A stretch of 64,000 nucleotides of DNA from an uncultured SAR86 cluster bacterium (GTDB lineage: Bacteria > Pseudomonadota > Gammaproteobacteria > Magnimaribacterales > D2472). The position numbers and the translations under genes are program-made. Position 1 is the first letter of the stretch. Each line of letters opens with the position of its first letter. The notes under the pieces are model-generated. The model was not told where the DNA came from. It saw only the letters and a program-made list of their open reading frames with translations, and ran no database searches. The stretch spans positions 1-64,000 of the forward strand of contig CALSSL010000001.1 in NCBI GenBank assembly GCA_943789005.1, read 5' to 3'. Shown one piece after another: positions 1-64,000 of the stretch.

Positions 1-1944
1 CTCCTGTTATTAGTGTTACCAGTGGAACTGATACTGTAGAACTTGGTGCTACCTGGACTGATGCTGGTGCAACAGCTGATGGTGGTGAAACAGTTACAAC
101 TTCTGGTTCTGTAGATACATCAACAGTTGGTACTTATACAATCACCTACTCAGCTACTGATGCTTCAGGCAATACTAGTTCTGAAACTAGAACTGTTACA
201 GTCGTTGATACAACTGCTCCTGTTATTAGTGTTACCAGTGGAACTGATACTGTAGAACTTGGTGCTACCTGGACTGATGCTGGTGCAACAGCTGATGGTG
301 GTGAAACAGTTACAACTTCTGGTTCTGTAGATACATCAACAGTTGGTACTTATACAATCACCTACTCAGCTACTGATGCTTCAGGCAATACTAGTTCTGA
401 AACTAGAACTGTTACAGTCGTTGATACAACTGCTCCTGTTATTAGTGTTACCAGTGGAACTGATACTGTAGAACTTGGTGCTACCTGGACTGATGCTGGT
501 GCAACAGCTGATGGTGGTGAAACAGTTACAACTTCTGGTTCTGTAGATACATCAACAGTTGGTACTTATACAATCACCTACTCAGCTACTGATGCTTCAG
601 GCAATACTAGTTCTGAAACTAGAACTGTTACAGTCGTTGATACAACTGCTCCTGTTATTAGTGTTACCAGTGGAACTGATACTGTAGAACTTGGTGCTAC
701 CTGGACTGATGCTGGTGCAACAGCTGATGGTGGTGAAACAGTTACAACTTCTGGTTCTGTAGATACATCAACAGTTGGTACTTATACAATCACCTACTCA
801 GCTACTGATGCTTCAGGCAATACTAGTTCTGAAACTAGAACTGTTACAGTCGTTGATACAACTGCTCCTGTTATTAGTGTTACCAGTGGAACTGATACTG
901 TAGAACTTGGTGCTACCTGGACTGATGCTGGTGCAACAGCTGATGGTGGTGAAACAGTTACAACTTCTGGTTCTGTAGATACATCAACAGTTGGTACTTA
1001 TACAATCACCTACTCAGCTACTGATGCTTCAGGCAATACTAGTTCTGAAACTAGAACTGTTACAGTCGTTGATACAACTGCTCCTGTTATTAGTGTTACC
1101 AGTGGAACTGATACTGTAGAACTTGGTGCTACCTGGACTGATGCTGGTGCAACAGCTGATGGTGGTGAAACAGTTACAACTTCTGGTTCTGTAGATACAT
1201 CAACAGTTGGTACTTATACAATCACCTACTCAGCTACTGATGCTTCAGGCAATACTAGTTCTGAAACTAGAACTGTTACAGTCGTTGATACAACTGCTCC
1301 TGTTATTAGTGTTACCAGTGGAACTGATACTGTAGAACTTGGTGCTACCTGGACTGATGCTGGTGCAACAGCTGATGGTGGTGAAACAGTTACAACTTCT
1401 GGTTCTGTAGATACATCAACAGTTGGTACTTATACAATCACCTACTCAGCTACTGATGCTTCAGGCAATACTAGTTCTGAAACTAGAACTGTTACAGTCG
1501 TTGATACAACTGCTCCTGTTATTAGTGTTACCAGTGGAACTGATACTGTAGAACTTGGTGCTACCTGGACTGATGCTGGTGCAACAGCTGATGGTGGTGA
1601 AACAGTTACAACTTCTGGTTCTGTAGATACATCAACAGTTGGTACTTATACAATCACCTACTCAGCTACTGATGCTTCAGGCAATACTAGTTCTGAAACT
1701 AGAACTGTTACAGTCGTTGATACAACTGCTCCTGTTATTAGTGTTACCAGTGGAACTGATACTGTAGAACTTGGTGCTACCTGGACTGATGCTGGTGCAA
1801 CAGCTGATGGTGGTGAAACAGTTACAACTTCTGGTTCTGTAGATACATCAACAGTTGGTACTTATACAATCACCTACTCAGCTACTGATGCTTCAGGCAA
1901 TACTAGTTCTGAAACTAGAACTGTTACAGTCGTTGATACAACTG
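1..1944 (+). repeat. Tandem array 1: nine copies of a 216-bp coding unit
   Basis: Units begin at 1, 217, 433, 649, 865, 1081, 1297, 1513 and 1729. I see no base differences between copies. The period is 216 bp (72 codons), so copy-number change keeps the reading frame. The array continues to the left edge of the window, so the true number of copies here may be higher. Confidence 0.97.
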
Positions 1945-4900
1945 CTCCAGTAATAAATACTGCTTCAATTGTAGGTAATGTTTATGAAGGTGAAACTGCT
2001 CTAGGTAGTGTATCTGCTAACGAGTCAGTAACTTGGAGTGTCTCTGGTAGTGAAGTCTCTATTACCTCATCAGGTGTTATAACATTAAATAGTCCTGCTG
2101 ATTATGGATCTGCAACATCACATTCATTTACTGTAACTGCTACAGATACCTCTAATAACAACACCACGACCTCAACGCTGACAGTAGATGTTATTAATCC
2201 TAGTTTAAGTTGTGCTGTATTCAGAAGTTCTAATACCTGGAATATAGACGAAGGCAATACTGCTATTGGAACAATGGTGGCAACTATTGGTGTAGGTGGT
2301 GGAAATATTAACTTTACAATACCTGTTAATAAGGAAGGTATATTTAGCATTAATAACAATGCGAATGGAAGATCAGCAAAATTAGTTTTAGATAATGCAG
2401 CTAATTATGCATCTCAGTCAACGTATTCATTAGTTGTTACAGCAACTCATTCAGATAGTGGTTGTGCTGTTAATCAGGTATTAACTATTACTGTTAACGA
2501 TACAACAGCTCCTACTTTAGCTTTAGTTGGTGATAGTTCTGTGTCTATTGAATCAGGATCAACATATACTGATGCTGGATATACCGCAAGTGATAATGAT
2601 GGAGCACCATCTATAACAACTAACTCAACAGTTAATACTGTAACAGCTGGAGTTTATAGCGTAACTTATACAGCTACCGATGCTGCTGGTAACGAAACTT
2701 CAGTAACTAGAACTGTTACAGTCGTTGATACAACTGCTCCTGTTATTAGTGTTACCAGTGGAACTGATACTGTAGAACTTGGTGCTACCTGGACTGATGC
2801 TGGTGCAACAGCTGATGGTGGTGAAACAGTTACAACTTCTGGTTCTGTAGATACATCAACAGTTGGTACTTATACAATCACCTACTCAGCTACTGATGCT
2901 TCAGGCAATACTAGTTCTGAAACTAGAACTGTTACAGTCGTTGATACAACTGCTCCTGTTATTAGTGTTACCAGTGGAACTGATACTGTAGAACTTGGTG
3001 CTACCTGGACTGATGCTGGTGCAACAGCTGATGGTGGTGAAACAGTTACAACTTCTGGTTCTGTAGATACATCAACAGTTGGTACTTATACAATCACCTA
3101 CTCAGCTACTGATGCTTCAGGCAATACTAGTTCTGAAACTAGAACTGTTACAGTCGTTGATACAACTGCTCCTGTTATTAGTGTTACCAGTGGAACTGAT
3201 ACTGTAGAACTTGGTGCTACCTGGACTGATGCTGGTGCAACAGCTGATGGTGGTGAAACAGTTACAACTTCTGGTTCTGTAGATACATCAACAGTTGGTA
3301 CTTATACAATCACCTACTCAGCTACTGATGCTTCAGGCAATACTAGTTCTGAAACTAGAACTGTTACAGTCGTTGATACAACTGCTCCTGTTATTAGTGT
3401 TACCAGTGGAACTGATACTGTAGAACTTGGTGCTACCTGGACTGATGCTGGTGCAACAGCTGATGGTGGTGAAACAGTTACAACTTCTGGTTCTGTAGAT
3501 ACATCAACAGTTGGTACTTATACAATCACCTACTCAGCTACTGATGCTTCAGGCAATACTAGTTCTGAAACTAGAACTGTTACAGTCGTTGATACAACTG
3601 CTCCTGTTATTAGTGTTACCAGTGGAACTGATACTGTAGAACTTGGTGCTACCTGGACTGATGCTGGTGCAACAGCTGATGGTGGTGAAACAGTTACAAC
3701 TTCTGGTTCTGTAGATACATCAACAGTTGGTACTTATACAATCACCTACTCAGCTACTGATGCTTCAGGCAATACTAGTTCTGAAACTAGAACTGTTACA
3801 GTCGTTGATACAACTGCTCCTGTTATTAGTGTTACCAGTGGAACTGATACTGTAGAACTTGGTGCTACCTGGACTGATGCTGGTGCAACAGCTGATGGTG
3901 GTGAAACAGTTACAACTTCTGGTTCTGTAGATACATCAACAGTTGGTACTTATACAATCACCTACTCAGCTACTGATGCTTCAGGCAATACTAGTTCTGA
4001 AACTAGAACTGTTACAGTCGTTGATACAACTGCTCCTGTTATTAGTGTTACCAGTGGAACTGATACTGTAGAACTTGGTGCTACCTGGACTGATGCTGGT
4101 GCAACAGCTGATGGTGGTGAAACAGTTACAACTTCTGGTTCTGTAGATACATCAACAGTTGGTACTTATACAATCACCTACTCAGCTACTGATGCTTCAG
4201 GCAATACTAGTTCTGAAACTAGAACTGTTACAGTCGTTGATACAACTGCTCCTGTTATTAGTGTTACCAGTGGAACTGATACTGTAGAACTTGGTGCTAC
4301 CTGGACTGATGCTGGTGCAACAGCTGATGGTGGTGAAACAGTTACAACTTCTGGTTCTGTAGATACATCAACAGTTGGTACTTATACAATCACCTACTCA
4401 GCTACTGATGCTTCAGGCAATACTAGTTCTGAAACTAGAACTGTTACAGTCGTTGATACAACTGCTCCTGTTATTAGTGTTACCAGTGGAACTGATACTG
4501 TAGAACTTGGTGCTACCTGGACTGATGCTGGTGCAACAGCTGATGGTGGTGAAACAGTTACAACTTCTGGTTCTGTAGATACATCAACAGTTGGTACTTA
4601 TACAATCACCTACTCAGCTACTGATGCTTCAGGCAATACTAGTTCTGAAACTAGAACTGTTACAGTCGTTGATACAACTGCTCCTGTTATTAGTGTTACC
4701 AGTGGAACTGATACTGTAGAACTTGGTGCTACCTGGACTGATGCTGGTGCAACAGCTGATGGTGGTGAAACAGTTACAACTTCTGGTTCTGTAGATACAT
4801 CAACAGTTGGTACTTATACAATCACCTACTCAGCTACTGATGCTTCAGGCAATACTAGTTCTGAAACTAGAACTGTTACAGTCGTTGATACAACTGCTCC

Positions 4901-6719
4901 TGTTATTAGTGTTACCAGTGGAACTGATACTGTAGAACTTGGTGCTACCTGGACTGATGCTGGTGCAACAGCTGATGGTGGTGAAACAGTTACAACTTCT
5001 GGTTCTGTAGATACATCAACAGTTGGTACTTATACAATCACCTACTCAGCTACTGATGCTTCAGGCAATACTAGTTCTGAAACTAGAACTGTTACAGTCG
5101 TTGATACAACTGCTCCTGTTATTAGTGTTACCAGTGGAACTGATACTGTAGAACTTGGTGCTACCTGGACTGATGCTGGTGCAACAGCTGATGGTGGTGA
5201 AACAGTTACAACTTCTGGTTCTGTAGATACATCAACAGTTGGTACTTATACAATCACCTACTCAGCTACTGATGCTTCAGGCAATACTAGTTCTGAAACT
5301 AGAACTGTTACAGTCGTTGATACAACTGCTCCTGTTATTAGTGTTACCAGTGGAACTGATACTGTAGAACTTGGTGCTACCTGGACTGATGCTGGTGCAA
5401 CAGCTGATGGTGGTGAAACAGTTACAACTTCTGGTTCTGTAGATACATCAACAGTTGGTACTTATACAATCACCTACTCAGCTACTGATGCTTCAGGCAA
5501 TACTAGTTCTGAAACTAGAACTGTTACAGTCGTTGATACAACTGCTCCTGTTATTAGTGTTACCAGTGGAACTGATACTGTAGAACTTGGTGCTACCTGG
5601 ACTGATGCTGGTGCAACAGCTGATGGTGGTGAAACAGTTACAACTTCTGGTTCTGTAGATACATCAACAGTTGGTACTTATACAATCACCTACTCAGCTA
5701 CTGATGCTTCAGGCAATACTAGTTCTGAAACTAGAACTGTTACAGTCGTTGATACAACTGCTCCTGTTATTAGTGTTACCAGTGGAACTGATACTGTAGA
5801 ACTTGGTGCTACCTGGACTGATGCTGGTGCAACAGCTGATGGTGGTGAAACAGTTACAACTTCTGGTTCTGTAGATACATCAACAGTTGGTACTTATACA
5901 ATCACCTACTCAGCTACTGATGCTTCAGGCAATACTAGTTCTGAAACTAGAACTGTTACAGTCGTTGATACAACTGCTCCTGTTATTAGTGTTACCAGTG
6001 GAACTGATACTGTAGAACTTGGTGCTACCTGGACTGATGCTGGTGCAACAGCTGATGGTGGTGAAACAGTTACAACTTCTGGTTCTGTAGATACATCAAC
6101 AGTTGGTACTTATACAATCACCTACTCAGCTACTGATGCTTCAGGCAATACTAGTTCTGAAACTAGAACTGTTACAGTCGTTGATACAACTGCTCCAGTA
6201 ATAAATACTGCTTCAATTGTAGGTAATGTTTATGAAGGTGAAACTGCTCTAGGTAGTGTATCTGCTAACGAGTCAGTAACTTGGAGTGTCTCTGGTAGTG
6301 GGGTTAGCATATCATCTTCTGGTGTAATTACTTTGGATAATCCTGCTGATTATGAGTCTGCAACATCACATTCATTTACTGTAACTGCTACAGATACCTC
6401 TAATAACATCACTACGTCTTCTACGATAATAGTAAGTGTTATAGATACTAATGAAAACACAATAAATATAACCTCCGCAAGCACTTGGAATGTATCTAAT
6501 GTTGGAAGTATTTATACTGTAACAACAGATGCTAGTGAAAACTTTAGTTGCTCAATATCGAATACATCAAGTAATAGAATTGCAGTAAATAATTGCAACG
6601 TAAGAATAACTGGCAATTACAGACAGTCTTCAGGAACTACTTATACTTTTACATTAACAGTTACAGGATCAACAACAGGAGCTACATCTAGTCAACAAGT
6701 AACAATTAATGTTAATTGA
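3..6719 (+). CDS. Giant Ig-like/cadherin-like repeat surface protein (5' end outside window)
   Basis: The frame is open from base 3 to the TAA at 6719, at least 2238 residues. The Met at 2274 is internal, so the true start lies upstream of the window. Domain order: nine identical 72-residue Ig-like units (DUF5011/HYR-type, each ending VVDTTAP); a cadherin-like domain (about 1947-2200); a domain with two cysteines (about 2210-2510); one diverged Ig-like unit (about 2515-2736); sixteen more identical units; a second cadherin-like domain (about 6195-6450); and a C-terminal domain with two cysteines. The protein is rich in Thr, Ser, Val and Asp and contains no membrane segment or sorting signal in the visible part. 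Such proteins are usually secreted adhesins or stalk-like surface filaments; the exact role is unknown. Confidence 0.85.
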   Translation, partial: PVISVTSGTDTVELGATWTDAGATADGGETVTTSGSVDTSTVGTYTITYSATDASGNTSSETRTVTVVDTTAPVISVTSGTDTVELGATWTDAGATADGGETVTTSGSVDTSTVGTYTITYSATDASGNTSSETRTVTVVDTTAPVISVTSGTDTVELGATWTDAGATADGGETVTTSGSVDTSTVGTYTITYSATDASGNTSSETRTVTVVDTTAPVISVTSGTDTVELGATWTDAGATADGGETVTTSGSVDTSTVGTYTITYSATDASGNTSSETRTVTVVDTTAPVISVTSGTDTVELGATWTDAGATADGGETVTTSGSVDTSTVGTYTITYSATDASGNTSSETRTVTVVDTTAPVISVTSGTDTVELGATWTDAGATADGGETVTTSGSVDTSTVGTYTITYSATDASGNTSSETRTVTVVDTTAPVISVTSGTDTVELGATWTDAGATADGGETVTTSGSVDTSTVGTYTITYSATDASGNTSSETRTVTVVDTTAPVISVTSGTDTVELGATWTDAGATADGGETVTTSGSVDTSTVGTYTITYSATDASGNTSSETRTVTVVDTTAPVISVTSGTDTVELGATWTDAGATADGGETVTTSGSVDTSTVGTYTITYSATDASGNTSSETRTVTVVDTTAPVINTASIVGNVYEGETALGSVSANESVTWSVSGSEVSITSSGVITLNSPADYGSATSHSFTVTATDTSNNNTTTSTLTVDVINPSLSCAVFRSSNTWNIDEGNTAIGTMVATIGVGGGNINFTIPVNKEGIFSINNNANGRSAKLVLDNAANYASQSTYSLVVTATHSDSGCAVNQVLTITVNDTTAPTLALVGDSSVSIESGSTYTDAGYTASDNDGAPSITTNSTVNTVTAGVYSVTYTATDAAGNETSVTRTVTVVDTTAPVISVTSGTDTVELGATWTDAGATADGGETVTTSGSVDTSTVGTYTITYSATDASGNTSSETRTVTVVDTTAPVISVTSGTDTVELGATWTDAGATADGGETVTTSGSVDTSTVGTYTITYSATDASGNTSSETRTVTVVDTTAPVISVTSGTDTVELGATWTDAGATADGGETVTTSGSVDTSTVGTYTITYSATDASGNTSSETRTVTVVDTTAPVISVTSGTDTVELGATWTDAGATADGGETVTTSGSVDTSTVGTYTITYSATDASGNTSSETRTVTVVDTTAPVISVTSGTDTVELGATWTDAGATADGGETVTTSGSVDTSTVGTYTITYSATDASGNTSSETRTVTVVDTTAPVISVTSGTDTVELGATWTDAGATADGGETVTTSGSVDTSTVGTYTITYSATDASGNTSSETRTVTVVDTTAPVISVTSGTDTVELGATWTDAGATADGGETVTTSGSVDTSTVGTYTITYSATDASGNTSSETRTVTVVDTTAPVISVTSGTDTVELGATWTDAGATADGGETVTTSGSVDTSTVGTYTITYSATDASGNTSSETRTVTVVDTTAPVISVTSGTDTVELGATWTDAGATADGGETVTTSGSVDTSTVGTYTITYSATDASGNTSSETRTVTVVDTTAPVISVTSGTDTVELGATWTDAGATADGGETVTTSGSVDTSTVGTYTITYSATDASGNTSSETRTVTVVDTTAPVISVTSGTDTVELGATWTDAGATADGGETVTTSGSVDTSTVGTYTITYSATDASGNTSSETRTVTVVDTTAPVISVTSGTDTVELGATWTDAGATADGGETVTTSGSVDTSTVGTYTITYSATDASGNTSSETRTVTVVDTTAPVISVTSGTDTVELGATWTDAGATADGGETVTTSGSVDTSTVGTYTITYSATDASGNTSSETRTVTVVDTTAPVISVTSGTDTVELGATWTDAGATADGGETVTTSGSVDTSTVGTYTITYSATDASGNTSSETRTVTVVDTTAPVISVTSGTDTVELGATWTDAGATADGGETVTTSGSVDTSTVGTYTITYSATDASGNTSSETRTVTVVDTTAPVISVTSGTDTVELGATWTDAGATADGGETVTTSGSVDTSTVGTYTITYSATDASGNTSSETRTVTVVDTTAPVINTASIVGNVYEGETALGSVSANESVTWSVSGSGVSISSSGVITLDNPADYESATSHSFTVTATDTSNNITTSSTIIVSVIDTNENTINITSASTWNVSNVGSIYTVTTDASENFSCSISNTSSNRIAVNNCNVRITGNYRQSSGTTYTFTLTVTGSTTGATSSQQVTINVN
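1945..2052 (+). repeat. 108-bp block repeated exactly at 6193-6300
   Basis: The first 108 bp after each array are identical (1945-2052 and 6193-6300). The two copies then diverge for a short stretch and become near-identical again around 2091-2160 and 6343-6410. This patchwork indicates that array plus following cadherin-like domain was duplicated as a block, or has been gene-converted since. Confidence 0.9.
2737..6192 (+). repeat. Tandem array 2: sixteen copies of the same 216-bp unit
   Basis: Units start at 2737 and repeat every 216 bp up to 5977; position 6193 begins the diverged downstream domain. The unit is the same as in array 1. The preceding unit (about 2515-2736) is a diverged homologue, showing what an unhomogenised copy looks like. 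Confidence 0.97.
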
Positions 6720-6854
6720 AAAAATTAAAGAATATAGTCTTGTATTTTTATCTAATTTATAAAAAAATAATTTAATACAGTAATTGTATTTAGTTTTTAT
6801 GTATAAAAATTTCTTATAAAATGCTAGTATAAATTTTTATAATCAAGGAGAAAA

Positions 6855-9800
6855 TTGGACGAAAAAATATCACTTGATGATAAGTATTTAAAAAAAACGG
6901 GGAGTATATATATTAATGGTGTTCAATCATTAGTTAGACTTCCTTTAATCCAAAAACAACGAGACCTTAAAAATAAACTTAATACAGCTGGCTTTATATC
7001 TGGCTATCCCGGATCTCCACTTGGAGGCTATGATCTTGAACTTATCAAAGCAAAAAAATATTTAATTGAGCATGAAATAGATCACCAGGCTGGTATTAAT
7101 GAAGAAATAGCAGCAACTTCTGTATGGGGAAGTCAACAAATTGAGTACAAAAATAAAAATAAAAAAGATGGAGTCTTTGGTATTTGGTATGGCAAAGGAC
7201 CAGGGGTGGACAGATCATTGGATGCATTTAAGCATGCTAATGCTGCAGGATCTTCTAAATATGGTGGAGTATTAGCAATAGCTGGAGATGATCATGGTTG
7301 TAAATCCTCTTCTATACCTCATCAATCAGATCATAATTTTATTAGTGCTTTTATTCCGTACTTATATCCTGCTGGCATTGATGACATAATTTCTTATGGG
7401 CTTCTTGGATTTGAGATGAGCCGTTACAGCGGCTGCTGGATAGGAATGAAAATGGTTTCAGATGTGGCTGATTCTTCTAAAACTTATGACACAACTAATG
7501 AAGATAAAAAAATTATTATTCCCTCAAACGATGACCTGCTTGAATATGCAGAGCTTAATAGGAATATAACTTTTAAGGAAACCCCAAGAGAATTAGACTT
7601 CAAACTTCAAAGGGTAAAAGGTTTTGCAGCTCAAGTATTTGGCCATAAAAATAATATTGATCAAGTTAAGTGGCCAAATATAAATTCAAAAATTGGAATC
7701 ATAAGTTCTGGCAAATCCTACAATGACGTTAGAGAAGCTTTAAGATGGCTAGGAATTGATAAAGAAAAGGCAAAAGAGCTTGGGATATGTCTATATAAAA
7801 TTGGAATGCCATGGCCGCTGGAACCAAATGGGGTTAGATCTTTTTGTGAAGGTCTTGATAAAGTTTTAGTTGTTGAAGAAAAAAGAGAGCTAATTGAACA
7901 TCAGATTAAATGGCAACTTTATAATTGGAGTGAAAAAGTTAGACCTGAAGTTACTGGTAAGCAAGACGAAAAAGGTAATTGGCAGCTGCCTCCAGAAAAC
8001 GATCTACCTTTAGCTACAATTGTAGAAGTTCTTGCAAATCAAATTTATAAAGCTACAGGTGCTAAAGAATTATTAGAAAGTTTAGATTGGTTTCAAAAAA
8101 GGAATCTAAAAAAATCTTTTCAACAAGCCCCGATTGATAGAAAGGCATTTTTTTGTTCTGGCTGCCCTCACAATACATCAACTATGATTCCTGAAGGATC
8201 AACCGCACTAGCCGGAATTGGATGTCATTATATGGCAACTAATATGGATAGAGATACTGAACTTTTTACTCAAATGGGTGGTGAAGGCACTCCATGGATT
8301 GGTCAGTCAAAATACATAGAAGATACTCATATTTTTGCAAATCTTGGTGACGGAACTTACAGACATTCAGGAGCATTAGCAATCAGAGCATGCGTTGATG
8401 CTGGAGTAAATATTACATTTAAAATTCTATATAACGACGCTGTAGCTATGACTGGCGGACAAACCCTTGGTAAAAACTTAAGCACCATACAAATTGCAAA
8501 ACAGGTTTTATCAGAAGGTGTTGAAAAAGTTGTTTTATTGACCGAGAATCTAAAAAATTATTCGCAAACCTCTCTTCCAAAAGGAGTTGAATTAAAGCAC
8601 AGAGATTACTTGCAGAATGTACAGAAAGAATTACAAACTATAAAGGGAGTTACCATCCTTATATACGATCAGGGGTGTGCTGCTGAAAAAAGAAGGAAAA
8701 GAAAACGAGGAATTATTGAAGATCCGCTTCAAAAGATTCTTATAAATCCAGAAGTTTGTGAAGGATGTGGTGACTGTTCAGTCCAATCAAACTGTATGTC
8801 AATTGAACCTCTGGAAACTGAGTTTGGTAGAAAAAGAAAAATTAATCAATCAACCTGCAATAAAGACTTCACTTGTATTAAGGGGTTTTGCCCATCATTT
8901 TTTTCAATAGAAACAGATGATGTAAAAAATATTCAAACACCATCGATTGACTATGAATTACCTAATCCAGTAAAAAAAATTGATGAAGAAATTACCAATA
9001 TTATTCTAACTGGGATTGGAGGAACTGGTGTTTTAACTATTTCTGCAATTCTTGGCATGGCTGCAAATATAGAAAACAAAAAATCAACGACTTTGGATAT
9101 GACAGGTCTTTCACAAAAAGGTGGAGCTGTTTGGGCATACATAAAACTATATAGCGATAAGAAAAAACCATACAGTCACAAAATAACCCCCGGGATGTCT
9201 GATGTCCTTCTTGCCTGTGATCAGGTTGTTGCAACAAAAGATGAAATTCAAGAGGTTTTATCAAATAAAAGAACTTATGCTGTCCTTAATTCCTACTCTG
9301 CTCCCGTTGCAGACTTTGTTTCTAATACTGATATTGATTTTAAGTCTAGTGAGGTTAGAGAGCTGATTAAAAACTCAACTAAAGACATCTCTGTTGAATT
9401 AAACACCGTAGATTTATCCTATAGATTCTTTGGCAATACCATTAATGCAAATATGATTCAGCTTGGAGCTGCATTTCAAGCAGGTTTAATACCTCTAAAG
9501 AGAGAATCCATTGTTCAGGCAATAAATCTAAATAAATCAGGAGCTGAAAATAATATCAAAGCATTTAATTTAGGTAGATTGACAGTACATGATCCTAAAA
9601 ATTCTTTATTCAAACAAACGGAAAATTCTATAAAAAGCATTTCAGTTAAAGATCTCAAAGATATATTAGCTAATTATTCTAAAAAATCTTTAAAAGCATT
9701 CAATCAAATTGAGTTAGCTCTTAATAATGCAAAAAAAGATCTAAATAAAAGTATCATTGAAGAGGTTTTAATAGAATATGGAAGAATATGTCTAATAAAA

Positions 9801-10247
9801 GATGAGTACAGGGTTGCTAGCATGCATCTTAAAAATTATAAAAAAATTATAAATAGAGAATTTAGCTCTTGGAATAAAATAAGTTTTTACCTAGCCCCTC
9901 CTATCTTGTCCTTTATTAAGGATAAAAAAACTGGAAATCCTAAAAAATTTAAAATTCCAGGCTATATAGCATTACCTTTATTCTATGCTCTAGATAGAGT
10001 CTCTTTTTTGCGCGATACTCCGCTTGATATCTTTAAGTATAGTAAAGAAAGAAAACATGACTACGAGCACAAAAGAATTTTTGAACAAATACTTAATACA
10101 GCTCTAAAAAATGCAAAAGAGGTTGAGCTTAAGAAACTTATTGATTGCTCAAAAAAAGTAAAAGGTTATGGTTCTATAAAAGAAAATAATTTAGCAATTT
10201 TTAAAAAAAATATACTTAACAAGGAAATTAACTTTGTAAAAATATGA
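6855..10247 (+). CDS. Indolepyruvate ferredoxin oxidoreductase, fused alpha-beta type
   Basis: This 1130-residue protein matches the fused proteobacterial IorAB family, which oxidatively decarboxylates arylpyruvates to arylacetyl-CoA and reduces ferredoxin. The N-terminus has the pyrimidine-binding region (GYPGSPLGGYD). The thiamine-diphosphate motif starts GDGTYRHSG and ends about 30 residues later at YND. Cysteine clusters near residues 635-680 (CEGCGDC, then CNKDFTCIKGFC) suit a [4Fe-4S] centre. The gamma-type domain follows (GIGGTGVLT, SQKGGAVWA), then a family-specific C-terminal extension. The start is TTG at 6855, four bases after AGGAG. The stop overlaps the next gene by ATGA. Probable role: aromatic amino-acid catabolism. 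Confidence 0.9.
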   Translation: MDEKISLDDKYLKKTGSIYINGVQSLVRLPLIQKQRDLKNKLNTAGFISGYPGSPLGGYDLELIKAKKYLIEHEIDHQAGINEEIAATSVWGSQQIEYKNKNKKDGVFGIWYGKGPGVDRSLDAFKHANAAGSSKYGGVLAIAGDDHGCKSSSIPHQSDHNFISAFIPYLYPAGIDDIISYGLLGFEMSRYSGCWIGMKMVSDVADSSKTYDTTNEDKKIIIPSNDDLLEYAELNRNITFKETPRELDFKLQRVKGFAAQVFGHKNNIDQVKWPNINSKIGIISSGKSYNDVREALRWLGIDKEKAKELGICLYKIGMPWPLEPNGVRSFCEGLDKVLVVEEKRELIEHQIKWQLYNWSEKVRPEVTGKQDEKGNWQLPPENDLPLATIVEVLANQIYKATGAKELLESLDWFQKRNLKKSFQQAPIDRKAFFCSGCPHNTSTMIPEGSTALAGIGCHYMATNMDRDTELFTQMGGEGTPWIGQSKYIEDTHIFANLGDGTYRHSGALAIRACVDAGVNITFKILYNDAVAMTGGQTLGKNLSTIQIAKQVLSEGVEKVVLLTENLKNYSQTSLPKGVELKHRDYLQNVQKELQTIKGVTILIYDQGCAAEKRRKRKRGIIEDPLQKILINPEVCEGCGDCSVQSNCMSIEPLETEFGRKRKINQSTCNKDFTCIKGFCPSFFSIETDDVKNIQTPSIDYELPNPVKKIDEEITNIILTGIGGTGVLTISAILGMAANIENKKSTTLDMTGLSQKGGAVWAYIKLYSDKKKPYSHKITPGMSDVLLACDQVVATKDEIQEVLSNKRTYAVLNSYSAPVADFVSNTDIDFKSSEVRELIKNSTKDISVELNTVDLSYRFFGNTINANMIQLGAAFQAGLIPLKRESIVQAINLNKSGAENNIKAFNLGRLTVHDPKNSLFKQTENSIKSISVKDLKDILANYSKKSLKAFNQIELALNNAKKDLNKSIIEEVLIEYGRICLIKDEYRVASMHLKNYKKIINREFSSWNKISFYLAPPILSFIKDKKTGNPKKFKIPGYIALPLFYALDRVSFLRDTPLDIFKYSKERKHDYEHKRIFEQILNTALKNAKEVELKKLIDCSKKVKGYGSIKENNLAIFKKNILNKEINFVKI

Positions 10248-10693
10248 TAAAAAATAAAATACCACCTCCAATTGTTACTTTATTCTTTGGGCTATGTATA
10301 TATTTCTCCAGAGATTGTTTCTTTAGCTATGAATATAAACTTTTAGATACATTAAGTTATATGTGCTATTTGATTGGGCTATGTATTCTAATATTGGCTG
10401 TAAATTCTTTTAAAAAACATAGCACAACTGTTAATCCTATAAAAATTGAAAATGCATCTTATTTGGTTACCTCAGGTGTTTTTGAATATTCAAGAAATCC
10501 AATGTATTTAGGCATGGCTCTAATTTTATTAGGCTTAGCATTAATGTTTAATGTGATTGGCGGCACCCTTTTCACTTTTCTATTTACTATCTTCATAACT
10601 AAATTTCAAATTAGGCCAGAAGAAGAAGTTATGGAAAGATTATTTGGAGAAGATTTCTTAAACTATAAAAAAAATGTTCGAATGTGGATATGA
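10244..10693 (+). CDS. Isoprenylcysteine carboxyl methyltransferase / phospholipid methyltransferase family membrane protein
   Basis: A 149-residue integral membrane protein with about four hydrophobic segments. The conserved C-terminal half reads SRNPMYLGM, then RPEEEVMERLFGEDF and a terminal Y-x5-RMWI, the signature of the PEMT/ICMT fold that binds S-adenosylmethionine. The substrate cannot be told from sequence; bacterial members are mostly uncharacterised. It overlaps the upstream oxidoreductase by ATGA and the downstream small membrane gene also by ATGA, so the three are probably translationally coupled. Confidence 0.75.
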   Translation: MIKNKIPPPIVTLFFGLCIYFSRDCFFSYEYKLLDTLSYMCYLIGLCILILAVNSFKKHSTTVNPIKIENASYLVTSGVFEYSRNPMYLGMALILLGLALMFNVIGGTLFTFLFTIFITKFQIRPEEEVMERLFGEDFLNYKKNVRMWI

Positions 10694-10860
10694 ATCAAAA
10701 TAAAATTGCCAAGATATTCCTTTCTGCCGCAGCATTAGTTCACTTTCTAAATTTCTTATATGCTGGTCGGATGTCTCTTTGGGGGTATGTAATTCCACCA
10801 GTTTTATCTTTATTTGTAAGTATCTTTTTGGGATACTTAGCTTATAAATTAAAACTCTAA
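10690..10860 (+). CDS. Small membrane protein, 56 residues
   Basis: The ATG at 10690 overlaps the stop of the preceding methyltransferase (ATGA). The 56-codon frame ends at TAA 10858-10860. It encodes a short basic N-terminus (MNQNKIAK) and two hydrophobic segments, about residues 8-24 and 32-52, with a basic tail (KLKL), suggesting a helical hairpin in the inner membrane. I recognise no family. The ATGA overlap and undisturbed frame make it likely to be real. Confidence 0.55.
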   Translation: MNQNKIAKIFLSAAALVHFLNFLYAGRMSLWGYVIPPVLSLFVSIFLGYLAYKLKL

Positions 10861-10874
10861 AAACAAAATTTAAA

Positions 10875-11138
10875 TTGAGAAAAATTTTCTTTCCACTTCT
10901 TGTTCTTTTGGTCCCTTTAGTGGGTGTAATTTTTTTTGAGTTAGAATGGAGTGGGTTTGATTTTTTAGTTATGGTGCTACTCATACTATCTTTTAGCATC
11001 TTAATAAATCTCACTCTTTACTATCTAAAATCTTCTAAGTTCAAATTTTTATTAGTATTTATTTTATTGATTATTTTTTTACTTATTTGGGCAGAACTAG
11101 CTGTTGGAATTTTTGAAACACCATTTGCAGGGAATTAA
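10875..11138 (+). CDS. Small hydrophobic membrane protein, 87 residues
   Basis: TTG start at 10875, 14 bases after the previous small gene; stop at 11136-11138. It is almost entirely hydrophobic, with three probable membrane segments (about residues 5-22, 27-48, 55-75), and ends in the conserved-looking motif WAELAVGIFETPFAGN. I associate this tail with uncharacterised small membrane proteins but cannot name the family. An AT-only inverted repeat at 11144-11169 (TTTTATTA / TAATAAAA) follows and may end the transcript. Confidence 0.5.
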   Translation: MRKIFFPLLVLLVPLVGVIFFELEWSGFDFLVMVLLILSFSILINLTLYYLKSSKFKFLLVFILLIIFLLIWAELAVGIFETPFAGN

Positions 11139-11230
11139 AATAATTTTATTATAATTTGTTTTAATAAAACACATTGGAAACATAGCCACAGCTGATTTAA
11201 TCAGAAATTATGACCATAATTTTAGTAGAT

Positions 11231-11306
11231 ATGACTACATTTTTTTCTTAAATCATAAAAAATCCACTACTGTGGGCTTCTTAATAAATTGGTATCCCGT
11301 AGGGGA
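11231..11306 (-). repeat. Decayed copy of the tRNA-Glu 3' end, its terminator and flank
   Basis: About 76 bp resemble 13054-13132: TGACTACATT, an A-run, a degraded terminator hairpin (TCCACTACTGTGGGCTTCTT), then the last 18 bases of tRNA-Glu in reverse (TGGTATCCCGTAGGGGA) before similarity stops at about 11306. The rest of the tRNA is absent. This is what an attachment-site remnant at a tRNA 3' end looks like. Confidence 0.7.
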
Positions 11307-11330
11307 TTCTTAATTAAGAATTTCTCTAGC

Positions 11331-12021
11331 TTATTCTAATCCTAATTTGAGATTTGCAGGCACTGCAACATCCATCATTTTTGGGTCTGATAGCTTTAAA
11401 TTATTCATATGATTTATGAAATCATCTTTTTTTGTGAGTAATAACCTTGGATTATTATTTTTTTCTTCATCGATAGTTGATGAAGTCATGCCTCTATAAT
11501 CATGTCCAGGATAAACAATTGTATTTGGGGGTAAAGTTAGCAGTTTTTGGTGCAAACTTTCATAAAGATTATCAGCGGACCCATTTTGAAAATCTGTTCT
11601 ACCTGTTCCTCTAATTAAGAGCGTATCACCAGTAAATATCCACCCAGGATTCTTAAAATAAAAACAATAAGAATCATTGGTGTGACCGGGTGTAAATAAA
11701 CATTTGAACTTAAGTCCATTTAGCTCCAAAACAGCTCCCATCTTCAAAATTAAAGCTTCCACAACAAGCAGCTGACTCTATAGGTGAGCCCACCTCACAA
11801 GCTTTCTTTTGTTGTAATAAACCTGAACCAGTAATATGATCGGCATGAACATGAGTATCTAAGACCATTTTTAAAGATAACCCTAACTCATCTAGAAGAT
11901 TAATATACTGAGGAACATTTTCCTTAACTGGATCGATAATTAATGCATGATCGTTCGAACCAATTATATATGTATAGGTTGATGAATTACGATCAAATAA
12001 TTGTCTAATCAGCAGTTTCAA
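11331..12021 (-). CDS. ETHE1-type persulfide dioxygenase (MBL fold), +1 frameshift as sequenced
   Basis: Two frames together give a full ETHE1-like beta-lactamase-fold protein of about 229 residues. The first half has RQLFDRNSSTYTY and the metal motif HVHADHITGSG. The second half has TPGHT, FTGDTLLIRGTGRTDFQ, YPGHDYRG and VPANLKLG. The frame breaks after FEDG near 11737-11739, where a GGG run would restore the frame if it were GG; total length less one base is exactly 230 codons. The start is TTG at 12021, five bases after a perfect GGAGG, and overlaps the end of the upstream rhodanese gene. The family oxidises glutathione persulfide to sulfite. Whether the break is real or an assembly error cannot be decided here. 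Confidence 0.75.
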
Positions 12022-12367
12022 TTTGACCTCCGGCTTTAACCCAATTCGCAAATCCGCCTAAATTATATATATTTATATATCCAGCTTCGTTTAAACATTT
12101 ACCAGCAAGAGCTGCCCTATTTCCACTTTCACAGTAAACTACGATGGGTTGCTCAGCTTTAACTTCTTTACCAAGCTTCATGGTAGTCTCTATTACTCCT
12201 TTTGGAATATTTAATGCTCCTTTAACTTTGCCAGATTTTGTTACCTCATCAAGTTCACGCACATCGATAATGTAGTAGTCTTCAATATTATTTAGGATTT
12301 CTTCTGGCATAATAGGTTTGATTATTTCGTGTGCCTCTTGAATTAATTTTTTAAGTTTATTATCCAT
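12005..12367 (-). CDS. Rhodanese-domain sulfurtransferase
   Basis: A 120-residue single rhodanese domain with the IDVRELDE motif (about residues 33-40) and active-site loop CESGNR, whose cysteine would carry the persulfide, followed by LGGFANWVKAG. There is no signal peptide, so it is probably cytoplasmic. It is immediately upstream of, and overlaps, the persulfide dioxygenase gene. This pairing is common in sulfide/persulfide detoxification, with rhodanese and dioxygenase exchanging glutathione persulfide. Confidence 0.85.
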   Translation of the reverse strand: MDNKLKKLIQEAHEIIKPIMPEEILNNIEDYYIIDVRELDEVTKSGKVKGALNIPKGVIETTMKLGKEVKAEQPIVVYCESGNRAALAGKCLNEAGYINIYNLGGFANWVKAGGQIETAD

Positions 12368-12452
12368 AGTAAGATTATATTACTTTATATTTGAGATAGG
12401 ATTTAAAGATTATTTGTCAAAATAAAAAGTCCTCTATAATTAGGAGAAAATT

Positions 12453-12857
12453 ATGAATATATTTCTTACACCAATTTTTATAAGTATTCTTTCTCTTTTT
12501 TATATCTTTCTTGCTATGCGAGTGGGTTATATGAGAGGGAGTCCTGTAATGAAAATATTCTTCAAGATGGATGAAGAAGTTTCAGAAGAGAAGCTTAATA
12601 GAAATATAAGAGCTCATGGTAACTTTTCAGAATATGTTCCTTTATATTTGTTGTTGCTTTTGGTCTCTGAGTTAGTTGGAGTTACTTCATACCATTATAT
12701 GCTTATTGCATCCTTAATATTTACTTATGGAAGAGTTGCTCATGCAATATGTTTTGCTTTTTTTGATTACAATCCTTTTCTAAGAATCACGGGCATGTTA
12801 ACAACTTATGTTGGAATAGTGATGCTTTGTCTAAAGCTAATAAGTTTTTATATATAA
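12453..12857 (+). CDS. MAPEG-family membrane protein
   Basis: A 134-residue protein with four hydrophobic segments and the MAPEG signature NRNIRAHGNFSEYVPL around residues 49-64. The eukaryotic family includes glutathione-dependent transferases and peroxidases; bacterial members are poorly characterised. An AGGAG lies six bases before ATG 12453. It is divergent from the rhodanese/persulfide dioxygenase pair, and both may relate to glutathione or sulfur chemistry, which is an inference. Confidence 0.8.
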   Translation: MNIFLTPIFISILSLFYIFLAMRVGYMRGSPVMKIFFKMDEEVSEEKLNRNIRAHGNFSEYVPLYLLLLLVSELVGVTSYHYMLIASLIFTYGRVAHAICFAFFDYNPFLRITGMLTTYVGIVMLCLKLISFYI

Positions 12858-12910
12858 AACTATCTAGTTAATACCATAAAACCTCTCAAAATATTCAATC
12901 ACTAGATATA

Positions 12911-12947
12911 TACCCGGGGTACCCGGCTGGTACTCCTGCCCCCGGTA
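12911..12947. repeat. GC-rich nested inverted repeat
   Basis: Outer arms TACCCGGGG (12911-12919) and CCCCCGGTA (12939-12947) enclose an inner hairpin TACC-CGGCT-GGTA (12920-12932). The base composition is strikingly GC-rich for this AT-rich chromosome. There is no T-run on either strand, so it is not a normal terminator. It lies just ahead of the TGACTACA repeats. Confidence 0.6.
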
Positions 12948-12955
12948 AATAAGAG

Positions 12956-13062
12956 TTGACTACAAATTGACTACAATTTATTTGTTTTATGACTACTTAA
13001 TAGAAATTAAATGTATGCGAATCTGCATCAATACTGACTACAATTTGGGTGATATGACTACA
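12956..13062 (+). repeat. Five direct repeats of TGACTAC(A) next to tRNA-Glu
   Basis: TTGACTACAA occurs at 12956 and 12967, TGACTAC at 12990, TGACTACAA at 13035 and TGACTACA at 13055. A sixth copy is at 11232 in the decayed tRNA-flank repeat. Spacings between starts are about 11-45 bp. Short direct repeats beside a tRNA 3' end resemble arm-type binding sites for a tyrosine recombinase; no recombinase gene is present in the window. Confidence 0.6.
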
Positions 13063-13079
13063 TTATTTTCGTAAGACAT

Positions 13080-13103
13080 AAAAAAAGCCCACTATTGTGG
13101 GCT
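13080..13103 (-). terminator. Intrinsic terminator of tRNA-Glu
   Basis: Read on the minus strand, the 3' side of the tRNA has AGCCCAC-AATA-GTGGGCT followed by at least six T residues, a perfect 7-bp stem with a U-tract about 12 bases after the encoded CCA. Confidence 0.85.
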
Positions 13104-13114
13104 TCTTAGTAAAT

Positions 13115-13190
13115 TGGCATCCCGTAGGGGAGTCGAACCCCTGTTGCCGAGATGAAAACCCGGTGTCCTAGGCCTCTAGACGAACGGGAC
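13115..13190 (-). tRNA. tRNA-Glu (anticodon TTC)
   Basis: The 76-nt minus-strand sequence folds as a cloverleaf: acceptor GTCCCGT pairing with ACGGGAT, D-arm region TCGTCTAGAGGCCTAGGACA, anticodon arm CCGGG-TTTTCAT-CTCGG with TTC at positions 34-36, T-arm CAGGGGTTCGACTCCCCT, and an encoded CCA. It closely resembles the Escherichia coli tRNA-Glu. A partial 3' copy lies at 11289-11306. Confidence 0.97.
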
Positions 13191-13243
13191 TAGATGCGAA
13201 GCGTATTATATGGAATCGAGAGCAATTAGCAAAGAGAAAAATA

Positions 13244-13970
13244 TTATTTTATCTTCTTATTTATCGCTGCTAAAAAACCTCTAAGGAAGCTTGTCTCCAT
13301 TTCATCAGGATGAAGTCTACTAAACATCCTTTTAATTCTTGAAATAATTTTTTTAGGGTTGTCTGGATGAATGACATCTATATTCACAGCAGTTTCGATA
13401 AAATGATCTATAAGCATTTGTAAGTTTTCTGAATCAACTTCAGGATAGTCATGCCAATCTCTAGCTTCTTGGTTATGATGTGATTTAAAAATTTCATAGC
13501 AAATTATCTGAGAAGACATAGCTAAGTTTAAAACTGGGTATTCAGGGTTTGCAGGAATTTCTATATGAGTATTTGCTAATTGAAGTTCGTCGTTGGTAAG
13601 TCCTCTATCCTCCCTTCCAAATAAAATTGAAACTTTTTTGTTCTGATGTAACTTGATCATTAATAAGCGAAGCTCCCTCTTCCGCATGGACGGTTGGCCA
13701 TTGAATGGTTCTGCTTCTTGATGAGGTTGCATAGACAAAAGTGCTATCCTTTATTGCCTCCTCAATAGAGTCATAAATTTTTGCATTCTCTAAAACATCC
13801 ATAGCATTCCCTGATAAGGCATTCGCTTCCCCTGATGGAAATTTCCTTGGATTCACTAATGATAACTCTGAGAGTCCCATAGTTTTCATAGCTCTTGCTA
13901 CAGAGCCAATATTTCCAGGATGAGAGGTTTCAACTAAAACTATGTTAATTAAATTACTTTTAAAACTCAT
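13244..13970 (-). CDS. trmJ: tRNA 2'-O-methyltransferase TrmJ, +1 frameshift as sequenced
   Basis: The SpoU/SPOUT methyltransferase TrmJ modifies position 32 of several tRNAs. The N-terminal frame has VLVETSHPGNIGSVARAMK, LVNPRKFPSGEA and ATSSRSRTIQWP. The C-terminal frame resumes at VSILFGREDRGLTN and continues through IPANPEYPVLNLAMS to a helical C-terminus. The two parts join if one A is removed from the A6 run (T6 at 13634-13639 on the plus strand); 727 bp minus one gives 241 residues, close to the E. coli enzyme. The start is the ATG at 13970, just upstream of the conserved N-terminus. It is divergent from suhB with 35 bp between them. Confidence 0.8.
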
Positions 13971-14005
13971 ATGCCTATTATCTCCATTTCCATTACAATA
14001 GCGAC

Positions 14006-14803
14006 ATGTCAGTTCAAGCATTATTAAATGTAAACCAACTCGCCGCCAGAAAAGGTGCTAATGAGCTAGAGTTTGCTGTAAAAAAAGTTCATAACTTAGA
14101 TACTTCTAAGGGCGGTCCTGATGGCTACTTAAAAGCAATTATTCAAAGAGTTGAGGGAATAGTAATTGATGAAATAAGAAAATTTTATCCTGAGGATAAT
14201 TTTCTTGGTACAGAAATAGGTTCTGAGATCAATAACTCAAACATTACATGGGTTCTAAAAGCAATTGATGGAGAGGTTAATTTTATTAACGGTTATCCTC
14301 ACTTTGCTCTTTCACTCTGCTCTCTTATTGATGAGGTACCAACTACTGCTGTTATTATCGATCCTATAAGAAGAGAAGAATTCTCTGCTTCTAAAGGCTC
14401 TGGATCAGATTTAAACAATGGAAAGATAAGAGTCAGCAAACAACAAGGTTTAAATGATTCAATTCTCAGTTATTTCACAACCAAAGAAATCTCAAAAGAA
14501 TATGTATATGATTTTGACAAAACTTACAAAGAGTTAGCTAATCAAGATTTGGTTATTAGAAATTCTGGTTCGGTTGCCTTAGATCTAGCTTATGTTGCCA
14601 CTGGAAGAATAGATGGTATGTGGGCTCATGGAGTAAAGTTATGGGATGTTGCTGCTGGACTTTTGATTGCTCAAGAATCAGGAGCGCTAATAAGCAATTT
14701 CAACGGAGATCCTAAATACTTAAAAGGCGACCACTTTGTATGCTCAACCCCAAAGGTTTATAAGTCTATTTTAAAATCTGTAAAACCTTATTTTAAATAC
14801 TAA
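14006..14803 (+). CDS. suhB: SuhB / inositol monophosphatase-family protein with degenerate catalytic motif
   Basis: A 265-residue IMPase-fold protein. The best-conserved parts are VNFINGYPHFALSL, IDPIRREEF, SGSVALDLAYVATGRIDG and LWDVAAG. The first metal-site Glu (E70 in GTEIGS) and the Asp of the WD motif (D214) are kept, but the core DPxDGT motif reads KAIDGE at residues 85-90: the first metal-binding Asp is Lys and the catalytic Thr is Glu. Phosphatase activity is therefore doubtful. E. coli SuhB also acts in rRNA antitermination with NusA/NusG-type factors, a role separable from catalysis, which may be what is retained here. The gene converges on secF, overlapping its stop by 11 bp. Confidence 0.8.
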   Translation: MSVQALLNVNQLAARKGANELEFAVKKVHNLDTSKGGPDGYLKAIIQRVEGIVIDEIRKFYPEDNFLGTEIGSEINNSNITWVLKAIDGEVNFINGYPHFALSLCSLIDEVPTTAVIIDPIRREEFSASKGSGSDLNNGKIRVSKQQGLNDSILSYFTTKEISKEYVYDFDKTYKELANQDLVIRNSGSVALDLAYVATGRIDGMWAHGVKLWDVAAGLLIAQESGALISNFNGDPKYLKGDHFVCSTPKVYKSILKSVKPYFKY

Positions 14804-15714
14804 GGAAGCTCATTAAATCAGCACCCTCAGGCTCTGGAATGGCTAGGTCCTCTTGGGTTAATGTTAAAGACATGAGCATGTTGGCAACTACATAAATTGA
14901 TGAATATGTTCCTACTAAAACTCCAAGTATTAGGGCCAAACTAAAGCCCTTAATCATTTCTCCACCAAAAATAAATAAAGCAAACAAAACCAATAAAGTT
15001 GTAAAAGATGTTACAACCGTTCTTCCAAGGGTTTGATTTAAAGAAAGATCTATCATATCTTTTGGCTGCATCTCTCTTTGAGTTCTAAAATTTTCTCTAA
15101 TTCTGTCTGAAACAACAATGGTGTCATTTAGTGAGTAACCAATAACTGCTAAAAGTGCTGCTAAAACTGTTAAGTCAAAATCCCATGCAAATAGAGAAAA
15201 TAAACCTAAAATAATTACAACATCATGCCCAAGAGCCGTTACAGCCCCTAAGTGCAAATTTGTACTGAAATCTGAATGCCACATACATAAGAATCATAAA
15301 TAAAGCTACCAGCATCCCTAGGCCACCCTGGTCTCTAAGCTCAGCGCCAACTTGAGGTCCAACAAACTCAACCCTCTTGAGCTCTCCTTCAAAGCCTTTT
15401 TCATTTAGAAGTGAATAAACTGCTTCGCCTATTGAGCTATTTCCATTTTGATCTGCAACTTTTATTAGCACATCTAGATTTGTTCCAAAATTAACAACTT
15501 GTGAATCTTCATATCCATTTTCAATAAGAGTGTTCCTAATTGATTCAAGTTCTACAGGTGTTTCGTATGAAACTTCTACAAGAGTTCCGCCACTAAAATC
15601 TAAGCCAAGACTTAAACCGCGAAATGTTAAAGACAATACAGATATAGAAAAAATAATTATCGAGACTATTCCAGCAATCTTTCTATACTTCATGAATGGA
15701 AATCTAATATTCAT
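14793..15714 (-). CDS. secF: Protein translocase subunit SecF, +1 frameshift as sequenced
   Basis: SecF works with SecD and YajC in proton-driven late steps of Sec export at the inner membrane. The N-terminal frame shows GLDFSGGTLVEV and VGPQVGAELRDQG and ends at YVAFRFQYKFAL. The other frame resumes at GAVTALGHDVVIILG and contains the signature IGYSLNDTIVVSDRIRENFR. The break is at CTT-A-GGG (about 15243-15255). Skipping or removing one base yields 306 residues with family spacing exactly kept. The start ATG overlaps the secD stop by one base (TAATG). SecF is normally important for growth, so a genuine null is unlikely. Confidence 0.85.
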
Positions 15715-17570
15715 TATATTTTTAATTCCTTAATATTTTTGTTTCCATAAACCAGGTTAACCATTGCTCTAGTGCACATAATGGCTGTAAACATAGAAGT
15801 GACAATTCCAATTGACAGAGTTATGGCAAAACCTTTTACCGGACCAGTTCCTATAATATACAAAATTAAAGCTGCTATTAAAGTAGTTACATTTGCATCA
15901 AAAATAGTAATGAAGGCTCGAGAAAAGCCATCTCTGATTGCTGTTTGAGGATCTTTTTCTTTAAGTTCTTCTCGTATCCTCGCAAAAATTAAAACGTTAG
16001 CATCCACGGCCATTCCAACTGTTAACACTATGCCAGCTATGCCTGGCAGGGTTAGTGTTGCACCAAGTAAGGACATAATCCCAGTAATTAACACCAAATT
16101 AATCAGCAAGGATATATTTGCAGCTATTCCAAACACTCGATAATAAAAAGTCATAAATAAAACGACTAAAGCCAAACCCATCATTATGGATTTCATCCCA
16201 AGTTCAATATTTTCTTTTCCTAAACTAGGTCCAACAGTTCTTTCTTCAACAAATTTCATAGGTGCTGCTAATGCGCCTGCTCTTAGAAATAATGCAAGCT
16301 CACTAGCTTCTTGCGGTGATCCAACTCCAGTAATTCTAAAGCTAGTTCCAAGGACGGCCTGAATTGTAGCTAAACTAATAATGTTCTTCTCAATGTAGGT
16401 CGTTTGCTCAATAATTGACTTGCCGTCATCGCCTGTTACAAGCTCAGATTTACTTTTTTGTTCTACAAATAGAACTGCTAGCTTTCTGCCAATATTTCCA
16501 GATGTAGCTTTTTGCATCTGTCTTCCACCCTGCATATCAAGAGTAATATTTACTTGAGCGAAACCACTCTCATCAAAACCACTACTTGCATTAGTTACTC
16601 TGTCACCAGAAACAACAACAGCTGTTTCTAGGAAGGCAGTTAAATACTCATTTTCTTTAAAACTGAATTCTTCTTTTCTAAGAGGAGATGTTCTTGAGTT
16701 AGCCTCTAATCTAAATTCTAAGTTTGCTGTTTTCCCAATGATTTTTTTTGCTGCTGTTGGGTCTTGAACTCCAGGTAACTGCACAACAATTCTATTAGAC
16801 CCTTGTCTTTGAACAATAGGCTCTGAAACTCCAAGTTCATTAACCCTATTTCTTAGTGTCGTTAAGTTCTGACCAACTGCATAATCTCTTATCTCTCTTA
16901 AAGCAACATCAGAATACTCTAATAACAATGAATTAGATGCTGGCCTCTCAGTAATAATATATTGAAGGCCGTTAATACCTGGACTATCTAATCTATATTT
17001 TGATAAGGCTTTGTTGTAGCTTTCTTTATCTTTAAACTGAAAATACAAAGCTAGATCTTTTATCGATGAATCCGTAACCTGAATTTTGTCTTCTTTGAAT
17101 GTTTTTCTATATGTATCAAGCAATAATTCAAGTCTGCCTAGTTGCGCAGTATCAATATCGACCTCAAGTAAAAAATGAACACCGCCTGATAAATCAAGAC
17201 CAAGCTTAACTGGTTTTCCACCTAAGTTTTTTAACCAATCCGGGGTTGTTGGCTCAAGATTTAAAGCAATAATTACTTTATCTAATAGCTTATTCTGTAA
17301 TATTGTTTTTGATTCAAGTTGTTGATCTAAGGTAGAAAATTTAATAACAATCTTACCCTCTCTTAAAAACAATTCCTCATAACCAACTTGATTTTTCTTT
17401 AAAATATCTTCTAATTCATTCAATAGCATTTGATCGGCAGACTTGCCGGAATCAGTATATGCGACCTGAATTGAAGGCTGGGTTGGATAAAGATTTGGTA
17501 GCGCATAAGTAAAACCCAATACCAATACAAATAGTATTAATAGATGCTGGTATATGGAAAACTTATTCAC
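15714..17570 (-). CDS. secD: Protein translocase subunit SecD
   Basis: 618 residues, the usual SecD length. There is an N-terminal membrane segment, the large periplasmic P1 region starting GLDLSGGVHFLLEVD, the conserved LRNRVNELGVSEPIVQRQG, the head region with VSGDRVTNA, and five C-terminal membrane segments including VGMAVDANVLIFARIREEL and a final GxV-type segment. It sits in the order queA-tgt-yajC-secD-secF, as in many gammaproteobacteria. Only 5 bp separate it from yajC, so it is cotranscribed. Confidence 0.97.
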   Translation of the reverse strand: MNKFSIYQHLLILFVLVLGFTYALPNLYPTQPSIQVAYTDSGKSADQMLLNELEDILKKNQVGYEELFLREGKIVIKFSTLDQQLESKTILQNKLLDKVIIALNLEPTTPDWLKNLGGKPVKLGLDLSGGVHFLLEVDIDTAQLGRLELLLDTYRKTFKEDKIQVTDSSIKDLALYFQFKDKESYNKALSKYRLDSPGINGLQYIITERPASNSLLLEYSDVALREIRDYAVGQNLTTLRNRVNELGVSEPIVQRQGSNRIVVQLPGVQDPTAAKKIIGKTANLEFRLEANSRTSPLRKEEFSFKENEYLTAFLETAVVVSGDRVTNASSGFDESGFAQVNITLDMQGGRQMQKATSGNIGRKLAVLFVEQKSKSELVTGDDGKSIIEQTTYIEKNIISLATIQAVLGTSFRITGVGSPQEASELALFLRAGALAAPMKFVEERTVGPSLGKENIELGMKSIMMGLALVVLFMTFYYRVFGIAANISLLINLVLITGIMSLLGATLTLPGIAGIVLTVGMAVDANVLIFARIREELKEKDPQTAIRDGFSRAFITIFDANVTTLIAALILYIIGTGPVKGFAITLSIGIVTSMFTAIMCTRAMVNLVYGNKNIKELKI

Positions 17571-17575
17571 TATAT

Positions 17576-17872
17576 TTACTTAATTGAATCGATCGTACCC
17601 TTTGGCAAGATGTTGGCAATTGCAGATTTTTGTAACTTAATAATATTATTTTCTCCAATCTCTATTGAGACATAGGCGCCACTAATATCTTTAACTTTTC
17701 CTAAAATTCCACTTGCAGCAATAACTTCAGATCCTTTCTCTAGCTTTGAAAGCATGTCAGATATTTGAGCATTTCTTTTGTTCTGCGGTCTTATGATCAT
17801 AAAATACATAAATAAAAAAAGTCCGCCAAAAATAACAAATGTTGGCCACAATGATGGTTGCGTTGGTTCCAT
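17576..17872 (-). CDS. yajC: Sec translocon accessory protein YajC
   Basis: A 98-residue protein with one N-terminal membrane segment (about residues 10-27), the family motif MIIRPQNKR and a cytoplasmic beta-rich tail (GSEVIAASGILGKV, IEIGENN). YajC associates with SecDF. It lies 12 bp after tgt and 5 bp before secD. Confidence 0.95.
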   Translation of the reverse strand: MEPTQPSLWPTFVIFGGLFLFMYFMIIRPQNKRNAQISDMLSKLEKGSEVIAASGILGKVKDISGAYVSIEIGENNIIKLQKSAIANILPKGTIDSIK

Positions 17873-17884
17873 ATTATTTAATTC

Positions 17885-19000
17885 CTATATTGGCCCATCG
17901 GGCATTTCTAAATTTCGCATATTATAGAAGTCTTTTACAAAGTTCGCGAATTTATTACTTTCTATTGACTCTCTAATTTGATTCATAAGAGATTGATAAT
18001 AATAAATATTATGATAACTAGCTAATATACTACCTAACATCTCATTCGTTCTGTCTAAATGATTGAGATATGCTCTTGAATAGTCTTTACAAACCTTACA
18101 ATCACAATTTATATCAACAGGCTCTTCGCTCATTTTATATGGTGCATTTCTAATATTAATAACGCCTGTGGACGTAATTAACTGGCCATTGCGAGCATTT
18201 CTTGTTGGTAATACACAATCAAACATATCAATACCGTATCTGACTGCTTCAACTATATCCTCAGGTTTGCCGACACCCATTAAATATCTTGGCTTATCTA
18301 TAGGAAGCTTATCTGACATAAAAGATAAGATTTTAGTTTTTTCTTCTTTAGATTCTCCAACACTCAATCCACCAAGAGCAATCCCGTCAAAATCAATATC
18401 AATTAATGTATTTAGAGATTCATGTCTCAAATCCTCATACATGCCGCCCTGAACAATACCAAAGAGTGCAGAATCTGATTTATGAGCATCTTTGCAGCGC
18501 TTAGCCCAACGCATAGAAAGCTCCATAGATTTTTTTGCTTGCTCATATGTTGATGGGTAATCTGTGCATTCATCAAAAACCATAACAATATCAGAGCCCA
18601 GGTTCTCTTGGATTTGTATTGAATCCTCCGGAGTCATAAAAATCTTTTTTCCATCATAAGGGGAGCTAAACTTCACACCCTCCTCACTTATCTTAACCAA
18701 GTCTCCCAGACTCCAGACCTGAAAACCGCCTGAGTCAGTTAGAATTGGTCTATCCCAGTTAGAAAATTTGTGAAGACCGCCTAAGTCTCTTACAGCCTCA
18801 TCGCCTGGCCTTAGCATTAAATGATAGGTATTACCTAAAATAATTTCAGAGCCTGTTGATTTCAAATCTTCAACAGTTAAGCCTTTGACTGTTCCATTAG
18901 TACCTACTGGCATAAATGCTGGAGTTTGAATTTTACCTCTGGGGAATTCTATTTCTCCCCTTCTAGCATACTCAGATTGATTTTTTATATTAAATTTCAT
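17885..19000 (-). CDS. tgt: tRNA-guanine transglycosylase
   Basis: A 371-residue TIM-barrel enzyme that exchanges guanine-34 for preQ1 in tRNAs with GUN anticodons. Visible signatures: [23 protein letters not shown] (with the proton-accepting Asp), [36 protein letters not shown] (nucleophile Asp region), and the zinc site CDCKVC with a histidine about 25 residues later. Its start overlaps the end of queA by 11 bp, so the two queuosine genes are coupled. Confidence 0.97.
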
Positions 19001-20009
19001 GTTTTTCTAAGAGCATGGCATCACCATAGGATAAAAATCTGTACTTTTCATCAACAGCAGTTTTGTATATATGTCTCATATTGTCATAGCCAATGAATGC
19101 AGATACAAGCATTAATAAAGAGGATTGAGGTAAATGAAAGTTGGTAATTAATCTATCGACTGCTTTGAATTTATATCCTGGATAAATAAATAACTTGGTA
19201 TAACCTCTATAACCTTTTTTATCTTCACTCATAAATGCTGTTTCAAGAGCTCTTGTTGCCGTTGTTCCAACTGCAAAAACTTTTTTTCCTGCTGCTTTTG
19301 TTGTGTTAACTAAATCAACCACTTCAGGACTTACCTCCAGATACTCACTATGGATATCATGATCTTTTATATTATCTACCTTAACTGGCTGAAAGGTTCC
19401 AGCGCCAACACTCAGATTGACTGTAGCCAATTTTACCCCAAGTTTTTTTATGTCTTCTAAAAGCTCATCATCAAAATGCAAGCCAGCTGTAGGTGCAGCT
19501 ACAGATTTTTGCAAATTCTTATCTTCATAGACCGTTGCATACCTGTCCTTATCTAGATCTTCATCAGAGCGTTTTATATATGGTGGAAGTGGAACATGAC
19601 CTATTGAATTAAAAACTTCTAACGGAGGCCTATCAAATTGTAATATGAAAAAATTATCCTGCCTGTCAGTACATTCAACAACAAAAGAACCTAAGGTAAT
19701 AAGAGTGCCTATCTTAGGACTTCTTCCAGAGCGAATTTGAACCAAAGCTTTATTGTCTTCAATAATTCTTTCAAGCATTACCTCAACACTGCCGCCAGAT
19801 TCTTTATTGCCATATATTCTTGCTGGAATAACCGAGGTATTATTTACAACTAAAAGATCGCCTTCATTAAAATATGAAATAATATCTTTAAAAGTTTTAT
19901 GTTCTATTTGATTACTATAAACAAGTAATCTACTAGAGCTTCTTTTATCTAATGGATAATTTGCTATTAGATCTTCTGGTAGATAGTAGTCAAAATCTGA
20001 GGTTTTCAT
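18990..20009 (-). CDS. queA: S-adenosylmethionine:tRNA ribosyltransferase-isomerase QueA
   Basis: 339 residues, typical for QueA, which transfers and isomerises the ribosyl group of SAM onto preQ1-tRNA to make epoxyqueuosine. Motifs: YDLPxxLI-type start ([17 protein letters not shown]), [37 protein letters not shown] and [16 protein letters not shown]. It is the first gene of the queA-tgt-yajC-secD-secF run; its start faces tRNA-Leu on the opposite strand. Confidence 0.97.
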
Positions 20010-20057
20010 GAGAAGCTGATTTTAAATTAGTTCATACTTAGCTACAATGCCCAGCAT

Positions 20058-20142
20058 GCCCCATTGGCGGAATTGGTAGACGCGCGCGATTCAAAATCGC
20101 GTTCCTTCGGGAGTGCCTGTTCGACTCAGGCATGGGGCACCA
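20058..20142 (+). tRNA. tRNA-Leu (anticodon CAA)
   Basis: An 85-nt class II tRNA: acceptor GCCCCAT pairing with ATGGGGC, D-arm GGCGGAATTGGTAGACGC, anticodon loop TTCAAAA with CAA at 34-36, a variable arm (GTTCCTTCGGGAGT region), T-arm GCCTGTTCGACTCAGGC and an encoded CCA. An AT-rich dyad (AACTAT / ATAGTT, 20142-20161) follows. The 3' side is followed by a proA remnant. Confidence 0.96.
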
Positions 20143-20198
20143 ACTATATTAATTAATAGTTATATCAGCACCCATTCCAGAATGAATATCACAATAAT

Positions 20199-20558
20199 GA
20201 ACACATTATTAGGGCTACTGAAGAAGATTGGTCAACGGAATATTTATTACCAATTGTTAGCATTAGGATAGTTAATAGCTTAAATGAGGCCCTTGAACAT
20301 ATAGAGCTATATTCATCAGGACATACAGAGTCTATTCTTACCGAAGATCCTAATAGGGCTTCAAGATTTCAAAAAGAATTAGATAGCGCAATAGTTATGC
20401 ATAATGTTTCTACTCAATTTGCTGATGGTGGCGAGTTTGGGCTTGGAGGAGAGATTGGCATAGCAACTGGAAAATTTCATGCTAGAGGTCCTGTAGGTGT
20501 TGATCAATTGACTAGCTTTAAGTACCTTGTTAATGGAAACGGTCAAACAAGACCATAA
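20199..20558 (+). pseudogene. proA: 3' remnant of gamma-glutamyl phosphate reductase gene (proA)
   Basis: From 20217 to the TAA at 20556-20558 the frame reads a clean ProA C-terminus: [54 protein letters not shown] and [14 protein letters not shown]. About 113 codons remain of roughly 415. There is no start codon or Shine-Dalgarno upstream; the frame is closed at about 20159. The N-terminal NADPH and catalytic-Cys parts are missing. A 7-bp dyad (AATAATG / CATTATT, 20193-20210) sits at the junction. Absence of stops suggests a recent truncation. Confidence 0.8.
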
Positions 20559-20833
20559 TCTTCATAGAGATTACTTATAAATAATTCTATTATTTGTAAT
20601 AGAACTACAAAAATTTACCTTAAAAAAGGTTATTAATACAACAAAAAATTAAATTATTGACAATTTTATGTATGAAAAATAATATCTACTACAAATGTAT
20701 TGCTTGTGCATTAATTTTAATTAGTTAACTTGTTCTCCCCTATTAGAATAGCTAGCTAACTCCTCTCCAAATATATGAGCAAGCAATACTGTTTTTACCA
20801 ATCTACCAAGAAGCCTCTAATACTCAACATAAT
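20559..20833. other. AT-rich intergenic stretch without a gene
   Basis: No coding frame of note on either strand. The only structure I see is an 8-bp perfect inverted repeat, TTCTATTA-TTTG-TAATAGAA at 20585-20604, without a convincing T-tract. It separates the proA remnant from the minus-strand gene that ends at 20834. Confidence 0.5.
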
Positions 20834-21154
20834 CTAGCTAATAGAATTATCAGTAAACCTCATTAAATTTTTACCCAACTTTTTTGAATATCTTTTAAAT
20901 ACTTTTAAAGCTTTGTTTAAATCTTTAAGACTTTCTTCTTCTGCAAGAGAGTAACCATCCCAATATGAAATTTTATAGCCATAATTATTTTCTATAATTT
21001 CTATTGAAGCAGAGTCAGCATTCACTGGATCATTGTGCTTAATAACTACTGAATGATCTTCAAAATGAATGGATGTGTTGGGAATATTTGAAAAAATAGA
21101 TTTGAATAAATTTTCAATTCTAATTCTACTACTTTTTATATTTATGTTGATCAT
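20834..21154 (-). CDS. Hypothetical protein, about 106 residues
   Basis: No family recognised. I take the start as ATG 21154 (MININIKSSR); an in-frame TTG at 21178 would add eight residues. Both starts overlap the 3' end of the preceding DUF2805 gene, which argues for coupling. The product is mixed alpha/beta with a Lys-rich helical C-terminus (ALKVFKRYSKKLGKN) and no membrane segment. It is the last gene of the small cluster downstream of rsmJ. Confidence 0.5.
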   Translation of the reverse strand: MININIKSSRIRIENLFKSIFSNIPNTSIHFEDHSVVIKHNDPVNADSASIEIIENNYGYKISYWDGYSLAEEESLKDLNKALKVFKRYSKKLGKNLMRFTDNSIS

Positions 21155-21377
21155 AAGAATGATGTCTACCAACTCCAAATTCTCTTAAGCCTACATGCTT
21201 AGTTTTTCTGCCTTGAGCTCTTTTTCTCCACAAGACATAACTACTTTTCTTTAAGTTATTTCTCATCAATTCCTCAACTTGATTTTGATTTAATCCATAT
21301 GTTGCTTCAATAGCATCAAAGGGAGTTCTATCCTCCCACGCCATTTCAATAACTCTTGATATATCTTCTGGTTTCAA
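21129..21377 (-). CDS. DUF2805 / TIGR03643 family protein
   Basis: An 82-residue small basic protein. The family pattern is clear: EDISRVIEMAWEDRTPFDAI, a helix-turn-helix-like GLNQNQVEELMR, then LWRKRAQGRKTKH. Function unknown; the shape suggests nucleic-acid binding. The start is TTG at 21377, overlapping the TGA of the upstream 55-residue gene (TTGA), so translation is probably coupled. Confidence 0.8.
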   Translation of the reverse strand: MKPEDISRVIEMAWEDRTPFDAIEATYGLNQNQVEELMRNNLKKSSYVLWRKRAQGRKTKHVGLREFGVGRHHSYDQHKYKK

Positions 21378-21541
21378 GTCGTTAATTTAGATATTTGATT
21401 TTCAAGTTCTGCTATTCGTCTTTTTAAAGATTCTAATTCTTCTTTTTTTACAAAACCTGCATCTTTCATAAACTTTTCAAGAGCTGGCTTCATCATTTTT
21501 TCCATATTCTTGGCATCTTTCATCATAGTGAATGGGTTCAT
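21374..21541 (-). CDS. Small coiled-coil protein, 55 residues
   Basis: The ATG at 21541 follows GGAGAAATTT, a good ribosome site, and a 56-codon frame ends at TGA 21374-21376. The sequence begins MNPFTMMKDAKNMEKMMKPA and ends in a heptad-like helix, FVKKEELESLKRRIAELENQ. The 'KEEL..L..RI..LE..I' pattern resembles the C-terminal coiled coil of BMFP/UbiK- or phasin-like proteins, but similarity is too short to assign. It is coupled to the DUF2805 gene by TTGA. Confidence 0.6.
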   Translation of the reverse strand: MNPFTMMKDAKNMEKMMKPALEKFMKDAGFVKKEELESLKRRIAELENQISKLTT

Positions 21542-21565
21542 AAATTTCTCCTTAATTTTTTTGTA

Positions 21566-22297
21566 TTATATATAAATATCAAACCTAGTAGACTTACCTT
21601 TGATTTGATAATTCAATTGCTCATCAAGTAAATTTGCTTTAATAGGTCTTTTTAAAATAATTTTTTTAAATTCATATTCTTGAAATTTGTAGAATATTTC
21701 GTCTCCAACATCTTGAATCTTTTCGATTTCTAAAATTTTCTTTATGAGTGCTATATTCCCAGATCTTAAAATATTTTTCTTTGGCTCCGGATACATTGGA
21801 TCCAAATAAATCACGTCAATATCTTTTTGACCCTCATAGCATTTTAATGAGTTTCCATGAAAAAGTTTAAGGTTTTTTAAAAATGGTAATTCTTCCTTCG
21901 ATCTTTCTACAGCATCTCTGACTAACAAAAAAAGAACCATACTTTGCTCACAAGCTATTACTTTGTGACCCAGAGCTAAAAAAATTAATGCATCAGACAG
22001 AAGCCCAGCAGTTCCATCAAAAATATTAAGGCTAATAGAATTTTTACCTAAAGCTTTTTTTAACAAGGTCTCGTGATCTGACCTTTTTAGCCGCCACCCC
22101 ATGGAGCCTTTAAGAAAATCTATGTGAAGTGGCTTTGAGTGAATGGAGTTAGAAAAAAAATTTAATCCATTTTCTCTATATAAAAAAAAGGCCTTATTAA
22201 CCGGTGATTTTGTCAGTATGTTTGCATTCAATTCAGATGAAATCTTTTCAACCTTGTCTTTATGATTTGGGTTATCAAGAAGAATATCTATATTCAT
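21566..22297 (-). CDS. rsmJ: 16S rRNA m2G1516 methyltransferase RsmJ
   Basis: 243 residues. The diagnostic RsmJ segments are FLKGSMGWRLKRS, the SAM-binding loop IFDGTAGLLSDALIFLALGH, CEQSMVLFLLVRDAVER and the catalytic DPMYPEP (of DPMFPxR type). It methylates G1516 of 16S rRNA. Its start overlaps the stop of uppP by four bases. Confidence 0.93.
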   Translation of the reverse strand: MNIDILLDNPNHKDKVEKISSELNANILTKSPVNKAFFLYRENGLNFFSNSIHSKPLHIDFLKGSMGWRLKRSDHETLLKKALGKNSISLNIFDGTAGLLSDALIFLALGHKVIACEQSMVLFLLVRDAVERSKEELPFLKNLKLFHGNSLKCYEGQKDIDVIYLDPMYPEPKKNILRSGNIALIKKILEIEKIQDVGDEIFYKFQEYEFKKIILKRPIKANLLDEQLNYQIKGKSTRFDIYI

Positions 22298-23085
22298 ATA
22301 AGAATAAGCAAGATAATTCCTAAAACAATTCTGTAGATTACAAATGGATACATGCCGATTTTATTAACAAAAATAAGAAAATATTTTATTGTTAAAAAAG
22401 CAACAAGACTTGAGGTAATAAATCCTATAAATAATGAAGGAAAATTTATCGCATAGCTGGATGAACTTAATTCAATAACTAAAAAAACTAATGCTCCAAG
22501 TATTGTTGGAATACTTAATAAAAAAGCAAATTTTGAAGCATCTTTTAGATTTAAACCTATTAATAAGGCTGCTGTAATAGCGGTTCCTGATCTAGATGCT
22601 CCCGGCAGCAAAGCAAAAACTTGGAATAATCCAATAAATATGGCGCCTATAAAAGTTAGCTCTATTAATTTTTTACTAACAGAGCTATATAGAAATGCAA
22701 GTAATAGAAACCCTGCAAATATTAAATTCATAATTGCAATACTTGTAATATTAGTTCTATTTTGATTAATTAAATCAGAGCCAAAGAAACCAACTAAAAC
22801 AATCGGGATAGTTGCAATTATTAATGATATGGCTAAGTTTTTATCTTCTATAAACGGGCCATTACTTTGAAACAATGATTTGATCATCCGTCTAATGTCA
22901 TCTCTGAAATAATAGATTACTGCAAATAAGGTTCCTGTATGAGCTGATATATCAAAAGCAAGTCCAAGATCGTTTAAACCAAATATTAAAGAAGGAAAAA
23001 GCAGATGAGCTGAACTTGAGATTGGTAAAAACTCAGTTAATCCCTGAATAAGACCTAATACAAAACTTAAAATTAGATCATTCAT
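22294..23085 (-). CDS. uppP: Undecaprenyl-diphosphatase UppP (BacA)
   Basis: A 263-residue polytopic membrane enzyme that dephosphorylates undecaprenyl diphosphate to recycle the lipid carrier of cell-wall synthesis. The two signatures are present: GLTEFLPISSSAHLLF near the N-terminus and ALLPGASRSGTAITAALLIG in the middle. It overlaps tsaB upstream and rsmJ downstream, so it belongs to one transcript. Confidence 0.95.
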   Translation of the reverse strand: MNDLILSFVLGLIQGLTEFLPISSSAHLLFPSLIFGLNDLGLAFDISAHTGTLFAVIYYFRDDIRRMIKSLFQSNGPFIEDKNLAISLIIATIPIVLVGFFGSDLINQNRTNITSIAIMNLIFAGFLLLAFLYSSVSKKLIELTFIGAIFIGLFQVFALLPGASRSGTAITAALLIGLNLKDASKFAFLLSIPTILGALVFLVIELSSSSYAINFPSLFIGFITSSLVAFLTIKYFLIFVNKIGMYPFVIYRIVLGIILLILI

Positions 23086-23509
23086 TGATCTTTTTATATT
23101 GAGTCTCTATTGCATATGTTGGGTTTGCATTTTTAGAATTAAAAATTTCAGAATTCATGCCAGAATCCATAAATTTTTGAAGAGCATTTTTGGCAACTAA
23201 ATCAGATGATATGTTGTTTGTTTCTGTTACATCTATTGCAATTAATGGCTTATTAAGTGCCGAAGATATACCCTTTAGATAGGATGCAACACTTCTTGTA
23301 GCAGTATAAGAATCTTCATTATTTGCATATGCAAAAATATCAATATCATTAAGGGAAAAAAATGAATCTAAGCCGATTTGAGACAACATCTCTAGCCAAT
23401 TTGGTCGATCCTTTCTTTCATGGCTAATTGAATACTGAAGAACGTCATCTTTTAAGATAACGCATAGTGATGTTTCATTGCCAGAACTTTGAATAGCTAG
23501 GACATTCAT
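23078..23509 (-). CDS. tsaB: Compact TsaB-like protein
   Basis: 143 residues against about 230 for typical TsaB, the partner of TsaD in threonylcarbamoyl-adenosine (t6A37) synthesis. The ASKHA-type start (MNVLAIQSSGNETSLCVIL) and the stretch TATRSVASYLKGISSALNKPLIAID match TsaB. The second lobe is largely missing, though the PTYAIE end resembles the family's P-x-Y-L tail. The typical GPGSFTG motif reads NNEDSYTATR. The shortening is not a frameshift: the gene is bounded by overlaps on both sides. It may retain only the dimer interface with TsaD. Confidence 0.65.
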   Translation of the reverse strand: MNVLAIQSSGNETSLCVILKDDVLQYSISHERKDRPNWLEMLSQIGLDSFFSLNDIDIFAYANNEDSYTATRSVASYLKGISSALNKPLIAIDVTETNNISSDLVAKNALQKFMDSGMNSEIFNSKNANPTYAIETQYKKINE

Positions 23510-23514
23510 TAGAT

Positions 23515-24159
23515 TTAAATTTGGGAAGATATAGCTTTAAATACTTCATCTACAGCTTTACTGCCATCAACCTTTAAATATATTAAGTCACTTAATTTTG
23601 ATTGATTTATATAAAAATCTGATAAAGGTTTTGTTTGATCATGATAAACGGATAATCTTTTTAAAACTGTTTCTGGTTTATCATCTTCTCTTTGGATTAG
23701 TGGCTCCCCTGAATCATCGTCAACACCATCAATCTCAGGAGGGTTATATTCAATATGGTAGTTTTTACCCGAGCCTGGATGAACCCTTCTGCCTGACATT
23801 CTTTTTACAATTACCTCATCATCTACATGAATTTCTATTACGTGAGTGAATTGGATTCCCATACTCTGAAGCTCAGATGCTTGACCCAAAGTTCTTGGCA
23901 CTCCATCAAACAAAGAACCATTTATACAATCAGGCTTTGTTAATCTATCCTCAATTAACGAGCCAATGATTTCATCTGACACTAGTCCACCTGTATCTAA
24001 AATATTTGAAACTTTTTTACCAAAATCACTACCAGAAGCAACTGCTTCTCTCAGCATGTCACCAGTACTAATTTTTGGGATATTGCAGAGGCTGCATATT
24101 AAATCAGCCTGAGTTCCCTTTCCTGCCCCTGGAGGGCCTAGTAATATAATATTTTTCAT
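23515..24159 (-). CDS. adk: Adenylate kinase
   Basis: 214 residues, the E. coli length. P-loop [14 protein letters not shown]-binding [19 protein letters not shown] (family DGFPRT), and a long LID domain from [13 protein letters not shown] to [12 protein letters not shown]. It catalyses ATP + AMP = 2 ADP. The stop of acpS overlaps its start (ATGA type). Confidence 0.97.
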
Positions 24160-24533
24160 ATCTCTAATATAGCAAATGCTATTGCATACTCACTTTCGTC
24201 TGCAAGACTAACATGAGTTTTTGTTATACCCAAGTTTACAATAGTTTTTTTTACATCGCCCAAGGGGTTGAAATAAGGCTTGCCTTTCTCATCTCTTAAA
24301 ACCTCAAGCTCTTTAAATAAAATTGGTTTTCTGATGCCTGTTCCAAAAGCTTTTGATAATGCTTCTTTACATGCAAATTGTTTTGCTAAATATTTAATTA
24401 ACTTTTCTTCATTATAAATTAAAGATATCTTGAGCTCATTATCTGACAGCACCTTCTCTGAAAATGATTTAAGAGATTTCATCTTTTTAAATCTTGATAT
24501 ATTTACAATATCTGTTCCAATGCCATAAATCAT
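24156..24533 (-). CDS. acpS: Holo-[acyl-carrier-protein] synthase
   Basis: 125 residues. Conserved magnesium-binding starts [12 protein letters not shown] and [15 protein letters not shown] are present, together with the HVSLADE C-terminal motif. It transfers 4'-phosphopantetheine from CoA to acyl-carrier protein. It overlaps recO and adk; pdxJ, normally between recO and acpS in gammaproteobacteria, is absent. Confidence 0.95.
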
Positions 24534-25225
24534 TGATGGGTTCTCTTAAATATATCTCTGCTAGACAAATCTCTTCCATCAAGACAGAAGTGAATAGCTT
24601 CTTGGGTAATGTGTTTAAGATATTTTTTTGAAACTTTTGATAAATCTCTAATTTTAATATTAATAATGTCTTTTCCTGAAAAATTTGAGTGAGTTGATTC
24701 TCTAAATCCTCTTTGGGGAATAAAGGAGTAATTTTTATTAATATCTATAGGCTGACCTTTTTCGATATCACTTTCAAAATCAAGACCATATCCAAGTATA
24801 TCTAATAAATCTAATTCAAAATGTCTAAGAGTGAGTTCGATATCTTCTTCTTGATGAATTTTAATTAAAAAACTCTCATAGAGATCAAATAGATCTAATT
24901 GCGAGGCATCTTTTGGTAATAATCTTATTAGCAATTCATTGATATATAAAAGACTATAACTTGTTTTAGAAAAACTATTTGTAGACTGAGAAAAATCTCT
25001 ATCTACATTGGTTAATGTTTTTAGTTCTGATCTTCCTGTGAAAGTTATTTTTAATTTTGTAAATGGTGCAAGATAACCAAAAAACTTTGATTTAGGTTTT
25101 TTTGCGCCCTTTGCTATTAATGATATTTTTCCATGGGTTTTAGTAAAGACATCAATTATAAGACTCGTTTCACCATGAGCTCGTTGATGAAGTAAAAAAC
25201 AATCATCCCAGTCATTATGATTCAT
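24530..25225 (-). CDS. recO: DNA repair protein RecO
   Basis: 231 residues. N-terminal OB-fold with LLHQRAHGETSLIIDVFTKT and the basic GAKKPKSKF loop, then a helical domain (LLYINELLIRLLPKD, LRHFELDLLDILGYG). RecO loads RecA on SSB-coated DNA with RecR. The gene overlaps era by 11 bp, the conserved era-recO arrangement. Confidence 0.92.
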   Translation of the reverse strand: MNHNDWDDCFLLHQRAHGETSLIIDVFTKTHGKISLIAKGAKKPKSKFFGYLAPFTKLKITFTGRSELKTLTNVDRDFSQSTNSFSKTSYSLLYINELLIRLLPKDASQLDLFDLYESFLIKIHQEEDIELTLRHFELDLLDILGYGLDFESDIEKGQPIDINKNYSFIPQRGFRESTHSNFSGKDIINIKIRDLSKVSKKYLKHITQEAIHFCLDGRDLSSRDIFKRTHQ

Positions 25226-26120
25226 AACTTCCGCCTACCCCTAAGCTTTGAATATAGTCAGAATCAGTATTCCAATTCTTTTTTACTTTAACCCAAGTTT
25301 TCAAAAAAACTTTTTTTTCAAAGTATTCCTCTAATTCAATTCTTGCCTGTTGACCGATCTTCTTTAAAGTTTTACCAGCTTTGCCAATAACAATTTGTTT
25401 TTGACTATCTCTTACAACATAGATTACTGCATGAATTTTTATGATTGTTTCTTCGTCCTCTAGAAGCTCTACCTGAACAAAAGTGTCATGCGGAAGCTCG
25501 TCTCCAAGCATTCTAATAATTTTTTCTCTAATAAGCTCTGAAATCATAAAAAGGTCTTTATGCGAGTTTCGTATATCTTCTTTTCCATAAATATGTTTAT
25601 TTTCTGGAAGATACTGCTTAATTAATTCTTCTAATTCATTTATACCTTCATTATTAATTGCAGATATAGGAATGATATCTAAAAATGAATACTCCTTGGC
25701 CAGTCTGTCCATCATTGGTAATAATTTATTTTTATCTGAGATTTGATCAACCTTGTTTACAACGCATATGACTTTTGAACTAGCTTCCTTAAGTTTCTTG
25801 AGGACTGATAAATCTTGTTCATCAAGAGTAAGCCTTTGCACTACAAATAAAATAATATCCGAGTCTTGTATCAAGCTTTCTGCAGATCTATTTAAAACCT
25901 TATTCATAACTTTTGGTGACTTAATATGCATTCCTGGAGTATCAGCAAAAATCATTTGCTTGCTGCCTTCTGTTTTTATTCCCAAGATATTATTTCTAGT
26001 AGTCTGTGATTTACGAGAGGTTATAGAAATCTTTTTTCCTAAAATATGATTGAGGATGGTTGATTTTCCTACATTAGGTTTTCCAATGATTGAAATATAT
26101 CCGCAATATGATTTATTCAT
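25215..26120 (-). CDS. era: GTPase Era
   Basis: 301 residues. GTPase motifs: G1 GKPNVGKST, G3 DTPGMH, G4 NKVD, G5 SAI. The C-terminal KH domain includes VIGKAGKTLKKIGQQAR and ends in the family-typical KKVFLKTWVKVKKNW. Era binds 16S rRNA during 30S assembly. Overlaps rnc by eight bases. Confidence 0.97.
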   Translation of the reverse strand: MNKSYCGYISIIGKPNVGKSTILNHILGKKISITSRKSQTTRNNILGIKTEGSKQMIFADTPGMHIKSPKVMNKVLNRSAESLIQDSDIILFVVQRLTLDEQDLSVLKKLKEASSKVICVVNKVDQISDKNKLLPMMDRLAKEYSFLDIIPISAINNEGINELEELIKQYLPENKHIYGKEDIRNSHKDLFMISELIREKIIRMLGDELPHDTFVQVELLEDEETIIKIHAVIYVVRDSQKQIVIGKAGKTLKKIGQQARIELEEYFEKKVFLKTWVKVKKNWNTDSDYIQSLGVGGSYES

Positions 26121-26775
26121 GCAATTCTTTAATATGAGCTAAAACCTTCATAGCCACATTGGTTTCAGCTATTCTTTTAGAGGGGCCAGATGATTCAAAA
26201 AGCATGCCTTGATAATCGATATTACAAGAAAAGCATCCATCTCCGACATCTTCGATTAAATATTTAGGTAATTCATATTTCTTAGACTGAAGCAATTCCT
26301 GTAATTCAGTTTTTGCATCTTTGAAGGTCATATCTGCAGATAAGGCTAATAAATTTTTATTAAAAATTTTTAATGTGATTTCATTTGCATGCTCCCATCC
26401 AGCATCTATAAAAATTGCTCCGATGATTGCCTCAAAAGCATCTTCTAAAATAGAGTTCTTTCTGTTTTTTGATAAATTTGCAGTTCCTTTGGATAACTTT
26501 ATATAGTCTCCTAGAGCAAACTCTTCAGCTTTCATAGTAAGAGTCTCTGCCTTAACAAGATAAGACCTCATTCTTGTTAAAAGACCCTCTTTTTCGCCAT
26601 TAAATCTTTTAAAAAGATACAGAGATATAATTGAATTCAATATAGAATCACCAAGAAATTCTAATCTTTCATTGTTTTTGGAGTTGCTAAAACTTTTATG
26701 TGTCAGAGCTAATTCTAAAAGATCTAGATTTTTAAACTTATAACCAATTTGGTGCTGTAATTCATTGTAATTCAT
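26113..26775 (-). CDS. rnc: Ribonuclease III
   Basis: 220 residues. The nuclease signature NERLEFLGDSILNSIIS with catalytic acidic residues, EDAFEAIIGAIFIDAGW, and a C-terminal double-stranded-RNA-binding domain (DAKTELQELLQSK, SGPSKRIAETNVAMKVL). Processes rRNA precursors and other double-stranded RNA. It sits in the canonical lepB-rnc-era-recO order. Confidence 0.97.
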   Translation of the reverse strand: MNYNELQHQIGYKFKNLDLLELALTHKSFSNSKNNERLEFLGDSILNSIISLYLFKRFNGEKEGLLTRMRSYLVKAETLTMKAEEFALGDYIKLSKGTANLSKNRKNSILEDAFEAIIGAIFIDAGWEHANEITLKIFNKNLLALSADMTFKDAKTELQELLQSKKYELPKYLIEDVGDGCFSCNIDYQGMLFESSGPSKRIAETNVAMKVLAHIKELHE

Positions 26776-27722
26776 TAATTAATCTTACCAACTCGAGAGA
26801 AATAAGGTAGGCAAGTCCAACACTCCCATGTCATAAATAAATAGCTAGCTTGTCCAAAAAAGTTTTCTCTAGGAACAAAACCAACATCTTTAGTGCTGTC
26901 GTTTGAATTGTCTCTATTGTCTCCCATAACGAAATAATGTCCTGGAGGCACCTCCCATTCTGATGGATACTGAATGTTTTCATCACGAATATTTCTTGTG
27001 AGATATTTTAAGTCGCCATGTTCTTCATAAAAGAAATCAATAACAACATTTTTTTCTCTAGTTGTTATGTTTCCAGATAGGTCTCGATATCTTTTAGTAA
27101 TTGTACTTTCTTCGGTTTTGTAGAATGTTTTTATTAATGGCTGTCCATTTACATACACCTGCTTATTGATAAGCCTAATTTTATCACCTGGCTTGCCTAT
27201 CAATCTTTTTACGTAAGGAACTGGATTGTGTTGAGGGACAAATACAACAACATCACCATAATTTGGATCATTCTTGGCAATTAGGGGTAATGCAACTCTG
27301 TTTATTTTATACCCATAGGAATTCTTATCTACTAATAAAAAATCTCCAACCTTTAATCCTGGCATCATAGAGCCAGATGGAATTTGGTATGGTTCATAAA
27401 GAAATGTTCTTAAAACAAATATCAAAAATATAGGAATAAAATATCCCCTGGATGAGGAAACAATCCTCTTGTTAGCAATAATTACTCCAACAATTAAAAC
27501 TATTAATGAAATGATAGATGCAACCAAGAGCACAATGCTTAAGTCTCCAGCATTTATAAAAATGCTGTAAAGCATCATTAATCCAAAGAGGGTTGATAGG
27601 GTTGATATATTTTTTACAATAAAATTGTCTTCTGTAACTGTGTCAATTTCACTTTTGATCCAAAAGATAAGAATGGTCGACATTCCAATTATTGATAATA
27701 TAAATATAGGATCAGTAATCAC
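26775..27722 (-). CDS. lepB: Signal peptidase I
   Basis: 315 residues with several N-terminal membrane segments and a periplasmic catalytic domain. The serine motif PSGSMMPGLKVGDFLLV, the general-base lysine in VKRLIGKPGD and the box E motif GDNRDNSNDS are all present. It removes signal peptides from exported proteins. The start is one base from the lepA stop. Confidence 0.96.
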   Translation of the reverse strand: MITDPIFILSIIGMSTILIFWIKSEIDTVTEDNFIVKNISTLSTLFGLMMLYSIFINAGDLSIVLLVASIISLIVLIVGVIIANKRIVSSSRGYFIPIFLIFVLRTFLYEPYQIPSGSMMPGLKVGDFLLVDKNSYGYKINRVALPLIAKNDPNYGDVVVFVPQHNPVPYVKRLIGKPGDKIRLINKQVYVNGQPLIKTFYKTEESTITKRYRDLSGNITTREKNVVIDFFYEEHGDLKYLTRNIRDENIQYPSEWEVPPGHYFVMGDNRDNSNDSTKDVGFVPRENFFGQASYLFMTWECWTCLPYFSRVGKIN

Positions 27723-27723
27723 A

Positions 27724-29511
27724 TTATTCTCCCGATTTAAAATAGTTCAAGAATGCATCTTGAGGTATCGACACTTTACCAAATTGTTTCATTTTCTTTT
27801 TGCCATCTTTCTGTTTTTCAAGCAACTTCTTTTTCCTTGTAATATCTCCACCATAACATTTAGCTGTAACATTTTTTCTTAATGCTTTTACAGTTTCTCT
27901 AGAGATTATTTTTGAGCCAAGTGCTACTTGTATTGGAACATCAAACATTTGACGAGGTATTAGTTTTTGAAGATTGGCAGCAATTTCTCTGGCTTTTTGT
28001 GTTGAAAAAGATTTATGGACAATCATTGATAAAGCATCAATTTTTTGATTATTTATAAGAATATCTATTTTGGTGAGGTCTGATTTAAAAAAGCCAATTA
28101 AAGAATATTCGATTGATGCAAATCCTTTTGTTGACGATTTTATTTGATCAAAAAAATCAACTATGACAGAGGATAAAGGCATTTCAAAAACTATCGATAC
28201 CTGATTTCCAAAATAAGTCATATCTTTTTGAGTTCCCCTTTTGCCAGTACAGAGGGTAATCACATTACCAACATATTCATTTGGAGTAAGAATTGTGGTA
28301 TTTACAATAGGCTCTCTTATTTCTTCAATATCATTTGAAGCTGGTAGTTGTGAGGGATTATCAATTCTTATAATATCTCCATTATTTTTTAGAACTTCGT
28401 ACTCCACTGAAGGAGCAGTAGATATTAGATCTAAATCATACTCTCTCTCTAACCTTTCTCGAATAACTTCCATATGAAGAGTTCCTAAGAATCCACATCT
28501 AAAACCAAATCCAAGAGCATCAGAGACTTCAGGTTCGTACACTAAAGATGAATCATTAAGAATTAATTTTGATAAAGCATCTCTAAATCTTTCGTAATCA
28601 TCAGAATTTACTGTGAACATTGAAGCAAAAACTTTTGGATTTACTTTTTTAAAACCAGGTAATGGTTCTGTGAATTCATCACTGGCCTCTAAAATAGTAT
28701 CTCCAACTGGAGCTCCTTTAATATTTTTGATGCCGGCTACTAGATAGCCAACTTCACCAGCAGATAAGAAATCTTTTTTTATTTTTTTTGGAGAAAAAAT
28801 ACCAATTTCATCCACGTTATGAGATTGACCGGTTGAGTGTATCTTAAATTTTTGACCTAATTTAATAGTTCCATTTTTAATTCTTATAAGTGAAACAACG
28901 CCAAGGTAAGAATCAAACCAAGAATCAACAATCAATGCTTGTAAGGGTTTTGTTGGACTTCCAGTTGGTGATGGAATTCCATTGACAATACTATTGAGCA
29001 ATTCTTCAATACCCTCTCCAGTTTTGGCGCTTACCAAAGGCGCAGAAGAAGCATTTATGCCAATCATTTCTTCAATTTCCTTTTTTACTCTTTCAGGCTC
29101 AGCTTGAGGTAAATCAATTTTATTTATTACAGGAACAACCTCTAAATCTTGATCAACTGCTGTGTAACAATTTGCTAGTGTTTGCGCTTCAACACCCTGT
29201 GAACCATCAACAACTAGCAATGCACCTTCGCATGCTGACAGTGATCTAGAAACTTCATAAGAAAAATCTACATGACCTGGAGTATCAATGAAATTTAATT
29301 GGTAAGTGGTATTTTCTTTCGTGTATTCTAAGGTTACGGCCTGAGCTTTTATAGTTATGCCTCTTTCTCGTTCTATGTCCATAGAGTCAAGAATTTGCTC
29401 TGACATTTCTCTGGCTGAAAGACCACCACAATATTCTATTAATCTATCAGACAAAGTAGATTTACCATGATCAATATGGGCTATTACGGAAAAGTTTCTA
29501 ATATTTTTCAT
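27724..29511 (-). CDS. lepA: Elongation factor 4 (LepA)
   Basis: 595 residues, full length. G1 [10 protein letters not shown]3 DTPGHVDF, G4 NKIDLP, plus the LepA-specific C-terminal domain ([28 protein letters not shown]). It is a ribosomal GTPase proposed to act on translocation or on 30S biogenesis. First gene of the lepA-lepB-rnc-era-recO-acpS-adk run. Confidence 0.98.
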
Positions 29512-29572
29512 AAGATGCAGCTATTTTACAGCCAATACTCTGAATATAGGAGTAAATAGGTCTTTTTATCTT

Positions 29573-30976
29573 TTAATTAATGGTAATTGGCCTAATTATT
29601 CGGCTTCCATTTCGATTCAGGTGTAATGCTATTTTATTACCTGAAGTAAAATTATCTATAGCCTCTTCATAAGAATCTGTATCAAAAATATCATACTTCT
29701 TATCTTTATATTGAATCATAGTAATAACATCACCCCTGTTAACTTTTCCTGAGGCTGGTGATCCAGGGTCGACTCTTGACACTATAACTCCATCTGGAAG
29801 ATTAGACATAGATGGATTATCTCGATCTATTTCATCAACTTTAATGCCGATAGGATCTTCAGAATTTTGAGATTTTGCAGGTACAAAAGATTCACTATTT
29901 ACAGGTAGCTCGCCAAGTGTAAATTTAAGCTTAATTTCTTCGCCATTTCTAATAACTTTAGCTACAGCCTTTGTTTTTGGCTGGATTTGCCCAACAACAT
30001 GAGGTAAATCAGAACTAAATTTAATCTCCTTATTATCAAATTCAATAATGACATCGCCAGGTAAAAGTCCAGCATTATCAGCTGACTCGCCCTCCTCAAC
30101 ATCATTTATTAAGGCTCCATAAGGCTTGCTCATACCTAAAGCATCAGCAAGATCACTATCAACCTCACTCATTCTTACTCCAAGATACCCTCTTGAAACC
30201 TCACCTTTATCAATAATTTGATTTGCAACATCAACAGCAACGTTGATTGGTATTGCAAAAGCTAGGCCTTGATAGCCACCACTTCTTGAGTAGATTTGAG
30301 AATTAATCCCAACAACTTTTCCATCTAAATCGAACAGTGGTCCTCCAGAATTTCCTGGATTTATTGCAACATCTGTTTGTAAAAATGGAACATAATTTCC
30401 AATATTATTGTTCTGTATACTTCTTCCTTTGGCGCTGACAATACCCGCTGTGACTGAAAAATCAAAGCTAAAAGGCGAACCAATTGCAACAACCCAATCT
30501 CCAACCTTTAAATCATCGCTGTTACCTGTAACAACTTGAGGAAGATTTTTACCTTCAACTTTCAGCAAAGCTAAGTCTGATAAAGGGTCTACACCAACAA
30601 TTTCAGCAATAAATTCTCTTCTATCTGAAAGTGAGACAATGACTTCTGTTGCATCTTCTACAACATGAAAGTTGGTTAAAATATAATTATCTTTTAAGAT
30701 GAAACCGGATCCATATGAGACTGCTTCTCTTTTTTGTTGAGGCATTTCTCTAAACTGTCTTGGTATGCCAAATCTCTCAAGCATCTCATCTGGTATTCCT
30801 CCATATCCATAAGATTGTCTTTGGCTTATTTCTTTTTTCGATGTAATGTTTACAACCGCTGCGGCTGTGTCTTCAACTAATTCTGAAATATTTTCTGGTA
30901 GAGATGAACCAGAGATATTCGGCACAATAAATATGCTCAAGAAAAATATTGTTAATGTATTTTTTATTATTTTCAT
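29573..30976 (-). CDS. Periplasmic HtrA/MucD-type serine protease
   Basis: 467 residues with an N-terminal signal peptide (about residues 1-23). Trypsin-like domain: H in LTNFHVVEDA, D in PLSDLALLKV, S in NPGNSGGPLFD; two PDZ domains follow (about residues 265-350 and 375-460). It degrades or refolds damaged envelope proteins. The position directly after rseA, replacing rseB/rseC, matches the MucD gene of Pseudomonas, although mucB and mucC are missing here. Confidence 0.93.
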   Translation of the reverse strand: MKIIKNTLTIFFLSIFIVPNISGSSLPENISELVEDTAAAVVNITSKKEISQRQSYGYGGIPDEMLERFGIPRQFREMPQQKREAVSYGSGFILKDNYILTNFHVVEDATEVIVSLSDRREFIAEIVGVDPLSDLALLKVEGKNLPQVVTGNSDDLKVGDWVVAIGSPFSFDFSVTAGIVSAKGRSIQNNNIGNYVPFLQTDVAINPGNSGGPLFDLDGKVVGINSQIYSRSGGYQGLAFAIPINVAVDVANQIIDKGEVSRGYLGVRMSEVDSDLADALGMSKPYGALINDVEEGESADNAGLLPGDVIIEFDNKEIKFSSDLPHVVGQIQPKTKAVAKVIRNGEEIKLKFTLGELPVNSESFVPAKSQNSEDPIGIKVDEIDRDNPSMSNLPDGVIVSRVDPGSPASGKVNRGDVITMIQYKDKKYDIFDTDSYEEAIDNFTSGNKIALHLNRNGSRIIRPITIN

Positions 30977-30991
30977 TTTATTTTATTAATT

Positions 30992-31675
30992 TTACTTACC
31001 AATAGAATTAGCTACCTTTATTGCAGATTGAGCATCAATATTACCGTATATAGTTACAACTCTTCCGTCTGCCAAGGGAACGATATGTATTATTTTATCA
31101 CCGTGCCTCCAGTACCTTACTTTATTAATGCCTAAATTCTTTTTTTCAATACGCAATATAAAGTTTTTATCGCCTTTATTAAATTTTCTTCCATTAGAGC
31201 TAAGTCTGTTATAGCCAACATTCCTTAAATCGATATCATAAGGTGTAGCATTATCAAGGTCGGGGTTGTTAATTACATGCATTACATGATCAACAAGATT
31301 TTCCTCAGTCTTGGAAACAATATCTTTTGCCTCTTTGCTACTCATTGCAATATTTAGTTGGTTTTTTGCAGAAATGTCCTCACCCATTCTTGAAAACTCA
31401 AGCTGGTTAATTGCAACAAAAGTTAGGAGTACCGTAGCTGCCGCAGTGATTGCATTTGAAAACCAAAAGCCATAATTCACAGGTTTTTTCTTTGTTGCAA
31501 TGGATTGGATATTATTAGAATTATTTACAGATGAACTGACTAATGCATATTGAGATAATTTTTTTTGTAGGCTTACATCCTTCTCAAGCATATCAAGAAT
31601 ACCATCAACCTCATTAGCGTCTAGCTCTCCGTCATATAATGCAGATAATTTTTCTTCAAGGTTATACGTCATCAC
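30992..31675 (-). CDS. rseA: Anti-sigma-E factor RseA with an unusual periplasmic domain
   Basis: 227 residues. The N-terminal RseA fold (EEKLSALYDGELDANEVDG) binds sigma-E in the cytoplasm. One membrane segment lies around residues 68-90. The periplasmic part ends VRYWRHGDKIIHIVPLADGR then VTIYGNIDAQSAIKVANSIG, a pattern reminiscent of the C-terminal domain of RseB/MucB, which is otherwise absent from this operon. The start overlaps the end of rpoE (14 bp). The RseB-like reading is an inference. Confidence 0.8.
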   Translation of the reverse strand: MMTYNLEEKLSALYDGELDANEVDGILDMLEKDVSLQKKLSQYALVSSSVNNSNNIQSIATKKKPVNYGFWFSNAITAAATVLLTFVAINQLEFSRMGEDISAKNQLNIAMSSKEAKDIVSKTEENLVDHVMHVINNPDLDNATPYDIDLRNVGYNRLSSNGRKFNKGDKNFILRIEKKNLGINKVRYWRHGDKIIHIVPLADGRVVTIYGNIDAQSAIKVANSIGK

Positions 31676-32237
31676 CTAACTCCTTTGAAATGAAATTAAG
31701 AATGTTTTCACGAGCACGAAAAATTCTAGACCTTACTGTGCCAATTGGCGTGTTAGTAATTAAAGCTATTTCCTCATAACTTTTTCCATCAGACTCCCTA
31801 AGAGTAAATGCTGTTTTCAGTGACTCTGGTAACTGATCAATAAATGACTTTATTTTAATTAAGGATTGATCATGCATTAAATCTGATTCTGGGTTGGTAA
31901 AGGTTGTGAATTCAAAATCAAGATCTGTAGAGGAGATATTTAGTTTGTCTTTTTTTGATGCAGAGCTAACAAAATGATTTTTGGCTAGATTAATAGCAAT
32001 TCTATACACCCAAGTAAAAAATGCACTATCGCCTCTAAATGTTTTTATTTGCTGCCAAACCTTTATAAAGGTCTGCTGTGTTAGATCTTCGGAGTCTTCT
32101 CTTGATTTTGTATACGAGTATAAAGAAGCATAAACTCTAGGGTAATATTTTGTCATTAAAAAATTAAATGCTCCTTCGTGCCCATTCTGCGCTTTTTCTA
32201 TTAATAAGAAGTCATCATTATTTGAATTATTGTTCAT
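31662..32237 (-). CDS. rpoE: RNA polymerase sigma-E factor
   Basis: 191 residues, ECF sigma factor. Region 2 includes YTKSREDSEDLTQQTFIKVWQ and FFTWVYRIAINLAKNH; region 4 includes ESDGKSYEEIALITNTPIGTVRSR. Directs the envelope-stress response. It is followed by its anti-sigma factor and an HtrA protease. A sequence matching a sigma-E promoter lies just upstream (32260-32288), implying autoregulation. Confidence 0.95.
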   Translation of the reverse strand: MNNNSNNDDFLLIEKAQNGHEGAFNFLMTKYYPRVYASLYSYTKSREDSEDLTQQTFIKVWQQIKTFRGDSAFFTWVYRIAINLAKNHFVSSASKKDKLNISSTDLDFEFTTFTNPESDLMHDQSLIKIKSFIDQLPESLKTAFTLRESDGKSYEEIALITNTPIGTVRSRIFRARENILNFISKELGDDV

Positions 32238-32259
32238 TTAATTTTGCTTCCTTTTTTAA

Positions 32260-32288
32260 TCTGACAAACAAAAGAACTAAAAGTTTCC
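32260..32288 (-). promoter_or_regulatory. Putative sigma-E promoter of rpoE
   Basis: On the minus strand, GGAAACTT (32281-32288) and TCAGA (32260-32264) are separated by exactly 16 bp, close to the E. coli sigma-E pattern GGAACTT-N16-TCTGA/TCAAA. It overlaps the last codons and stop of sdhE. The rpoE start at 32237 would have a leader of about 20 nt with the ribosome site GGAAG. Confidence 0.65.
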
Positions 32289-32534
32289 TTGTTGAGTAAA
32301 ATTTTTTAAATACATGTCAATAAAGTTTTCATGCTCTTCAAGCCCTATAGGCACCCCTTTAAATATATAATCAAACAACTTCTGATCATCGTAATCAAGA
32401 ATATCATCCAACATTCTTATATCCTCTTGTTCCAAGGAATCCAGTTTATTTTGAGAAAACTCTCTTAGAAGAAGGTCTATTTCTCTCATACCTCTTCTAC
32501 ATTTCCAGTGTATTCTGTTTATTTCTCGGTTCAT
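32277..32534 (-). CDS. sdhE: Succinate dehydrogenase flavinylation factor SdhE
   Basis: 85 residues. The family signature RRGMRE (RGxxE) is at about residues 13-18, followed by the helical pattern LDSLEQEDIRMLDDILDYDDQKLFDYIFKG. It helps attach FAD to SdhA and FrdA. It is divergent from ygfZ, the pairing commonly seen in gammaproteobacteria, and ends within the putative rpoE promoter. Confidence 0.93.
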   Translation of the reverse strand: MNREINRIHWKCRRGMREIDLLLREFSQNKLDSLEQEDIRMLDDILDYDDQKLFDYIFKGVPIGLEEHENFIDMYLKNFTQQGNF

Positions 32535-32580
32535 TGGTTAAAATAAAATAATAATTTAATAATCTTACAAGAAAATAGAC

Positions 32581-33360
32581 ATTCAAAATAAATTAATATC
32601 AATTGGCTCTCTTTATATAGATACCCTAACTGTTATCGAAATTCAAGGAGATGAGGAAAAGGTTGAAAATTTTCTTCAAGGTCAAATAACTTCTGACGTC
32701 AATTCTGTATCAAATGATAGTTTTCATCTTTCATCTATATGCAATCAGAAAGGTTTTGTCATGGCTGGTTTTTTACTCAACAAATCTAATGATAAATATA
32801 AAATTGTAATTAATCGCGAACTTGTTCATATACTAATAGATGAATTAACTCCTTTTGCTAAGTTCTTTGGAGTTACATTTATGGAAACAACGAATTATGT
32901 CCGCGCGTCTGTTGAATCAGCGCCTTTTAGTAAGAGTATTTTTTTACAAAATAATAGCTTTGGATTATCTGTAAAGATTGAAGATGATAAAAAAGATATT
33001 GCTAATACCATTTCTCTAAAAGAATGGTCTGCAGCAAATATGATTTTAGGTAACTTTTATCTATCAAAAAATGAAGCAGGTCAATACAGGCCTTTGGAAA
33101 TAAATTATGACATTCAAAGGGTTTCTTTTGATAAAGGTTGTTTCAGAGGCCAGGAAATAATTGCAAGAATGAAATATTTAGGCATTGATCGAAGAAGATT
33201 TTGTACAATAATTTCAAAAAGGGAGATCAAAGAAGAAAAAAATTTAAAAATTATAGGTGAATTAATAAAACTAAAAGATAGTTATATCTGCTTAAGTTTA
33301 ATTAAAAAAGATTTCTTAGAAACCCTAAGGGAAGAAGACCCCTCTCTCATAATTATTTAG
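32581..33360 (+). CDS. ygfZ: YgfZ/GcvT-like folate-binding iron-sulfur biogenesis protein, non-ATG start
   Basis: The YgfZ signature KGCFRGQEIIARMKYLG is clear at about codons 182-198. Homology begins far before the first Met (32761): VIEIQGDEEKVENFLQGQIT and CNQKGFVMAG are encoded from about 32638. The frame is open back to 32563 and contains no ATG or GTG; ATT at 32581 or ATA at 32575 are the plausible initiators unless a base is missing. I chose 32581. The protein (about 259 residues) binds folate and helps iron-sulfur cluster enzymes. Start uncertain, identity good. Confidence 0.75.
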   Translation: MQNKLISIGSLYIDTLTVIEIQGDEEKVENFLQGQITSDVNSVSNDSFHLSSICNQKGFVMAGFLLNKSNDKYKIVINRELVHILIDELTPFAKFFGVTFMETTNYVRASVESAPFSKSIFLQNNSFGLSVKIEDDKKDIANTISLKEWSAANMILGNFYLSKNEAGQYRPLEINYDIQRVSFDKGCFRGQEIIARMKYLGIDRRRFCTIISKREIKEEKNLKIIGELIKLKDSYICLSLIKKDFLETLREEDPSLIII

Positions 33361-33362
33361 CT

Positions 33363-34040
33363 TTACCATTTTATGGGACTCTTGTTGATATTTAATAGAA
33401 TATTGTTTGTCTTTGAGAAGTGCCTACATCCAAAAAATCCTCTGTATGAAGATAGAGGTGATGGGTGAGATGATTTAAGAAGATAATTAACTTCGCTGTC
33501 TATTAAATATTCTTTTTTTGCTGAGCTGCTCCCCCATAAAAGAAAAATAACATCGCTTTTGTTATTTAAAATTTGTATAACAGAATCCACAAGCAAGTTC
33601 CAACCAATATTGGAATGAGATCCAGGTAAAGAATCTTTAACACTAAGAGATGTATTAAGAAGAAGAACTCCTTGCTTAGCCCATTCTTCTAGATTGCCAG
33701 AATTATGATAACAAAATCCTAAATCATCTTTAATTTCTTTATATATATTTTTAAGCGAAGGAGGAATTTTATTACCTTCATTCACACCAAATGCTAAACC
33801 ATTTGCAAGACCTTTTTGGTGGTAAGGGTCTTGGCCTAATATAACAACTTTAGTATTGTCGAAGTCACATAAATTAAAAGCATTAAAGATATCATCTAAA
33901 GGCGGATAGACATCGTGACCTTGATTTATATCTGAATAAATTTGCTCTAATGGAGAATAAATATCTCCCTCAATCTTTGTATTTTTAAGCTGTTCTTCCC
34001 AGCTAAAAGGAAGTTTAATATTAAGATTATGTTTATGCAT
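33363..34040 (-). CDS. ung: Uracil-DNA glycosylase
   Basis: Family 1 UDG. The catalytic water-activating motif GQDPYHQKGLANGLAFGV, LLLWGSSSAKK and the DNA-intercalation loop HPSPLSSYRGFFGCRHFS are present. I prefer the ATG at 34040 (MHKHNLNIK) because GGTGAG lies a few bases upstream; TTG 34052 is in frame. It ends two bases from the convergent ygfZ stop. Three DnaA-box-like sequences lie directly upstream. Confidence 0.93.
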   Translation of the reverse strand: MHKHNLNIKLPFSWEEQLKNTKIEGDIYSPLEQIYSDINQGHDVYPPLDDIFNAFNLCDFDNTKVVILGQDPYHQKGLANGLAFGVNEGNKIPPSLKNIYKEIKDDLGFCYHNSGNLEEWAKQGVLLLNTSLSVKDSLPGSHSNIGWNLLVDSVIQILNNKSDVIFLLWGSSSAKKEYLIDSEVNYLLKSSHPSPLSSYRGFFGCRHFSKTNNILLNINKSPIKW

Positions 34041-34054
34041 ATTTCTCACCAATC

Positions 34055-34089
34055 TTATCCACAGAATCTGTGGATAAAGTTATGGATAA
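34055..34089. promoter_or_regulatory. Cluster of three DnaA boxes upstream of ung
   Basis: Two perfect boxes face each other: TTATCCACA (34055-34063) and TGTGGATAA (34069-34077), separated by GAATC. A third, TATGGATAA (34081-34089), differs from the consensus at one base. They lie within 15-50 bases of the ung start, so bound DnaA would probably block or modulate its transcription. Confidence 0.75.
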
Positions 34090-34339
34090 CTTTATTTATA
34101 CCATAATAAAGCCTTTAATATAAAGGTTTTCTATAAGTTGAGTAAAAATTATACAGTTATTAAAAAAAACACCGTAAATCAATATTTTAAGATAATTTTA
34201 TAAATTTCATACAACTTATTAGGGTAAGCATTGCAAGAGATTCATACCATTCTTGCAAGCTGTTGACAAGTATAAAAATATGTTAATTTTTTACAAAGTA
34301 GAAAGTGACATAAGTCACAGTAGTAATCTTTGATATTTA
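34090..34339. promoter_or_regulatory. AT-rich intergenic region with promoter-like, dyad and CRP-like signals
   Basis: Contains TATAAT on the minus strand (34148-34153), a candidate -10 for ung. A dyad TTGCAAGA (34231-34238) / TCTTGCAA (34251-34258) is followed by TTGACA (34263-34268), a plus-strand -35 candidate without a convincing -10. AGTGACATAAGTCACA (34304-34319) matches the CRP/FNR-type palindrome TGTGAN6TCACA at all but one position. No coding frame is evident. The plus-strand elements point towards the 3' end of serA, so a small RNA or antisense transcript is possible but unproven. Confidence 0.45.
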
Positions 34340-35521
34340 CTATAATTTATTACAAAGTCTTACACTTATTACATGGTCTATATTTTCAATATTTTTAATT
34401 AATTCTTGCGTCGGCTCATCCTCTAAATCAATCAAGTTGATTCCTATACTTTCTCTACTTTTGTGAGTCATGTCTGCAATATTGATATTTTTATATCCAA
34501 TCTCATCTGTAATTTTACCTATCATTCCGGGTTCATTTTTGTTAATAATCACCATTCGATATTTTGTTTTTCTTCCCAATTTAATTGATGGAAAATTAAC
34601 TGAATTTATTATAATTCCATCATTCAGAAAATTAGAGATTTGTTCTGCTGCCATTACTGCACAATTCACTTCTGCCTCTTTTGTACTGGCACCCAAGTGA
34701 GGTAAAAGTATTACATCTTGAAAATTATTAGCTCTAGTTACAAGCTCAGGAGTAGGAAAATCAGTGACAAATTTATCAATTATTTTTGAATCTAGAGCTT
34801 CTATAATATCCTCGTTATTAACGATACCTCCCCTTGATAAATTAATTAATTTAGAGCCCTTTTTGAATTTTTTAAGTGATTCTTTATTTATTAAGTCCTT
34901 TGTGTCATCAACTAAAGGCACATGAATTGAAACATAGTCCGAATTATTTAGAAGATAATCCATAGAATCTGCTTTTTCAACATCCTTAGGTAATCGCCAA
35001 GCAGCATCTATGGAAATGTAAGGGTCATATCCAATAATTTTCATACCCATAACTTCAGCGGTTTGGGCAAGCAAAGATCCTATAGCTCCAAGACCAATAA
35101 TACCCAAAGTTTTACCCTTTAACTCATTGCCCTTAAAGTTTTTTTTCTGAGATTCCATTGATTTGTTTAATTCAGAAGAATCCTGCCCAGATAACGTTTT
35201 AGAGAAAATATTTCCTTGAATAATACCTCTTGATGATAGAAGCATGCCACAAACAACTAGCTCTTTAACTGCATTAGCGTTAGCGCCAGGCGTATTAAAG
35301 ACAACAATACCTCTCTTTGTTGCTTCTTTAATAGGTATGTTATTTGTGCCTGCTCCAGCCCTACCAATACATTTCAAAGAGTCATTAAAGTCATTGTTAG
35401 ATAGGTTTTGACTTCTTAGGATAAGAGAATCAGGATCGATCTCGTCTATATGAAAATCATTTTTATTTAAGATATTTAAGCCGTCTTCAGCAATATTATT
35501 AAAAATTTTATATGTAAACAT
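34340..35521 (-). CDS. serA: D-3-phosphoglycerate dehydrogenase
   Basis: 393 residues. The substrate domain has GRAGAGTNNIP, the nucleotide-binding domain TLGIIGLGAIGS, the catalytic HLGASTKEAE, and a C-terminal ACT-type domain (MVIINKNEPGMIGKITDEIG) that in the family mediates serine feedback. It makes 3-phosphohydroxypyruvate, the first step of serine synthesis. It lies downstream of glpK on the same strand with 63 bp between. Confidence 0.92.
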   Translation of the reverse strand: MFTYKIFNNIAEDGLNILNKNDFHIDEIDPDSLILRSQNLSNNDFNDSLKCIGRAGAGTNNIPIKEATKRGIVVFNTPGANANAVKELVVCGMLLSSRGIIQGNIFSKTLSGQDSSELNKSMESQKKNFKGNELKGKTLGIIGLGAIGSLLAQTAEVMGMKIIGYDPYISIDAAWRLPKDVEKADSMDYLLNNSDYVSIHVPLVDDTKDLINKESLKKFKKGSKLINLSRGGIVNNEDIIEALDSKIIDKFVTDFPTPELVTRANNFQDVILLPHLGASTKEAEVNCAVMAAEQISNFLNDGIIINSVNFPSIKLGRKTKYRMVIINKNEPGMIGKITDEIGYKNINIADMTHKSRESIGINLIDLEDEPTQELIKNIENIDHVISVRLCNKL

Positions 35522-35584
35522 TTGAATATGTGTTTTAACGAAGCTGTATTATATAGAAAAAAAATTATTGTTTAACAGATTAAA

Positions 35585-37045
35585 CTACTTAATATTGGAT
35601 ATAGTTTTTTCTATATAATTTCTCCAAAGCCTGTAATCTGTTTCAAGAAAATCCTTTAAATTATCTTGAGGTTCGTATTTATCTTCTATTATTGATTTTA
35701 TATCCTCAATATTCATACCTTGCGATATTTGAGCAACAATACATGCGCCTAAGGCGGTAGATTCAATATTTGCTGGTTTTAAAATATTTACCATTAGGGA
35801 ATCAGATAGTAACTGGCAGAAAGTCTTATTTGCAGTCATTCCTCCGTCTATGTAAAGAGAGTTTATCTTAATATTATTTTGTATTAGTAGCTCAGTGATA
35901 TCTCTTGTTTGATAACATATTGATTTGAATGCTGCTGTAATCATGTCATTTTTGGAAGCGTCCTGTGTGATTCCATAAAAACCTCCTCTCACATCGGAGT
36001 TCCAATATGGTGCTGCAAGTCCATTAAAAGCAGGTAAGAACTGTATATTATTAGAAAAGCCAGTTTTATTAAGGAATTGTTCGCTCATTGATGCATCTTT
36101 AAAAAATCCCATTTTATCTCTAAGCCATTGAATTATATTGCCGCATGAATAAATACTTCCTTCAATTGCATAATTAATTTCATTATTTAGTTTGTAACCA
36201 ATGGTCGTAAGGAGACCCTCGTCAAGAGTAATCAATTTTTCTTTTGTATTTACCATTAAAAAACAGCCAGTACCATAAGTTGATTTCATATCCCCATGAT
36301 TAAAACAGCGTTGGCCAACTAGGGCAGACTGCTGATCACCAATAACACCTTTAATGGCTATATTTTTCCCGTCTATATTAAGAGTTCCATAATCTGAATC
36401 GCAAGATCGCACCTCGGGAAGCATGGATTTTGGTATATCAAATAAATTTAATAAGTCCTCATCCCACTGCATATCATTAATATTGAATAGCATGGTTCTG
36501 GAAGCATTCGTTACATCAGTTAAATGAAATCTTTCCTTGGATAGTTTATTTACCAAAAAGCAATCAATAGTTCCAAACCTCAGCTTGCCAGCTTCAGCGT
36601 CTTTTCTTGCTCCATCAACGTTATCCAATATCCATTTTATTTTTGTTGCAGAGAAGTAAGGATCTATCACCAGTCCAGTCTTAGTTCTTACCATTTCTTC
36701 ATGGCCATTTTCTTTTAATGTTTTACATAACTTGTGAGTTCTTCTATCTTGCCAAACAATAGCAGGATAAATTGGTTCGCCTGTCTCTTCAGACCATACT
36801 ATAGTTGTTTCTCTTTGATTTGTTATTCCGCAACAACTTATTATTTCTGAAGATTGTTCTAAAACATTTTTTAATGTTTCTTTGACTGTTTTTAAAATAT
36901 CACTTGGATCTGCTTCAACCCAACCATCATTGGGATAAAACAATTTATATTCTTCTTGTGAATCTCTAATTAGTTCATGATTAGGGCTAAATATTATTGC
37001 TCTAGAGCTTGTTGTTCCTTGATCTATAGCTAAAAAATTACTCAT
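35585..37045 (-). CDS. glpK: Glycerol kinase
   Basis: 486 residues of the FGGY kinase family. AIDQGTTSSRAIIF at the N-terminus, GITNQRETTIVW, VWQDRRT, DVTNASRTMLFNI, and GDQQSALVGQ are characteristic of glycerol kinase. It phosphorylates glycerol to sn-glycerol-3-phosphate. AGGAG precedes ATG 37045. No glpF or glpD is adjacent, so the glycerol supply route is not visible here. Confidence 0.95.
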   Translation of the reverse strand: MSNFLAIDQGTTSSRAIIFSPNHELIRDSQEEYKLFYPNDGWVEADPSDILKTVKETLKNVLEQSSEIISCCGITNQRETTIVWSEETGEPIYPAIVWQDRRTHKLCKTLKENGHEEMVRTKTGLVIDPYFSATKIKWILDNVDGARKDAEAGKLRFGTIDCFLVNKLSKERFHLTDVTNASRTMLFNINDMQWDEDLLNLFDIPKSMLPEVRSCDSDYGTLNIDGKNIAIKGVIGDQQSALVGQRCFNHGDMKSTYGTGCFLMVNTKEKLITLDEGLLTTIGYKLNNEINYAIEGSIYSCGNIIQWLRDKMGFFKDASMSEQFLNKTGFSNNIQFLPAFNGLAAPYWNSDVRGGFYGITQDASKNDMITAAFKSICYQTRDITELLIQNNIKINSLYIDGGMTANKTFCQLLSDSLMVNILKPANIESTALGACIVAQISQGMNIEDIKSIIEDKYEPQDNLKDFLETDYRLWRNYIEKTISNIK

Positions 37046-37067
37046 ACTATTTCTCCTTTAATATGAA

Positions 37068-37187
37068 TTATCCACAATTTATACACTGATTACCAACAAT
37101 AAAAAAACAGCTTACATACACTATATAGTGAAAAAAAATGAAATTGTCACAATATATAGTGTTTTTTTACTTGATTCTTTATCCACA
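37068..37187. promoter_or_regulatory. nrdAB control region: two NrdR boxes and two DnaA boxes
   Basis: NrdR-box-like palindromes ATACACTATATAGTGA (37116-37131) and TCACAATATATAGTGT (37147-37162) have centres 31 bp apart, about three helical turns, as expected for NrdR operators. DnaA boxes TTATCCACA occur at 37068-37076 and 37179-37187, flanking the pair. E. coli nrdAB is likewise controlled by both regulators. The region also serves as the divergent upstream of glpK. Confidence 0.85.
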
Positions 37188-37322
37188 ACAAGTAATATTA
37201 CGTTAGCGGAACAAAAAGTTAGTGTAACTGCAGACACACAAAACTTCTTCCAAAAAGTTTAAATTAGAAGAACTCTTTATGAGTGGGAAAATTACGGCGA
37301 ATAAACAGAGAAAAACAAAAAA

Positions 37323-40205
37323 ATGGAAACAACACAACAAGAAATAAGTAAAACATTATTAGAAGTTCAGCAGCAAGCACATACCAATGATGTTGAAACT
37401 ACTGCCCCAGGTAAATTAAGAGTTATAAAAAGAAATGGCAAAGTGGTGGCTTTTGAAGAAGATAAAATAAAAGTTGCAATAACAAAGGCTTTTCTTGCAA
37501 CAGAATCTGGCAATGCCGCAGCAAGTGAAAGAATTCATAAAAAAGTAAATGTAATATCGTCTGGAGTAATTGAAGTATTTGAAAGAAGAATGCCTTCAGG
37601 AGGCACTCTTCATATAGAAGAGATTCAAGATCAGGTTGAGCTTCAACTAATGAGAAGTGAAGAACTAGAGGTAGCTAGAAGCTATATTCTATATAGAGCC
37701 GGTAGAACTCAAGAAAGAAAAAGAGAAGCACCAGAAATTGATATACCAAACAAGCCCAATATAAATATTACAAAAACAGATGGGACTTTGGTTCCACTTG
37801 ACGTAGATAAGGTAGCTGCATTAATTAATGATGCATGTGACGGTCTTGAAGAAGTATCAATGAATGTTGTTCTAGAAGAGGCTTTAAAAAATCTATATGA
37901 CGGAGTATCGATAGCAGACATGAGAACAAGTCTTGTGATGTCAGCAAGAACAAAGGTTGAACAAGAACCAAACTACTCATTTGTTACAGCAAGAATTCTG
38001 ATGGACCAGCTAAGATGTGAAGCACTTGGCTTTCTTGGGGTGGCAGAAGAATCGACATATGATCAAATGAAAGAATTTTATCCAAAAGCTTTTTTAGCAT
38101 ATATAGATAAAGGAATTGAACTAGATATTTTAGATCCGGAATTGAAAACTTTTGATTTAGGCAGGCTTGGTAAAGCAATAGATCATACAAGAGATAATCA
38201 ATTTACATACCTAGGATTACAGACACTGTACGATAGATATTTTATTCATTCTAATGATGTAAGATACGAGCTTCCTCAAGTCTTTTTCATGAGAGTTGCC
38301 ATGGGTCTTGCTATAGAAGAAGACAATAGAGAAGAGAGGGCAATAGAATTTTATAAATTACTATCTAGCTTTGATTACATGAGCTCAACCCCTACTCTTT
38401 TTAATTCAGGAACCAAAAGACCGCAATTATCTTCTTGTTACCTAACGACAATCCCAGATGATTTAGATGGTATTTTTGGAGCTATGAAAGACAACGCACT
38501 TCTTTCAAAATGGGCTGGAGGATTAGGAAATGACTGGACATCAGTCAGAGCAATGAATTCCTACATTAAGGGTACTAACGGTAAAAGCCAGGGTGTTGTT
38601 CCTTTCTTAAAAGTTGCTAATGATACTGCGGTTGCAGTTAATCAAGGTGGAAAAAGAAAAGGTGCTATGTGTGCTTATCTAGAAACATGGCATTTAGATG
38701 TAGAAGAGTTCTTAGAACTTAGAAAAAATACAGGCGATGAAAGAAGAAGAACTCATGATATGAATACAGCAAACTGGGTTCCAGACTTATTTATGAAAAG
38801 AGTTGAACAAGATAAAAATTGGACACTCTTCTCTCCTGGTGAAGCGCCAGACCTTCATGATCTTATTGGTAGAGCTTTTGAAGAAAGATATGAAGAATAT
38901 GAAAGAAAGGCAAAAGCTGGAGAAATGGATCAATTTAAATCAGTTCCAGCCAAAGAGCTATGGAGAAAAATGTTAACAATGTTATTTGAAACAGGACATC
39001 CTTGGATTACATTTAAAGATTCATGCAACCTAAGATCGCCTCAACAGCATGCAGGCGTTATACATTCTTCAAACCTCTGTACAGAGATTACTTTGAACAC
39101 AAGCGCCGAAGAAATAGCTGTCTGCAATCTAGGCTCTGTAAACCTTGCAAGACATATGAAAAATGGAAAGCTTGATGAAGAAAAAATTAAACAAACTGTT
39201 TCAACAGCAATAAGAATGCTTGATAACGTTATAAACATTAACTACTACTCTGTAGATACAGCAAAAAACTCCAATCTCAAGCATAGACCTATTGGTCTTG
39301 GCATGATGGGATTCCAGGACGCATTATATGTGCAAGATATAGCATATTGTAGTGATGATGCTGTTGATTTTGCTGATAGAAGTATGGAATTAATCAGCTA
39401 TTATGCAATTCATGCATCAACAGAGCTTGCAAAAGAAAGAGGAGCTTATGAGTCATATGAGGGATCTCTATGGAGCAAAGGAATACTTCCAAAAGATTCA
39501 ATAGAAATATTAGCCGAGAACAGAGGGTCTGAGTATCTAAATGTTGATAGATCAGAAACGCTTGACTGGGATACTCTAAGAAAGAAAGTTATATCTGATG
39601 GTATGAGAAATTCCAATGTTATGGCTATAGCCCCTACAGCAACCATTTCAAACATAACTGGCGTAACTCAATCAGTAGAGCCGACATATCAAAATCTATA
39701 TGTTAAATCTAATCTATCCGGAGAATTTACCATTGTTAACCCTCATCTAGTTCATAAGTTAAAAGAACTAAATTTATGGGATGACGTCATGATCAACGAT
39801 CTTAAATATTTTGAGGGAAGTTTATCTCAAATATCAAGAATACCTGATGAAATAAAAACGATATATTCTACTGCTTTCGAAGTAGAACCTAGATATATAG
39901 TTGAATCTGCAAGTAGAAGACAGAAATGGATTGATCAAGCTCAGTCATTGAATTTATATATAGGTAATGCGGATGGTAAAAAACTAGATATTACATACAG
40001 GATGGCTTGGTACTCTGGTTTAAAAACTACTTATTACCTTAGATCTATAGCTGCAACATCAACTGAAAAATCTACTGTTGCGCAAGGAAAACTTAATGCG
40101 GTGAGTACTGGAGTAACTCAGTCTGCGCCACAGGAACTTGGAGCACCAGCTCCTGTTCCGGATGCTTGCTCTCTGGATGATCCAGATTGTGAAGCATGCC
40201 AATAA
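37323..40205 (+). CDS. nrdA: Class Ia ribonucleoside-diphosphate reductase, alpha subunit
   Basis: 960 residues. Two ATP-cone domains lie at the N-terminus (about residues 31-120 and 147-235, each starting like RVIKRNGKVVAFEEDKI / NITKTDGTLVPLDVDKV), so dATP inhibition is expected, as in the Pseudomonas enzyme. The barrel carries SSCYLTTIPDD, SSNLCTEI and APTATISNITGVTQS. The tail CSLDDPDCEACQ holds the redox-shuttle cysteines. Fourteen bases separate it from nrdB. Confidence 0.96.
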   Translation: METTQQEISKTLLEVQQQAHTNDVETTAPGKLRVIKRNGKVVAFEEDKIKVAITKAFLATESGNAAASERIHKKVNVISSGVIEVFERRMPSGGTLHIEEIQDQVELQLMRSEELEVARSYILYRAGRTQERKREAPEIDIPNKPNINITKTDGTLVPLDVDKVAALINDACDGLEEVSMNVVLEEALKNLYDGVSIADMRTSLVMSARTKVEQEPNYSFVTARILMDQLRCEALGFLGVAEESTYDQMKEFYPKAFLAYIDKGIELDILDPELKTFDLGRLGKAIDHTRDNQFTYLGLQTLYDRYFIHSNDVRYELPQVFFMRVAMGLAIEEDNREERAIEFYKLLSSFDYMSSTPTLFNSGTKRPQLSSCYLTTIPDDLDGIFGAMKDNALLSKWAGGLGNDWTSVRAMNSYIKGTNGKSQGVVPFLKVANDTAVAVNQGGKRKGAMCAYLETWHLDVEEFLELRKNTGDERRRTHDMNTANWVPDLFMKRVEQDKNWTLFSPGEAPDLHDLIGRAFEERYEEYERKAKAGEMDQFKSVPAKELWRKMLTMLFETGHPWITFKDSCNLRSPQQHAGVIHSSNLCTEITLNTSAEEIAVCNLGSVNLARHMKNGKLDEEKIKQTVSTAIRMLDNVININYYSVDTAKNSNLKHRPIGLGMMGFQDALYVQDIAYCSDDAVDFADRSMELISYYAIHASTELAKERGAYESYEGSLWSKGILPKDSIEILAENRGSEYLNVDRSETLDWDTLRKKVISDGMRNSNVMAIAPTATISNITGVTQSVEPTYQNLYVKSNLSGEFTIVNPHLVHKLKELNLWDDVMINDLKYFEGSLSQISRIPDEIKTIYSTAFEVEPRYIVESASRRQKWIDQAQSLNLYIGNADGKKLDITYRMAWYSGLKTTYYLRSIAATSTEKSTVAQGKLNAVSTGVTQSAPQELGAPAPVPDACSLDDPDCEACQ

Positions 40206-40219
40206 TATAGGAGAAAGAA

Positions 40220-41482
40220 ATGTTAAATTGGGATGATTACGGAAAAGAGGAAACAAACACAGCCCCTGCAGTTATAGCAAGCAAGACTGTTGTTAGTGCA
40301 CCTAAGGTTGAAGAGCAACAACCTACTCCTGTACCTGTCGATACAGAAGCTAAGATAAAAAATGAAAATAAAAGCATTGAAGAAGGCTCGAGAGCAAAAA
40401 TTGCTAGGGAAGCAATTAAAAATTTAGATGTTGCAGCAGGTATAGAAGAGCTTGATGAGATGGCTGGATCAAGAGTTCAGGTTGATGACAAAATGATGAT
40501 CAACTGCAAAGCTGATTTAAATCAACTAGTTCCATTTAAATATGACTGGGCATGGCAAAAATACTTAGACGGCAGTGCTAACCATTGGATGCCTCAAGAA
40601 ATTAACATGACTAATGACATAGTCCTATGGAAATCAGAAGATGGCTTAACTGAAGACGAGAGAACGATAGTAAAAAGAAATCTAGGCTTCTTCTCAACAG
40701 CTGACTCTCTTGTTGCTAATAATTTAGTATTAGCTTTATATAGACTGATAACAAATCCAGAATGTAGGCAATATATTTTAAGACAAAGCCTAGAGGAAGC
40801 TATACATACACATGCATATCAATATTGCATAGAGTCCCTTGGAATGGATGAGGGAGAAATCTTTAATATGTATAGAGAGATACCGTGTGTATCAAGAAAA
40901 GCTGCATGGGGATTAAAATATACTCAAGAAATATCAAATCCTGAATTTAAAACAGGCACAGTGGAAACGGATAAACAGCTCCTAAAAAATCTTATAGCTT
41001 TTTATTGTGTGCTAGAAGGAATTTTCTTTTATTGTGGATTTACTCAAATATTATCTATGGGAAGAAGAAATAAAATGACAGGAACGTCAGAGCAATTTCA
41101 ATACATTCTCAGAGATGAATCTATGCATGTAAATTTTGGTATTGATGTAATCAATCAAATTAAAATTGAAAATCCACATTTATGGGATGAAGAGATGAAA
41201 GCTGAGGCGGCCCAAATGATACTTGAGGGCACAGAATTAGAGATAATGTATGCAAGAGATACTATGCCTCGTGGTGTGTTAGGAATGAATGCAGCAATGA
41301 TGGAAGAATATCTAAAATTTATTGCAAACAGAAGACTAACACAGATAGGTTTGGAAGAAGAATTTAAAGGTGTAGGAAATCCCTTCCCTTGGATGTCTGA
41401 AATTATTGATCTAAGGAAAGAGAAAAACTTCTTTGAAACTAGAGTTACTGAATACCAGGTTGGTGGAGCCCTGAACTGGTAA
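40220..41482 (+). CDS. nrdB: Class Ia ribonucleoside-diphosphate reductase, beta subunit
   Basis: 420 residues. The diiron/tyrosyl-radical core includes [12 protein letters not shown], where the Tyr four residues after the ligand His matches the radical Tyr of E. coli, and [15 protein letters not shown] roughly 90-residue low-complexity N-terminal extension (Pro/Lys/Glu-rich) precedes the core, as in Pseudomonas-type NrdB. AGGAG lies seven bases before ATG. Cotranscribed with nrdA. Confidence 0.95.
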
Positions 41483-41486
41483 TAGC

Positions 41487-42101
41487 TTAAATAGAAAAAC
41501 TAGGTCTGTTGGAAACCTGATTGGTGTAATCATTCAGGTTTTCATAATCTGCAATATCAAGCCTATTTAACCTAACTAAAAATTGCAAGGACGTGACCAT
41601 TTGAATGTCCGCATAAGTAAATCTTTCTCCCGCAATATATTCTCTAGCAGCCATGATTTCATCATAAGCATCTAAAGCTTTTATGGCTAACTTTCTTTGA
41701 GCAAGGCCATATTCTTGGTTTTGATCTTCCATCTGACTCATATGAGGATGTGTGTGCCTAAATCCATGCATTAAAGGAACCATTAATTCATATGTTACCC
41801 TTGAGTACCACATTTCGATAGAAGCTATCTCCATAGGATTTTCTCCAAATAGATTGGGTTCAGGATATAAAGACTCTAAATATCTACATATAGCAGTTGT
41901 TTCCAAAATAATAGTATTATCGTCTAACACTAGAGCGGGAACTTTTGAGTTAGGTGCTATTGCCTTATATTCAGGTGTCTTGTGCTCCAATTTTCCTAGA
42001 TCCAAGTCAATTATTTCAACCTGATCAAAAATAGCCTTTTCTTTTAAGAAAATCAGGACCTTTAATGGACTTGGGGCCAGCTTACTTGAATAGAGCTTCA
42101 C
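41487..42101 (-). CDS. Glutathione S-transferase family protein
   Basis: 204 residues. Thioredoxin-fold N-domain (KLYSSKLAPSPLKVLIFLKE, NSKVPALVLDDNTIILETTAI, with the cis-Pro and E-T/S glutathione-binding pair) and a helical C-domain (EYIAGERFTYADIQMV). The substrate is unknown. Its start is two bases from the stop of the SDR gene, so the two are probably cotranscribed; it converges on nrdB. Confidence 0.88.
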   Translation of the reverse strand: MKLYSSKLAPSPLKVLIFLKEKAIFDQVEIIDLDLGKLEHKTPEYKAIAPNSKVPALVLDDNTIILETTAICRYLESLYPEPNLFGENPMEIASIEMWYSRVTYELMVPLMHGFRHTHPHMSQMEDQNQEYGLAQRKLAIKALDAYDEIMAAREYIAGERFTYADIQMVTSLQFLVRLNRLDIADYENLNDYTNQVSNRPSFSI

Positions 42102-42103
42102 GA

Positions 42104-43015
42104 TTAACCTTTATTGATCAATTCAAATATTTTTAAAGTTTGCTCGCCGCCATTTTGAAGTGGTCTGGCATCATCCATATCTGAAACTTTATCCCAATTT
42201 GCAGCAATATTTTCAGCAGTCATGTCTTCATCAGTTCCAAGATTAATGCCCATTGTTTCGTGAATAAATATTCTTGCGAAAACTCCAGCACCGGCAGCAA
42301 TAATAACTCCATTAGGAGCATCATTACTTGCTAAGTAAACAACTGCAGGTGTTACATGCTCAGGCTGCATATTTTTACCAAAATCTTCAGGTATCAAGCC
42401 TTCTGTCATCCTTGTGTATGCAACAGGAGTAATTGAATTGGTGTATACATTATATTTTTGGCCTTCTAGTTTAAGTGTATTCATTAATCCAATCATTGCC
42501 ATTTTTGCAGAACCATAATTAGCTTGACCGAAATTACCAAATACACCGCTTGATGAGCTAGTAAAAATTATTCTGCCAAATTCTTGCTCTCTCATTATTG
42601 GATATACAGTATGGGTACAATTTAAAGTGCCTTGAAAATGAACATCCATAACGGTATTAAAACTCTCTATAGAATCTTTATGGAAACTCTTATCTCTCAA
42701 GATTCCAGCATTGTTAACAAGGATATCTATTCTACCCCACTTCTCCATAGCTTCATTTACCATGGCTTTTACTGCATCTAAATCAGTAACACTTGCGCCG
42801 TTTGCTATTGCTTCACCTCCTTCAGACATGATTTGATCAACTACAGCTTTAGCAGCATCACTGGCCCCACTTCCATCAACGCCTCCACCAAGGTCATTTA
42901 CAACTACCTTAGCCCCTCTTCTTGCAAGATCTAGAGCATGCTCTTTACCCAATCCTCCACCTGCACCAGTAACAATTGCAACTTGATTATCAAATCTAAT
43001 ACCCATTTGTTTCAC
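42104..43015 (-). CDS. SDR-family (HSD17B4-like) 3-hydroxyacyl-CoA dehydrogenase
   Basis: 303 residues. The NAD(P)-binding TGAGGGLGKEHALDLARRGA followed by VVNDLGGGVDGSG is typical of the dehydrogenase domain of multifunctional enzyme type 2. NNAGILRD, the catalytic Ser in TSSSSG and YGSAK (Tyr/Lys) are intact. Probable role in beta-oxidation-like metabolism of acyl-CoA; other SDR substrates cannot be excluded. Cotranscribed with the following GST. Confidence 0.85.
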   Translation of the reverse strand: MKQMGIRFDNQVAIVTGAGGGLGKEHALDLARRGAKVVVNDLGGGVDGSGASDAAKAVVDQIMSEGGEAIANGASVTDLDAVKAMVNEAMEKWGRIDILVNNAGILRDKSFHKDSIESFNTVMDVHFQGTLNCTHTVYPIMREQEFGRIIFTSSSSGVFGNFGQANYGSAKMAMIGLMNTLKLEGQKYNVYTNSITPVAYTRMTEGLIPEDFGKNMQPEHVTPAVVYLASNDAPNGVIIAAGAGVFARIFIHETMGINLGTDEDMTAENIAANWDKVSDMDDARPLQNGGEQTLKIFELINKG

Positions 43016-43104
43016 CCCTTTTTTTGGAAGTTTTTATATATTTAAGATAAAGTTATTCTAATAAAAATTAGTCTTATTTACTATAACCGAAAAAAGGAAC
43101 TTCC

Positions 43105-43698
43105 TTGTTTAAAAAAGAAGTAGTAACTGGATATCCAAATTTGGATATCAGTTTATATAACAACATTGAATTAAAACAAAAAATAGATTTGTGGTACGAG
43201 TCATGCTTAAAACATTTGAATTGGGAAAAAGGATTTATAAAAATCTTTGGAAAAAATCATCAAATTCCCAGACTCCAAGCTTGGTATGCTGATCAAGATG
43301 TGGAGTATAGATATTCTGGAAAAAAACTATATAGGCATAATTGGAATAAGACACTACTAGAAATTAAACAAACTATAGAACATATTACATCTCATAAGTT
43401 TAACTCTGTTCTTGCAAATTTATATAGAGATGGAAATGATTCTATGGGCCTGCATGCTGATGATGAAAAAGAACTTGGCATTAATCCTGTAATAGCATCT
43501 TTATCACTAGGAGAATCAAGGGATATTCATTTCAAGCATAAGAATATAAAAACAAGCTTAAACATTCCGCAAACCAGCGGTCAGCTTATTCTGATGCATG
43601 GTCAAACACAAAAATATTGGAAACACGAAATAAAAAAGACAAAAAAACCTAAAAAGCCAAGAATAAATTTAACTTTTAGGAATATAATTACTAATTAA
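43105..43698 (+). CDS. AlkB-like 2-oxoglutarate/Fe(II) dioxygenase
   Basis: 197 residues. The iron ligands are HAD (in MGLHADDEKELG) and the His of WKHEI; the 2-oxoglutarate-binding arginines are in RINLTFR. ASLSLGESRDIHFKHK and GQLILMHGQTQ match ALKBH2/AlkB repair demethylases, which remove methyl groups from damaged bases. The start is TTG 43105 after AAGGAA. Divergent from the SDR gene; followed 24 bp later by mdh. Confidence 0.9.
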   Translation: MFKKEVVTGYPNLDISLYNNIELKQKIDLWYESCLKHLNWEKGFIKIFGKNHQIPRLQAWYADQDVEYRYSGKKLYRHNWNKTLLEIKQTIEHITSHKFNSVLANLYRDGNDSMGLHADDEKELGINPVIASLSLGESRDIHFKHKNIKTSLNIPQTSGQLILMHGQTQKYWKHEIKKTKKPKKPRINLTFRNIITN

Positions 43699-43722
43699 AT
43701 TTTCAAATTCATAAGGAAAAAA

Positions 43723-44721
43723 ATGAGCTCAAGAGTAAAAGTTGTAGTCACTGGAGCGGCAGGTCAAATAGCCTACTCTCTTATTCCAAGATTGGTTGAT
43801 GGAAATACATTTGGAGAAAAGATTGTCGACTTATGTCTTGTTGAGATTCCGCAAGTTGTTAGCAAACTTGAAGGCTTAGTTATGGAGCTTGAGGATTCAT
43901 ATTTTCCTAATATGGGCGAAGTAACATACACAGATAACTTTGATGAGGCTTCTCATAACGCAGATTGGTTTCTTCTTGTAGGAAGTATTCCAAGAGGAAT
44001 TGTTTATGAGGGTAAGAAAATAGAAGAAAGATCAGATCTGCTTAAAATAAATGGCGGAATTTTTGTTAAGCAAGGAGAGGCCATAGGAAGAAATGGTAAA
44101 AATGATGCAAAAATTCTTGTTGTTGGCAATCCTGCAAACACTAACGCATTAATAGGAAAAAACTCAGCAGGTAAAGAATCCCAATTATGGATGGCGATGA
44201 CTATGCTTGATTCAAGCAGAGCTAAATCGATAATAAGTAAAAAAACTGGTACTAATGTCAAAGATGTTAAGAATATGATTATTTGGGGCAATCACAGCCC
44301 TACCATGTATCCTGACATAGAGAATGTTTTGATAGATGGTAAATTAGGAAAAGATGTTATGAATGATATGGAATGGGTTGAGGGTCATTTCCTACCAACT
44401 GTTCAGCAAAGGGGTAAAGCTGTGATAGATTCTAGAGGTGCCTCTTCTGCAACATCAGCTGCTAAAGCAGCTTTAGATACTATAATTGCCTGTGAAAATA
44501 CAACTGAAGAAGGAAACTCATTCAGCGCAGCAGTTGCAAGTGATGGAGCATATGGTGTGCCGGAAGGTCTAATTTGCGGCTATCCTTTAATAACACTATC
44601 TAATGGTAGTGTTGAAATTAAAAGAGATATTAATATGTCTGAATTTGCAAAGAAAAAATTTCAAATATCCATTGATGAGCTTGAATCAGAAAGAGAGGCT
44701 GTAAAACATTTGTTAAAATGA
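43723..44721 (+). CDS. mdh: Malate dehydrogenase
   Basis: 332 residues of the longer, cytosolic-type malate dehydrogenase. VVVTGAAGQIAYSL at the N-terminus, GSIPRG in the mobile loop, VVGNPANTNALI, and the catalytic histidine in IIWGNHSPTMYPD. Interconverts malate and oxaloacetate with NAD. Its stop overlaps the following DUF6231 gene (ATGA). Confidence 0.95.
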   Translation: MSSRVKVVVTGAAGQIAYSLIPRLVDGNTFGEKIVDLCLVEIPQVVSKLEGLVMELEDSYFPNMGEVTYTDNFDEASHNADWFLLVGSIPRGIVYEGKKIEERSDLLKINGGIFVKQGEAIGRNGKNDAKILVVGNPANTNALIGKNSAGKESQLWMAMTMLDSSRAKSIISKKTGTNVKDVKNMIIWGNHSPTMYPDIENVLIDGKLGKDVMNDMEWVEGHFLPTVQQRGKAVIDSRGASSATSAAKAALDTIIACENTTEEGNSFSAAVASDGAYGVPEGLICGYPLITLSNGSVEIKRDINMSEFAKKKFQISIDELESEREAVKHLLK

Positions 44722-45173
44722 AAAAAAAAGGAAGCATTCTTAATAACTTTATTCTAAAGATACTCCAAGAAGAATGCTCCTTAAATGTTCAGCTTGTGAC
44801 CAAAAAGAATGTTTCCGTACTTGTTAAATTAATTGAAGGTACGAATGTATCTCAATTAAATATTTCTCCATCAATTGATAATATTAAAGAAACTAGTGAT
44901 TTATTTATAGTATTTGAAGACATAAAACTTAAGAATAGTGAAGTCGGGATTATTAAAAATCTTTTAAGTCAAAAAATAATGATATTTACTATTCCTGAGG
45001 ACGGAGTTATGGAGTCAAATATGATTAAACTTGGATTCCAGGTTGAATTGGAAGATAGTAAAAATAAGTTACTATGTTTTTCATATAATCTAAAGACCTA
45101 TAATAATAAAAGATCATGGAACAATGCCGAAGGCTGGGCTAATCCAGAAAACTTTGATAAATATAGATGGTAA
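44718..45173 (+). CDS. DUF6231-like protein
   Basis: 151 residues. The C-terminal pattern, a Y-x-L-K-T-Y followed by W-x-N-x-E-GWANPENFDKYRW, matches the tail of the DUF6231 family known from Pseudomonas. The middle resembles a Rossmann-like, methyltransferase-type fold without an obvious SAM loop. Function unknown. It overlaps the stop of mdh by four bases. Confidence 0.7.
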   Translation: MKKKGSILNNFILKILQEECSLNVQLVTKKNVSVLVKLIEGTNVSQLNISPSIDNIKETSDLFIVFEDIKLKNSEVGIIKNLLSQKIMIFTIPEDGVMESNMIKLGFQVELEDSKNKLLCFSYNLKTYNNKRSWNNAEGWANPENFDKYRW

Positions 45174-45177
45174 AATA

Positions 45178-46893
45178 TTATCTAAAATAGGTTAGAAACT
45201 GAAGAAAGTCTGTATTACTACCATCAACTTCAATATCTCCAGAAGCCAAAGCCATCACTGGGTTAGCAAGACCAGAAATTGCCATTTTAAAGTTAAGTTC
45301 TGTTGCTTTTACACTAATAGCACATGGATTAGTTATCTCATTAGATATTGCAGCAACCTGATTTCTAATCGATATTGTTTTTCTTAGTCCTGATGAAAAA
45401 TAAAAACAAACATTCATGTTCTTATTTATAACTTTTTCAGGGTTTAATCTAACAGATAGAATGCTAAAAATAGTATCTATTGAAATTTCTTTAACACCTT
45501 CTGAAGTTCTTTCTGTTTCTTCAAAAGAGACAAAGCTATCACTTAACTCCAGTGCTGATGTAAGAAAGTAATTTCTTTTATTGGGGTTTGAAGACCTTGT
45601 TCCGATATAAAGCAAAGCCTCTCTTCTTAGAGATTCCACTTCAGCAATAGAAAAATTTAATGCCATCAACCTGTCACTGAGCTCCAAGGCCCACTGCATT
45701 TCTTTATCATTTACGGCATTTTGAAATGCTAAAAATAAAGCTTCCTCTCCTCCAACTAGATTCGCAAATTTTTGAGCTTCTTCTTTTCTTGATAATGGAT
45801 CTAATTCAGCAGGATTACCATTAAACCAACCAAGATAGCCATTGTAAATACTTTTAACCGACCATCTTACTGTGCCATAAAATTCATTTAAAAAAGGAGA
45901 CTTTTTTATAGATTCTGGCAAATCAACTAATTCAATAATTTGATCTGGGTACAAACCTTGATTCATTAATCTAACAGTTTGATCATGGACAAACTGAATT
46001 GCGTCCCTGTACAAAATAAAAGTATCTGATATTACCTCTAACCCAACAATTGGCTTGGTATGACTAGGAAACACATACTCCGAATTAAATGAACGCATGT
46101 GGTCTAGGCTTGAAACCCATCCCATTACATCTCTATGAGTTGTTCCTCTAATTGTGTACAGATTTGGAAATGTCTTATATATATTATCCCCAGGCATTAA
46201 TGATTTATGATTTGGTAACCAGACAAATAATTGATCATTGGTTTCACCAGGGGCGTGATAAAGTTCAATGTTTACACCAGCTATGTTTATCTTAAGTTCA
46301 TCCTCAAACGTTGTATCTGGACTAACATAACCAAAAGGTGATTTGGAAATATTGAGACTTTTACCAATGCCAACATTTATAACATCATCTTCAGGTAAGG
46401 CGGTTCCAAACATTCTAGTACTTCTGGTGCTAATTATAGGATTAATTATTCCAAGAATTCTTTGCATATAATAATCTGTGGATTGATGTGCAATAATTTT
46501 TGGTCTTTCTTTCTGTGTTGTTAAGTAATATGCAGTTCCAAAAGTGTGATCACCATGGTTATGAGTATAAACAATAGCTTTAATTGGATTTGAATTTTTT
46601 TGCTTGAAAAGTTTATATATCTCTTCTGCCTCATAAGTACTGTCAGATGAATCAATAATAATATTTCCTCCATCTCCTTCGACCATTATTGAATTAGCTA
46701 TACCAAAGCCAATCGCTACGTGTATTTTTCCTCCTGGAGTGCTATAAGAATATATCTTTCTTTCAAATTCTTTTGAATGCTCTATAAGGTTTTCTACTTG
46801 AGAGGTTTTTGGGATTTCAATTTCGTTATCTTGTGGAGCGCATGATAAAAGAAATAAGCAGAATAAAAGACCTAGTATATTTTTATAAATCAC
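45178..46893 (-). CDS. Lipoprotein alkylsulfatase-like MBL hydrolase
   Basis: 571 residues. A signal sequence with lipobox LLSCAP puts it in the envelope. The metal motif THNHGDHTFG, HAPGETNDQLFVWLP and LMPGDNIYKTFPNLYTIRG match the SdsA1/BDS1 alkylsulfatase group. A dimerisation-type helical region and a C-terminal SCP2-like domain (VDGSNTDFLQFL) follow. It is shorter than SdsA1, about 660 residues. It probably releases sulfate or fatty alcohols from alkyl sulfates. Confidence 0.87.
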   Translation of the reverse strand: MIYKNILGLLFCLFLLSCAPQDNEIEIPKTSQVENLIEHSKEFERKIYSYSTPGGKIHVAIGFGIANSIMVEGDGGNIIIDSSDSTYEAEEIYKLFKQKNSNPIKAIVYTHNHGDHTFGTAYYLTTQKERPKIIAHQSTDYYMQRILGIINPIISTRSTRMFGTALPEDDVINVGIGKSLNISKSPFGYVSPDTTFEDELKINIAGVNIELYHAPGETNDQLFVWLPNHKSLMPGDNIYKTFPNLYTIRGTTHRDVMGWVSSLDHMRSFNSEYVFPSHTKPIVGLEVISDTFILYRDAIQFVHDQTVRLMNQGLYPDQIIELVDLPESIKKSPFLNEFYGTVRWSVKSIYNGYLGWFNGNPAELDPLSRKEEAQKFANLVGGEEALFLAFQNAVNDKEMQWALELSDRLMALNFSIAEVESLRREALLYIGTRSSNPNKRNYFLTSALELSDSFVSFEETERTSEGVKEISIDTIFSILSVRLNPEKVINKNMNVCFYFSSGLRKTISIRNQVAAISNEITNPCAISVKATELNFKMAISGLANPVMALASGDIEVDGSNTDFLQFLTYFR

Positions 46894-46907
46894 AAATTTT
46901 AATTTTT

Positions 46908-47420
46908 TTATAAAAAGCTGAGCATTATTTCATCCACAATTAAATCAGAGCCATTATCTGATGTAGCTGCTTTTGAAGAGCCTGACCTCCATACAGTCAC
47001 GACAGTCCATAAAGTTGAATCTGAAGCATTATCTTTGAGATTAACTCTAAGAACATTCTCTGTAATAGTTCTAATATCATCTCGGTACATATATCTATCC
47101 CAGTAGTATCTAGAATAGTAATGATTCATTCTGTCTGATTGGACTTTATCTTTGGTAGTTAGATTTATATCAAATGTAAGGTTTGAATCTGCTGAATAAG
47201 TAAGACCTCTTTCTTGAAGGGCAGATTTAAGATTATCTTTAAATCTTTCTAATTCAATAGGATTTATTTCAGCACTAATATTAGATTCATTTATCTTTAT
47301 GTAAAAGTCGTTATAATTGTCTAAGTTGAAAGTATCAACTGAGTCAACTTCAATGTTAGTTTGAATGCTATTACAACCGATTAGTAATAGTAGCGTAAGT
47401 AGTGTTGTTATATTTTTCAT
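46908..47420 (-). CDS. DUF4136-like lipoprotein
   Basis: 170 residues with a lipoprotein signal (LLTLLLLIGCNS, Cys about residue 16). The rest alternates beta strands with a Tyr-rich segment (HYYSRYYWDRYMYRDD) and resembles the DUF4136 family of envelope lipoproteins. Function unknown. It lies 14 bp upstream of the alkylsulfatase gene and probably shares its transcript; it is divergent from the M16 peptidase. Confidence 0.6.
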   Translation of the reverse strand: MKNITTLLTLLLLIGCNSIQTNIEVDSVDTFNLDNYNDFYIKINESNISAEINPIELERFKDNLKSALQERGLTYSADSNLTFDINLTTKDKVQSDRMNHYYSRYYWDRYMYRDDIRTITENVLRVNLKDNASDSTLWTVVTVWRSGSSKAATSDNGSDLIVDEIMLSFL

Positions 47421-47452
47421 AGAATTAATTATAAATTTAAATAGATTTTATT

Positions 47453-50320
47453 ATGTTTAACCTTCAAGAACAAAAGTATATTCCTTTATTAGATATTAAT
47501 GCTCAAATATATAACGAATCTGAATTTAATTGCAAGCATGTCCATTTGGATACTAATAGCGACGAAAAGGTTTTTATGGTTGCTTTTAGAACTATTCCAG
47601 AGGATTCTACTGGAGTAGCTCATATTCTTGAACATACTGCTCTTTGTGGTTCTAAGAAATATCCTGTAAGAGATCCCTTTTTTATGATGATCAGAAGATC
47701 CCTTAATACATTTATGAATGCTTTCACATCAAGTGATTGGACGGCTTATCCTTTCGCAACTCTTAACAAGAAAGATTTTGATAATTTATTAGGGGTGTAT
47801 TTAGATTCATCATTCTTTCCTAATCTTGATAGTTTAGATTTTGCTCAAGAAGGACACAGGCTTGAATTCAAAGAGAAAAATAATCCTGATAGTGAAATTG
47901 AAATAAAAGGTGTTGTATATAATGAAATGAAAGGTGCCATGAGTTCAATAACAAGTCAATTGTGGCATGGTATGTCAAAACATTTGTACTCTTCATCAAC
48001 TTATAAACATAATAGCGGTGGAGATCCAGAAAATATTATTGACCTTACTCATGAAGACTTAGTCAATTTTCATAAAAAACATTATCACCCATCTAATGCA
48101 ACCTTCTTTACATTTGGTAAATTAGACCCTGAGGAAATCCAAAAATTTATTAAAGCTAATGTACTAGATAGCTTTTCTCCATCTAATGATGTTGTAGCAG
48201 TGAGAAATGAAGAAAGACTATCATCACCAAAAACAATTTCTGATTTTTATAATCCTCAGCCTGGAGATGAAGACAATCATCATGTTGTAATTAGCTGGCT
48301 GCTAAATGAAAGTCATAATCCTATAGAGCTACTGGAGACTTACCTAATGTCTAATATACTTTTAGATAACTCAGCATCGCCTCTTCGAAAAGCTCTAGAG
48401 GGTTCAACATTAGGTACCTCGCCATCCCCTCTAACAGGATTAGAGGCAGACCAAAAAGAACTTGTTTTTGCTGCCGGACTTGAGGGAGTAGGAGCTAATA
48501 AACAAATAGAAGTTGAAAGATTGATAATAGAGTGTCTTGAATCACTTGTTAAAGATGGAGTCCCAAAAGATTTAATTAGCTCTTCTTTACATCAGCTTGA
48601 AATAAGACAAAGAGAGATAACGGGTTCAGGAATGCCGTTTGGTCTTCAAATAATGTTAAATTGTTTGCCTGCTTGCATACATAATGACAATCCTCTTGAA
48701 ATTCTGGATCTAGATAATGCATTTGATGCTATTAAAGAAAACTTAAAATCAGAAAATTATATTGAAAACCTAATTGAAAAAAATCTTATTTTAAATAAAC
48801 ATAGATTAAATTACTCTCTAATACCAGACACTGAATTCAATAAAAAAAATGAAGAAAAAATTCAGCAGAAAGTCATTGAAAAAACTAGAGATTTGTCACA
48901 AAAAGACAAGGAAGATATTGTTAGGCTAGCAAATGAGCTTGAATCCAGACAGAATGCGCATGATGATCCTGAGATTCTTCCAAAGGTAACAAAAGATGAC
49001 ATACCTCTTTCAAGAAACTATGCATCTCCAGTAATAACAAAAACCAATGCAAGTTCTAATTATTTTTACAAAACTGGAACAAACGGTATTATTTATCATT
49101 CTATGTTATTTCCATGTGATGCTTTAAATCAGGATGAGTTAAGGGTTGCAAACCTTTTTACAAATACATTAACAGATATCGGCCTTGGTAAAGATTCATA
49201 TGAAGATATTCAAAAATATCAATCTTCGATAACTGGTGGCATTTCTGCTTCGTTTGTTACATTGCCAAATGATGAGGGTGATTCGTATAAATTAGCTTTA
49301 AAAGTCTCATCTAAGAGCTTAGAAAAAAATGATCTATTAATGCAGGATTTGATGTTAAAAACAGTGAGTGAGTCTAATTTTAATGAATCAAAAAGAATTA
49401 AAGAGTTGCTAGAGTTTATATCTGCGGATAATGAAAAATCAGTAATTCAAAATGGTCATATTCTATCAATGAGTAATGCTGCATCTCAAATAACAGATAT
49501 TGCAGCAACCAATGATTTAACTTCAGGATTGAGGTTTATCCACAATACAAATAAGTTATCTAAACTCGTTGATGATAAAAATGAATTTGAGTTATATTTA
49601 AATACTCTTCAGTCCATTAAAAATAAGGTGTCAAAAACGCCCAATTATTTATTTAGTGCTTCTTCATTAGATCAATCTGATCTTAAACTAAATACTATTT
49701 TTAATGCAAAATCTATTGATTTAAACAATCAAAATTTTGTTGGGGTTCAAGATGGTTCAATTGGCTGGATTACTGGATCGCAAGTATGTTTTTGTGCAGA
49801 AGCTTTTCCATCAGTTGATTCTAAGCATGAAGATGCTCCTGCCTTAACTGTTCTTGGCACTGTATTGCGTAATGGCTATCTTCATTCAGCAATTAGAGAG
49901 AAAGGCGGAGCTTATGGATCAGGAGCTATTCAAGATTCAAACAATGAAGTATTTAAATTTTTCTCATACAGAGACCCAAAGTGCTCTGAAACATTTGAAG
50001 AATTTAAAAATTCGCGAACTTGGTCTTTAAAAAATATATCAGAAGATCAGCTTGAGGAAGGTGTATTAGGTGTTATTTCAAGTATAGATAAGCCTTTATC
50101 TCCTTACGGTGAAGCAATGAGTGATTTCACGAGTGAGCTTGATAATAAAACACAAGAAGAACGCTTACTTTTTAGATCAAGAGTAAAAGAATGCACACTG
50201 GAAGATCTTGTAAGAGTTTCTGAAAAGTATTTATTTAATGATTCTAAGATATCCGTTATAGCTGGTGAGAGCTTTACTGAAGAGCTTTCTAAACTAGGTT
50301 TTGAGGTAAAAAATATCTAA
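47453..50320 (+). CDS. M16C-family metallopeptidase (PreP-like)
   Basis: 955 residues. The inverted zinc motif HILEH is at residues 57-61, followed by TALCGSKKYPVRDPFFMM and FMNAFTSSDWTAYPFAT, hallmark of the presequence-protease (M16C) subfamily. The distal zinc glutamate is in GVVYNEMKGAMS. The C-terminal half has REKGGAYGSGA. No signal peptide, so it is likely a cytoplasmic oligopeptide-clearing enzyme. It degrades unstructured peptides in a closed chamber in known members. Confidence 0.93.
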   Translation: MFNLQEQKYIPLLDINAQIYNESEFNCKHVHLDTNSDEKVFMVAFRTIPEDSTGVAHILEHTALCGSKKYPVRDPFFMMIRRSLNTFMNAFTSSDWTAYPFATLNKKDFDNLLGVYLDSSFFPNLDSLDFAQEGHRLEFKEKNNPDSEIEIKGVVYNEMKGAMSSITSQLWHGMSKHLYSSSTYKHNSGGDPENIIDLTHEDLVNFHKKHYHPSNATFFTFGKLDPEEIQKFIKANVLDSFSPSNDVVAVRNEERLSSPKTISDFYNPQPGDEDNHHVVISWLLNESHNPIELLETYLMSNILLDNSASPLRKALEGSTLGTSPSPLTGLEADQKELVFAAGLEGVGANKQIEVERLIIECLESLVKDGVPKDLISSSLHQLEIRQREITGSGMPFGLQIMLNCLPACIHNDNPLEILDLDNAFDAIKENLKSENYIENLIEKNLILNKHRLNYSLIPDTEFNKKNEEKIQQKVIEKTRDLSQKDKEDIVRLANELESRQNAHDDPEILPKVTKDDIPLSRNYASPVITKTNASSNYFYKTGTNGIIYHSMLFPCDALNQDELRVANLFTNTLTDIGLGKDSYEDIQKYQSSITGGISASFVTLPNDEGDSYKLALKVSSKSLEKNDLLMQDLMLKTVSESNFNESKRIKELLEFISADNEKSVIQNGHILSMSNAASQITDIAATNDLTSGLRFIHNTNKLSKLVDDKNEFELYLNTLQSIKNKVSKTPNYLFSASSLDQSDLKLNTIFNAKSIDLNNQNFVGVQDGSIGWITGSQVCFCAEAFPSVDSKHEDAPALTVLGTVLRNGYLHSAIREKGGAYGSGAIQDSNNEVFKFFSYRDPKCSETFEEFKNSRTWSLKNISEDQLEEGVLGVISSIDKPLSPYGEAMSDFTSELDNKTQEERLLFRSRVKECTLEDLVRVSEKYLFNDSKISVIAGESFTEELSKLGFEVKNI

Positions 50321-50321
50321 T

Positions 50322-50933
50322 TTAGAAGAAAAAAAACCTATTCTTCTTAAGTTCTTTTGCGCATCCCCAGTATTGCTGTTGATATTTTGTAGATCTCGCT
50401 TGCACTCTGTCTGCTACTTTGATTAGCCACGGCTTTTTTCTATAAGTTTTTTTCTTAAAGCCTCCATACCCTTCATGATAAGCAAGATAAAGTGAACGCG
50501 CATCTAGCCTATCAAAACCTTGATAATATCCTTTGCTTGCATACCAGCCAATGAAATCTGCTGAATCTTTAAAATCTTTTCTATTTGCCCTAGTATTTCC
50601 AGTTTCCTCTTTATAATCTTCCCAGGTCATATTTAAAGCTTGAGAGTAGCCAGCAGCAGTTGATTCTCTTTTCCATGGAATGACCCATAGTAATTTTGTT
50701 CTCTTAGGCTTTGCATCTGATTGAAAGCTTGATTCTTGATACACAAAAGACATTAGTACATATGGTGGTATTTTCCATCTTTTTTCAGATTGCATAACAG
50801 CCTTATACCAACTTTTTTTTTCTTCAAAAATTAGGCAGATGTTATCAGGATTCTTTGGGGGTGTTGCCATGCATGACTGAAGCGTAAAACCCAATAAAAA
50901 GATTAATGAAAATTTAAAATATTTAATATTCAT
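50322..50933 (-). CDS. Lytic transglycosylase-domain lipoprotein
   Basis: 203 residues. Lipoprotein signal FLLGFTLQSCMA. The SLT-type core has the catalytic glutamate in FVYQESSF, AGYSQALNMTWEDYKEE and ARSLYLAYHEGYGGF. Such proteins cleave peptidoglycan glycan strands. It ends with a Phe-rich tail (NRFFFF). Overlaps the ligase stop by one base and is convergent with the M16C gene. Confidence 0.8.
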   Translation of the reverse strand: MNIKYFKFSLIFLLGFTLQSCMATPPKNPDNICLIFEEKKSWYKAVMQSEKRWKIPPYVLMSFVYQESSFQSDAKPKRTKLLWVIPWKRESTAAGYSQALNMTWEDYKEETGNTRANRKDFKDSADFIGWYASKGYYQGFDRLDARSLYLAYHEGYGGFKKKTYRKKPWLIKVADRVQARSTKYQQQYWGCAKELKKNRFFFF

Positions 50934-52216
50934 TAGATCTTTTCACCTGGTTCAAACCCTCTAAAAGTTTTAAAACGAGGAAATCTTAAACTAAAGTGCT
51001 CACCTTCGATACTTTGGGTTATAGCATCAGCCCTGATTTCAATTAATTGACCTATTAAAGAATCTCTAGCTTTCCAAAATTTTTCTCTATCATCGTCTGT
51101 AAGGCCACTTCCCACGCTTAAAGAGAAAAACTTACCATCATCTTCTCCTTCAACTGAAAAGGCTCCAAGCTTGCCCGCATGCTTTCCAGTGCCTTCTTGA
51201 ATTTGAGTAACCTTAAGGGTAACTTCTATAAAAGGTTTTATTTTAAGCCAGGCATGACTTCTTTTAGATTCGTATATGTCGTTAACAGGTTTGATCATCA
51301 ATCCTTCATAACCCTCTTCGAGCGCCTTCTTATTCATGTCTGAAAATATTTTTTGACCATCTTTAGTATCAAAATCTAAGATTGCATATTCAACAGGCTT
51401 GATACAAGAATCGAAATTTTTTGATATATCATTAAGTGAATCTTTTCTCTCCAGACTATTAAGCTTGCTTTTGCCCTTATTGAACTCATCCAAAGGTAGT
51501 ATGTCAAAGAGAGCTAAATAAGCATCGTCAGTTTTAGCATTTGTTTTTCGATGCACCTGCTTCATAAGTGATTGAAAATCATCACTAACTACCTCTCCAT
51601 CAAATACTAAATTGTTGAATTCTTTTTTGTTCAGAGCATCTTCTATGTGAGGAAAATTGCCTAAAATTTTTCCATTTCTGCTATACAAAGTTGTGCTATT
51701 GTTTCTAGTGATGGCTATGACTCTAACTCCATCATATTTATATTCAACGAGACATTTTCCTTGAATTTTTTTTGGGTGTTTTGCGCCATCGTGAGCTAGC
51801 ATGCATGAAAAAACAGGAACGCTATATTTTAAGCCCATTTTTTTTGAAACATTGTTGACTGTTTTTTGGCTTACTCCACACCTGAGATCTTTTATTAGAA
51901 TTCTTCTGTACCAATCATTCCATTGCTCTGAGGTTGCTAGAGACATTATGTGTAGAATTTCATCTCTAGCAGCATGACCAGTTCTTTCCCTATTTATTAG
52001 AAGCTGGGCTGAGAATTTAAATGTTTCCCAATCAAGACCCTTGCCATCATTGCTAGATTCTGGAACTTGTTTAACACCAAATGTTACTAATGCATCCAAA
52101 CACATTGATAACCCTTCTTGTAAAACAACATCATTGAGATTGTCTTCTATAACACCTTCTTTAAATAATCTACTATTATCACTCTCTAATTTCTGAATTA
52201 TTTTCCAGGGTTTCAT
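50933..52216 (-). CDS. ATP-dependent DNA ligase
   Basis: 427 residues. Nucleotidyltransferase motif I is EYKYDGVR with the AMP-accepting Lys at about residue 160. LYSRNGK, FDGEVV, EGLMIKP (motif IV) and WLKIKP (motif V) follow, then an OB-fold with GSGLTDDDR and RFPRF. The N-terminal domain has RERTGHAARDEI and IKDLRCGVSQKT, which I know from T4-like phage ligases. There are no zinc-finger, HhH or BRCT regions, so it is not an NAD-dependent LigA. It directly follows smc-zipA, where gammaproteobacteria usually carry ligA. Confidence 0.9.
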   Translation of the reverse strand: MKPWKIIQKLESDNSRLFKEGVIEDNLNDVVLQEGLSMCLDALVTFGVKQVPESSNDGKGLDWETFKFSAQLLINRERTGHAARDEILHIMSLATSEQWNDWYRRILIKDLRCGVSQKTVNNVSKKMGLKYSVPVFSCMLAHDGAKHPKKIQGKCLVEYKYDGVRVIAITRNNSTTLYSRNGKILGNFPHIEDALNKKEFNNLVFDGEVVSDDFQSLMKQVHRKTNAKTDDAYLALFDILPLDEFNKGKSKLNSLERKDSLNDISKNFDSCIKPVEYAILDFDTKDGQKIFSDMNKKALEEGYEGLMIKPVNDIYESKRSHAWLKIKPFIEVTLKVTQIQEGTGKHAGKLGAFSVEGEDDGKFFSLSVGSGLTDDDREKFWKARDSLIGQLIEIRADAITQSIEGEHFSLRFPRFKTFRGFEPGEKI

Positions 52217-52234
52217 TTTAATTAAGAATAATAA

Positions 52235-52867
52235 TCATTTATTTTCTGAGGTACTTAACTGCTTCAATCTCATAATTTCCTGCGCCTGAGATTCTATATG
52301 CGAGATCATTTGTTTTGTAATAGGCATTCTTTCTTGATCACATATATTTGCATAAAATTTTTCTGAGAACTGATAAGCAAAATTAACCATTTCTTTTACT
52401 GAACCTAAAGGATCATTGACGTTATTAAGATCTGTTGCCAAAAGAACAGCAAAAGTTTCTGTTTCGTTTTCAAATGTGCCAGGATTTAAAGCATTTGCTA
52501 TACGAAATGATTCTTTATTATTTCTATCTTTAATAACGAAAAAACCATTCGTGAGAATTGCATTTGAATTAGTCATAAAGCCATATATTTGATCAATATC
52601 AAACATAGATTTATCAATAGATATTAAATTGAGGACAACAAGTTTTTGTTCTTGATATTGAATATCTTTATGCTCATTAAAATCGAAGGCTTTTTGAGAT
52701 TTCGTCTGTATTTCATCTATCTCTTTTATCTCAAAAGAGTCTATTACAGGTTCAATATTAACTTTTAGCTCTCCAGAATTAGAAATTTTTCTAATAAATA
52801 GAAATGTAATAATTAAAAAAATTAGTACAGATAAACCTATTAGATATATGTCAATATTTTGTTCCAT
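52235..52867 (-). CDS. zipA: Cell division protein ZipA
   Basis: 210 residues. One N-terminal membrane segment (about residues 7-25), a short linker (shorter than in E. coli) and the C-terminal FtsZ-binding domain (KLVVLNLISIDKSMFDIDQI, NGFFVIKD, TFAVLLATDLNN). It anchors the FtsZ ring to the inner membrane. It overlaps the end of smc by one base. Confidence 0.88.
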   Translation of the reverse strand: MEQNIDIYLIGLSVLIFLIITFLFIRKISNSGELKVNIEPVIDSFEIKEIDEIQTKSQKAFDFNEHKDIQYQEQKLVVLNLISIDKSMFDIDQIYGFMTNSNAILTNGFFVIKDRNNKESFRIANALNPGTFENETETFAVLLATDLNNVNDPLGSVKEMVNFAYQFSEKFYANICDQERMPITKQMISHIESQAQEIMRLKQLSTSENK

Positions 52868-55854
52868 CAGGCCTCAGCAAATTCTAATGCTTGATTCACA
52901 TCAACGGATACCATTCTGGAAACACCGGCCTCCTGCATTGTGACACCCATCAAATGATCACTCTTTTCCATTGATACTTTGTTATGAGTAATAAATATAA
53001 ATTGAACTGTTTTTGACATCTCTTCAACCATATTTATAAATCGCATTGTATTTAGATCATCAAGGGGAGCATCTACCTCATCTAATATACAAAATGGTGC
53101 AGGGTTGAGCTCAAATATTGCAAAAACTAATGCTAAAGCAGTCAAAGCTTTTTCACCACCAGATAATTGTGAAATAGAAGAATTCTTTTTGCCTGGAGGC
53201 CTTGCCATAATAACCACACCAGCATTTAATGCATCATCTTCAGTTAAGGTAAGCTCTGCTATACCTCCGCCAAATAATTTTGAAAATACCTCTTTCATTC
53301 TGTTGTTTATAGCGTCAAAGCTATCTTGAAATCTAGTCTTTGTTTCTAAATCAATTGTTTTGATTGCGCCAGTGAGCTTTTCTAGAGCCTCGGTTAAATC
53401 ATTATATTGAATATCTAATTCTTCCTTTCTTTTTGATTCAGATGCTATTTCCTCTGGAGCTGCTAAATTAATTGCACCAAGACGAATAATTTTAGATTGA
53501 ATATCTGTCAGACTATTTTGCAACTCATTGATATCCATACCCTCATACTTTGAAAAATCAATATTTTCTATCTTTACTCCAGACTCTTTAATTTTAGTAT
53601 TAGCGTTATCTAAATTTATTTCATGGGTTTTAAGCTCGAGTCTTAAGTTTGTTACTTTTTCACCAATTGATTTAAGATCAAGATCAGCAATAGATTTTTG
53701 ATTTTCTAATTCTCTCAAGCTATTGTTAAATTCTGATTGCTTTTGTCTGATATGAGTTAATTTTGATTCAGCAACAGAGCTCTTTTCAACAAGATCTGAC
53801 ATAATTTTTTGGATTTCAAGTTTTTTAGCCTTGCCTTCTGAAATCATCTTATTAAGCTCATTTTGCCTTTCAAGATACTCTTCTGGGGAAGCTAAATTAG
53901 ATGACCCTAATTCAGCAATATTTTTTTGAATTTCATCTAATGAATTTTCTAGACTCACAAGATCTGCTCCTACGTATTTAGATGAATCTAATTCAGATAA
54001 ACTGATACCAGCTTTATCTAAAACTATGGAGGCATTTTCTAGATTGATCTCATGAGTTCTTAATTCAAGCCTGTAATCAGAAATATTTTTTTCCAAACTT
54101 CTTAGCTCATTAGATGCTAATGACTTGCTGCTGTCTAAATCTCTAATTTTTTCATCAATGTTAAGCTGATTTTCCAACTTAGAGTCCAATTCATTTTTTA
54201 TGATTATATTTTTTTCTTTTAACTCAGATAATTGGTTATTTTTAGATAACGCATCTTCAGAAGTTGTTTTAATAAGATCTTCTAGCTGGTTCTTTCTATT
54301 TAAAAAGTCAGCTGTATAATTTTTAGATTGATCTGATGCAATTTTAAGAATATTTATTAGAAGTACCTTTAATTCATTGACCTTGGAATTTAATGAATCT
54401 GCCTTGGAGCCAAATGCTTTCAACAGTTCAGTGATCGAATCAAGTAAATGAATAGCTTTTTCCTTTGGACTTAAATGCTCGTTGTTTGACTCTTTTTGCA
54501 ATGCATCAGAGTAATTGCTGCTTGCTTTCTCAAAATCCAACCTTGCGTTCTCTTCAATCTTATTGAGATTTTGAAGTGCTCCTTCTAACCTTGCAATATC
54601 AGCTTCAATAGAATATTTTTTTTGTTGAAGTGATGTTATTTCTTCAGTAATTTCTGTCTGATCTCCTTTAACTGCATCTACAATACTTTGTTTTGAATCT
54701 AGTTCATTTTGTTTTTGTATAATTTTTTCTTCTAAAGGTTTTATAGATATATCAATGACGCTTTTTTGCTTAAGGGCGTCAAGAGCTTTAACAATAGCAA
54801 TATCAAGCTTCAATTCTTTTTCTTTAGGGCTTAGATCCTTGAAACTTGATTCTTTTTCTATTGCATCCTGATAGCTGGCTTTTGCTCTCTCAAGAGCATC
54901 TGTATTAGAAATTTCTAATTTAGAAACATTTTGAAGATCTGATTCATATTTAGCTATCTCAGCCCCTATTGAATAAAAGTTTCTTTGAGCATGTTCATAT
55001 GCATCTACAACAGAAGCATTTTGTGTTCTATGTTCATCTATTTGAGCTTGTTTTGAATCAGATTCAGCTTGTTTAATTTTTAAATCTCTATTCAAGGCAT
55101 CAAGGTTCTTTTGAAGTTTATCTCGATTATTCTTAGCTTCAAGAGAGTATAGTATTGCAATATCAATTTGCTTCTGACTTTCATCTTTTTTAAATTGATT
55201 ATATTTTTCTGCTGCATTTGCTTGATTCTCAAGCCTTTTGATTAATCTCTCAATTTCATCTTTAATATCTCTAACTCTTGATAAATTTTCTTTAGTTTTT
55301 TTGATTCTACTCTCGGTTTCTCTTCTTCTTTCTCTATACTTTGAAACTCCTGCAGCCTCTTCGATATGAGTTCTTAGCTCTTCAGGTTTAGCACTTACCA
55401 GTCTACTAACCATGCCTTGTTCAATAATTGCATATGAGCTTGGGCCCAATCCAGTTCCTAGAAATATGTCTTGAACATCTTTTCTTCTGCATTTTGTACT
55501 ATTAATAAAATAAGTAGATTGAGCATCTCTAGTCATAACTCTTTTTATTGAAATTTCAGTAAATGAAGCATATTCCCCACCAATTTTTCCACTTGAATTA
55601 TCAAATAATAGCTCGATGCTACATTGGCCAGAAGGTTTTCTATTTTCAGATCCGTTAAAAATAACATCGACCATAGATTCGCCGCGAAGATTTTTAGCAG
55701 ATAGCTCTCCAAGAACCCATCTAACAGCATCAATAACATTAGACTTACCGCAGCCGTTAGGACCTACAACACCAACTAAATTTGATGGGAAAGATATCTT
55801 CGTTGGATCTACGAAACTTTTAAAACCTGAAAGTTTTATATGATTTAACTGCAT
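52867..55854 (-). CDS. smc: Chromosome segregation protein SMC, short form without a recognisable hinge
   Basis: 995 residues against about 1160-1190 usual. Walker A GPNGCGKSN is at residues 31-39, the signature LSGGEKAL at 897-904, and Walker B FCILDEVDAPLDD at 921-933, so the ATPase head is intact. In the middle (about 480-560) I find only helical sequence (LLKAFGSKADSLNSKVNEL, FLNRKNQLEDLIK) and no Gly-rich globular hinge of about 150 residues. The arms carry two internal duplications: about 293-370 versus 413-490 (both with LSPKEK) and about 574-670 versus 717-815 (RLELRTHEINLENA / RLELKTHEINLDNA). The frame is unbroken. Confidence 0.93.
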   Translation of the reverse strand: MQLNHIKLSGFKSFVDPTKISFPSNLVGVVGPNGCGKSNVIDAVRWVLGELSAKNLRGESMVDVIFNGSENRKPSGQCSIELLFDNSSGKIGGEYASFTEISIKRVMTRDAQSTYFINSTKCRRKDVQDIFLGTGLGPSSYAIIEQGMVSRLVSAKPEELRTHIEEAAGVSKYRERRRETESRIKKTKENLSRVRDIKDEIERLIKRLENQANAAEKYNQFKKDESQKQIDIAILYSLEAKNNRDKLQKNLDALNRDLKIKQAESDSKQAQIDEHRTQNASVVDAYEHAQRNFYSIGAEIAKYESDLQNVSKLEISNTDALERAKASYQDAIEKESSFKDLSPKEKELKLDIAIVKALDALKQKSVIDISIKPLEEKIIQKQNELDSKQSIVDAVKGDQTEITEEITSLQQKKYSIEADIARLEGALQNLNKIEENARLDFEKASSNYSDALQKESNNEHLSPKEKAIHLLDSITELLKAFGSKADSLNSKVNELKVLLINILKIASDQSKNYTADFLNRKNQLEDLIKTTSEDALSKNNQLSELKEKNIIIKNELDSKLENQLNIDEKIRDLDSSKSLASNELRSLEKNISDYRLELRTHEINLENASIVLDKAGISLSELDSSKYVGADLVSLENSLDEIQKNIAELGSSNLASPEEYLERQNELNKMISEGKAKKLEIQKIMSDLVEKSSVAESKLTHIRQKQSEFNNSLRELENQKSIADLDLKSIGEKVTNLRLELKTHEINLDNANTKIKESGVKIENIDFSKYEGMDINELQNSLTDIQSKIIRLGAINLAAPEEIASESKRKEELDIQYNDLTEALEKLTGAIKTIDLETKTRFQDSFDAINNRMKEVFSKLFGGGIAELTLTEDDALNAGVVIMARPPGKKNSSISQLSGGEKALTALALVFAIFELNPAPFCILDEVDAPLDDLNTMRFINMVEEMSKTVQFIFITHNKVSMEKSDHLMGVTMQEAGVSRMVSVDVNQALEFAEA

Positions 55855-55887
55855 TTTTGAGAATAATTTTCTTAGGTTAATATTAAA

Positions 55888-56667
55888 CTATTGTTCTCTT
55901 TTTAACCATTCATTTGGTCTAATATTATAGGAATTTATATGGTTATTTTGATCAAACAATAGAGCATTTTCAAAAAAATAATCCAAGTTTTTTTCAATAC
56001 AAAATAATGACGTTTTCAGCTCCAAAGTTTCTTGATTCAGATAAGCAGAAGCAAGATCAAAACCAGGAATTGATGAATTTTTATTATTTAATATAACTTC
56101 AAAAGAGTTCTGAAAATTTGAACTCGCAATAGGGATATTAGGGCCATTCATAATAAATAACGAAACGATTCCTTCAAAATTTAAGCATTCATCAGGCAGA
56201 GAAAATGAAAGTATAAATTTAGAATTTGCAAAAATAGGAAACTTCAAATCTCGAAGTTGAGTATACAAAGTATAAAAAACAAATTTTTCATCAGCTGTCT
56301 TGAAATATTTTTCTGATAAAGAAATAAGGCTCTCTGCAGCTTGAAGTTTCTGGTCTGACATTGCCTTTTGGATATAGCTTTGAGCCCAATAAATTTTATT
56401 TTCTTCATTAACAATTTGATCTAATGAGTTAAATAAATTTATTGGTATTTCATTGTCCTGCTTAATTATTAATAAGATTTTATTATTTATTTCTTGTTCT
56501 TTAATGGACCCGAGAAAAGCATATTTACCAATGAATGAAAATAAACAAAAAATTAATACTAAAAATGAAATGCCGAAGATATATCCCTTATTTTTTGTTT
56601 TTGGAGACAATAAATATGCATATATAGGAAATAATGAAATAAAGGCTAGCAAATAAACTAATAGCAT
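55888..56667 (-). CDS. ccmI: CcmI/CycH-like cytochrome c maturation protein
   Basis: 259 residues. Two N-terminal membrane segments (about residues 1-20 and 28-48) and a helical, TPR-like region (KIYWAQSYIQKAM, AAESLISLSEKYFK), then a beta-rich periplasmic domain with FDLASAYLNQETLELK. It is divergent and shorter than typical CcmI (about 400), so the assignment rests largely on its place after ccmH. CcmI ferries apocytochrome c to CcmF. Confidence 0.65.
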   Translation of the reverse strand: MLLVYLLAFISLFPIYAYLLSPKTKNKGYIFGISFLVLIFCLFSFIGKYAFLGSIKEQEINNKILLIIKQDNEIPINLFNSLDQIVNEENKIYWAQSYIQKAMSDQKLQAAESLISLSEKYFKTADEKFVFYTLYTQLRDLKFPIFANSKFILSFSLPDECLNFEGIVSLFIMNGPNIPIASSNFQNSFEVILNNKNSSIPGFDLASAYLNQETLELKTSLFCIEKNLDYFFENALLFDQNNHINSYNIRPNEWLKREQ

Positions 56668-57044
56668 TATGTTCTTTTTCTAAAAAAGAAAATAAGAAGT
56701 ATTATCATTAAAAAAAAACCAGGTGCTAACCAGAGTAAATATGTGTCTTTGCTTAAACCCGGATTATATAAAATCTGATTTCCAAACCTATCAGATAAGA
56801 ATTCTTTTATTTCCTGGTCTGATTTTCCTTCTTTTATTAAGTCAATTATTTTTAATTTTATATCCTCAGATACTGGAGCATTTGAGCTTGCTAAAGAACC
56901 ACTTGTACATTTTGGGCATCTAATTTCTTTTATTAATGAATAAAATCTTTTTTCATCTTCAACACTTTCAAAGTCATAAAGTGATTTTCCTAAAGTGAAA
57001 CTAGAAAATATTATTGAGAAGAATAAAAAAACCTTAATTAACAT
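56667..57044 (-). CDS. ccmH: Cytochrome c maturation protein CcmH (thiol reductase)
   Basis: I choose ATG 57044 (MLIKVFLFFSII, signal-like) over the earlier in-frame Met; it yields about 125 residues. The redox motif RCPKC is followed by LIKEGKSDQEIKEFLSDRFG and YNPG, then a C-terminal membrane anchor (LLWLAPGFFLMIILLI). It keeps the apocytochrome thiols reduced for heme attachment. The start overlaps ccmG by 11 bp. Confidence 0.88.
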   Translation of the reverse strand: MLIKVFLFFSIIFSSFTLGKSLYDFESVEDEKRFYSLIKEIRCPKCTSGSLASSNAPVSEDIKLKIIDLIKEGKSDQEIKEFLSDRFGNQILYNPGLSKDTYLLWLAPGFFLMIILLIFFFRKRT

Positions 57045-57564
57045 TAAAGAGATTCTCCCTCTTGATGATAGGCTTGAATACATCATTCCAAATCATATCA
57101 TTCACCTCACCCCTATAATGAACAATAATTTTTCCATCATTTAGTAAAAATGTTTCTGGCGCACCAGTAACCCCAAGGTCTAGAGCAAGATTTCCTTTGT
57201 AGTCATGAATAATATACTTATATGGGTCACCAAACCTTGTAATCCAACTTATCGCATCCTCTTCTTCATCTTTATAATTTAGACCAATAATTGGTATATT
57301 TTTTGATTCCAGTTTGGATAAAAAGCTATGTTCAATTCGACATGTTATGCACCAACTTGCCCAAACGTTAATTAAATAGCTTCCTTCTAGATCTTTAACA
57401 TTAAATATTCTTTCAGAATATAAATCTTTAATCTCAAAATTAGGCATATCAGAAGTAGTGAAATCTGCTCCTGGATAATATTTGTCCTCATTGATATAGA
57501 AATAAAAAAATCCAAAAAACATCAACGCAATGCTAACTATTATAAATCTAATAAAAATAGTCAT
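57034..57564 (-). CDS. ccmG: Thiol:disulfide interchange protein CcmG (DsbE)
   Basis: 176 residues from ATG 57564, which overlaps the ccmF stop by ATGA. One membrane anchor, then the thioredoxin fold with WASWCITCRIEH (CXXC) and the cis-Pro region VTGAPETFLLNDGKI. It passes electrons to CcmH/apocytochrome in the periplasm. An upstream in-frame Met would extend into ccmF and is not credible. Confidence 0.93.
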   Translation of the reverse strand: MTIFIRFIIVSIALMFFGFFYFYINEDKYYPGADFTTSDMPNFEIKDLYSERIFNVKDLEGSYLINVWASWCITCRIEHSFLSKLESKNIPIIGLNYKDEEEDAISWITRFGDPYKYIIHDYKGNLALDLGVTGAPETFLLNDGKIIVHYRGEVNDMIWNDVFKPIIKRENLFNVN

Positions 57565-59459
57565 GATCTTGATCTCGACAAAGAATGAGCAAGTAAAAAA
57601 CCTGCTGCAACCATTATTATCGCAGAAAACCATATCCATCTAATAAACATATTAAATTGAATATTTACAATCCAGCTTCCATCATCAAGCTGATCTCCAA
57701 TTGTCATATAAATATCTTTTAGGAAGAATGCACGAATAGCAGTCTCTGTAGTAACTTGCCCTCTAGCAAAATATTTTCTTTTCTCTGGAGTTAATGTATA
57801 TGTTTTCCCATTTGGATTAACTATTAGGAATTCTGCTTGTACAGAATCAAAATTAGGTCCAGGAACCATTTTTAAGTTTGTAAAACTTACTTGGTGATCT
57901 TTATATATCTCTGTTTCATTAATTTTAATGTTTAATGCCCTTTCAGAGCTTAGATTATTATTTAGAGCTATCGATATAATCAAGAGACCTAAGCCGCAAT
58001 GTGCAATAACACTGTATAAATTAGCAAATTTTTTGTGAGCAAAATAAAAATAAATCACAATCAGATATCGTATGATAATTATTAAGCCTATTAATAATGA
58101 TGACAATGTCCAGAAATTAGTTATTGAAAGCTTATAAAAAGCTAAAAAAACTATAATTCCTGAAACCGTTATTGATAAAAATGACGGCCGATAAAGTGAT
58201 TTTAAATTAAAACTCTGCTGCCATTTTGTATCAATAGAAAAGTATAGAAAAATACATGCTAGCAAAGTTATAGGTACAAAAATTGCGTTATAAAAAGGAG
58301 CGCCAACACTAATTTTTTGATCATATAAAAATTCGTATATTAGGGGATACATGACACCAAGCATTGTTGAAAAAATTAATGTACCAAACAAGATATTGTT
58401 AATAGATATAAATGACTCTTTTGACAAAGAAACAATTTTTTTATTTGAAAGTAAAAGATTAAATCTAAATGAGAAAAGCAATAAAGAAATCATTACAAGA
58501 AGACCAATAAATGCCAAAAGATATAATCCTCTTTCCGGATCGTTTGCAAACGAATGGACGCTATCAATAATTCCAGATCTGACTATAAAAGCTCCAAATA
58601 AACTTAAAGAGAATACAAGAATAGATAGTAGCAATGTCCATATTCTTAAGATAGATGATTTTGAAGATGCGCTTAAAGAATGAATAAATGCAGTAGCTGC
58701 CAGCCACGGCATCAAAGCAACATTTTCAACCGGATCCCAAAACCAGTATCCTCCCCAGCCAAGTTCGTAATAAGCCCACCAACTACCTAATGCAATCCCT
58801 AACGTAAGAAAAGACCAAGAAACAACTGACCAAGATCTCACTTGCTTTTCCCATCTAATATTTGTATTACCCTCAAATAAAAATGCTATAGCCTGTCCAA
58901 AAGCTATAACAAAACCAACATAACCCATATATAACATTGGAGGATGAATTGCCAAAAGTGGATCTTGTAAAACTGGATTAATATCAGCACCATTTTCTGG
59001 AGGCACAGGAAGAATAGTTTCAAATGGATTTGATGTTAATAGTAAAAATAATAAAAATCCAACAGAAGTTATTGATATGACTCCAAGCGTTTTTGCTTTT
59101 AGAGGCTGATCGTTAGAGGTAAGTAAATTATATACAGCCCCCCAACTTGTTAAAAAAATAATCCAGAGAAACATAGAGCCCTCATGAGCGCTCCAAATAG
59201 ATGAAATTTTATAAAAAACTGGAAGATTGATATTAGAGTGCTGAGCGATATATAAAACGCTAAAGTTGTCACTTATTGCTAGCCAAATATATATAAAGAA
59301 TGAGGATAAGAAATATAAAAAAACTATGGGTATATATTCTTGAAACTAGATTAATAATGAATATATCTTTTGAGTTTAAAAAAAATGAAAAAATAAAGCA
59401 CATAAAGAACAATCCTGTTGACCAAGAATGGAAAGAAAATGAGCTATCTCTATTAACAT
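57561..59459 (-). CDS. ccmF: Heme lyase CcmF, N-terminus in three frames as sequenced
   Basis: The long C-terminal frame (from about 59278) holds SSIWSAHEGSMFLW, the WWD heme region GWGGYWFWDPVENVALMPW and further membrane segments to the end at 57561. The N-terminus begins MLIEIAHFLSIL at ATG 59457-59459, directly after the ccmE stop, and continues through NLVSRIYTHSFFIFLILI in another frame. One-base excesses near 59417-59430, 59349-59365 and 59272-59287 reconcile the frames. Removing three bases gives 632 codons, close to E. coli CcmF (647). CcmF, with CcmH/I, ligates heme to apocytochrome c. Confidence 0.82.
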
Positions 59460-59868
59460 TTAATTTTTTATATCGATGCTTGGAGGCATGTAATTTTCAT
59501 CATGTTTTGCTAAAACATCCTCTGCTACTAAGAGTTTTATCTCTTAAGTAGCCTAAAACAACAACACCGCTACCCTCTTTAAACAAATCTGGGACAATGC
59601 CATCAAACTCTAACATCTATTGACCCTTGATAATCTGTTATTACAAAAGAAATATTTGTTTTATCTCTTAGATACCGAGCCCTCTAAAACCATACCGCCA
59701 ACTTTAATTCTTTTATTATTAGGTATTTCTTCTTTAAATATTTCAGAAGGTGTAAAGAAAAAATCTAAGATTAGAGTCAAGAGCTCGAATAATTAAAAAT
59801 GAGCCCAATGCGGAGGTGGCTAAAATTAATAATACTGTTATTAATCTTTCTTTTCTTATAGCTTTCAT
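59460..59868 (-). pseudogene. ccmE: Heme chaperone CcmE, four +1 frameshifts as sequenced
   Basis: Pieced from three frames: MKAIRKERLITVLLILA (N-terminal membrane segment), TPSEIFKEEIPNN, RIKVGGMVLEGS, RDKTNISFVITDYQGSIDV, DGIVPDLFKEGSGVVVLGY and VLAKHDENYMPP with the heme-linking histidine and Tyr (HxxxY). Breaks at about 59749-59764, 59663-59675, 59599-59611 and 59522-59535 each need one base less. 409 bp minus four equals 135 codons, a normal CcmE. Protein identity is otherwise intact, which argues for assembly insertions rather than decay. Start overlaps ccmD. Confidence 0.8.
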
Positions 59869-60014
59869 TTTAATTTCTTACTAATTTTTTTAATATTGAT
59901 TTTATAGAAAATAAATGTTGCTAAAATGCATAAGAAAACAATTACGACCACAGACCAAACAAAAATACCATGATTTTGACCATTTTGACTTTGCATTAAA
60001 AAAGCTTCAGCCAT
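59865..60014 (-). CDS. ccmD: Heme exporter protein CcmD
   Basis: 49 residues, start ATG 60014, stop TGA 59865-59867 overlapping the ccmE ATG. MAEAFLMQSQNGQNHGIFVW precedes a single membrane segment (SVVVIVFLCILATFIFY) and a Lys-rich tail, the CcmD layout. CcmD holds CcmE in the CcmABC complex. It is too short for routine gene callers. Confidence 0.85.
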   Translation of the reverse strand: MAEAFLMQSQNGQNHGIFVWSVVVIVFLCILATFIFYKINIKKISKKLK

Positions 60015-60032
60015 AGAGAATTGAATGCAAAG

Positions 60033-60765
60033 TTAAACATAGTTTTTTATCCATGATTTATTTCTTTCTCTTCTTAGTATCTGTAATTTGGAAGAAAGAA
60101 TAACCAAACACGTAACTAATCCAGCAAAGCCAACTATTGAACCAAATAAAGGATATAGCATTACTAGATCGATAGCTGGTTTATCCGATATAGTGATTGA
60201 GGCTGGCTGATGAAGAGTGCTCCACCACTCAACAGACATTTTAATTATTGGTATATTTACTGAACCAACAAGAACCAAAATTGAAAGAAACTTATCTGCT
60301 TTTTCATGATTACTAAATGAGTCATGTAAAGATATTAAGCCGAGATACATGATAAATAGTATCAACGTTGAAACAATTCTTGCATCCCAGGCCCACCAAG
60401 TCCCCCATGTAGGTATGCCCCATATAGAGCCTGAAATTAGTGCTATAAATGTAGTAATTGCACCAATGGGAGCTATAGATCGAACTAGATATACTGAAAG
60501 CTTAACTTTCCATATAAGAAAAATAGCACTGGCTATTGCCATAGCAATATACAAAGATTGTGAAATAAAAGATGCGGGTACATGAAGATAAATAATCCTG
60601 TAAGAATTTCCTTGAACAAAGTCTTCAGGTGTTAACAAATAGACCCCAAAAAATAGAAACTAAATACAATACCAATGAGATATAAAAAATATATGAATAA
60701 GCCCTATCAACCTGATATATATAGGTCTTAGGCGATGCGAATTGATGTATAAATTTTTTTATCAC
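60033..60765 (-). CDS. ccmC: Heme transporter CcmC, +1 frameshift as sequenced
   Basis: The main frame contains GNSYRIIYLHVPA, the WWD heme motif GIPTWGTWWAWDARIVSTL and VEWWSTLHQPAS. The N-terminal 44 codons (from GTG 60765, IKKFIHQFASPKTY, ending SIFWGL) are in the next frame and join the rest at TPEDFVQG if one T is removed near 60631-60642. 733 bp minus one gives 243 residues, as in E. coli. Delivers heme to CcmE with CcmABD. Confidence 0.85.
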
Positions 60766-60791
60766 AATAAGATATTCTCTATGACCAAAAA

Positions 60792-61441
60792 TTATTCTAA
60801 GTGAGCTCTAATAATATAAGAAATAATTAATGGAATTAGTAATATTATAGTCGATAAGATGCCTAAAAGCAGAGCAACAAAACCCAAATAATTTAAATTA
60901 AGGTTTATAGAAATAACAGTTTTTCCTAGAACAATCAGTAATGGAAGCAATAATGGCAATGTTACTAAAGTTCCAAGTGCTGATCCCTTTGTTAAGACTT
61001 AAAGCATTACCAAAACTAAAAACATTTATAAATATATATGATGTTATAAGCAAAATTGGAAGTATATTAATAGCAAGATTAGCTGAGTTGGTTAAACCTA
61101 AGCAAAACAAAGATCCAATAATAGATATAGGCACCCCTATTAATAACCAATAAATAAAAATCTTTGACAGCAATAATATAAGGCAAGCTAATATTTGAAA
61201 TTGCAAACTGCTCCAATGAACCATCATTAAAATCTTCTAAAAAAATATCTTCGGTTGATAACATCATCACGAGAAGTATAGCAATCCATAAAACTGCAAA
61301 AAATGATTGGTCTAAATCTTTATTAGATATTTCAACAGTTAAAGGGAAAGCAACCATTATTAAAATAAATACTAAAATGGGTCCAAGCCATCCGCGAGAT
61401 TTACTTCTAAGTTTCAGTAATTCAAATTTTATTACATTCAT
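60792..61441 (-). CDS. ccmB: Heme exporter protein CcmB, two +1 frameshifts as sequenced
   Basis: Three frames make one CcmB: (1) SRGWLGPILVFILIMVAFPL to FNDGSLEQFAISNISLPYII; (2) IFIYWLLIGVPISIIGSLFC to FSFGNALSL; (3) TKGSALGTLVTLPLLLPLL to the TAA at 60792. Breaks near 61158-61168 and 60988-60999 each require one base less, giving 215 residues (E. coli 220). The hydrophobic pattern of six membrane segments is kept throughout. Membrane part of the CcmAB ABC transporter. Confidence 0.82.
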
Positions 61442-62016
61442 ATTTTATCGCTTAAATTTAATTTTTCTGAATTTATGTCTAAGGAAATATGTGAAGAAAA
61501 TAAAATTGATTTTCCAAGCTTCAATTCATCATTTAAAAATTTGCACAAATATTTTTGAGTTTTATTATCTAAACCTACACATGGCTCATCCAGAAGAATT
61601 AAATCCGAATCATTTAAAAAAACTCTTAGTAGAGCAATCTTCTTTTGCTGACCAAAAGAGAGACTTGATAAATTTATATCAAGACTTTTATTTAACCCAA
61701 ATTCAATGAGATGCTTATTAAGATCAGGATGATTAATGATATCAAGGACAAATAAGTTTTCTTCAACTGTAAGATACTGTTTTAAGGCGTTTTTATGACC
61801 TAAAAAACATATTCGCTTGTCCAGTTTTTTCTCTAACTCACCCTTAACTTGATTTGTTAAGCCGCATATAATTTTTAAAAGTGTTGTCTTACCCGAACCA
61901 TTATCTCCCTTGATATGAATAGCTTTTCCTGAAAAAAGTTCAAAGGAAATATTTTGAAATAATTTCTTTTCATTAATTTTATAACTTAAGTTCTTTGCTT
62001 TAACTTTTAGATGCAT
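61438..62016 (-). CDS. ccmA: Heme exporter ATP-binding protein CcmA
   Basis: 192 residues. Walker A KGDNGSGKTTLLK, signature LSSLSFGQQKKIALLR, Walker B LILLDEPCVGLD and the H-loop SSHIS. CcmAB uses ATP to release holo-CcmE. It overlaps the glycosyltransferase-like gene upstream by 17 bp and ccmB downstream by four, heading ccmABCDEFGHI, all on the minus strand. Confidence 0.93.
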   Translation of the reverse strand: MHLKVKAKNLSYKINEKKLFQNISFELFSGKAIHIKGDNGSGKTTLLKIICGLTNQVKGELEKKLDKRICFLGHKNALKQYLTVEENLFVLDIINHPDLNKHLIEFGLNKSLDINLSSLSFGQQKKIALLRVFLNDSDLILLDEPCVGLDNKTQKYLCKFLNDELKLGKSILFSSHISLDINSEKLNLSDKI

Positions 62017-62533
62017 TGTATAAATCTAGTGTAAGATTTTTTGTTCTTATTATAAGTGGTGAAAGAGGTTTTTGTGGATCAATTCTGGAATAAAATCTTT
62101 TTGCAATTTCAGAGAATGGTGATGTGTTAAGAGACCCAATTCCACCAACTGAAAAATATAAACTCTTAGAAAAATAAATTCCCTGTTCTAAATCTGGAAT
62201 GCTTCTGACTAAGGTATTAATCTTTTTAATATTTTGTAAAAAATTTTTTCTTTTTAAATTAAAATCAAACCATCCCCAAGATGACAATCCTATTAAAGCT
62301 ATTTTTTTAAGCGCCTCTTTGGCCTGAGTATTTGGAAAAGAAGATGGTGGGAGCAATACAATTAACTCACCCCTAGAAAGTGCAATTAACTCATCAAGAT
62401 TCTTTTCAATATTTTCTTTTGCATCAAAATTGAGATGCAGATACTCTTCGTACTTATTATTTAATGGTAGTTTTGTACCTTTAAGCCTAGTTTTTGAGCC
62501 AAGAACTATGTAAGTAACTAATTCTTGGCTCAA
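62000..62533 (-). CDS. Glycosyltransferase family 2-like protein, divergent
   Basis: 177 residues. Weak similarity to short GT2 proteins (TIGR04283-like): RGELIVLLPPSSFPNTQAKE takes the place of the usual 'GEWLLFLHADT', then WGWFDFNLK and QGIYFSKSLYFSVGGIG, the 'DQGIFVRRxxFExVGG' region. The metal-binding DXD motif is not evident. No signal peptide. Inserted between metY and ccmA and overlapping ccmA, so coregulated; activity uncertain. Confidence 0.5.
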   Translation of the reverse strand: MSQELVTYIVLGSKTRLKGTKLPLNNKYEEYLHLNFDAKENIEKNLDELIALSRGELIVLLPPSSFPNTQAKEALKKIALIGLSSWGWFDFNLKRKNFLQNIKKINTLVRSIPDLEQGIYFSKSLYFSVGGIGSLNTSPFSEIAKRFYSRIDPQKPLSPLIIRTKNLTLDLYNASKS

Positions 62534-62540
62534 AATTTTT

Positions 62541-63833
62541 CTATATCTTTGCTAGAGCTTGTTCAAAGTCAGCAATTATATCGTCAATATGCTCCAATCC
62601 AATGGAAAGTCTTACATATCCAGGAGTAATACCAGCAGCCAACAACTCTTCTTCATTAAGCTGGCTGTGGGTTGTACTACCAGGATGAATTGCTAGACTT
62701 CGAGAATCGCCAATGTTTGCAACATGATAGACCATCTCTAAAGCATTAATAAATTTCTTACCTGCCTCTATTCCACCTTTAATTTCAAAACCCATGAGCC
62801 CTCCATTACCTTTAGATAGATATTTATCTGCTCTTTCTTTCGCATAACCCTGCATATGAGATGGATAACTAACTCTTTCAACAGAATGATGGTTTGAAAG
62901 GTATTCAGCCACTTTTTCAGCATTGCTTGAATGCTCTCTCATTCTAAGGGCTAATGTCTCGAGGCCTTGAATAAACATAAAGGCATTAAATGGACTCATA
63001 GCAGCTCCCATGTCTCTTAAAATAGTTGTTCTAGCTTTAAGTATGTAGGCAATTGGACCTAAAGGCTTAACAGCTTCTGTCCATATTGCACCACCATAAG
63101 ATGGATCAGGGTTATTTAGTGCAGGCTGTCTTTCAGGAAAAGCTTCCCAATCAAAATTGCCACTATCAACAATAATGCCTCCAATAGAAGTTCCATGACC
63201 ACCAATAAATTTAGTTGTCGAGTGAATTAAAACTGCTGCGCCATGATCAAATGGCTTGCAGATAACTGGAGCTGCAGTATTATCAACAATCAATGGAATG
63301 CCAAGAGGTCTTCCTATTTCCGCTACTTCAGATATTGGAAATACTTCAAAACTTGGGTTAGGTAAAACCTCACCATAGTAAGCTCTTGTTTTATCATCGG
63401 TTGCATTAGCAAAATTTTGAGGATCTGAAGGATCAACAAACCTCACCTCAATACCCATATCTGCAAAAACATTCTTAAACTGATTATATGTGCCACCATA
63501 AAGATGAGCTGAAGCAACAATATTGTCACCATTCTTTGCTATATTTTGAATAGCATAAGCTGAAGCAGCTTGGCCTGATGCGACTGCTAAAGCACCCACG
63601 CCCCCCTCTAGAGCAGCAATCCTATCCTCTAAAACAGCACATGTTGGATTCATTATTCTTGAATAAATATTACCTAGCTCTGATAAGGCAAATAAATTTG
63701 CAGCATGCTCTGTATCATCAAATTGAAAGCTGGTAGTTTGATGAATTGGTACAGCTACTGAATTAGTATTTTCATCTTTTCTCCATCCTGCATGGAGACC
63801 AATTGTTTCTGGGTTTGTGTACGTTTTACTCAT
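62541..63833 (-). CDS. metY: O-acetylhomoserine sulfhydrylase
   Basis: 430 residues, Cys/Met-metabolism PLP enzyme. NPTCAVLEDRIAALEGGVGA, SAHLYGGTYNQF, VDNTAAPVICKP and the PLP lysine in HSTTKFIGGHG; the 430-residue length and the GGHGTSIGG motif identify MetY rather than MetB/MetC. It makes homocysteine from O-acetylhomoserine and sulfide. Its leader contains a SAM-sensing structure, fitting feedback control. Confidence 0.94.
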   Translation of the reverse strand: MSKTYTNPETIGLHAGWRKDENTNSVAVPIHQTTSFQFDDTEHAANLFALSELGNIYSRIMNPTCAVLEDRIAALEGGVGALAVASGQAASAYAIQNIAKNGDNIVASAHLYGGTYNQFKNVFADMGIEVRFVDPSDPQNFANATDDKTRAYYGEVLPNPSFEVFPISEVAEIGRPLGIPLIVDNTAAPVICKPFDHGAAVLIHSTTKFIGGHGTSIGGIIVDSGNFDWEAFPERQPALNNPDPSYGGAIWTEAVKPLGPIAYILKARTTILRDMGAAMSPFNAFMFIQGLETLALRMREHSSNAEKVAEYLSNHHSVERVSYPSHMQGYAKERADKYLSKGNGGLMGFEIKGGIEAGKKFINALEMVYHVANIGDSRSLAIHPGSTTHSQLNEEELLAAGITPGYVRLSIGLEHIDDIIADFEQALAKI

Positions 63834-63899
63834 AATGTTTCCTGTGTATATTAATAATTAATTAAAACATCAACTGAGAGAATATAGTTACAAGTTCTC

Positions 63900-63946
63900 T
63901 TTAGCCTATTTTTTGCGCCGGCAAGCTGATATCAAATAGGCGCTAA
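63900..63946 (-). promoter_or_regulatory. SAM-II/SAM-V-like riboswitch in the metY leader
   Basis: On the minus strand the leader has GCGCC (63939-63943) that can pair with GGCGC (63915-63919). TATTT in the loop (63934-63938) can pair with downstream AAATA (63907-63911), forming an H-type pseudoknot, and the conserved-type 3' GGCTAAA (63900-63906) follows. This is the SAM-II architecture. A hairpin AGAGAA/TTCTCT lies immediately downstream. SAM-II/V switches control metX/metY in marine alphaproteobacteria; occurrence here is unexpected but the fit is good. Confidence 0.7.
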
Positions 63947-64000
63947 TTTATTATATTTTATATCTACCAATAACAACAGACCAAGATACTATTTACTAGC

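Follow-up and report, generated by a model that had tools for sequence, protein, structure and literature searches.

Nearly all bacteria copy their chromosome with an NAD-using DNA ligase, and E. coli that lacks LigA can live on an ATP ligase. Part of SAR86, a widespread ocean-surface group, breaks the NAD-ligase rule. Among natural LigA-less bacteria, Babela massiliensis is the one stated case found in the literature searched, an amoeba parasite whose NAD ligase is stated to have been replaced by an ATP-dependent ligase; the relevant passage of that account is silent on whether the exchange kept the site, came from a phage or spread as a mosaic (PMC4378268). The NCLDV viruses have complementary NAD and ATP ligase types with several displacements, according to the available extract of their description (PMC2806865). 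Pmar-Lig of Prochlorococcus marinus (PDB 6RAR, 6RAS, 6RAU), as presented in the extract of its structural account, is an accessory enzyme in a cell that keeps its replicative NAD ligase, and provides a biochemical precedent for the activity of the SAR86 ligase (PMC6698739). No paper on displacement of LigA by an ATP ligase in SAR86 or HIMB59 was found in the literature searched.

The ligase described here is similar to Pmar-Lig in its full-length homology and in the same arrangement of DNA-binding, nucleotidyltransferase and OB domains; unlike the accessory Pmar-Lig, it is the only ligase found and sits at the ligA locus. It belongs to the same protein family as the T4-type phage ligases (PHROG 114) and has its nearest relatives on marine phage contigs, yet its gene lies in a bacterial chromosome, within smc-zipA-SLT4, and is under strong purifying selection. 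SAR86 shares with B. massiliensis an ATP ligase in place of the NAD ligase; in contrast to what the passage on that parasite relates, SAR86 keeps the site and ligase type varies within genera. Likewise, the NCLDV case concerns viruses, for which the extract has ligase-less intermediates inferred, whereas in SAR86 the exchange takes place at one locus of a cellular chromosome.

The reading favoured here, with a probability of roughly 0.88, is that in one SAR86 family a T4-type phage ATP ligase took the place of ligA, precisely between zipA and the gene of an SLT-family transglycosylase (SLT4), is now the sole ligase, and later spread. As the cell's only DNA ligase it would seal Okazaki fragments and repair nicks with ATP, not NAD+, and its gene would have moved from genus to genus through recombination reaching no further than the gene and its immediate borders. 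A phage-type replication enzyme would in that case have taken over a core cellular role. The family offers a natural experiment, in which close relatives with the same operon differ in ligase chemistry, and makes it testable whether bacterial replication depends on NAD out of functional need or by historical accident. Beyond the initial annotation of this locus, the analysis adds the mosaic of ligase types within genera, the movement of the ligase alone between genera and a second marine lineage with the same loss and a related ligase.

The window is a stretch of 64,000 nt from an uncultured SAR86 bacterium (GCA_943789005.1, contig CALSSL010000001.1, positions 1 to 64,000). The gene order on its minus strand is smc, zipA, ligase, SLT4 (Table 1), with 1-nt overlaps between smc and zipA and between the ligase and SLT4, and 18 nt from the end of zipA to the ligase start. 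Given the shared strand, the overlaps and the 18-nt gap, these four genes are probably co-transcribed. The tight spacing of the ligase after zipA, reported from the reading frames at the outset, is borne out. Elsewhere in the window (45178-46893) is a metallo-beta-lactamase-like ORF, judged by eye to be possibly an alkylsulfatase.

Table 1. Features of the ligase locus, by position in the window or by residue of the ligase
Feature	Position	Strand	Basis or remark
PreP-like M16 peptidase, convergent	47453..50320	plus	conserved; serves as outer flank in the flank tree
SLT-family transglycosylase (Pfam SLT_4)	50322..50933	minus	bounds the swapped gene on the right, whichever the ligase type
ATP-dependent DNA ligase, 427 aa	50933..52216	minus	ORF with ATG start; Pfam, 6RAU and PHROG matches
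N-terminal DNA-binding region	residues ~1-147		extent from the full-length 6RAU match
Nucleotidyltransferase domain	residues 148-327		limits from Pfam
OB domain	residues 341-419		limits from Pfam
Motif I lysine K160 codon (EYKYDGVR), predicted AMP attachment site	51737..51739	minus	counted from the start at 52216
zipA, directly upstream of the ligase	52235..52867	minus	ZipA_C 3.1e-13
smc	52867..55854	minus	TIGR02168 3.7e-253

Within the ligase ORF, DNA_ligase_A_M (PF01068, 6e-24) and DNA_ligase_OB_2 (PF14743, 3.3e-11) both score above cut-off, PHROG 114 ('ATP-dependent DNA ligase') matches at 6.3e-89, and residues 5-427 align with the P. marinus ATP-dependent ligase 6RAU (E 6.8e-134). K160 is invariant across 16 aligned ligase sequences. 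The identification as an ATP-dependent ligase with K160 in KYDGVR is thus one on which Pfam, PHROG, the 6RAU alignment and the invariant lysine agree. The ORF contains the motif I lysine, nucleotidyltransferase domain and OB domain of the T4/Pmar-Lig type, and by its alignment with 6RAU it also appears to possess the N-terminal DNA-binding domain. The epithet 'T4-like' names the correct kind of enzyme, though those closely related to it are ligases of uncultured marine phages and Pmar-Lig. Homology to Pmar-Lig suggests that the enzyme would seal nicks using ATP.

Lig E enzymes, according to the extract of their description, consist of PF01068 and PF14743 only, without an added DNA-binding domain (PMC8455567). 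The SAR86 ligase has both domains in common with them, but membership was rejected given its ~147 extra N-terminal residues homologous to Pmar-Lig. Lig D (NHEJ), Lig C and the other named bacterial ATP ligases were discarded because the curated NCBIfam cut-offs were not reached: TIGR02779 scores 93 bits against a cut-off of 228, and all 13 ligase models listed fall below their own cut-offs. A chance ORF is ruled out by full length, conservation and selection; among nine ligase pairs picked by hand, dN/dS is 0.035-0.053 in seven, indicating strong purifying selection, and the other two have saturated dS and give no ratio.

The window's own assembly comprises 1,269,645 bases in 4 contigs and is 91.2% complete. 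It has no match to LigA (PF01653) in a search that matches 11 of 14 control genomes, and its single PF01068 match is the ligase of Table 1, so that no second ligase of that family is present. At this completeness, the case for the absence of LigA draws in part on the locus being occupied and on the related genomes. Across the 203 genomes of the SAR86 order, the ATP ligase is found in 43 and PF01653 in 132; 29 have neither and one (G004) has both. Requiring completeness of 90% or more and contamination of 5% or less leaves 40 genomes, of which 11 have the ATP ligase, 27 have LigA, 2 have neither and none has both. LigA is missing, and the ATP ligase present, in two genomes that each consist of a single contig, G018 (1.23 Mb) and G023 (1.33 Mb). 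Additionally, PF01068 matches 20 of 61 genomes searched, always in this ligase gene and in none of the LigA-bearing genomes among them.

The one apparent double carrier does not withstand inspection. The PF01653 match of G004 is a 188-aa fragment at a contig edge (L247:7929-8492), ~30% identical to SAR86 LigAs and ~42% identical to subunit A of a T5-type phage NAD ligase, to which type it was assigned. With this fragment being phage-type, host-type LigA is found in 0 of the 43 ATP-ligase genomes, and the two ligase types exclude one another. The same contig also has GroEL- and CysS-like ORFs (by eye) and is possibly chimeric.

As a baseline, PF01653 is present in 352 of 364 good gammaproteobacterial genomes; the 12 without it are two of this SAR86 family (G000, G021), three of 0.3-0.4 Mb and seven of 40-540 contigs. 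In G021 (AG-422-O05), which has no LigA, the only ligase found (L101) is broken in two where it differs by 1 base from a relative of 96% identity. The cause is probably an error in sequencing or amplification rather than a real lesion.

These counts bear on whether the enzyme could be an accessory repair ligase, as Pmar-Lig is, with a LigA elsewhere that was missed through incomplete assembly or divergence. The extract on Pmar-Lig, the closest solved relative, does place that enzyme alongside a replicative NAD ligase (PMC6698739), and the 91.2% completeness of the window's assembly leaves room for a missed gene; yet host-type LigA is absent from all 43 ligase genomes, two of them single contigs, the same PF01653 profile detects LigA across the order (132 of 203) and in good gammaproteobacterial genomes (352 of 364), and the ligA site itself is taken by the ATP ligase. 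An accessory role is accordingly regarded as highly improbable. A hidden LigA was rejected on the zero PF01653 matches in the own genome, the zero host-type matches in the 43 genomes and its absence from the two single-contig genomes. The supposition that there is no ligA elsewhere stands, both for this genome and for the ATP-ligase genomes of the order. As the only ligase found, the ATP ligase would have to seal Okazaki fragments, and from this a replicative and essential role is inferred.

In all 42 ATP-ligase loci and all 18 LigA loci fetched, the latter from the same family, the ligase gene is placed between zipA and SLT4 (this count omits the G004 fragment L247). In these 60 fetched loci smc lies upstream and PreP usually downstream, and none has both ligases side by side. 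The order smc-zipA-ligA, expected from other Gammaproteobacteria, thus holds in the LigA members of the family, and the possibility that the clade normally places ligA at another site does not apply. The replacement is present and the original gene absent, as non-orthologous displacement demands; with the ATP ligase at the same zipA-SLT4 site, the proposal of displacement at the original locus is upheld.

A family ancestor with both ligases, followed by differential loss without later transfer, could also yield the two types. The SAR86 ligases do form one clade and run mostly along genus lines, as such a history would have it. Against it, both types occupy an identical site and 0 of 60 loci carry both; for one genome, G031, it is refuted, as the history of the ligase conflicts with that of its flanks. 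Overall, differential loss is considered unlikely.

G031 belongs to genus g8, and all four flanking proteins have their closest matches in its g8 sisters, with identities of 81-83% for SMC, 64-67% for ZipA, 83-88% for SLT4 and 71-77% for PreP. Its ligase is 85-88% identical to those of two g1 relatives, to which its SMC is 71-73% identical. In a tree of 41 of the 42 SAR86 ligases (the split L101 left out) and six viral rows, the G031 ligase is placed inside the g1 ligases with support of 100/98. AU tests reject both a group of g1 ligases without G031 (p 1.6e-5) and the joining of the G031 flanks to that g1 group (p 3.4e-5). At the DNA level, the identity profile of the locus is compatible with transfer of a segment roughly as long as the ligase gene, although the contrast is modest. 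The ligase of G031 has been transferred without its flanks. Recombination through the conserved end of zipA and start of SLT4 is the likely route.

The mosaic extends to four genera (g1, g5, g7 and g8), each with both ligase types, and ligase type needs at least seven state changes on a tree of SMC and PreP. This tree has 55 rows, drawn from the 60 loci after removal of five that are frameshifted or incomplete (L235, L089, L090, L094 and L095). If the ligase spread by recombination confined to itself, the NAD and ATP ligases would behave as two non-homologous alleles of one locus. Two g5 genomes (G152 and G173, loci L240 and L241) have LigA amid ATP-type relatives and have possibly regained it; the LigA tree (17 rows, L235 and L247 left out) is weak at the forks bearing on a return from ATP ligase to LigA.

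A 48% identical ligase occurs in a chromosomal setting in HIMB59-type alphaproteobacteria (L109, L110). PF01653 is found in 1 of 32 genomes of the HIMB59 family, for which completeness values are not given. In this genome (G584) LigA is preceded by an SMC-like C-terminus and an ORF of ZipA length, which by eye is the gammaproteobacterial order; given that smc-zipA-ligA context, it is probably a contaminant and was set aside as a LigA holder of the family. The ATP ligase was matched in 25 of the 32, reduced to 24 as G582 has only weak 28% matches. The neighbours of these ligase genes (loci L109, L110 and L248-L271) are conserved, and by eye encode a Cas4-like nuclease, a lipoprotein-like ORF and an MMPL-type protein; with its own conserved neighbours, the site differs from that of SAR86. 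Only 4 of 385 sampled genomes of the class to which HIMB59 belongs have a match, and all four are of the HIMB59 family. In a tree with HIMB59 ligases (70 rows picked by hand), the AU test rejects SAR86 and HIMB59 ligases as one clade (p 0.005). It is likely that the HIMB59-type bacteria, without a LigA of their own, acquired a related ligase separately, as a second parallel displacement. It is possible, at somewhat under even odds, that NAD and phage-type ATP ligases are unrelated but interchangeable alleles of an essential replication gene, exchanged to and fro at one site across the SAR86 family by short-tract recombination, and that phage-type ligases displaced LigA at least twice independently in streamlined marine bacteria, once in SAR86 and once in the HIMB59 type, under a shared pressure such as NAD/NMN cost or phage interaction.

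In the ligase tree the SAR86 enzymes constitute a single clade (SH-aLRT 100), and almost everything else in it is viral. The tree has 133 rows from 225 loci, after removal of partial matches, remote homologues (L056-L065, L112-L145) and identical copies. Among the nearest named relatives, which are MAGs and single-cell genomes carrying the label SAR86 or gamma proteobacterium, identity to the ligase of the window is for example 95% (AAA168-P09), 75% (SAR86A) and 69% (D2474-A1-1, complete genome CP097973.1). At least 598 relatives lie on contigs of uncultured marine phages, up to 65% identical among the matches listed; by PHROGs, the contig of the 65% match (L147) encodes a DnaB-like helicase, a primase, ThyX and a virion protein. 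Records of phage isolates are more distant, with the best 30 of 1366 listed at 37% identity or less and all 1366 below 60%.

The direction of transfer depends on rooting, and the outgroups of the tree are long branches that leave the root uncertain. The lack of a firm root is what would allow marine phages to have taken the ligase from SAR86. Such a capture is nevertheless very unlikely, as at least 598 relatives on phage contigs contrast with a single narrow clade in SAR86, 369 sampled genomes of the class yielded no full-length homologue beyond the SAR86 family, and the HIMB59 ligases and Pmar-Lig also fall among phage sequences. Phage-to-host transfer is the simplest reading. The suggestion of a possible phage source is thus supported by the trees and by the 65%-identical ligases in phage contigs, while the direction itself is deduced. 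Pmar-Lig (6RAU) itself groups with L192 (SH-aLRT 99) within a clade of marine viruses, which suggests a phage origin for this enzyme as well. The contigs L102 and L105, binned as Rickettsiales and Pelagibacter, look by eye like phage contigs in their gene content.

Follow-up and report, generated by a model that had tools for sequence, protein, structure and literature searches.

A hinge-less SMC with matched arm duplications in the marine SAR86 lineage

A closed ring held by a dimerising hinge is central to current models of loop extrusion by SMC complexes. SMC arms are antiparallel coiled coils, both strands of which must lengthen by an equal amount of coil. RecN and SbcC have no SMC hinge. 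Hinge-less SMCs have been reported from marine Actinobacteria (Sussfeld et al. 2025, PMC12153180), and the sections of that paper covered here likewise describe SbcC as free of an SMC hinge. Kleisin context, duplicated arms and two-state arm lengths are not discussed in these sections, and SAR86 has 0 occurrences in the paper. In B. subtilis, a hinge-less Smc can still dimerise through its arms (PMC5526789), and Smc arms are functional at certain lengths only (PMC5344682). We analysed a stretch of 64,000 nucleotides (the window) from an uncultured SAR86 cluster bacterium, which encodes an SMC of 995 residues. The gene nests within SAR86, in the Gammaproteobacteria, and outside the reported actinobacterial hinge-less clade; the named loci closest to it come from SAR86 single-cell genomes and MAGs. 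Hinge-less SMCs are already known as a category (PMC12153180); what is new here is a hinge-less SAR86 SMC with matched arm duplications.

Judged by its sequence, the ORF is a true prokaryotic SMC with intact ATPase heads. The protein scores 843 bits against TIGR02168 (SMC_prok_B, NCBIfam; cut-off 567 bits), and the Walker A, signature and Walker B motifs are all intact at the residues where the initial annotation had placed them (Table 1). The ORF coordinates given there hold as well, on the minus strand, with the coding part without the stop at 55854-52870.

Table 1. Features of the hinge-less smc locus in the window
Feature	Residues	Position	Strand	Basis or remark
smc, hinge-less SMC, 995 aa		52867..55854	minus	Starts with ATG at 55854, stop ends at 52867; length kept at 995-996 aa in 30 relatives
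N-terminal ATPase half-head	1-170	55345..55854	minus	SMC_N/AAA_23 matches
Walker A GPNGCGKSN	31-39	55738..55764	minus	Sequence; invariant in the alignment
Extra N-arm copy N1	284-395	54670..55005	minus	120-residue offset duplication; SH-aLRT 100
N-arm copy N2	404-515	54310..54645	minus	Groups with single N copy of short SMCs
Tip hairpin in hinge position, LSPKEKA...QSK	461-511	54322..54474	minus	AF2; conservation; hydrophobicity
Extra C-arm copy C1	518-660	53875..54303	minus	143-residue offset duplication; SH-aLRT 96
Duplicated joint-like coiled-coil interruption, mid-arm	615-656	53887..54012	minus	AF2 repeats head-proximal joint pattern
C-arm copy C2	661-803	53446..53874	minus	Groups with single C copy of short SMCs
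Original head-proximal joint	758-799	53458..53583	minus	AF2; conserved LGAINLAA motif
C-terminal ATPase half-head	830-995	52870..53367	minus	Sequence, family matches
ABC signature LSGGEKAL	897-904	53143..53166	minus	Sequence
Walker B FCILDEVDAPLDD	921-933	53056..53094	minus	Sequence
zipA, next gene downstream		52235..52867	minus	PF04354 3.1e-13

The missing hinge, claimed in the initial annotation from the letters of the gene, is borne out by three profile comparisons with working controls. The SMC hinge profile PF06470, proposed there as a check, has no match in the 995-residue protein, is not among the 25 families listed for 33 SAR86 SMCs scanned at E≤10, and matches 18/18 ordinary gammaproteobacterial SMCs as a positive control. 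It matched 0/101 related SAR86 genomes, which also speaks against the alternative raised at the time, a gene of normal length in the clade with an assembly deletion here. PF06470 was dropped as the sole hinge test, as some full-length gammaproteobacterial SMCs (1130-1190 aa) are likewise missed by it, and for this reason a hinge HMM was built from 15 gammaproteobacterial SMCs. This HMM recovers the hinge in the divergent full-length SMCs missed by PF06470, down to 17 bits. Its best score on 93 short SMCs was 3.9 bits (E 0.24), and it had no hit among 3646 ORFs from the window's genome, which is 91% complete. Aligning each SAR86 arm and tip profile to the hinge profile with hhalign gave a probability of at most 0.3% (positive control 100%). 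The full-length SMCs missed by PF06470 could suggest that a diverged but real hinge domain, unseen by profiles, sits in the centre of the SAR86 protein. Such a hinge is extremely improbable and was rejected, because the more sensitive HMM was negative with its positive controls positive: the SMCs missed by PF06470 are 1130-1190 aa long and found by this HMM, whereas the SAR86 proteins are not found, and only ~50 residues, predicted to be helical, lie between the arms. Short SAR86 forms leave no room for a hinge, because arms and tip together span only 314-324 aa in families f1 and f4 compared with 751-760 aa, hinge included, in canonical SMCs. The SAR86 protein is hence an SMC of heads and arms without the central hinge domain.

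SMC lengths differ by family of the order, with 727-733 or 995-996 aa in f1, 821-827 aa in f2, 809-810 aa in f3 and 732-736 aa in f4. As every SAR86 genome searched lacks a hinge match, the sequence record places the loss of the canonical hinge and distal arm before the diversification of SAR86, with the 995-aa form as a later lengthening. The initial suggestion that the protein had lost its hinge is supported in this sense, but the event is old and order-wide rather than specific to this gene. The partner genes are widely kept. The genes scpA and scpB were each found in 53/61 SAR86 genomes covering all 18 genera, and they adjoin in the window's genome (genome coordinates C1:740304-741457), which encodes both the ScpA kleisin and the ScpB KITE protein. 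ParB is encoded in 38/41 SAR86 genomes, including that of the window (G000, C1:503603-504139). A consensus parS with 0-1 mismatches was not found in the G000 genome (the window and L237-L300), the closest match being a single two-mismatch site in L295. Only one SMC-type ORF was found in this genome (91% complete), and no second one.

From the gene content, the SAR86 complex still looks like SMC-ScpAB. We suggest, with a probability of roughly 0.55 for the explanation as a whole, that the SAR86 SMC, the sole SMC found in a SAR86 genome, works as a shortened hinge-less SMC-ScpAB condensin with a tip-to-tip hairpin dimer and paired arm lengthening. With ScpA, ScpB and ParB all retained, an ordinary ATP-driven head cycle and ordinary kleisin bridging would be expected. 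The SMC could alternatively have left condensin work for repair, as the absence of an SMC hinge in RecN and SbcC might suggest. Such a role has very little to commend it, as SMC_prok_B is by far the best family match, the RecN equivalog scores 28.7 bits against a cut-off of 407.85, the CxxC zinc hook found at the tip of Rad50/SbcC occurs in 0/87 SAR86 proteins, and scpAB and parB are kept with no other SMC present.

Downstream of smc lie zipA, then a DNA ligase, then a transglycosylase (slt), and the smc-zipA order is kept in the SAR86 loci examined. In the window, the ligase slot of this operon holds an ATP-dependent DNA ligase of ~430 aa (50933-52216, minus strand). An ATP-dependent ligase occupies the slot in this genus and in several short-form genomes, and an NAD+ LigA occupies it in the relatives L063, L064, L070, L075, L080, L082 and L084. 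Elsewhere in the window's genome, which is 91% complete, a tblastn search with the L064 LigA found no NAD+ ligase, and an ATP-dependent enzyme may have taken over from the replicative ligase at this very locus. A 259-aa ORF with no family match lies between cytochrome c biogenesis genes and smc (window 55888-56667, minus strand).

In the SAR86 protein, the arms close in a plain helical hairpin, as sequence and predicted structure show. AF2 models of both the short and the long form end the arm helices in a short turn with no globular domain; the models are monomers only, built from 16-22 sequences, with an overall pLDDT of 71-72 that drops under 50 at several of the breaks. The long form is predicted as a helix at 463-479, a turn at 480-481 and a helix at 482-614, equivalent to the short form. 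The short form is predicted as a helix at 171-339 (interrupted by one residue at 279), a break in the LSP motif region, a helix at 343-360, a turn at 361-365 and a helix at 366-494, and its best solved-structure match is 5xei, which comprises an SMC head, coiled coil and joint. Mean pairwise identity is 0.56 and 0.53 in the tip helices compared with 0.35 and 0.34 in the adjacent arm, and in short forms the hydrophobic fraction of the tip is 0.35 compared with 0.17-0.27 in the flanking arm. The sole internal length variation in the short-form alignment lies in the hairpin turn. The hydrophobic maximum is at the centre of the arm and tip region in f1 and off centre in f4, and the tip sequence varies between SAR86 families. 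The off-centre maximum and the family-specific tips weaken the case for a tip interface universal to SAR86.

On these models, we infer that the helical tip hairpin is the dimerisation site. In the most likely arrangement, the conserved hydrophobic hairpins of two SMCs would meet at their tips in a four-helix bundle, helped by arm-arm contacts. The tips might instead not dimerise at all, and engaged heads, ScpA/ScpB and side-by-side arm contacts only would then form an open-topped clamp rather than a closed ring. Arm-arm rod contacts have been credited with the dimerisation of hinge-less B. subtilis Smc (PMC5526789), and the SAR86 tip is short and its sequence not common to all families. An open clamp nevertheless seems rather unlikely given that conservation and hydrophobicity in f1 are higher in the tip than in the arm beside it, and that a Wadjet core without its hinge segment lost DNA cleavage once a ring-closing engineered elbow crosslink was reduced (PMC12647877). 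The conserved tip could also be a binding site for a partner instead of for self-interaction, with an unrelated SAR86 protein serving as a hinge in trans. There is little room for such a partner, as the window's genome has no hinge-type ORF and the linked genes are only zipA, the DNA ligase and the transglycosylase. The initial view of hinge-less dimerisation as a new mechanism holds only in part, as hinge-less SMCs were already reported in marine Actinobacteria in 2025 (PMC12153180) and other streamlined lineages have short SMCs of a similar kind.

The long form differs from the short form of sister genera by one extra segment in each arm. Aligned globally with the 732-aa protein of L067, the 995-aa protein has two insertions and no more, one of 120 residues (N arm) and one of 143 (C arm); their total of 263 makes up the full difference (995-732; 732+120+143=995). 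The two internal duplications recognised initially are real and each lies wholly in one arm, with local scores far above shuffled sequence on the N side (141 against 47±8, maximum 73) and on the C side (243 against 51±8, maximum 85). The N and C arms were also considered as copies of one another, and this was rejected as the similarity was not significant. The arms had been proposed to be rebuilt by duplication, and this holds in the form of one tandem copy gained per arm, with arms and tip returning to canonical arm length. N1 carries an FY.IGAEIA motif and a decayed LSPKE motif, and C2 contains LGAINLAAPEE. In repeat-unit trees, all N1 copies form one clade and all C1 copies another (SH-aLRT in Table 1), and N2 and C2 group with the unduplicated segments of short SMCs, in part following the genera. 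The single N1 and C1 clades suggest that each extra copy most likely arose once. Identities of 25-39% between N1 and N2 and of 31-50% between C1 and C2 indicate that the duplication event is old, and across genera the extra copies have diverged about as much as neighbouring segments.

The C-side copy exceeds the N-side copy by 23 aa and includes the SMC joint. In the joint crystal of B. subtilis, 66 N residues (188-253) face 90 C residues (922-1011), an excess of 24 (PMC5526789), compared with 23 in the SAR86 long form. The 23-aa asymmetry thus corresponds to the excess built into the joint, because the C-side copy holds a joint with the longer C strand. Both arms grow by matched amounts in length and presumably in register, and one extra copy per arm, 120 N and 143 C, would keep the antiparallel coil aligned. 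In the AF2 model of the long form, the C arm shows a joint-like pattern of breaks at two places, 615-631 and 758-774. Arms and tip of the long form comprise 582 aa, and canonical SMCs have ~580 aa once the ~173-aa hinge is subtracted from 751-760. This match may be a coincidence. By analogy, the return to a near-canonical arm length fits the arm-length rule of B. subtilis (PMC5344682).

Within f1 (107 genomes, 94 with a match), intact frames all belong to the 995-aa or the 727-733-aa class, based on 63 complete proteins. Forms with a single duplication (852 or 875 aa) were absent from the 94 matched family genomes. The complete long forms are exactly 995 aa in 29/30 cases and 996 aa in one, at identities down to 57%, and dN/dS of smc is ~0.05. 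An assembly deletion or frameshift was rejected, as the exact lengths recur in dozens of genomes under this dN/dS; the initial reading had likewise found no frameshift. One g8 long-form smc (G072:C2:294655-297366, minus strand) has one in-frame TGA and is either a pseudogene or a sequencing error. Both length states occur within genera g8 and g9, and long forms appear at three places in the head tree, which amounts to at least three changes of state. Given these changes and the single origin of the extra copies, repeated paired loss or an exchange of arm segments between relatives is needed; the changes on the head tree are costly if losses were independent. Since intermediates are absent, unequal arms appear not to be tolerated, and long and short forms would interconvert as a pair. 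A wider and tentative proposal, which we hold to be possible but somewhat doubtful, is that the second joint of the long form acts as a mid-arm elbow, and that SAR86 SMCs are hinge-less condensins whose helical tip evolved anew as the dimerisation site and whose arms changed repeatedly from one of two lengths to the other, matched segments being gained or lost in both arms together.

Short SMCs without a hinge match occur beyond SAR86, in the gammaproteobacterial families f42 and f145 (930-947 aa, genomes of 1.0-1.1 Mb), in L066, and in another class of the phylum, where the complete 1.2-Mb genome G851 encodes an SMC of 809 aa. The loci outside SAR86 at which small genomes carry such hinge-less SMCs (809-947 aa) are L233:340-2766 (minus strand), L197, L199, L200, L066, L205 and L207. 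The head tree separates f42 and f145 from SAR86, on long branches and with unsure placement. Visual similarity could suggest a shared ancestry of the SAR86 tip with the tips of f42, f145 and L233, but profile comparison carries the likeness only in the head-proximal arm. The f42, f145, L066 and G851 cases, together with the published actinobacterial case (PMC12153180), suggest that the hinge was lost repeatedly and, in the cases seen here, in streamlined genomes. A 988-aa SMC in a MAG labelled Legionellales (L065:1449-4412, plus strand) is shortened with its hinge kept.

If SMC-ScpAB operates without a hinge across an entire order of abundant marine bacteria, this would reveal which parts of the complex can be dispensed with; evidently, evolution can rebuild an SMC in the absence of the hinge that the family was thought to require. 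For structural work, the 732-aa protein would offer a natural condensin of unusually small size. The matched duplications (120 and 143, differing by the joint excess) indicate, from a natural case, that neither arm can change without the other, and close relatives differing mainly in length state make the arm-length rule of 2017 testable.

Among known systems, the actinobacterial hinge-less SMC, as far as the covered sections of PMC12153180 describe it, shares with the SAR86 protein the SMC heads, the coiled-coil arms, the lack of both hinge and CxxC hook, and an origin in abundant ocean bacteria. It belongs to a separate actinobacterial clade, and the SAR86 gene was compared with it by description rather than by sequence. 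Rad50/SbcC with its zinc hook and RecN are also SMC-like ATPases with a non-SMC tip, but the SAR86 protein has no CxxC hook, its best family score is SMC, and kleisin partners are present. Against a MukB identity there is the indirect observation that the SAR86 protein scores best to SMC_prok_B and its genome encodes ScpAB. Compared with canonical bacterial SMC (TIGR02168; B. subtilis Smc), SAR86 retains the heads, the joint, scpA/scpB/parB and, as in other gammaproteobacteria, zipA as operon partner, and its long-form arms are near canonical length. It differs in the absence of the hinge, a hairpin tip in place of the distal arm, and the duplicated joint region mid-arm. Mini-Smc constructs (Burmann et al. 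2017, PMC5344682) likewise have arms resized equally on both strands, with only certain lengths appearing usable, whereas the constructs retained the hinge and the SAR86 forms are natural, recurrent and hinge-less.
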